Of a stretch of DNA of 22,197 nucleotides, positions 1 to 22,197 are shown in pieces. The translations under genes and the position numbers were made by a program. Every line of letters starts with the position of its first letter. Within the stretch, counting starts at the first letter, position 1. Source of the stretch: a virus. The notes beneath the pieces are model-generated. The model saw only the letters and a program-made list of their open reading frames with translations. It had not been told where the DNA came from and ran no database searches. The stretch lies in the IMG/VR virus record IMGVR_UViG_3300043409_001419, positions 1-22,197 of that record. One strand, written 5' to 3'.

Positions 1-1180
1 CCTTAACTGATGTGCTTAGGATATTTTCATACTCTAGATCGATATTTAATGTATCTACGACCTGTTGACCTATATCATTAGTTTCAACAAGAAGATATGC
101 GTCATTGTAAAATCTTCCGTAATTGACCAATATTTCTGGGTATAGCAATGGAGCAAGAATATTTGAACGATATTTGGCTACTTGTTTGAAAGGAATTTCA
201 GTGACATCTATGACCGAAAGTGCAGAATAATCTAGTTCTGCACCATGACTCGTATCAGCAACTATAATGTATACATGTTTTTCTTTTGGCTGCTCGTATA
301 TATCTAATCCCCATTTATCTCTAGTCGGAGTTATGAATGCGAGTTCACGAAGTTTCGTAGGATGAATCAGCGTGTGTATGCTACCTAGGAAGTGGCAGTT
401 GAACTCTTGGTCGAACTGTTGCTCGCTTGTGTTTCTTATAGTCTGTTTTTTCCACTCCTCATCGCGCCCAGGAATTGCACTCCAATGAACTTCGATATTA
501 ATATAGTCGCTTCGTTTCTGTTCCGAATCGGTCCACATTTTATAAAAATGATTCATACCGTTTGGTGTAGAAACTATGATAATCTTAGTTGTACTACCCG
601 AGCTGATCGTCGGATATACTGATTGAAAAAACTCGTCAGCAATATTTCTGGGAACGAAAGCGAATTCGTCTAGAAAAATCAAAGAATACGAACCACCTCG
701 AATAGCACTGGATGATGTTGCAGCTGCAGTAATTTTAGATCCATTTTCAAACTCCAAAGATCCTCTATTCCAGGTCGCGACTCCTTGCTGAATCCATTTT
801 GGAATATGCTCATACGTCAATTTGATTTTGGCTAGAAGTTCATTCGCAAGACGACCCTTATTTGCTAGAATTGCAATATTTTGATTGTCATTGAACAAAG
901 CGTTCCAAAGTAGATATCCAACAACTGTGGTACTCTTACCACTTTGGCGCGGAAGTTTACAAATAACGAAGCGATTAGAATGAAACTTCTTGACCATATC
1001 TTTTTGAAAATCCCACATTTTAAATGGAATCAATCCTAAATCTACCGATACGATCTTTACATAGTTTTCGATAAAATATTCTGGGTCTCCAGAACACTTG
1101 ATATATTCTTCAAGTTCTTCCTTCGAATAATCAATATTGACGCCCAGAGTTTTTAGCAGAGGATTTGATGCATTACCCAT
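1..1180 (-). CDS. 17: Terminase large subunit gp17 (N-terminal part, runs off left edge)
   Basis: This is the ATPase/nuclease motor that packages DNA into the prohead, acting with gp16 at the portal. I translated the open frame from the ATG at 1180 to the window edge: 393 residues, against 610 in T4 gp17. Visible motifs are Walker A PRQSGKST (77-84), Walker B LIFLDEF with D171/E172, and the coupling motif STPNG (204-208). The nuclease domain then begins, with the acidic residues of VADTSHG (D309) and VETND (E366) where T4 has D401 and E458. The third nuclease acid lies beyond the edge. An in-frame stop a few codons upstream of the ATG fixes the start. A 64-base gap separates it from gp16. The truncation is by the window, not a mutation. 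Confidence 0.97.
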   Translation of the reverse strand, partial: MGNASNPLLKTLGVNIDYSKEELEEYIKCSGDPEYFIENYVKIVSVDLGLIPFKMWDFQKDMVKKFHSNRFVICKLPRQSGKSTTVVGYLLWNALFNDNQNIAILANKGRLANELLAKIKLTYEHIPKWIQQGVATWNRGSLEFENGSKITAAATSSSAIRGGSYSLIFLDEFAFVPRNIADEFFQSVYPTISSGSTTKIIIVSTPNGMNHFYKMWTDSEQKRSDYINIEVHWSAIPGRDEEWKKQTIRNTSEQQFDQEFNCHFLGSIHTLIHPTKLRELAFITPTRDKWGLDIYEQPKEKHVYIIVADTSHGAELDYSALSVIDVTEIPFKQVAKYRSNILAPLLYPEILVNYGRFYNDAYLLVETNDIGQQVVDTLNIDLEYENILSTSVK

Positions 1181-1193
1181 TGTAATTTTTACC

Positions 1194-1222
1194 TTGACAA
1201 TTAGTTATCTTCATGATATAAT
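1194..1222 (+). promoter_or_regulatory. Consensus sigma70 promoter, antisense to the late genes
   Basis: TTGACA (1194-1199), a 17-base spacer, and TATAAT (1217-1222) preceded by an extended -10 TG (1214-1215). The predicted start is near 1229. It sits in the gp16-gp17 gap but points rightward, so a transcript would be antisense to gp16 and gp15. No plus-strand gene follows it closely. The match to host consensus is complete; activity is inferred. Confidence 0.6.
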
Positions 1223-1244
1223 ACAGGTGTTCCGAAGGGTCATA

Positions 1245-1649
1245 TTATATAAGCGATTTATTCCGATTATTGATGAGACGCTGCAACTCTGCAGTATTCC
1301 CCACAAATAAATTGTTCTGAATATTAGTATCGCCCTTCGAAGTTTCATCAATGTCTTTTAATTGCTTACGAAGATGGATAAGATCTTTATTGGCATCAAC
1401 CAATGTCTTTATCATCTGAGAAACTACTTCATATGCTCTAGGTGAATCGCTCGCACGCGCGAGAAGAATAATATCATCCAGAGCTCCGGTACCCTTGTCA
1501 ATAATTGAATGTATATTTTCTCTAGCTGTTTCGAAGTCTGTCGTTGCATCATTGTCGACAGGTATCGTTGCAGGTAATTCTACTATTGGTTTTGAATCGA
1601 TTGGTAAATTCAATATTTCTTCCATATTATATTCCAAATTTGTTTTCAT
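1245..1649 (-). CDS. 16: Terminase small subunit gp16
   Basis: DNA-recognition and regulatory partner of gp17 in headful packaging. The protein has 134 residues (T4 gp16: 164). Its central helical part matches the family pattern of marine T4-like gp16: DFETARENIHSIIDKG, then RAYEVVSQMIKTLVDANKDL (about 81-100) and a C-terminal LFVGNTAELQRLI. The middle looks coiled-coil, as in the oligomerising core of T4 gp16. The start ATG overlaps the gp15 stop as ATGA (1646-1649), so translation is probably coupled. Its position between gp15 and gp17 is the T4 order. The identification rests on recalled family patterns and synteny. Confidence 0.92.
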   Translation of the reverse strand: MKTNLEYNMEEILNLPIDSKPIVELPATIPVDNDATTDFETARENIHSIIDKGTGALDDIILLARASDSPRAYEVVSQMIKTLVDANKDLIHLRKQLKDIDETSKGDTNIQNNLFVGNTAELQRLINNRNKSLI

Positions 1650-2599
1650 CCAATATATCCATAAGTCCCATTAGAAAATTGCTCAGATCTAACTTCATCG
1701 ACTCCTGTCACAGGATTATACTTCAATCCATCAGAATAAGAAAATACATTCGCACATATTCCATAGTCACTATTTGCAGAAATCGTGAGATAATTGACTG
1801 AGAGTGCGCTATTACTTGTTGGAGATCCATTTGCGAATTGACCGGGAGTCAATACAATTCTAGACGATCTTCCAGTTCGTCTTATATCTTCATCTGATAT
1901 TCCTGGCTGTTCTGCACCAAGGAATGGATCGATAGCAGTATTCGCAGCATAAACAACATTAAAATCGACTTGAGTTCTTTTGATAACTCCTGATCTTTTA
2001 ACAGGACCAAAGAACCAACCTTTCATTGTGAATGTTATCGTGTATACTAATGCTCGCCTTGCAATAAAGTCGCCTTCGTATGTATCGTCTATAGCTACTC
2101 CGACCAGTATAGTCGGCACGTCCATCTTAATTCCCATCTCTGGAATCAAGTTAATAGTGTTGTTCCATTCGGGACCAAAGTATGGAATTATTTGCTCAAT
2201 GATCTGTGCGCCGTCGTCTGCATTTTTTACAAATATCGAAAGAGTCATATCAATATTATAGGGAACTGGAACATATTGATACTTCATTTTCTTAAGATCT
2301 GGCGCATTAAATGCTATGTTTTTAGTTGTAGCTGATAATCTACGAGTTCCGTCGTAAGCCAAACCTGTCATTTCGAAACCCATTCTAGGTAATTGAATTG
2401 CTACGCTTTGATCTAGATTAGCATCTTGTCTTATACGAACCAACCATTTTTCTTTCGGGCCATATGCTATCGGGACACTGATCGTCTGGATCACTGTCCC
2501 TGCAGAATTTAGTCTTTGAACGACCAGATCGTTAAACATGTTCCCAAAGGCGACGATGTATCTTCTGATTGTCTGATTATAATATTGATTTCCAAACAT
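1646..2599 (-). CDS. 15: Tail sheath stabiliser / tail completion protein gp15
   Basis: gp15 caps the head-proximal end of the contracted or extended sheath and tail tube and joins the tail to the neck. It has 317 residues; T4 gp15 has 272. The N-terminus MFGNQYYNQTIRRYIVAFG, then VPIAYGPKEKWLVRI and the VPYNIDMTLSIFVKNADDG stretch followed by EQIIPYFGPEW, is the conserved gp15 pattern. After about residue 215 there is a tail of roughly 100 residues rich in Ser, Asn and Thr, part of which is probably lineage-specific. It lies 2 bases after the gp14 stop and overlaps the gp16 start, so it is one unit with both. The Shine-Dalgarno (GGATAG) is weak. Confidence 0.93.
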   Translation of the reverse strand: MFGNQYYNQTIRRYIVAFGNMFNDLVVQRLNSAGTVIQTISVPIAYGPKEKWLVRIRQDANLDQSVAIQLPRMGFEMTGLAYDGTRRLSATTKNIAFNAPDLKKMKYQYVPVPYNIDMTLSIFVKNADDGAQIIEQIIPYFGPEWNNTINLIPEMGIKMDVPTILVGVAIDDTYEGDFIARRALVYTITFTMKGWFFGPVKRSGVIKRTQVDFNVVYAANTAIDPFLGAEQPGISDEDIRRTGRSSRIVLTPGQFANGSPTSNSALSVNYLTISANSDYGICANVFSYSDGLKYNPVTGVDEVRSEQFSNGTYGYIG

Positions 2600-2601
2600 G
2601 A

Positions 2602-3438
2602 TTAATATCTATCCGTTTCAGAAAAAGGATTTGTCTCACTAAAATCTATATAGACAGTAGATTGTTGTTGAATATATTCATTATTAGCAGACGCGTCTGT
2701 CGTCGACATTTGATATTCTTGAATAATAAAACCATCATCTTCGTTTAATAATACTCCAGTACCATCTTGAAGCGTAATTTGATACAATAACAAATCGGAA
2801 TTGTATCTTGCACCAATCGCATCGATAGCTGTATTTCCAGTCTGTAGACCCTTTCCACCAATACGTTCAAACAATTCACAAGTCAAATCGTATGTGTATA
2901 GTTTTCCGTGAGGATAAAATATGGCTTCATGTTCTACGAATTTTATTTCATACAGCTTACTCGTTAGCGGAAAGAATATTAAATCCCCCTCAAACGGTCG
3001 TGTTGATGTGATGGAATATCCGTTCGCAGTTCCTGACTCTAATCGAAATGAGTCAGTATTTAAATATGCTCCAGTATTAGCTGTTTCTACTTGATAGTTG
3101 TATCCTATTTCATCGAGCAGTTTCTCATTTGCGATTTGACCCCATCTTTTTTTGGAGACAGTGAATGTGATTTGGTCTCGAATTTCAAGATTGAATTTAG
3201 AAAGAAAATCTCCCTCTCCCTCAAAACCTTGAGTGTTCTTAATATACATCTCTAGATCAATTGCGTTGCTAAACGTAGACAACACATCTTCACCCAAAAG
3301 AATGTCCTCTTTGACAAGGGTTCTTGGAAGATATTTTACATCCATGCCATACATCTTTATCGACTCTACAATAAGATCGTCCATGACGTCTTGTTCACGA
3401 ACATATGTGAACGGTCGAAAAAATTTATTAGTCGTCAT
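2602..3438 (-). CDS. 14: Neck protein gp14
   Basis: Head-completion/neck protein that, with gp13, closes the filled head and forms the tail docking site. It has 278 residues against 256 in T4. Visible markers are the N-terminal NKFFRPFTYVREQDVMDDLI, the MYGMDVKYLPRTLV segment and RPFEGDLIFFPLTSKLYEIK in the middle. These resemble marine T4-like gp14 proteins, where this protein also sits between gp13 and gp15. The acidic C-terminus ends NPFSETDRY. It starts 11 bases after the gp13 stop with only a weak ribosome-binding site, which suggests coupling to gp13 translation. Confidence 0.9.
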   Translation of the reverse strand: MTTNKFFRPFTYVREQDVMDDLIVESIKMYGMDVKYLPRTLVKEDILLGEDVLSTFSNAIDLEMYIKNTQGFEGEGDFLSKFNLEIRDQITFTVSKKRWGQIANEKLLDEIGYNYQVETANTGAYLNTDSFRLESGTANGYSITSTRPFEGDLIFFPLTSKLYEIKFVEHEAIFYPHGKLYTYDLTCELFERIGGKGLQTGNTAIDAIGARYNSDLLLYQITLQDGTGVLLNEDDGFIIQEYQMSTTDASANNEYIQQQSTVYIDFSETNPFSETDRY

Positions 3439-3449
3439 AAAAGTATATT

Positions 3450-4193
3450 CTATCCGACCATATCAAAGACAGGTAATGACTGTGAACTTAACATAGTATC
3501 TTCTAATCTTTGAATCTCTTCGTTTGCGTCCTGCAAGATCGCTCGTCCATTAAAAGTTATTCCACCAGGAAGCTGCATACCTTCAAATTTGGATAAATTA
3601 GTCCCCCATTGACGTTTGATTAGAGCTGTAGCATATCTAAGCAAAAATGCATCAGCATAAACGTCTGTGTATGTCTCTGGATCTATTGTTCCATAACAAT
3701 CTATAATAATATATAGACCAGCACTTACATCCGATGTCCAATCTAGATCTAGAAATAATTTATCCATTTTACGACTATATCTTATAGCCTTTTTACCATT
3801 GAAAATTTCTTCCAATGATTCGACGTGGCGCATAGCCATAACATACGCAGCAGATGCAGAATTAGAAAAGTCGAATAGATCGTTTAAATGCATCTGATAT
3901 CTAATGTTAAACAATCCGTTAATATTAGAATTTCCAGCAGTAGAGAATATAGACGTTACAGATTGAACTGTTTCTGGAAGAGTAATGTATCTATTTGTAA
4001 TGTCGGTCGCGGTCATCAAATACGATAAGTATAGATGCTCTGTTCCATCATAATGATAGTCGCGATAATAAGCCAAAGCATCGTCGATTCTATCTTGGAT
4101 TTGATCCTCATCCACGTTTATGTCGATAACGGGATATCCTAGTCTACGTAGGCAATAATCCTTAAATTCTTTTCTCGATACAGGAAGTGCCAT
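3450..4193 (-). CDS. 13: Neck protein gp13
   Basis: Head-completion protein of the neck ring, partner of gp14. It has 247 residues (T4 gp13: 309). The N-terminus SRKEFKDYCLRRLGYPVI, followed by VDEDQIQDRIDDALAYYRDY, is the hallmark of the T4-like gp13 family. The C-terminal part carries an IKRQWGTNLSKFEGMQLPGG segment. A good Shine-Dalgarno (GGAGC) precedes the ATG at 4193, and a TATAAATA late promoter lies about 27 bases upstream. The neck/packaging block gp13 to gp17 therefore has its own late promoter, separating it from the accessory island. Confidence 0.92.
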   Translation of the reverse strand: MALPVSRKEFKDYCLRRLGYPVIDINVDEDQIQDRIDDALAYYRDYHYDGTEHLYLSYLMTATDITNRYITLPETVQSVTSIFSTAGNSNINGLFNIRYQMHLNDLFDFSNSASAAYVMAMRHVESLEEIFNGKKAIRYSRKMDKLFLDLDWTSDVSAGLYIIIDCYGTIDPETYTDVYADAFLLRYATALIKRQWGTNLSKFEGMQLPGGITFNGRAILQDANEEIQRLEDTMLSSQSLPVFDMVG

Positions 4194-4219
4194 AATAGCT
4201 CCATAATTGTATTATGACC

Positions 4220-4227
4220 TATTTATA
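4220..4227 (-). promoter_or_regulatory. T4-type late promoter (TATAAATA) for gp13-gp17
   Basis: TATAAATA on the minus strand, in the 35-base gap between the oxygenase gene and gp13. It is the T4 late consensus recognised by the gp55-type sigma factor. The spacing to the gp13 ATG matches that of the other late promoters here. Confidence 0.75.
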
Positions 4228-4228
4228 A

Positions 4229-4930
4229 TCAAAACATTCTCCAATTTTTGGTTGGCTGTGTGCCTGTAGCATTGGAAGAAGATTCTCTATAAATTAGATT
4301 AAAGTCGCCCGCAAGACATATTCTCTGTTGAAATAATTCATTTTCATTGAATGCTTCGACAATAGTTTCTTTTCTATAACTATCAACGATATCGTGAGTC
4401 AATTCTCCAGGAAAAACAAATAAATCTCCCTCAAAAGCGGGTTGCTCCCAAGTTTTGCAATTAAACTCATTCCACTTATTCTTACAGTTAAATTCAGACA
4501 TACAATAATATAGATCATTAATGTTATTGTGTTTTCTATGGAATCTTAAATTCTTTTTTAAATCTTCGGGAATATTAATGTAGTAGGTAAAAACAACATG
4601 TGCGTCTGCGTGACAATGAACATTGGTCGGAGTTCCTGTAACACTTAGCCACGATTTAACAAGAGAAAGATCATATAATTGATCATCAATATTCATTGTT
4701 CGTATATACTCTCTCACACATTCAGAAGCAAAACGAAATATCGGAGAGTATGAATCTATAGTATGTAATCCGATATGTTTGGTTCTCTCACCGACACCAA
4801 CAACACTTTTAGTTGTTCCATTATTTCTAATGTAATCAAAAATAGTTTCTTTAAAGTGCTGCTTGAATGTTTCGTGATCTGGAAATTTCCATTCTCCATA
4901 TAACGTCGGAAATATCGAATGCTTAATCAT
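4229..4930 (-). CDS. 2OG-Fe(II) oxygenase-like protein (PF13759 type)
   Basis: A 233-residue protein resembling the 2-oxoglutarate/Fe(II) oxygenases common in marine T4-like phages. The pattern WLSVTGTPTNVHCHADAH (94-111) is followed by a Tyr-Tyr-Ile strand. It offers His/Asp metal ligands among H105, H107, D109 and H111. GDLFVFPGELTH (168-179) supplies the distal His, and R203 in RICLAGDFNL would bind 2-oxoglutarate. Such enzymes hydroxylate proteins, nucleobases or small molecules; the substrate here is unknown. It is unlike the second oxygenase in this window in sequence and subfamily. It lies 11 bases after the 128-residue gene, with a weak ribosome-binding site, and is followed by the gp13 promoter. 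Confidence 0.72.
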   Translation of the reverse strand: MIKHSIFPTLYGEWKFPDHETFKQHFKETIFDYIRNNGTTKSVVGVGERTKHIGLHTIDSYSPIFRFASECVREYIRTMNIDDQLYDLSLVKSWLSVTGTPTNVHCHADAHVVFTYYINIPEDLKKNLRFHRKHNNINDLYYCMSEFNCKNKWNEFNCKTWEQPAFEGDLFVFPGELTHDIVDSYRKETIVEAFNENELFQQRICLAGDFNLIYRESSSNATGTQPTKNWRMF

Positions 4931-4941
4931 ATATGCATATT

Positions 4942-5328
4942 TTATATTTCTACTTCAGTTTGAGAAAAAATAATTCCACTATTTGCATGCAAGATGGGAC
5001 CATAATTTTTAAGCTGATTTAATTCCCCATTTCGAGGAAATTCTGTTGAGATTGGTCTACGAGTAGTAACTCTCAGTATTTCTGTATCTTTACTGTAAGC
5101 GTCTTTTTGTTCATAATCTTTAAATATGCATTCAATAATTTGTTTAGACGCAAGATTACGAAATAATATTATTTCGTCTAATGCATTTTTATATGTTATA
5201 GTTTTAGATAATATTAATCCAGTATCTTCATATTTTTCTTTTATATAGTCCGATCCACCTTCTTTTATTCCTGGAAAAACTGAATCTGAAGTGGTTTTCT
5301 CATGAGTTATGGTTCTCTTGATAGGCAT
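4942..5328 (-). CDS. Hypothetical protein, 128 residues
   Basis: I do not recognise this protein. It is soluble-looking, with no signal peptide or membrane segment. It is mixed alpha/beta, with many Lys, Glu, Ile and Thr residues. It is the first gene leftward from the divergent late promoter pair and has a strong Shine-Dalgarno (GGAGG, 8 bases before the ATG), so it is probably well expressed late. The 2OG oxygenase gene follows at 11 bases, which suggests the two are expressed together and could be partners or enzyme and substrate. A virion or tail accessory role is possible from context only. Confidence 0.7.
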   Translation of the reverse strand: MPIKRTITHEKTTSDSVFPGIKEGGSDYIKEKYEDTGLILSKTITYKNALDEIILFRNLASKQIIECIFKDYEQKDAYSKDTEILRVTTRRPISTEFPRNGELNQLKNYGPILHANSGIIFSQTEVEI

Positions 5329-5350
5329 ATTATTGCCTCCTTTGTTTATA

Positions 5351-5358
5351 TATAAATA
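5351..5358 (+). promoter_or_regulatory. T4-type late promoter (TATAAATA) for the PP-loop genes
   Basis: TATAAATA on the plus strand, 20 bases before the ATG at 5379. With T4 spacing the start would be near 5364, leaving a leader of about 15 bases without a clear Shine-Dalgarno. It forms a palindrome with the minus-strand TATAAATA at 5361-5368. Confidence 0.65.
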
Positions 5359-5360
5359 AC

Positions 5361-5368
5361 TATTTATA
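5361..5368 (-). promoter_or_regulatory. T4-type late promoter (TATAAATA) for the 128-residue gene and oxygenase
   Basis: TATAAATA on the minus strand, about 33 bases upstream of the ATG at 5328. The predicted start near 5355 lies inside the opposing promoter, so the two divergent transcripts would overlap by about 10 bases. Confidence 0.7.
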
Positions 5369-5378
5369 GCGAATAATT

Positions 5379-6194
5379 ATGATCATCAGCGAAAATAATT
5401 GGATCAATGATAATTTTACATCGATAGGGCTTATCTCTGATTACGATGTAGAATTTAATCTGTATCCATTCAAGCCATTAGATTTCCATACAGCTGCAGA
5501 ACAAGCAGCAATAAAAATCTCCAAAAAATATCAAAACCTTTATGTAGGATTGAGTGGTGGAATTGATTCAGAATATGTGTTAGTGTGTTTTCATAAATTA
5601 AAAATTCCAATCATTCCTTTAATTATATTATGTGAAGGCAATGAACAAGAATCAAAATATGCATTTAAGATTTGTGAAAAATTAAATATCGTTCCTAAAG
5701 TTATAACTTGCTCGAATGATGTAATTCTCGATATATGCGTCAATTATATATCTAAAAAAATAAATGGTATAGGGTTTCAGTCAGCAACGCGAGCATATTC
5801 TGCAAATCATGTTAAAAATAACAACGGCACATTAATATGCGGTGAACATATCATAGGTGATGGTAACATATTAATAAGAGATAGTGAATACGCAATGAAT
5901 GAATGGGACGGATACGATTCTGCACACTTCGGAGATCAAATTGGATTTTTTACATATACTCCGCAATTGACTTATTCGATGATTAGTGGAAATACTTTGA
6001 ATGGAGAAAATATGAGCTGGAAAGAATATAAATCAAAATTATTTGGATTAGAATTAAGAGATAAAATTCATTATAGTTATCCAGAAAGAATCAAAAAGAT
6101 AATTTCATCTATTCGTAGATTAAGAAGTTTTGAAACTGGAATACGATGGAAAAGAGATGAGATTCTTGATATATTTAAGCCCTATCTGATATGA
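5379..6194 (+). CDS. PP-loop ATPase (adenine nucleotide alpha-hydrolase-like) 1
   Basis: A 271-residue protein with a clear PP-loop: LYVGLSGGIDSEYVLVCF (54-71), pyrophosphate-binding core SGGIDS (59-64). A Rossmann-like strand PIIPLIILCE follows (78-86). The superfamily includes asparagine synthetase, NAD synthetase, TilS, TtcA, QueC and ThiI. Members activate a substrate by adenylation and release pyrophosphate, so that N or S can be added. No N-terminal glutaminase domain, no CxxC thiolation motif and no THUMP-like domain is visible, so the family member and substrate cannot be named. It is one of only two plus-strand genes here, with visibly higher A+T than the virion genes. It overlaps the next gene by ATGA, implying coupled synthesis. 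Confidence 0.87.
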   Translation: MIISENNWINDNFTSIGLISDYDVEFNLYPFKPLDFHTAAEQAAIKISKKYQNLYVGLSGGIDSEYVLVCFHKLKIPIIPLIILCEGNEQESKYAFKICEKLNIVPKVITCSNDVILDICVNYISKKINGIGFQSATRAYSANHVKNNNGTLICGEHIIGDGNILIRDSEYAMNEWDGYDSAHFGDQIGFFTYTPQLTYSMISGNTLNGENMSWKEYKSKLFGLELRDKIHYSYPERIKKIISSIRRLRSFETGIRWKRDEILDIFKPYLI

Positions 6195-7312
6195 ACTCTA
6201 ATATTCAAATATATTCACCAGATAAATTTGGTTTTTATCAAGTTGGTGAGTATCGAACATACAGCAGAATGGAAGCAATAGAATACGCTGCAAAAAATAA
6301 AAAAAATATTCATTGGAATTATAATGACGAAGTATTTTCTAAGATAGATTTTTCTAAAGAGATAGATATATCTTTAAACGAATTATACAAATTAAGATGT
6401 AGACAAATTAGAAACTCATATGATTACGTTGTTCTTTTCTATAGTGGTGGATCTGATAGTCATAATATGTTAATGCAATGGATTAATTCTGACTGTAAAT
6501 TAGATGAAGTTGCAACACTCGTATCTCTTGAAGGATCTAAAGTTAAAAACGATTATGCGAATATAGAACAATATTCAGTTGCGATTCCAAATATCATAGC
6601 TCTTTCGGAAAAATATAAATTCGATTACACTGTGATAGATTTTTCTAAATTTATCATGGATTATATAGTTACGAATGCTCGTTATGAAAACATACTATAC
6701 GACATGAATTTTAATCTATCACCAAATAATATCGCAAAATCCTTATTGAGATATAATGTAGATAAGTGGAAAAACTTAATTCTTTCTGGAAAAAAAGTTT
6801 GTTTTCTTTGGGGTATGGAAAAATTAATTATCGTTAATAGAAAAGGAGATAATTATTTAAAATTTTTAGATCGTTATGATAATGTAGTTTCACCGATTGT
6901 TCAAAGAAATTATAATGCTGGTTGGTATGATGAGTTTTTTTCTATTACTCCAGATTTACCAGAATTAATGATAAAACAATGTAATATAATTAAAAACTTT
7001 TTCAAGATAAGAAATGTGAATCTACATTCAATTCTACCATATTATCAACAAACACCTTCTTCTCGAGGATATAATAAGATATTGAATTTATATCTATCCG
7101 AGGATGGTTATCGAAAACTCATTTATCCATATTGGGATTTAAATACCTTTTCTACAGGAAAATCTGCATCTACATCAAAATCTAGAATTGATGATTGGAT
7201 ATGGGATGGAAATATGATACAAAAAGATATTTTTTTAGACTCACATAAAATTTTTGAAACTAAAACATTAAATACTAGTATACCAATATCTACAAACGAA
7301 TATATTATTTGA
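6191..7312 (+). CDS. PP-loop ATPase-like protein 2
   Basis: A 373-residue protein with a second, distinct PP-loop: YDYVVLFYSGGSDSHNMLMQ (77-96), core SGGSDS (85-90). About 80 residues precede the loop. A longer C-terminal region, rich in Asn, Tyr, Lys and Trp, may hold the substrate- or partner-binding part; it has no recognised motif. It resembles asparagine synthetase/PAPS-reductase-like ATPases annotated in other marine phages, but the reaction is unknown. The start overlaps the stop of the first PP-loop gene, suggesting a two-subunit enzyme or two successive steps. Its 3' end overlaps the convergent gene at 7305 by 8 bases, so there is no room for a normal terminator. Strongly A+T-rich. 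Confidence 0.85.
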   Translation: MNSNIQIYSPDKFGFYQVGEYRTYSRMEAIEYAAKNKKNIHWNYNDEVFSKIDFSKEIDISLNELYKLRCRQIRNSYDYVVLFYSGGSDSHNMLMQWINSDCKLDEVATLVSLEGSKVKNDYANIEQYSVAIPNIIALSEKYKFDYTVIDFSKFIMDYIVTNARYENILYDMNFNLSPNNIAKSLLRYNVDKWKNLILSGKKVCFLWGMEKLIIVNRKGDNYLKFLDRYDNVVSPIVQRNYNAGWYDEFFSITPDLPELMIKQCNIIKNFFKIRNVNLHSILPYYQQTPSSRGYNKILNLYLSEDGYRKLIYPYWDLNTFSTGKSASTSKSRIDDWIWDGNMIQKDIFLDSHKIFETKTLNTSIPISTNEYII

Positions 7313-7787
7313 TAAGATTTAAATCTTCGAAGGGGTTTATCAATGATTGTACATTATTCAATATTTCTAAGAGTGTTTTATATTCGCTGATTTTTTTTGC
7401 AAGTTTTTCTTTTTTTTCTATTACAAGTTTTCTTTTTTCTAAAAATACGCTCAATACGCTATCATCTTTTAATTCTTGAAATATATTTCCTATTTTATCT
7501 TTAGACATAGCATTTATGAGTTCTATTAATCTAGATTGTATTAGTGAAATATTCGATTCACTTGTGGTATAAATCGTATCTGCACTGTAGTCTGAATGAT
7601 TTAAATTGTATGTCATTTGAAAATCAAATGTATTTGTTAGTGATTGCAAACATATTAATTGTGATTGTAAATTATTATTAACAACAACAAAATATAATTT
7701 ATCTAATTTATAATCCTTTTCGACATTTATATTTTCTAGTTCTTCTATGATATTATTGTTATCATCCAAATACAATAAATTTATCAT
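7305..7787 (-). CDS. Hypothetical coiled-coil protein, 160 residues
   Basis: I do not recognise this protein. I chose the ATG at 7787, which overlaps the upstream oxygenase stop as ATGA and has a GGAGAG Shine-Dalgarno 8 bases upstream. An upstream TTG at 7811 would add 8 residues but lacks such a site. The N-terminal half is Asn- and Leu-rich (MINLLYLDDNNNIIEELENI). The C-terminal half, KRKLVIEKKEKLAKKISEYK (about 117-136) with following Leu-spaced residues, is a likely coiled coil. It is probably co-translated with the oxygenase and could be its partner, or an accessory virion protein. The 3' end overlaps the plus-strand PP-loop gene. Confidence 0.75.
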   Translation of the reverse strand: MINLLYLDDNNNIIEELENINVEKDYKLDKLYFVVVNNNLQSQLICLQSLTNTFDFQMTYNLNHSDYSADTIYTTSESNISLIQSRLIELINAMSKDKIGNIFQELKDDSVLSVFLEKRKLVIEKKEKLAKKISEYKTLLEILNNVQSLINPFEDLNLIK

Positions 7788-8338
7788 CTGAATCGCTCTC
7801 CTGTAAACCAATTAACCAATGAATATCTTGTACCCTTTGTCACTGGTGATACTCTATGTTTTATAAAAGATGGAAAAACTACGATAGATCCTTGTAATCT
7901 AAAATCTGGAACTATTCCATTTTCGAATTCAAAAATCCCACCTTCATAATCATCTGGATTAGTGATGCTTATACTCATACTCAATTTTCTCATATCATTT
8001 TGAAATCCAGAAGAATCTTCATGGAAATCGTAAAACTCATCGTTGTCGTATATAGTGAACTGTGGTGATTGCTGTCCATTTATAGAAAAATTCCAACCAC
8101 TATTTCGATTTGCGATATCCATGTATTTCCAACATATGGCAGAAACCCAATTATTGGCATCGAAAAAACTTATTTTAGATTTTCTTGTTTTTTCATCCAC
8201 AGAACCTTCAGAATTATCACTTCCGCCACCAATCTTTCCCGAAGTCGATTTTAATTTTTTTCCTTCAGTAATGATTGCTTCACAAACAGAAACTGGAAGC
8301 TCGCCTTGCCATGACCACCACATCGGATCTATAATCAT
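7784..8338 (-). CDS. 2OG-Fe(II) oxygenase, prolyl 4-hydroxylase/PKHD type
   Basis: A non-heme Fe(II)/2-oxoglutarate hydroxylase of about 184 residues. The metal triad is clear: H106-x-D108 in FYDFHEDSSG and the distal H161 in FPSFIKHRVSPVTKGTRYS, with R171 to bind 2-oxoglutarate. The VVFPSF-KHRVSPVTKGTRY-W pattern is that of PKHD/P4Hc enzymes (PiuC/YbiX-like). YEGGIFEFENG is the usual strand before it. The start at 8338 makes an ATGA overlap with the upstream gene and has GGGTGA 7 bases before it. An alternative ATG at 8353 adds five residues. It lies two genes downstream of a collagen-like adhesin with Pro-Gly sites, an obvious candidate substrate (inference). It is clearly a different subfamily from the oxygenase at 4229-4930. 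Confidence 0.87.
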   Translation of the reverse strand: MIIDPMWWSWQGELPVSVCEAIITEGKKLKSTSGKIGGGSDNSEGSVDEKTRKSKISFFDANNWVSAICWKYMDIANRNSGWNFSINGQQSPQFTIYDNDEFYDFHEDSSGFQNDMRKLSMSISITNPDDYEGGIFEFENGIVPDFRLQGSIVVFPSFIKHRVSPVTKGTRYSLVNWFTGERFR

Positions 8339-9036
8339 ATTTTTTTCACCCATACATTATCGCGATAATGACTAGGAACACTCGATTGTATATCTCTATG
8401 TATTTGACGTTTTTTAATATCTTCTGGTGAAAATGTTTGTATCTTAGCCACTTTGTTATATTCTCGTTTAAATGGAATCACTTGCATCAACGGATATCCA
8501 GAATCCAATTTTAAATATCCATCTGTCTTAACAAATCCTGGAAAATTTACATACTCATAATAATTGTCAGTTTCGACTATTCCTGCCATAAGTTCTAACT
8601 TATTATCAATTCTATTTATCGGAGATATAAACAGACTAGACCATCCGGGTGGAGTTTTTACCATCCAGTAGTTTAATATTTTCAGTGGAACTTTTGGTGC
8701 TTTAGGATGCGTTGCGACTTGATGCAATTTATGATTTTCTATTATAGGATATATGAAATCTGATTCCCAAGATACTCCAGCTCCATCATCTATAACATTT
8801 AAATGCACATCGGCAACCAGAGGAATTATCCATCCAGCAGACATAGCATCTAAAAATGGTGGACACCGTTTAAGTGTTGGCGTTGGTGTAATCTTATTTT
8901 CTTCTTTATGATAAGATTCCAATCGCTTATACCAATCAGGAATAAACTGCTTCGCTGGATATGGTTTTGGTATTACTCCATCTAATCTAGGGTCACAAAG
9001 AAATTCGATTTCGTCATTCGATTTTTTCCAAAACAT
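8335..9036 (-). CDS. Conserved marine-phage protein, DUF6065-like
   Basis: A 233-residue soluble protein. The order of features (a short N-terminus, PYPAKQFIPDWYKRL, then TLKRCPPFLDAMSAGWIIPL, later VKTPPGWSSLFISPINR and GYPLMQVIPFKRE) resembles a family I recall as DUF6065. That family is frequent in cyanophage and other marine T4-like genomes and often sits beside 2OG oxygenases. Its function is unknown. The several Pro-Trp turns suggest a beta-rich fold. It has a good Shine-Dalgarno (GAGGAA). Its last codons overlap the start of the prolyl-hydroxylase-type gene, so the two are probably translated together. The family name is from memory and tentative. Confidence 0.75.
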   Translation of the reverse strand: MFWKKSNDEIEFLCDPRLDGVIPKPYPAKQFIPDWYKRLESYHKEENKITPTPTLKRCPPFLDAMSAGWIIPLVADVHLNVIDDGAGVSWESDFIYPIIENHKLHQVATHPKAPKVPLKILNYWMVKTPPGWSSLFISPINRIDNKLELMAGIVETDNYYEYVNFPGFVKTDGYLKLDSGYPLMQVIPFKREYNKVAKIQTFSPEDIKKRQIHRDIQSSVPSHYRDNVWVKKI

Positions 9037-9054
9037 AATATAAATTCCTCATAA

Positions 9055-10092
9055 TTATTGAGCAGCAAATGAAACTGTCACTGATTTCCCTGGCGCAACT
9101 GTAACTGTATATTGAGCTAAAGATCTAACTAGCGCAGTAGTTGTTCCTGAACCTCCAATTCCGCCGGCTGTACCTCCTGTTCCCGCATTACCTGCAGCAC
9201 CTGGATTTCCTGCTGTACCTGGATTTCCAGCTCCACCTGCATTACCTGCTGCAGCTGCATTACCTCCTGCACCTGCACCTCCTGCACCTCCAGGATTACC
9301 TGCGGGTCCAGCAGGAGTATTTTTGGTAGCTGGAGTTCCTGGTCCACCTGCTCCACCTGCTCCGCCGGATCCACCACCACCAACGTTCGGTGAGCCAGTC
9401 CCACCACCAGCACCACCGCCACCTCCACCAACACCACCATTGCCACCTGCTCCGCCGTTTCCACCCAACCCACCATTGCCACCTGCCCCACCATTTCCTG
9501 CACTGCCTGCATTTCCTGCATTTCCTGCAGCACCTGCATTTCCAGCGGCATAGCTAATTGATGGAGTTGCACCTGTCCACGCTGCAGGACCATTAAATGT
9601 AGATGCCACTCCGGCACTACCACCTACACCCGCATTTCCTGCTGGGGTTCCTGTTCCAGCGGCACCTGTATTACCAACAGCGCCTGCACTACCACCACCA
9701 CCTGCTGAACCTGCATTTCCAGTCGAACCTGCACCGCCAGGAGCATCGGATCCACCGCCACCGCCGCCTGGCGCGCTACCGGCATTACCTGGAGTTCCCC
9801 CACTGCCTGGGCCGCCAGCTCCTGAAGTACCACCACCACCACCACCGCCACCACCACTACCGCCTGTATTTCCTGGTCCGCCTGCATTTCCTGATGCGCC
9901 TGCATTTCCGGCCGCGCCTGCATTTCCGGCCGCGCCTCCATTTCCCGCAGTGCCTGCATTTCCATCAGAACCAGCTCCAACAACAGATATGACTCGAACT
10001 CCATAAGGGACTGTATAAGTTCCCGAGGAATTAAATGTTTGCGTTCCTCCAGGCCATACTGGATCCGTTAATAATGCAGTTGCTGTGAACAT
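9055..10092 (-). CDS. Gly-rich collagen-like tail adhesin
   Basis: A 345-residue protein of three parts. The N-terminus (1-36) has the phage Gly-rich-domain strand FNSSGTYTVPYGVRVISVVG. Residues about 37-315 are mostly Gly, Asn and Ala, first as regular Gly-X-Y triplets (GNAGTAGNGGAAGNAG), with poly-Gly runs, many Gly-Asn-Ala units and one non-repetitive insert around STFNGPAAWTGATPSISY. The C-terminus is a closing beta segment, YTVTVAPGKSVTVSF. Such proteins pack as polyglycine-II helices and form tip adhesins or tail-fibre ends (compare gp38 of S16-like phages). About ten X-Pro-Gly sites are present. The gene starts 1 base after the 112-residue gene. The low-complexity DNA opens long shadow frames on both strands. 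Confidence 0.85.
   Translation of the reverse strand: MFTATALLTDPVWPGGTQTFNSSGTYTVPYGVRVISVVGAGSDGNAGTAGNGGAAGNAGAAGNAGASGNAGGPGNTGGSGGGGGGGGGTSGAGGPGSGGTPGNAGSAPGGGGGGSDAPGGAGSTGNAGSAGGGGSAGAVGNTGAAGTGTPAGNAGVGGSAGVASTFNGPAAWTGATPSISYAAGNAGAAGNAGNAGSAGNGGAGGNGGLGGNGGAGGNGGVGGGGGGAGGGTGSPNVGGGGSGGAGGAGGPGTPATKNTPAGPAGNPGGAGGAGAGGNAAAAGNAGGAGNPGTAGNPGAAGNAGTGGTAGGIGGSGTTTALVRSLAQYTVTVAPGKSVTVSFAAQ
9150..9985 (-). repeat. Low-complexity Gly-X-Y coding repeat
   Basis: Degenerate short-period repeat encoding the Gly/Asn/Ala region of the adhesin (Gly-Asn-Ala-Gly triplet units and poly-Gly). The codons vary, so the protein pattern is kept more strictly than the DNA. Confidence 0.8.
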
Positions 10093-10093
10093 G

Positions 10094-10432
10094 TTATATC
10101 TTTACACCTATAGTTGAAAAGTCTGAAGGAATTTCTTCAATAGTTTTTGCAAACCACCTTTTTTGATAAACTTCTGATTTATCTGGAGATTCCCAAAATA
10201 TTTTTTCAAATATTAAAATTGGTAATTTTGTAAATTTAATAGTTGCTCCTTCGGTTTCTGGATCTGGAAACCAAGTGCTGAGTGCATCTAAACTGTCGTT
10301 TTTATGTTCTAAATCATAAAAGAGATGTGTGTATTTTATTTGATTTGAATCCAAATATGATTTAAATTCTGTCGACTCGTCATTCGATGTCGAATACAAA
10401 TAGATATCTGAATATTTAATTGGTGGTATCAT
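10094..10432 (-). CDS. Small hypothetical protein, possible thioredoxin-like fold
   Basis: A 112-residue protein with no confident family. SDIYLYSTSNDESTEFKSYL, followed by a second strand (KYTHLFYDLEH) and a LPILIFEKIFW strand with a cis-Pro-like turn, reads like the beta-alpha-beta order of a glutaredoxin. The redox CxxC is absent (Ser-Thr-Ser-Asn in its place), and the whole protein lacks Cys. The fold is a guess from the pattern. It has a strong Shine-Dalgarno (AAGGAG) and sits between the repeat fibre and the Gly-rich adhesin, so a tail-assembly chaperone or small tail part is plausible. Confidence 0.7.
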   Translation of the reverse strand: MIPPIKYSDIYLYSTSNDESTEFKSYLDSNQIKYTHLFYDLEHKNDSLDALSTWFPDPETEGATIKFTKLPILIFEKIFWESPDKSEVYQKRWFAKTIEEIPSDFSTIGVKI

Positions 10433-10464
10433 GCGCCAGTCTCCTTTTCTGGATTTTTCTTATA

Positions 10465-11937
10465 TTACGCCTCTATGAATGATTGTGAAATATACCAGCG
10501 TGTATCTCCATCGAATTTAGTGCAAACATATATAGTAACTTTGTTTGCAGCTGATGATACTGCCGGTAGTGTTGCGCTGTTATTAAACAGCAGAGTCTCG
10601 CCAGCGGGAGCTGCAAATGCCATTGTGCGACTTCCAGTAGCATCCTGTTTGAAAATTACAACAATAGTTTTAATTGCTTCAGCTTTTCCTGGCATTCCTG
10701 TAGGTAATGTAACAGTTGCATTACCTGTTAATGAAACCCTTTGAACATTTCTTACTGCAGATAATGTAATTGAAGTGGAAGATGCACGATAGGACATTGC
10801 GTCTTCTGTAAAATTTCTAATCTTTTTACTAGAAAAGTTTACATTATTAGAGAAAATTCCAATAGAAGCTGTATTGGAATAAACTCCGTTTGCACCACTA
10901 CCATTGATAAGTATATTTCTGCTAGAGTCGATACTCATAGCTTCTGTAGTATTTATTTGAAAAGCTGTGCTAGTCGCAGAATTAATAATTCCACTTGTTC
11001 CATCAGTTTTGAAGGTAGTGATTGTAGCCCCGTCGGATGTGCGGGCAAGGTCTAATACTCCGTTTGTACCAGTAGTACCTATTTTTAAAGCTGTAGATGT
11101 GAACGACGCGATTTGAGTTCCAGCGTTGGTGATGCGAAGTGAATTATCACCCGACGAAAATAATCCTGTCGAGCTAGATGTTCCAACACGCAGACCAGGC
11201 ACGCTGACTGTGCCATCTGGCATCTGCAATACAGTGGAAGCTACTACTGTGGTGCCGGTGACCGCAGCTAACGAAGTGTTACCCGATACTGTAAGATTCG
11301 TTGATATTGTCTTTGTACCAGTGTGAGCTGCAGCGCCAGTAGTTGTGATTGTCTTGCCAGCAGCACCTAAAGTCGTATTACCAGAGACAGTTAGCGCACT
11401 TGTAACAGTAGCTTTATTGGTAGATGTATTGCCGGATACTGTAAGATTCGTTGATATTGTCTTTGTACCAGTGTGAGCTGCAGCGCCAGTAGTTGTGATT
11501 GTCTTGCCAGCAGCACCTAAAGTCGTATTACCGGATACTGTAAGATTCGTTGATATCGTTTTTGTACCAGTGTGAGCTGCAGCGCCAGTGGTTGTGATTG
11601 TTTTACCAGCAGCACCTAAAGTCGTATTACCGGATACTGTAAGATTTGTTGATATCGTTTTTGTACCAGTGTGAGCTGCAGCGCCAGTGGTTGTGATTGT
11701 TTTACCAGCAGCACCTAACGTCGTATTACCGGATACTGTAAGATTTGTTCCTACAGTCGCGCGACCAGATAGAGTTGCGAGACCTGTTGACGTAAAGGCT
11801 ACGTTTGCAGTAATAGTATTTGCGTACAGAGAAGAATTATTAATAGCGAATTGACTTAAACGATCAAATGATATATTTGAATTCGTTCTCCACGTGTTGA
11901 ATGTGTTTGTTAACGCTACGTTTGCAATTTTGGCCAT
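10465..11937 (-). CDS. Repeat-built tail fibre protein, 490 residues
   Basis: Probable trimeric fibre or baseplate-attached tail protein. The N-terminus (NVALTNTFNTWRTNSNISFD) resembles the attachment domains of marine phage fibres. Residues about 60-240 hold four copies of a 33-residue unit with core NLTVSGNTTLGAAGKTITT and a GAAAHTGTKTIST half, plus shorter broken units. The repeats are predicted to form a beta-rich shaft. The C-terminal part (about 240-490) is non-repetitive and beta-rich, ending with AGETLLFNNSA and WYISQSFIEA, a likely receptor or tip domain. It has a clear Shine-Dalgarno (AGGGA) and a TATAAATA about 70 bases upstream inside the preceding small gene. It takes the gp11/gp12 region of T4, but I see no homology to those genes. 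Confidence 0.82.
   Translation of the reverse strand: MAKIANVALTNTFNTWRTNSNISFDRLSQFAINNSSLYANTITANVAFTSTGLATLSGRATVGTNLTVSGNTTLGAAGKTITTTGAAAHTGTKTISTNLTVSGNTTLGAAGKTITTTGAAAHTGTKTISTNLTVSGNTTLGAAGKTITTTGAAAHTGTKTISTNLTVSGNTSTNKATVTSALTVSGNTTLGAAGKTITTTGAAAHTGTKTISTNLTVSGNTSLAAVTGTTVVASTVLQMPDGTVSVPGLRVGTSSSTGLFSSGDNSLRITNAGTQIASFTSTALKIGTTGTNGVLDLARTSDGATITTFKTDGTSGIINSATSTAFQINTTEAMSIDSSRNILINGSGANGVYSNTASIGIFSNNVNFSSKKIRNFTEDAMSYRASSTSITLSAVRNVQRVSLTGNATVTLPTGMPGKAEAIKTIVVIFKQDATGSRTMAFAAPAGETLLFNNSATLPAVSSAANKVTIYVCTKFDGDTRWYISQSFIEA
11283..11758 (-). repeat. 99-bp tandem repeats in the fibre gene
   Basis: Near-identical direct repeats with a 99-base period: the CGGATACTG anchor recurs at 11433, 11532, 11631 and 11730. 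A further displaced copy at about 11284-11390 is separated by a short broken unit. Copies differ at only a few bases, mostly silent, which indicates recent duplication or conversion. The reading frame is kept (33 residues per unit). Confidence 0.9.
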
Positions 11938-11945
11938 TTTAATCC

Positions 11946-12164
11946 CTATTTAAGCGTAAGCTGAATCAATAATTTTTTAATTTCATCGATGTCAGCCTTT
12001 AGTGTATTTATATCTGCTATTGCTGAATTTAATTCGATTTCTCTGTTTTTAGTTTTCTTGTAAGCGACAAGGGCAGAATTGTTAATATTTAAAATAGGTT
12101 TGGCTTCTTTATCAGAAACTATACCTCTAACAAATCCTGGCGCGTCCTTTACTTTTGCAAACAT
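11946..12164 (-). CDS. Small coiled-coil protein, 72 residues
   Basis: A small protein starting MFAKVKDAPGFVRGIVSDKE, with a conserved-looking central ILNINNSALVAYKK and a C-terminal heptad-rich helix (about 45-70, LNSAIADINTLKADIDEIKK). Marine T4-like phages carry similar small proteins next to their fibre genes, sometimes as virion parts; this is recalled, not searched. It overlaps the 3' end of the giant tail gene by 16 bases and starts behind a GAGAG Shine-Dalgarno. A possible linker or chaperone between the giant tail protein and the fibre. Confidence 0.8.
   Translation of the reverse strand: MFAKVKDAPGFVRGIVSDKEAKPILNINNSALVAYKKTKNREIELNSAIADINTLKADIDEIKKLLIQLTLK
12005..12012 (-). promoter_or_regulatory. 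Probable late promoter (TATAAATA) for the 490-residue fibre
   Basis: TATAAATA on the minus strand within the 72-residue gene, about 68 bases before the fibre ATG at 11937. Exact consensus, but inside coding sequence, so less certain than the intergenic ones. Confidence 0.45.
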
Positions 12165-15100
12165 ATTACTCTCAAATCAGTTATTCTTGGTGGTTTCACA
12201 GAAACAGAATTTACCATGACTATCTTGATTGCTAAGTATTTATACCCGCTAAATCGGCCACCAGCACTATTACGATACTCTATAACTCCGGTAGAATTAT
12301 TTGCACCCGATAAATTAACAACAACTGAGCTGCGAGTAATTTTTGCAGGATTCAAAGGATAATTTGGAATATTGTATATGAATTCTTTAAAATCACCCGT
12401 ATTTTCAGCATCAGAAATAATAGTTGATGCAGTGTTTTGTGTCATTTTTATCCAACGAGCATCAAGGAAAGTATCGCTATCTTCGCGATGTAATATCTTA
12501 TAGTAAACGTAAATGTCCGCAGTCGCTGGTTTGTATGCAGAGAGATACACGAGAATATCTTCTGCATCCTGACCATCAGCTAATGTGACTTTGCGAGTAA
12601 TATATCTTGTTTTAGCATCGCCACCGAATTTAACATAATCTTCCGAAGAACCAATCGCTGTATTTGAATTAATCAAATTCTCGATTGTTGTTGTTGAAAC
12701 GCGTCTCACATCAAGCACGGGTGAAGCTAATCTATTTGTGCTTGTAATAACTCCCTTGATTTCAAATGATCTGGCTGCATTCATTCCTGATGAACTTGCA
12801 GAAGTATTTGATTCAACACTTCGACTTAACACAAAACGTGATGCTGGAAACTCTGTAGAATCATTTGTATTGATTGCAATGAATGATGTATCTTTTGTTG
12901 AAGTGCTCTTCGCGAACGCGCCCGTGAATGTGACTGTTGTATTTGATGGTCGCAGATAATCTTTTGTAAACTGCATAACATCAACTTTAAGATTATTCAG
13001 AGAAAGAATTCGAGCAAAATATCCATTGGCTTGACCCGAAATAAATGTGCCTGGTGTAAACATACGATTATTTGAGAATCCACCAGCAGTTACTGGCACA
13101 GGGCCGCTGTTTATGTATGATGTGTTTGATAAATGTAAGAACGTATTGCTTGCAGTAATTGCATCATAATATGCCACGCGTCCTGTTGGCGTTACTGTGG
13201 ATACGATTGCGCCAGTAGAGTTTCCAACAATTCCACCAGTTGTTGAATTATTTGTTCTTATGCGAATTCTTTCTCCACCTTTAAACTTGGCTGAAGTTGA
13301 AACGAGTTTCACTCTAACTTGACCTGCTGCAAACGATGAAACAATTCCAGTGGCTCCCGAAACGAAACCTTGAGCAAATGTGGTGTTATTTGCAACACTT
13401 AAAGTTTTTGTATTTGCAAAAGTTCCACGAAGTATGGTTTCTCCGTGAACCGATTCCCCCGCGCGAGTGAATCCAGCAGAAACATTCGCAATGGACATAT
13501 AATCGCGATCTTCATTTTTGAATACAACAGTTCCTGTGGCTGTTGTATCAAAATTGGCTTGATAGAGAGTATATTTAACATCTTCTTCTTGAACAGCAGA
13601 AAATGTTTTATCATTACCTGAAGCAAATAACATACCTACGGCTGGCTGAGATGATACTCTGGCTCCCGTCAATATATCGTTTTCTCCAATGCGAGCAGTC
13701 CAAGCTGTTGTATTTGGATTAAGACCACCGGGGATAATTTTAAATCCATACTCTTTTTTATCAAGAAGATATACTGGAGAAGGGAAATAGAATGGTGTTG
13801 GTTTAGATCCATCATCACTCACATTTATTTCAGATGCCTGCAAAGTTACTCTAGCGAAAGGAGGAATATCACCACTAAAACCACCCCCAGCATCCAACAG
13901 ACGCAGCTCAACAGTTATTGGATAGATCGGATCTTTTGTTGCAAAAAATAAATCAACTTTGGTTACAAACATCCCGGTGCTAATAACTTTGCTGCTTCTA
14001 TATGAATCTACAAAGAAACTTTGACCAATAGGATCGTCTTGATTGCTGTTGCTTGGTCCATCGTCGTCGCCGCCGGTGATTATTGGTTGCGCTGGTGTTA
14101 CTGGTGGTGGAGGAGGTGGCGGTGATTCATGACCGGTCAGTCTTGTTCCGGACCCTACAACTTGAGTAGATGTAGACGAAGATCCAAATTGTTCAGAAAC
14201 TCCAACTTGAGAAATCTGGGGTTGTCTTGTCGACACATGCGTAGTCTGCATACCAGTAGTTAAACCTTCTGCAGTATATGTTGTTTCTGCAGATGTCACT
14301 GTCAATCCTATTCCAGATGCATTTGTTGGATTATCGGTAACTCTAAATTTCTTGTTTCCAGTTCTGAATCTTAGAGAAGGATCGTTTGGTATTCTAAATT
14401 CACCATACACATTGCCCGATGAATCTGATATTAAAGAAGATCCTTCATTTCCTGTATTTGCATATGCAGAATTGGTTGGAGTTATGTATGCAGAAACATT
14501 CGTTCCATCAAAAAATGAATAAAGTTTGGTATTACTTTTCATTCCCGAGGCATAAATTCTAACGACTCTTGAGCGCATGAACGGTTGAATATTAACATCC
14601 TTTACCAATCCACCAATTGTTTGTGTGGTTGTAGTTGGAGTCATTATCGTTTTTATTCCATCGCGCGTATTGCTTTCAGAAATTAATGTAGTATTTTCAG
14701 TAACATACGATTGAATGATATCTGTTCCACCATCTTCAGCGACAGCTCTAGATTCTCCTAAATTTCTGTCAGTGTTGCCTAAATCTGTATAACCTGTGAT
14801 CGTTTTTTTCCAATTATCCCAATCAGTTCCCCATGAGTTCGCAACATACAGCCATGCGTCAGTATTTAAATCGAAGTTTATAGTAACGTCTGGACGATTA
14901 ACAGTATCTACCCAATAGTCATTATCTGGCGTTAAGGACATTCGTCCAATAAACGAATAAAACAATCCTGCAAGATTTCTTGTTGTTGTTGAATATTTTT
15001 GTTGACTGATAATCTCATGTGAATATGGGAGAGTTATTAAATCGCCGGCAGTTGTTGTATCTACAGCAATAATCGTTGCAGATCTGGATGGAGATGCAGT

Positions 15101-18100
15101 TGTTACAGCGGCACTAACAGCGAAATTTCCTGTTGCATCTTCGATGTATAATTTATTATCAACTTGAAATCTCAATGTAGCCGTTGAAGAACCAGATGTT
15201 ATGATTGCACTATTAGCAAAAATTACCTGAGAATTAGAGATATATATCGTCTGATCTTTGGATACTCCAGCAGTAGTAACATTTGTTCTTACAATGTTAG
15301 AACTGTTTGCTGAGTTATAAAACATTTCAATATTGTCCATCTTGAATGGTGGACGTGCTTCACCCATTTTATTGTCAATTGCAATTTTGTAATCAGAATC
15401 GTGCACATTACCCACATTGTGACCTGTAAATGAATCTACCAATATTCCGTTTTTAAACCTATCTCTGCCAGATGAATCTGCAATCAATAAATCTTTTGCG
15501 TCTTTTTCTAATAAATTTAATGCAGTATAATATTCTATATTGTCAACTCTATCTCGTATAGCTGCAATATTTTTCATCGTAAATCGTTCGTTCTTGATTG
15601 GAAGAACAACACACGATAAATCTTGTCGAGAATTTCTTCTTGCAGTTTCTTGAGTCAACGATGGATATGGTGCAACTGAAACAGTTGCCATATGCATCAC
15701 ACCTTCTGGAAGAGGTGGCGTTACTGGAAATAGAGAAGATGAACCTTTCACGACTGAAAATATTCCTTCTTTTGCCAATACGATTGCGTCTTTGCGTTTC
15801 AAATAATAATCATAATCTGCTGTGAAACTAGAAGCAACAACAGGAAAATGAAGACCTCCAGATGGCTCAACAAACGCAGTAGATCTTGCTGGATTGGTAG
15901 AAATATTCGTAAGGGATGTGACTGAATTTGCTGTATCTGTTATTCGTGGTCGAGTATCTATAGAGTCTCTCAAGTCATATTTAAGACCGTCGACAGGAGA
16001 AACAAATACAGGAATTTGATATGTGAATATTTTTGTTGTGTCAGTTCCAGCAGTAGTATCGTTGACAGGATAGGAATCTACAGAAAAATATCCAACACCA
16101 GATGCGGTGCTGTGTGTAAAGTGATCTAACGCAACCAAGAACCTATCATTGGCTGCAATAGATAATCCGCTTGTAGATTTTTTTACAAGACTTGCATGAT
16201 CATACATATTATCCAACATTCCAGTATCTAATTTGAAATGTGAAGTTACATCCGTTCCTTCTGTAAGTGATGCAAATCTGGCACCAGATTTTTGACGAAC
16301 TGAAACTAATTTAAATCCATCTGATAATCCTATTGGCCATGGTCCTGATGTATTACCTACATAACCTCCACCAGTGCCACAACGAAGTTCGACGAGTCGA
16401 CTTCTGTTGATCGTTTTTGCTGCTTCTTGTCCAGCAGTTTTGTTCAATTTACAAATAACTGTAGCATTGAATGCTCCACCCGCTCCCAAAGTTCCTTCAC
16501 CCAAATTAAACAATGCAGTTGTTGTTGAGTTGATATTAATAGATCTATCCGAACTCCTACCAGTACCTCCCATATCTATAACTTGACCCGCTTGAAATCT
16601 TTTATGGAATGTACCGGTCCTTGACGCAACAGCCTGTTGTTCTAAAACTAAGGCAGTGTTATTTGTAACTTCTTTTACAGAAAATTTATCCGTATTCAGC
16701 ACTGCAATAATATCACCAGGATTTACTTGAGTTAAAAATGCTGTGCCAGATCCTGTAACAGCGGCACTACCGCTTGTAATTGTAACTGTTCCCGTTAAAT
16801 TGGATGTATTTGAAGAACCGCGCGAAACTAGATAGAAATTAGTTCTTGTTACAGCATCGCTTAAAACACCGCTTCCGGAAAAAGTTTCAGAAGCAAGACC
16901 TGTATCAACCGTAAATTGACTAGTGGCTCCAATAGATACATCAAAAGATCTATAAAATTCGAAATTAGTGTCTACCGCAGAAGAAGTATCTCTTATTGTT
17001 TTAACTGCTTTTGCGGGTATACGATATACTGCATAATCAAATGATGGATCAGTTGTATTTGCATTTAATCCATTAGCACCAGAGATATCTGCCTTTCCTG
17101 TTGGAAGAGCAGAATTAGCACCCAGGCCACCTCCATTAAAACAAATGGATTTTACGGCTGTGAATGCGCCATTGGCATTCATTTTGATATCCGATAAATA
17201 TAATTTATAGACGGCAGCGGCAGTTCCTGGAGTCCCTGTATAATGCTTAATTGCGCGAACTCTTGCAGTACCAATTGGGCTGCCAGGTAGATTTGTTATA
17301 GAATAGTTTGCCGATGGTATGGTGTTTGACCACGCATTACGTAAGGACACAAGACCTTGTGCATTCACATCCCATTTTCCAACAACATTATAAACATAAA
17401 CGAAATTGCCATAATCTGCAAGAATTGTTCCCGCATTCACACGATTAATATCCGTTGCTTTATTTATTTCAACATGCGATGTAGAAATGGTTTCAATGTC
17501 GTATCCTTTTACATACGCTTTTCCTGGTTCTATATCTAAGACTAAAAGACTTGAATTTCCACCCAATCCAGATACATATACACCTTGATTATTTGCAGTA
17601 TTAAGATGTTCTCGTAATCTAGTGCTCAATCCACGAACAATATAGTCTCCAGACTCATCATTCGTTCTTTCAGCAATGTAATCTTTTAGAATATTATATT
17701 GACTTTTTCCAGAATCGTTCTTTTGAATAAATCCATTTTTAATTTCTATCAACTGCACAAAATTATTCGATGACGCTGTAGTTAATTCCGTCTTTGCTAA
17801 AGTTGCTACGATTTTAAATCTAGCAGCGCCTGGAGCCGCATAATTATATGCACCACTTGCTGGATCTAAAAGACTTGAGTCATTAGTTTCAGTTATAATT
17901 GATTCTGTTATTGTATATCCGACTTTATACGAAACATTCGAAGAATATTTATCTAAGATTAATGTTTGTTTTGGTACATTAATGAAATGATCTTTTGCAA
18001 AAATAATTCCAGATTGCAATGTTATTCTACTTCCTGTTCCGCCGGCAGAAGCAGAAATCAAGTTTGCTGTTAATCCACCCGAAGCTGTAATCACTTCACC

Positions 18101-18553
18101 ATTTGCTATGAATTTAGTTCCGTTGGTGTTTGAACTAATGTATTTTACAAATAATGTTTTAAAATCTGGAGTATTTGCTTCAGCACCTACCGAAGTATCG
18201 ATAACCGTCGCTTGAATTTTATTTGTTGATCCAGTTATAGTTTTTCCCAAAAATGCTGCAGCATTTACTGACTGACCAGTAGATGAATTGTCTCGTAATT
18301 TTAAATATTCAATGTCTTGTTCATACGATGCTTGGCATCCGCGAACTATCGAACCTTCTTTAAATATATTTTCTGCAAAACGATCTATCTGATTTTGTAT
18401 TATAGACTGCATCTGTGTCAATTCACGAGCTTGTACCGCAAGACCCGGTCTAAAAAGAATACGATGAAAATTTTTCGTTTCATCAAAATCATCATAATAC
18501 GGAGATACGTTTAGATTTGTTGAGATGCTTACAGTATTAGCAACGGTGGCCAT
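12149..18553 (-). CDS. Giant tail/baseplate protein, DUF4815-like (gp10 position)
   Basis: A 2134-residue virion protein. The N-terminal region (about 12-340) has the DUF4815 pattern: NVSPYYDDFDETKNFHRILF, then VQARELTQMQSIIQNQIDRF and FKEGSIVRG. The middle carries a segment common to cyanophage giant tail proteins (VNIQPFMRSRVVRIYASGMK, then FFDGTNV). Seven consecutive prolines (1478-1484) with an acidic Asn/Asp-rich linker follow. Then comes QSFFVDSYRSSKVISTGMFV with VDLFFATKDPIYPITVELR, also typical. The C-terminal 500 residues are beta-rich repeats. The place directly after gp8 is that of T4 baseplate wedge gp10, and I infer a wedge/peripheral-fibre role. Shine-Dalgarno AAGGA; 10 bases after gp8. 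Confidence 0.88.
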   Translation of the reverse strand: MATVANTVSISTNLNVSPYYDDFDETKNFHRILFRPGLAVQARELTQMQSIIQNQIDRFAENIFKEGSIVRGCQASYEQDIEYLKLRDNSSTGQSVNAAAFLGKTITGSTNKIQATVIDTSVGAEANTPDFKTLFVKYISSNTNGTKFIANGEVITASGGLTANLISASAGGTGSRITLQSGIIFAKDHFINVPKQTLILDKYSSNVSYKVGYTITESIITETNDSSLLDPASGAYNYAAPGAARFKIVATLAKTELTTASSNNFVQLIEIKNGFIQKNDSGKSQYNILKDYIAERTNDESGDYIVRGLSTRLREHLNTANNQGVYVSGLGGNSSLLVLDIEPGKAYVKGYDIETISTSHVEINKATDINRVNAGTILADYGNFVYVYNVVGKWDVNAQGLVSLRNAWSNTIPSANYSITNLPGSPIGTARVRAIKHYTGTPGTAAAVYKLYLSDIKMNANGAFTAVKSICFNGGGLGANSALPTGKADISGANGLNANTTDPSFDYAVYRIPAKAVKTIRDTSSAVDTNFEFYRSFDVSIGATSQFTVDTGLASETFSGSGVLSDAVTRTNFYLVSRGSSNTSNLTGTVTITSGSAAVTGSGTAFLTQVNPGDIIAVLNTDKFSVKEVTNNTALVLEQQAVASRTGTFHKRFQAGQVIDMGGTGRSSDRSININSTTTALFNLGEGTLGAGGAFNATVICKLNKTAGQEAAKTINRSRLVELRCGTGGGYVGNTSGPWPIGLSDGFKLVSVRQKSGARFASLTEGTDVTSHFKLDTGMLDNMYDHASLVKKSTSGLSIAANDRFLVALDHFTHSTASGVGYFSVDSYPVNDTTAGTDTTKIFTYQIPVFVSPVDGLKYDLRDSIDTRPRITDTANSVTSLTNISTNPARSTAFVEPSGGLHFPVVASSFTADYDYYLKRKDAIVLAKEGIFSVVKGSSSLFPVTPPLPEGVMHMATVSVAPYPSLTQETARRNSRQDLSCVVLPIKNERFTMKNIAAIRDRVDNIEYYTALNLLEKDAKDLLIADSSGRDRFKNGILVDSFTGHNVGNVHDSDYKIAIDNKMGEARPPFKMDNIEMFYNSANSSNIVRTNVTTAGVSKDQTIYISNSQVIFANSAIITSGSSTATLRFQVDNKLYIEDATGNFAVSAAVTTASPSRSATIIAVDTTTAGDLITLPYSHEIISQQKYSTTTRNLAGLFYSFIGRMSLTPDNDYWVDTVNRPDVTINFDLNTDAWLYVANSWGTDWDNWKKTITGYTDLGNTDRNLGESRAVAEDGGTDIIQSYVTENTTLISESNTRDGIKTIMTPTTTTQTIGGLVKDVNIQPFMRSRVVRIYASGMKSNTKLYSFFDGTNVSAYITPTNSAYANTGNEGSSLISDSSGNVYGEFRIPNDPSLRFRTGNKKFRVTDNPTNASGIGLTVTSAETTYTAEGLTTGMQTTHVSTRQPQISQVGVSEQFGSSSTSTQVVGSGTRLTGHESPPPPPPPVTPAQPIITGGDDDGPSNSNQDDPIGQSFFVDSYRSSKVISTGMFVTKVDLFFATKDPIYPITVELRLLDAGGGFSGDIPPFARVTLQASEINVSDDGSKPTPFYFPSPVYLLDKKEYGFKIIPGGLNPNTTAWTARIGENDILTGARVSSQPAVGMLFASGNDKTFSAVQEEDVKYTLYQANFDTTATGTVVFKNEDRDYMSIANVSAGFTRAGESVHGETILRGTFANTKTLSVANNTTFAQGFVSGATGIVSSFAAGQVRVKLVSTSAKFKGGERIRIRTNNSTTGGIVGNSTGAIVSTVTPTGRVAYYDAITASNTFLHLSNTSYINSGPVPVTAGGFSNNRMFTPGTFISGQANGYFARILSLNNLKVDVMQFTKDYLRPSNTTVTFTGAFAKSTSTKDTSFIAINTNDSTEFPASRFVLSRSVESNTSASSSGMNAARSFEIKGVITSTNRLASPVLDVRRVSTTTIENLINSNTAIGSSEDYVKFGGDAKTRYITRKVTLADGQDAEDILVYLSAYKPATADIYVYYKILHREDSDTFLDARWIKMTQNTASTIISDAENTGDFKEFIYNIPNYPLNPAKITRSSVVVNLSGANNSTGVIEYRNSAGGRFSGYKYLAIKIVMVNSVSVKPPRITDLRVICLQK
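12237..12244 (-). promoter_or_regulatory. Probable late promoter (TATAAATA) for the 72-residue gene and fibre
   Basis: TATAAATA on the minus strand inside the 3' end of the giant tail gene, about 73 bases before the ATG at 12164. The distance resembles that of the next promoter downstream. Confidence 0.45.
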
Positions 18554-18563
18554 TTATTATTCC

Positions 18564-20135
18564 TTAAAAACTTAATATTATTTTGATATCTTCAATTTGA
18601 TCAGACGCGCGAGTGATTGGAACTCTATTTTCATTATATATAATCACCCCAGTATATTCTTTTAATGCTGGTCTTGTATATGATACCACTGTAGCAGTAA
18701 ATCCAGAAGTGACACCAGTTAAAATTTCTCCCGGCACAAAAGATCCTCCAGTATTACTAGTCACAAGTCTGATTAATTTCAATGTTCCTTGCGTTCTTGC
18801 ACTATTCGTATTTGCAAAATATATTAACTTACCGCTTGCACCACTTGTTCCTCCGCGAATTCTTTCATCAGTTGTAAAGTCTCCAGAAACTGCATTAACT
18901 TGAATTCGATGAGTCTGATCGATAGTAGACGTATTTGCTGCAAAACCATTTCTCAGTAAAGGATCGCGAATAATTCCAATTGTTCTGATATCATTATTAG
19001 TGGGAAGCGTGTTTGATTCTGCTCCTTGTAATTGTGTATTCATCATTATATATTTGCCAAATAATTCATTTACTGGATTGGATCCATGACCACCATATGG
19101 CGATATAATTGGAATCGCAGTTGCTCCAGAACCACTATTTGCGCTAATGGTAACATTGGCGGTTGAATAATTTTGACCTACACCAATAATCGAAATAGTT
19201 CTTACTTGACCACCTTGAGTATTTGAAACCCACGCAGTTGCTCTCTTTGCGCTTGTTGAACCACTATCACCGGATATCGTAACAGTCGGACTTATAACAT
19301 ATATCGATGACGTATTTGGTGTAACAGTAAACGGTGATTCTAATGTAAGAGTTCTTGAAGTTCCGACATAATTTATAATTTTTCGAATTGATCCTCTCAG
19401 ACCAGATCCTAATCCAGAAGTAATCATTATAGATGATCCATTATAGATATCATCTGTTGCTACTGCATTGCTTTTGAGAACAACAACTGTTGTATTTGTT
19501 ATGGACGAAAATGAGTTCGAAGTTGTTAGATATCCACTACCGTTAGAAGTGATATTTATATTATTTATAGAACCATTTGCGGCTGCTTGTTGAACTATCC
19601 ATTGCGCGCTAGAATCATTTGCAGAAATATTCTTGACTGGAATAAAATTATTGGTTAGAAATTTATTTTTCTCACCTGCAGATATCGTATATAAAAACTT
19701 CCAACGATAATGATCCGTTGTTGAAATAATAGAGGAACTTGTTCCCGTAGGAACTACAGTAGATTGACCACCTCTATTATTATCGATGCATTTATATACA
19801 TTATCTTGAGTAGTCATCACATAAAATGGCGAACCACTCAGAGAAGCATTATTCGACGTGTATTGGGTATAAACTGTATTCGCAGTCCAATTATAACGGG
19901 GAACACAATGCGTTACATCAGAAACTTGAATTCGTTTAAGCCCAATAATATCTCGCCAAAAATCATAATATGTAGAATCATAAGAATCTACAGGCGTTGG
20001 TGGCACCGCATCATTCGCATAAGCATAACTTTTACCTGCAAACAAATAATATATGTTCGGATTAGTTTCCGAAAATGATTCAAGAAATTGTATTGCATTA
20101 TGTATGCGAAAGTGCGATGTTACCAGTGAAGCCAT
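18564..20135 (-). CDS. 8: Baseplate wedge subunit gp8
   Basis: Part of the baseplate wedge (gp7-gp8-gp10-gp53 complex in T4). The N-terminal 190 residues align by eye with T4 gp8: LVTSHFRIHNAIQFLESF, a YDFWRDIIGLKRIQVSDV segment, then THCVPRYNW, NVYKCIDNN and HYRWKFLYTIS match the spacing of the T4 protein. The C-terminal part (about 190-523) is a longer beta-rich extension with Ser/Asn/Thr-rich stretches; T4 gp8 has 334 residues. It lies 6 bases after the 201-residue gene and 10 bases before the giant tail gene, so the three form one operon. The ribosome-binding site is weak. Confidence 0.88.
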   Translation of the reverse strand: MASLVTSHFRIHNAIQFLESFSETNPNIYYLFAGKSYAYANDAVPPTPVDSYDSTYYDFWRDIIGLKRIQVSDVTHCVPRYNWTANTVYTQYTSNNASLSGSPFYVMTTQDNVYKCIDNNRGGQSTVVPTGTSSSIISTTDHYRWKFLYTISAGEKNKFLTNNFIPVKNISANDSSAQWIVQQAAANGSINNINITSNGSGYLTTSNSFSSITNTTVVVLKSNAVATDDIYNGSSIMITSGLGSGLRGSIRKIINYVGTSRTLTLESPFTVTPNTSSIYVISPTVTISGDSGSTSAKRATAWVSNTQGGQVRTISIIGVGQNYSTANVTISANSGSGATAIPIISPYGGHGSNPVNELFGKYIMMNTQLQGAESNTLPTNNDIRTIGIIRDPLLRNGFAANTSTIDQTHRIQVNAVSGDFTTDERIRGGTSGASGKLIYFANTNSARTQGTLKLIRLVTSNTGGSFVPGEILTGVTSGFTATVVSYTRPALKEYTGVIIYNENRVPITRASDQIEDIKIILSF

Positions 20136-20141
20136 TTAAAA

Positions 20142-20747
20142 TTATCCGCTAAGAACTGTTGTATACGATACGTTCAATGTATCACCATTCGATACAACTT
20201 TATCTCCCGCAGAAAAAAGACCAGCGGAATATAGAGTTCCAGTTGTTGGACCGACACCAGCATTACTCTTGTTTGGATTTGAAGTTAAGAACGCCCCCTT
20301 AACGGTTCCGGATGTTGTAATAGAAAATACAGCAGCATTAGATGAAGCAATTGCTTTGCTTGCAGCAGTCGCAAATGTAACCTGACGAAGCGAAGTCTGA
20401 CTAAAATTCGGAGCATTATTACTATTGGCGTATCCCCAATTACTATGGCTTGCTTGAGTATCTGTATTAGCAACTGTTGCATAGTTATTAGCGCCTTTTA
20501 ATGAACTAATCAGACCAATATACCATGAGGTCACTTGTGTGACGGATTTAAACTGAACTCCAAGCATGTGATTACGGCCCGTGTCAGTTACGACGTTTTT
20601 GATATAATCTGACCACTTTAGATTACCATCTTTGTCATAACATTCAGTTATATAATATCCAGCGGGAGATACAGCTTCCAATGATCCGGCTCCACGAGTT
20701 ACCGTCGCGCTGCATGAATCTTTTGAGATTGTCATTTCTGTTGACAT
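20142..20747 (-). CDS. Probable virion/tail protein, 201 residues
   Basis: A 201-residue, Ser/Thr/Asn/Ala-rich, beta-type protein. The segment IKNVVTDTGRNHMLGVQFKS followed by SWYIGLI is seen in small structural proteins of many tailed phages (N-V-V-T-x-x-G then W-Y-x-G-L-I). They are often annotated as tail fibre or minor virion proteins; the role here is uncertain. A good Shine-Dalgarno (AAAGGAAAA) lies 5 bases before the ATG, and a late TATAAATA promoter 44 bases upstream, so it heads the transcript running into gp8 and the giant tail gene. It stands where T4 has gp7, but shows no likeness to it. Confidence 0.82.
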   Translation of the reverse strand: MSTEMTISKDSCSATVTRGAGSLEAVSPAGYYITECYDKDGNLKWSDYIKNVVTDTGRNHMLGVQFKSVTQVTSWYIGLISSLKGANNYATVANTDTQASHSNWGYANSNNAPNFSQTSLRQVTFATAASKAIASSNAAVFSITTSGTVKGAFLTSNPNKSNAGVGPTTGTLYSAGLFSAGDKVVSNGDTLNVSYTTVLSG

Positions 20748-20790
20748 AATTTTTCCTTTATTTATGATGAGATGATGAATTACTACTGGC

Positions 20791-20798
20791 TATTTATA
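20791..20798 (-). promoter_or_regulatory. T4-type late promoter (TATAAATA) for the gp8 operon
   Basis: TATAAATA on the minus strand in the 68-base gap after the repeat protein. A second late-like CATAAATA overlaps the leader at 20759-20766. Confidence 0.75.
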
Positions 20799-20815
20799 CG
20801 CTATATTTCATATAT

Positions 20816-22197
20816 TTATGTTACCCAATACATTCGTGCATTTGCAGTCGTTGGTGTGTAATCTGACGTTAGAGTCAAGAAGTTATTAGAGTAGATCGTT
20901 GAGACTGTGTATAGATTTGTATTTGAGGTGAATGTGGCGGCCGCTGGTATGATTCTGACAGTCGTTGTAGATACAATCGATCCATTTCCAAAGTTTCCAT
21001 TTGCTTGGCGATCCAGATTCCGTCCGATATCTGGTGATGTTACAAGAACGAGTCTTGGAATTCCATCCAAATCGGTCATCGTTTGAATTTGAACAGCTTT
21101 AAATACATTCACCGTATCCTTGCTAAATGTAGATATCTGCGTATTACCATATACAACTCTCACAAATCCTGTAGGTTGTCCAGTGGTTGTTGAGAGGTTA
21201 AATACCACAGCAGTTTGCAGATCAACTGGCGTTCCGGAAGTTTCTAATATTGCAGCAGGACCAGTATACACAGCAGTTTCCCGATCAACTGGCGTTCCGG
21301 AAGTTTCTAATATTGCAGCAGGACCAGTATACACAGCAGTTTCTAGATCAGCTGGTGTAGAAGTTTCAGAAACTGATGCTAATGAATTCCACCGAGCTGT
21401 TTCTAGATCAGCTGGTGTAGAAGTTTCTGTAACTGATGCTAATGAATTCCACTGAGCTGTTTCTAGATCAGCTGGCGTTCCACCGTATTCATATACGTTA
21501 ACCTCTTTTGTTATAGTAGCAGTTTCCCGATCAGCAGGAGTTACACCAGATTCTAGAACAGCAACAGATGTAATTGCGCCAGCAGGTTCTAGATCAGCTG
21601 GTGTAGAAGTTTCAGAAACTGATGCTAATGAATTCCACCGAGCTGTTTCTAGATCAGCTGGTGTAGAAGTTTCTGTAACTGCTGGAGTTCCAGAATACAC
21701 AGCAGTTTCCCGATCAGCAGGAGTTACACCAGATTCTACAACAGCGGCAGGTCCAGTATACACAGCAGTTTCCCGATCAGCAGGAGTTACACCAGATTCT
21801 ACAACAGCGGCAGGTCCAGTATACACAGCAGTTTCTAGATCAGCTGGTGTAGAAGTTTCAGAAACTGATGCTAATGAATTCCACCGAGCTGTTTCTAGAT
21901 CAGCTGGTGTAGAAGTTTCTGTAACTGCTGGAGTTCCAGAATACACAGCAGTTTCCCGATCAGCAGGAGTTACACCAGATTCTACAACAGCGGCAGGTCC
22001 AGTATACACAGCAGTTTCCCGATCAGCAGGAGTTACACCAGATTCTACAACAGCGGCAGGTCCAGTATACACAGCAGTTTCTAGATCAGCTGGTGTAGAA
22101 GTTTCATACAGATTAACTTCTTTTGTTACACGTTGGCTGGAGATATCGGTAACAGTTCCAGCAGTTTCAAAAACAGACGCAGATGTTATGACTCCAC
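20816..22197 (-). CDS. Repeat-built virion protein (C-terminal part, runs off right edge)
   Basis: The frame stays open to the right edge, so this is the C-terminal 460 or so residues of a longer protein. A GTG at 22072 lies inside a repeat and is not the likely start. It consists of 20-21-residue repeats built on the core TPADLETA or TPADRETA, each followed by a variable strand (VYTGPAAVVESG, RWNSLASVSETS, TITKEVNVYEYGG). The last 130 residues or so are non-repetitive (TTTGQPTGFVRVVYGNTQIS onward) and end in MYWVT. The repeats suggest a beta-stranded stalk capped by a globular end, as in a tail fibre or whisker. The position before gp8 suggests a baseplate- or tail-linked structure. I know no named family for it. 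Confidence 0.8.
   Translation of the reverse strand, partial: GVITSASVFETAGTVTDISSQRVTKEVNLYETSTPADLETAVYTGPAAVVESGVTPADRETAVYTGPAAVVESGVTPADRETAVYSGTPAVTETSTPADLETARWNSLASVSETSTPADLETAVYTGPAAVVESGVTPADRETAVYTGPAAVVESGVTPADRETAVYSGTPAVTETSTPADLETARWNSLASVSETSTPADLEPAGAITSVAVLESGVTPADRETATITKEVNVYEYGGTPADLETAQWNSLASVTETSTPADLETARWNSLASVSETSTPADLETAVYTGPAAILETSGTPVDRETAVYTGPAAILETSGTPVDLQTAVVFNLSTTTGQPTGFVRVVYGNTQISTFSKDTVNVFKAVQIQTMTDLDGIPRLVLVTSPDIGRNLDRQANGNFGNGSIVSTTTVRIIPAAATFTSNTNLYTVSTIYSNNFLTLTSDYTPTTANARMYWVT
21205..22105 (-). repeat. Nested tandem repeats (60/63 bp, with a 246-bp higher-order unit)
   Basis: Basic units of 60 or 63 bases (20 or 21 residues). Four of them form a 246-base (82-residue) block present as two adjacent copies, 21589-21834 and 21835-22080, which I read as identical base for base. 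A third copy starts at 22081 and diverges after about 26 bases. A separate pair of 63-base copies lies at 21220-21345. Confidence 0.92.

Follow-up and report, generated by a model that had tools for sequence, protein, structure and literature searches.

2OG oxygenases and a DUF6065-like protein accompany a Gly-rich putative adhesin in a T4-like tail region and may take part in its maturation

The structural region of a T4-like phage contains a gene cassette in which two 2OG-Fe(II) oxygenases, a DUF6065-like protein and a pair of PP-loop ATPases are found together with a Gly/Asn-rich putative tail adhesin. From the associations of these genes in phages and bacteria, the cassette is read, with a little better than even confidence, as a late-expressed module that matures the adhesin. 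Two of these associations are strong, namely that of 2OG oxygenases with the adhesin and that of DUF6065 with repeats, and a core consisting of GXX adhesin, DUF6065 and 2OG oxygenase recurs in the T4-like relatives carrying DUF6065. The PP-loop ATPases appear to be a recurrent add-on to this core.

The window, an IMG/VR record taken in full (22,197 bases), has T4-like flanks, with gp17, gp16, gp15, gp14, and gp13 on the left and, on the right, phrog_473, phrog_358 and a gene for a baseplate wedge protein. Between them lies the cassette formed by F, G, H, I, J, K, L, M, N, and O (Table 1). Every gene named in the first-pass annotation is present where it had been placed, and the conservation of F to O in independent contigs indicates that they are genes and not chance frames. 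H and I alone are inverted relative to all other genes. The ATGA joins noted in that annotation are present at H/I (6191-6194) and also at K/J if J starts at an internal ATG; the J frame is listed to 7811 from a TTG, and the internal ATG at 7787 overlaps the stop of K. The frames of K and L share 19 nt. A divergent pair of TATAAATA sites, which we take to be the T4 late promoter core, separates H/I from G/F, at 40 and 28 nt from the gene starts, and the relative L002 keeps such a pair at 7963/7973. The window contains 8 of these sites, against 3.25 expected from shuffling. The promoter-like sites support late expression of the cassette.

Table 1. Features of the cassette, with positions in the window (L numbers denote relatives)
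Feature	Position	Strand	Description
F	4229..4930	-	2OG-Fe(II) oxygenase, 233 aa; PF13759 1.5e-7; phrog_81 6.8e-18
G	4942..5328	-	128-aa protein; similar genes near PP-loops in L002, several copies in L021
Divergent pair of exact TATAAATA late-promoter-like sites	5351-5358 and 5361-5368	+ and -	Pair also in L002
H	5379..6194	+	PP-loop ATPase, SGGIDSE, NAD-synthetase-like; motif invariant in relatives
I	6191..7312	+	PP-loop ATPase, SGGSDS; asparagine-synthetase-like model; ATGA overlap with H
J	7305..7787	-	J-like genes in L002, L003, L021, L097
K	7784..8353	-	2OG-Fe(II) oxygenase, 189 aa, PKHD/P4H-like; PF13640 6.8e-12; phrog_61 1.6e-37
L	8335..9036	-	DUF6065-like, predicted dUTPase fold; phrog_7084 4e-48; AF2 pLDDT 86.7
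M	9055..10092	-	GXX repeat protein rich in Gly and Asn, putative tail adhesin; caps conserved at both N- and C-terminus
N	10094..10432	-	112-aa protein; in many relatives kept beside M or a neighbouring fibre gene
O	10465..11937	-	Repeat-containing fibre-like protein; phrog_4549 weak, 0.036; relatives found

Relatives were obtained mostly by gp14, DUF6065 and adhesin-cap scans, and single-sequence and H-profile scans gave few. The window shares its full order with L002, L021, L097 and, in the part that can be seen, with L003. L002 holds the full cassette with two tandem H copies, and a twitch-domain radical SAM gene (NF033640, 1e-79) is located between gp13 and F. In L003, H occurs twice and is followed by I, J, K, L, M, N, and O. 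The order in L021 is M, L, K, a J-like gene, I, a DUF2061 gene, H, and then G-like genes, after which come another I-like PP-loop gene, an ORF of 172 aa that is 2OG-like by eye and has no Pfam hit, a TctC receptor, and gp13. L097/L098 show the arrangement O-N-M-L-K-J-like-I-H followed by a second I, TctC, and gp13; in L097, the order and the inverted H/I strand are kept at identities to the window of 33% (H) and 40% (I). In L243, L244, and L251, M, DUF6065 and K are accompanied by different PP-loop paralogues, by an AsnB-like protein or by an aminotransferase, and in L100-L107 and L112 the adhesin, 2OG and DUF6065 are kept and the PP-loops are absent.

The place occupied by the cassette is most likely a known one. 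The host recognition cluster (HRC) is a hypervariable island of pelagimyophages and cyanomyophages, situated between VrlC and gp14 and containing fibre genes (PMC7029224). In it, tail-fibre genes are mixed with enzymes, and radical SAM cassettes, curli genes and LPS-related genes have been described (PMC7029224). The cassette resembles the HRC in its place in the structural region, before gp13/gp14, and in its mixture of fibre genes and enzymes; on the VrlC side lies the phrog_358 gene, whose identity as VrlC is putative. It differs in having a conserved internal module, and the searched text of PMC7029224 holds no PP-loop, DUF6065 or Gly-rich adhesin link.

This published variability favours reading the genes as ordinary hypervariable cargo, the HRC collecting unrelated genes and the adhesin and enzymes standing together since insertions are tolerated. 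In relatives, the site is indeed taken up instead by curli genes, TctC, LamG fibres or PP-loop arrays. Co-occurrence was assessed in 15 dereplicated loci, including the window, drawn from 80 gp14-picked contigs and having at least 4.5 kb upstream of gp13. With shared ancestry uncorrected, these loci gave p=0.002 for DUF6065 and GXX, p=0.026 for PP-loops and N, and p=0.3 for 2OG and PP-loops, the last value being in line with cargo. The joint gain and loss of PP-loop, 2OG and adhesin genes that had been proposed is thus only partly borne out, by the co-occurrence of DUF6065 with the GXX adhesin and not by that of 2OG with the PP-loops, which also occur at the same site beside curli genes where the adhesin is absent. 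Against cargo, the core is also found with the adhesin elsewhere than at this site and in other phages, and gene order persists even where the PP-loops share 33-40% identity. Independent cargo was accordingly rejected for the core, which recurs with the adhesin in conserved order, and is possible for the PP-loops. A simple hypervariable cargo site, named in the first-pass annotation as the outcome that would overturn its reading, describes the varying site as published (PMC7029224) and fails for the conserved core inside it, the PP-loops being add-ons. As an account of the whole cassette, ordinary cargo is considered unlikely.

The first components of the maturation reading are the 2OG oxygenases. 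Both K and F have the metal triad HxD...H, the distal Arg and a profile match above the cut-off that characterize the 2OG-Fe(II) superfamily (K, 46.6 bits to PF13640; F, 32.1 bits to PF13759, cut-off 27). H111xD113, H166, and R176 of K are invariant in 11 relatives. His107, His179, and Arg203 of F are invariant in 7 relatives, and Asp109 is missing in one distant relative. M is a protein of 345 aa with 38% Gly, arranged in GXX triplets where Gly is preferentially followed by Asn. Its composition, triplets, caps and late tail location suggest that it is a tail adhesin. In polyglycine-II phage adhesins (S16 gp38-like), Gly-rich motifs fold as a polyglycine-II sandwich.

The link between both kinds of protein was revealed by a scan using only the first 50 residues of M as query, which was blind to neighbours and from which the best 80 contigs were taken. 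A K-type 2OG is present in 77 of these 80 cap-picked contigs, which belong mostly to one soil/freshwater phage group and hence stand for far fewer than 77 independent lineages, versus 7 of 80 gp14-picked contigs (739 and 710 kb in total, respectively). None of 19 LamG-fibre loci has one. The 2OGs of the cap-picked contigs form 41 clusters at 90% identity and 13 at 70%. Their position relative to the adhesin is upstream in the soil/freshwater group and downstream in T4-like phages, with a third arrangement in L273. In L285, four adjacent 2OG-like genes, matching PF13759, PF13640, PF13640 and PF13532 in this order (the last below cut-off), lead straight into the adhesin. Most 2OG-adhesin pairs are found without DUF6065 and PP-loops. 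Among cultured phages, 2OG blocks near Gly-rich proteins are present in HTVC008M, HTVC033P, S-SM1, and S-CAM8, P-SSM7 is a weak case, and the K-type 2OG of Melnitz-2 is not beside a tail gene.

Known systems resemble this pairing in part. The cyanophage blocks of Syn9, S-SM1, and S-CAM8 and that of Pelagibacter phage HTVC008M also place several 2OG genes side by side in the vicinity of Gly-rich or fibre proteins, but lack the H/I pair; the Syn9 block also contains DUF6065, as well as tryptophan halogenases. Prolyl and lysyl hydroxylases modify surface proteins of the collagen-like type in bacteria and giant viruses, where a 2OG oxygenase is likewise linked to a Gly-X-Y repeat protein. However, the repeat of M is Asn/Ala-rich and not Pro-rich, and the collagen-like cases are not known to have DUF6065 or PP-loop partners.

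Cyanophage 2OGs were earlier tied to 2OG/nitrogen metabolism or DNA repair (PMC3037559), which lends itself to a host-directed function. AsnB-like PP-loops, aminotransferase, 2OGs and TctC would then change the nitrogen metabolism of the host, its cell surface or a small molecule late in infection. In agreement with this, L023 and L243 have an AsnB-like protein and a PLP aminotransferase, TctC receptors are present at the site, and the HRC includes LPS-related genes (PMC7029224). Such a function nevertheless leaves unexplained why 2OGs accompany one adhesin type almost constantly and why DUF6065 goes with Asn repeats, and is regarded as quite improbable.

H and I carry the SGGxDS loop of N-type PP-loop enzymes, invariant in their aligned relatives, and the model of I gives HUP-like fold matches. 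N-type PP-loop families are ATP-consuming, adenylating, mostly amide-forming enzymes. All matches of H and I to PP-loop families are below the Pfam cut-offs. For asparagine synthase and NAD synthase, H gave E-values of 0.18 and 0.022 and none was listed for I, so that these names express resemblance only. The best PDB match of the H profile is NAD synthetase 3p52 (E 0.0024). The low-confidence model of I (pLDDT 65) matches asparagine synthetase best, over 272 residues with Z 10.9 and rmsd 5.4, followed by beta-lactam synthetase. The pair thus shares its loop with asparagine, beta-lactam and NAD synthetases, and most of I aligns with asparagine synthetase, but neither protein has a glutaminase domain. 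No match to H or I was found in 50,697 GenBank phages.

The third component, L, scores 25.2 bits to DUF6065 (PF19541), below the cut-off of 26.6, forms a branch separate from the canonical DUF6065 members in the tree and is called DUF6065-like. All structure-search rows shown for its model are dUTPases, e.g., 3ecy_A with Z 10.7 and rmsd 2.6 over 119 residues, and the dUTPase fold is assigned to L from this predicted model. Of the five dUTPase catalytic motifs, motifs 3 and 4 align, motif 2 is altered and motif 5 is missing. Comparison of the DUF6065 and dUTPase profiles first gave nothing and, at other settings, P 0.01 with motifs 3 and 4 paired, so that the relationship rests on the predicted fold. 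L therefore resembles the dUTPase/beta-clip family in predicted fold and in segments like motifs 3 and 4, and departs from it in motifs 2 and 5 and in gene context.

Such a fold raises the prospect that nucleotides or DNA are the targets of L and the 2OGs. The pairing of motifs 3 and 4 agrees with this, and DUF6065 lies beside thymidylate synthase in haloviruses and beside ribonucleotide reductase in S-RIM4, so that a nucleotide role is possible for some viral members. L was considered unlikely to serve as a dUTPase, since a PF00692 dUTPase match is also present in each of the six tested bacteria with DUF6065-like genes and in contig G004, which bears the full cassette. The motif changes, the late tail location of L and the repeat protein neighbouring its bacterial relatives further argue against nucleotide or DNA modification, which is held to be very improbable for the cassette.

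The bacterial relatives of L, found by genome scan mainly in Rhizobiales with about 39-47% identity, point instead to repeats. A Ser/Asn repeat lies within 1 kb of the DUF6065-like gene in 74 of 80 bacterial loci, which are related to each other, so that 74 is not a number of independent events; in the remaining 0.99 Mb of these loci, Ser/Asn repeats occur in 3 loci. Canonical DUF6065 loci were taken as control; 0 of 14 had the repeat, and no repeat gene recurred consistently in their neighbourhoods. Ten genomes (3.9 to 7.4 Mb) contain the (NSSS)n DNA pattern at the DUF6065-like locus and essentially nowhere else. The (SSSN)n repeat protein has an N-terminus that looks secreted by eye, and an S8 protease, an ECF sigma factor and an anti-sigma-like gene are found nearby in 56-61 loci. 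In phages, DUF6065 neighbours adhesins of the GNA/GNP kind, an adhesin with SYNAQNVA repeats and similar caps, or other tail-fibre genes, and in 19 of 25 viral loci a 2OG is found no more than 500 nt away from it. GXX runs are longer in those cap-picked adhesins that have DUF6065 close by (p=3e-4). The feature common to the DUF6065 partners is an Asn-containing low-complexity repeat. DUF6065-like proteins might tentatively, at somewhat less than even confidence, be viewed as a dUTPase-fold family dedicated to Asn repeats. Its bacterial partner, which it would handle or modify, would be the secreted (SSSN)n protein in a sigma-factor locus, and its phage partner a modified GNX adhesin that it would help to build together with 2OGs and optional PP-loop ligases.

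For the maturation module, we infer the following from these associations. K and F would hydroxylate side chains in the GNA/GNP triplets of M, on Asn and perhaps Pro. L may recognise, guide or itself act on the Asn-containing repeat. In some lineages, H and I could act on the same target by activating a carboxylate with ATP, in the manner of NAD and asparagine synthetases, and forming an amide on the adhesin or an attached group. The earlier proposal that tail parts are chemically decorated gains support by association for the 2OGs, which track the adhesin type across phages, and for the DUF6065-like protein, through the longer GXX runs and the bacterial Asn-repeat partner; the PP-loops may act on tail parts or on host components.

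The site, phage 2OG genes and, as a kind, enzyme-modified repetitive surface proteins are already known. In the open-access literature, where absence is not proof, no paper was found on DUF6065, SSSN repeats or a 2OG tie to a Gly-rich phage tail fibre; the tie of 2OGs to an adhesin type, the DUF6065 fold and the bacterial Ser/Asn-repeat partner were not found described. For DUF6065-like proteins there is now a predicted fold and, both in phages and in Rhizobiales, a partner that can be tested; if their proposed dedication to Asn repeats is true, they would belong to an undescribed repeat-modification system common to phages and bacteria. The 2OGs of marine phages are common and have so far been accounted for by a role in DNA repair or nitrogen metabolism. 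The present associations suggest that many of them may mature a receptor-binding tail protein, and the 2OG-adhesin pairing thereby bears on host recognition.

Arrays of two to five PP-loop ATPase paralogues precede gp13 in the related contigs L023, L030, L244 and L052. These arrays, which include a degenerate copy (NLWKLLSGGDTV), are accompanied by an AsnB-like enzyme, and a PLP aminotransferase stands with the PP-loop genes before gp13 in L023 and L243. The site also holds genes for TctC-type periplasmic receptors in related phages. A curli-like operon occupies the same site as the window cassette in L033, L037, L039, L043, L046, L049 and L052; curli genes of pelagimyophages have been published already (PMC7029224).

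Next to the bacterial DUF6065-like genes (loci L120-L199), a short (SSSN)n repeat protein that looks secreted is encoded; genes for an S8 protease, an ECF sigma factor and an anti-sigma-like protein lie nearby. In a Dehalococcoidia MAG chromosome (L189:7208-10355), a GXX protein, a DUF6065-like gene, a 2OG oxygenase and a tail-like ORF are flanked by bacterial genes, an arrangement that may be a prophage remnant or a misassembly.

The long protein at the window end, composed of near-identical repeats (ETAVYTGPAAVVESGVTPADR...), is probably a fibre. Tryptophan halogenases constitute an additional chemistry in similar fibre regions of L113 and Syn9.

Features at the site and in comparable loci
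Feature	Location	Basis or remark
DUF6065-like + (SSSN)n (bacterial example)	L126:7326-8684	
Long repeat protein	window 20816-22195	open at contig end
TctC-type receptor	L021:7464-8354	PF03401
TctC-type receptor	L033:2374-3363	similarity or by eye
TctC-type receptor	L052:1437-2423	similarity or by eye
TctC-type receptor	L097:12224-13141	similarity or by eye
Curli-like operon	upstream of gp13	CsgG- and CsgF-like, curlin repeats, FecR-like, CHASE2-cyclase-like (by eye)
Tryptophan halogenase near DUF6065 and 2OG genes	L113:6036-7550	by eye
Tryptophan halogenase near DUF6065 and 2OG genes	Syn9, NC_008296.2 gp41-gp43 (L008)	record annotation

Follow-up and report, generated by a model that had tools for sequence, protein, structure and literature searches.

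What do two adjacent PP-loop genes do on the plus strand of a viral DNA whose virion operon runs the other way? The window (the whole stretch of DNA analysed, a 22,197-base IMG/VR virus record) carries on its minus strand a T4-type set comprising TerL, TerS, a tail sheath stabiliser, neck proteins of the Hc2 and Ad2 types, and a baseplate wedge. The plus-strand pair is here called P1 and P2. We read both proteins, with a probability of about one half, as asparagine synthetase B (AsnB)-type ligases devoid of a glutaminase that would adenylate a carboxylate, pass it to an amine, and serve in small-molecule pathways that are rich in oxygenases and travel as phage cargo.

The gene pair and its locus

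The features used below are the following (window coordinates).

3450..4193, minus strand: neck protein (Ad2 type), at the border of a recurrent cargo slot
4229..4930, minus strand: 2OG-Fe(II) oxygenase (PF13759, phrog_81)
4942..5328, minus strand: small protein of 128 aa, from a family with 23 ORFs in the fetched loci that recurs close to P1/P2
5351..5358, plus strand: TATAAATA, late-promoter-like site 20 bases upstream of P1
5361..5368, minus strand: TATAAATA, divergent twin, upstream of the minus-strand gene at 4942-5328
5379..6194, plus strand: P1, glutaminase-less asparagine-synthetase-like PP-loop protein (motif, family, fold)
5553..5570, plus strand: P1 PP-loop SGGIDS (aa 59-64), followed by a family-specific Glu65
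6191..7312, plus strand: P2, glutaminase-less asparagine-synthetase-like PP-loop protein (motif, family, fold)
6224..6370, plus strand: P2 aa 12-60, what may be left of the final part of an Ntn glutaminase domain, a hairpin and helix preceding the synthetase domain (hhalign, fold alignment)
6443..6460, plus strand: P2 PP-loop SGGSDS (aa 85-90)
7305..7790, minus strand: conserved small island protein, no family, start codon uncertain; convergent with P2 and overlapping its end
7784..8353, minus strand: 2OG-Fe(II) oxygenase (PF13640, phrog_61)
8335..9036, minus strand: DUF6065-like protein (phrog_7084), its position kept in the nearest relatives

A first-pass annotation of this DNA had described two adjacent, overlapping PP-loop genes, and the sequence confirms the description: P1 (271 aa) and P2 (373 aa) each have an intact PP-loop, and their reading frames share an ATGA at 6191-6194. 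They are also, as had been claimed, the sole credible plus-strand genes of the window, the further plus-strand ORFs of at least 60 aa being antisense to bigger minus-strand genes. The claim of a late promoter belonging to the pair holds in part. A TATAAATA site does stand upstream of P1, and the window has eight sites of this type (3.25 expected; equalled in 2 of 100 shuffles), which lends modest support to a late-promoter reading of those near P1. The pair was further said to be richer in A+T than its neighbours. This is so relative to the whole window (GC 30.0% in P1, 26.5% in P2, 37.0% overall) but not relative to the flanking genes (29.5% in 4942-5328, 23.0% in 7305-7790), and since these are just as A+T-rich, low GC is a mark of the entire cargo stretch.

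The slot beside the neck gene carries such cargo in four relatives as well (L013, L017, L039, and L076). A scan with the DUF6065 gene for an empty cargo slot returned only the already known relative. The small proteins of the family represented at 4942-5328 (about 100 aa) look like putative ABM-type dimeric alpha+beta barrels. Elsewhere in the window are two proteins that probably belong to the tail or fibre: one is Gly-rich and collagen-like (9055-10092), the other is rich in repeats with ETSTPADLETA units (20816-22195).

Two large, almost purely viral families

The earlier statement that the pair belongs to no known family stands: neither protein matches a family in Pfam, NCBIfam, or PHROGs, where, as in a PDB sequence search, weak PP-loop matches at most were obtained, and tblastn of P1, P2, and their relatives against 50,697 cultured-phage records returned nothing but one chance MnmA fragment (E 0.8). 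Iterated alignments yielded 30 viral loci for P2 and, for P1, 116 relatives, with 79 loci retained on contigs of up to 524 kb. These 109 loci were collapsed to 64 non-redundant locus groups holding 121 P1 and 117 P2 genes. Both families are thus large and almost purely viral, and their members are carried by many uncultured water phages; that no cultured phage in the searched collection has them explains how so widespread a family went unnoticed.

The first-pass annotation had expected homologues of the two genes to occur together and near oxygenase or tail genes. P1 is present in 53 of the 64 groups, P2 in 42, and both in 31, with direct adjacency in either order (P1 before P2 in 8 groups, P2 before P1 in 8), and oxygenase and neck genes are found nearby. 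The accompanying idea of a fixed two-subunit enzyme fares worse, because each family also occurs alone, in multiple copies, and with different partners (oxygenases for P1, TctC for P2). We did not adopt a fixed heterodimer of P1 and P2, since either family is often found without the other nearby. The nearest relatives are two viral contigs with P1 in tandem duplicate (L003 4359-6004; L002 3-1608), on one of which a radical SAM gene adjoins a 2OG oxygenase. On a more distant contig the order is P1, a DUF2061-like membrane protein, P2, and then a second P2 next to a TctC gene.

P1 and P2 are themselves distant kin across the PP-loop region (hhalign probability 95, E 2e-8). Measured against the nearest relatives, dN/dS is 0.14-0.20 for P1 and P2 and about 0.08 for neck genes; by these ratios the two families are under purifying selection, and the dozens of relatives combined with the 0.14-0.20 values make the gene pair more than a product of chance.

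Bacterial members are few. No genome was hit when a narrow P1 alignment was used for scanning, and a broader P1 motif search through 84,980 species of bacteria and archaea gave a single relative, in a Bdellovibrionaceae MAG. The chromosomal island around this P1 also holds genes for two fatty-acid desaturases and two Asp/Asn-hydroxylase-like genes. Four of 369 Bdellovibrionota genomes (L157-L160) carry a single full-length P2 gene, in the vicinity of methyltransferase-like genes and of membrane proteins that contain a spermine-synthase domain. A strict virus-only origin was rejected on these occurrences. As far as gene context can tell, the bacterial settings of P1 and P2 would suit a small-molecule pathway better than virion chemistry.

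Fold and active site

AlphaFold models of P1 and P2 (pLDDT 87.7 and 89.4, respectively) have asparagine synthetase as their best structural match (P1: Z 15.4, rmsd 3.4, 243 residues; P2: Z 12.2, rmsd 5.4, 287 residues), with beta-lactam and carbapenam synthetases next for both; these matches span almost the full length of the chains. Other PP-loop enzymes, LarE and NAD synthetase among them, gave lower scores and shorter alignments (about 150-190 residues for these two). In these models, the fold is that of the synthetase half of AsnB and beta-lactam synthetase. The SGGxDS motif is invariant or nearly so across 120 P1 and 114 P2 sequences, and the mapping of catalytic residues onto AsnB is limited to this PP-loop. 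Curated profiles place the proteins in none of the neighbouring families: Asn_synthase (PF00733) stays below its cut-off (E 0.18 for P1, no match for P2, E 0.0051 for the P1 of L064), as do NAD synthetase profiles (nadE 18 bits vs 63.65; PF02540 14.3 vs 21), and the QueC profile PF06508 leaves P1 and P2 of the window unmatched at E up to 1.

Related PP-loop folds also serve sulfur transfer and nitrile formation, and a shared fold alone does not show the reaction. The first-pass annotation had named amidation or thiolation. Amide formation is favoured because the fold is of the asparagine synthetase type; the cysteine pairs of tRNA thiolases are not conserved. That P1 and P2 should be sulfur-transfer or tRNA-modifying enzymes of the TtuA/NcsA, LarE, TilS, or MnmA type is very improbable in our estimate. 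LarE does head the Foldseek list for P1, and P1 has a single conserved cysteine (Cys99, 89%; P2 has none at the 70% level), but the alignment spans 150-166 residues with LarE and 243 with asparagine synthetase, conserved cysteine pairs as in the Fe-S cluster type of TtuA/NcsA are absent from both families, and tRNA-modification genes were not seen among the neighbours.

The absence of a glutaminase domain, noted before for the window, extends to the relatives: GATase_6 was found on 0 of 26 related contigs and in 14 of 14 control genomes. The chains are 271-373 aa long, compared with 554 aa for E. coli AsnB. Fold alignments begin at AsnB residues 101-119 (101 for P2), late in the Ntn glutaminase domain, and hhalign places P2 aa 12-60 on E. 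coli AsnB 147-225, a weak but collinear match. The catalytic part of the glutaminase is gone, and a putative remnant alone persists. With the catalytic glutaminase missing and no GATase_6 on the contigs, the nitrogen donor would therefore presumably be an amine or free ammonia.

Formation of an amide by the AsnB fold without glutamine-derived ammonia is familiar from beta-lactam and carbapenam synthetases, which retain the glutaminase domain in degenerate form and cyclise a single substrate; in P1 and P2, by contrast, that domain is gone. By analogy with beta-lactam synthetase, we propose that P1 and P2 each bind ATP at the PP-loop and adenylate a carboxylate, and that an amine (or free ammonia) attacks the adenylate to give an amide, AMP, and pyrophosphate.

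P2 and solute-binding proteins

TctC-type solute-binding proteins are the most frequent neighbours (70 genes in 30 groups, a representative passing PF03401), found on 21 of 50 contigs and directly adjacent to P2 in both orders (P2 before TctC in 17 groups, TctC before P2 in 13). By a rough hydrophobicity test, 68 of the 70 TctC proteins have a signal-peptide-like N-terminus, as do 10 of 121 P1 and 9 of 117 P2 proteins. The second prominent association is that of P1 with Rieske, FA_hydroxylase, and FA_desaturase genes (Pfam-confirmed). Both linkages exceed random placement, with counts that are not fully independent because the contigs were selected for carrying P1 or P2 and some are mutually related. 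Of 33 TctC matches on contigs of 90 kb or more, 18 are no farther than 1 kb from P2 (1.28 expected; maximum 8 in 20,000 random placements); of 13 Rieske or FA_hydroxylase matches on 26 contigs, 12 are that close to P1 (0.38 expected; maximum 4 in 20,000 placements), and the thirteenth adjoins a TctC. A reverse search by TctC sequence alone led to 26 viral loci, 21 of them with P1 or P2 within 6 kb, some on contigs previously known. TctC is essentially absent among cultured phages.

A tctA domain has been reported on SUP05 viral contigs, its role being unknown (PMC4164917). Such puzzling viral TctC and TctA genes become testable through their pairing with a specific enzyme. The phage TctC proteins resemble those of the TctC/TctA transporter in passing PF03401, but differ in that TctC usually stands alone beside a P2 gene, with several copies per phage. 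DctP-type (TRAP) solute-binding proteins, apparently without a signal peptide, also lie near P2 (L019 12066-13016; L033 5936-7855).

These neighbours could be taken to mean that the islands scavenge nutrients, importing and metabolising an organic acid or nitrogen compound for replication, with the ligase as one catabolic or assimilatory step. TctC, TctA, DctP, porin, and isocitrate lyase genes would fit; still, we hold this to be quite improbable, since no TctC was seen in the window or in its relative of 42 kb (both fragments), a single nutrient would hardly call for several TctC-P2 pairs in one genome, and the oxygenases, P450, and AdoMet decarboxylase better fit the assembly of a product.

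Protein modification was also considered: the pair might adenylate a small carboxylate and join it to an amine of a protein, be it of the virion, a Gly-rich tail protein, or a host protein. The precedent is Cap9, the QueC-family protein of type IV CBASS, a PP-loop protein that conjugates proteins (PMC13279940), and the late-type promoter and neck and tail neighbourhood point the same way. Yet many relatives are distant from virion genes, the loci have no obvious protein substrate in common, PADLOC anti-phage defence profiles matched none of five family members, and the linkage to transport proteins would be left unexplained; this, too, seems to us unlikely.

P1 and 7-deazaguanine operons

The first-pass annotation saw no other queuosine genes, which is true of the 22 kb window fragment, where 7-deazaguanine pathway genes are lacking, but not of P1 relatives elsewhere. 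In about ten loci (e.g. L061, L063, L064, L087, and L090), P1 stands directly before QueD, near FolE or QueE, and so occupies the QueC position of a 7-deazaguanine operon; these relatives are candidate stand-ins for QueC. QueD is present on 25 of 50 contigs and QueC exceeds its cut-off on seven, and QueC is unmatched on four large contigs with P1 beside QueD (G038, G039, G045, and G046). Rieske and FA-hydroxylase genes are found in those same operons.

Such contexts raise the prospect of DNA-base hypermodification, in which P1 would stand in for QueC and amidate or otherwise convert the 7-carboxy-7-deazaguanine carboxylate, the base would be elaborated further by P2 and the oxygenases, and the product would enter phage DNA. 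As an account of the window pair we find it rather unlikely. QueD is missing from half of the contigs, large ones included (G010, 197 kb; G014, 168 kb), exported TctC proteins are ill-suited to DNA modification, and in a tree of 84 P1 sequences the QueD-adjacent members fall in clades apart from that of the window P1, with several forks weakly supported. The clade of the window P1 has 27 rows, with P2, TctC, FA-hydroxylase, or 2OG contexts. That the window clade is QueC by another name was rejected on the QueC and QueD contig counts and the P1 tree.

Cargo islands and known systems

The ligase reading thus has a setting. Uncultured T4-type and jumbo phages would carry modular cargo islands built around P1 and P2, with P1 partnered by O2-dependent tailoring enzymes (Rieske proteins, membrane di-iron hydroxylases or desaturases, and 2OG oxygenases) and P2 often paired with an exported TctC that could import the carboxylate. 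In the window, where no Rieske, Que, or TctC genes were seen and the only oxygenases are the two 2OG-Fe(II) enzymes, the pair is translationally coupled and probably late, occupies a neck-gene slot beside these two, and most likely serves to make or alter a small molecule inside the infected cell. The earlier suggestion had been a virion protein, tRNA, or DNA; the neighbours of P1 and P2 point rather to small molecules. An AdoMet decarboxylase adjoins P1 or P2 in four phage groups and, with the spermine-synthase-domain neighbours in bacteria, hints at polyamine-like amine donors. A more general scheme is possible, though we advance it tentatively: P2-TctC and P1-iron-oxygenase would be fixed units of a modular phage system in which virus-dominated ligases, active during infection, yield diverse phage-specified small molecules or modified bases.

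With AsnB/ASNS, P1 and P2 share the SGGxDS PP-loop and, over nearly the whole chain, the synthetase-domain fold; they differ in the lack of the Ntn glutaminase domain and of a significant PF00733 match and in their shorter chains. They are not filed as asparagine or beta-lactam synthetases, since they lack the glutaminase domain and do not pass the curated profiles. To QueC and Cap9/QatC they are linked by PP-loop carboxylate activation, predicted for P1 and P2, and by the P1 relatives beside QueD and FolE; in their profile matches and their AsnB-like fold, the window proteins differ from QueC. QueC-family proteins offer the nearest functional precedent for redirected carboxylate activation (PMC13279940). 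Literature on phage tricarboxylate transporters, viral asparagine synthase, and deazaguanine yielded no description of a P1/P2 system, the tctA domain on SUP05 viral contigs being the sole related finding. We regard P1 and P2 as a variant of a known enzyme kind inside an undescribed phage system, one that adds probable amide-forming, oxygen-dependent chemistry to the possible activities of phages in their hosts.

Further genes were observed in the islands. On viral contig L031, a cytochrome P450 gene (5555-6691) lies between two P2 genes; another P2 island contains a carbamoyltransferase (L029 13889-15475); and isocitrate lyase, Gram-negative porin, phosphopantetheinyl transferase, and PEP mutase genes are found among the neighbours of P1 and P2.
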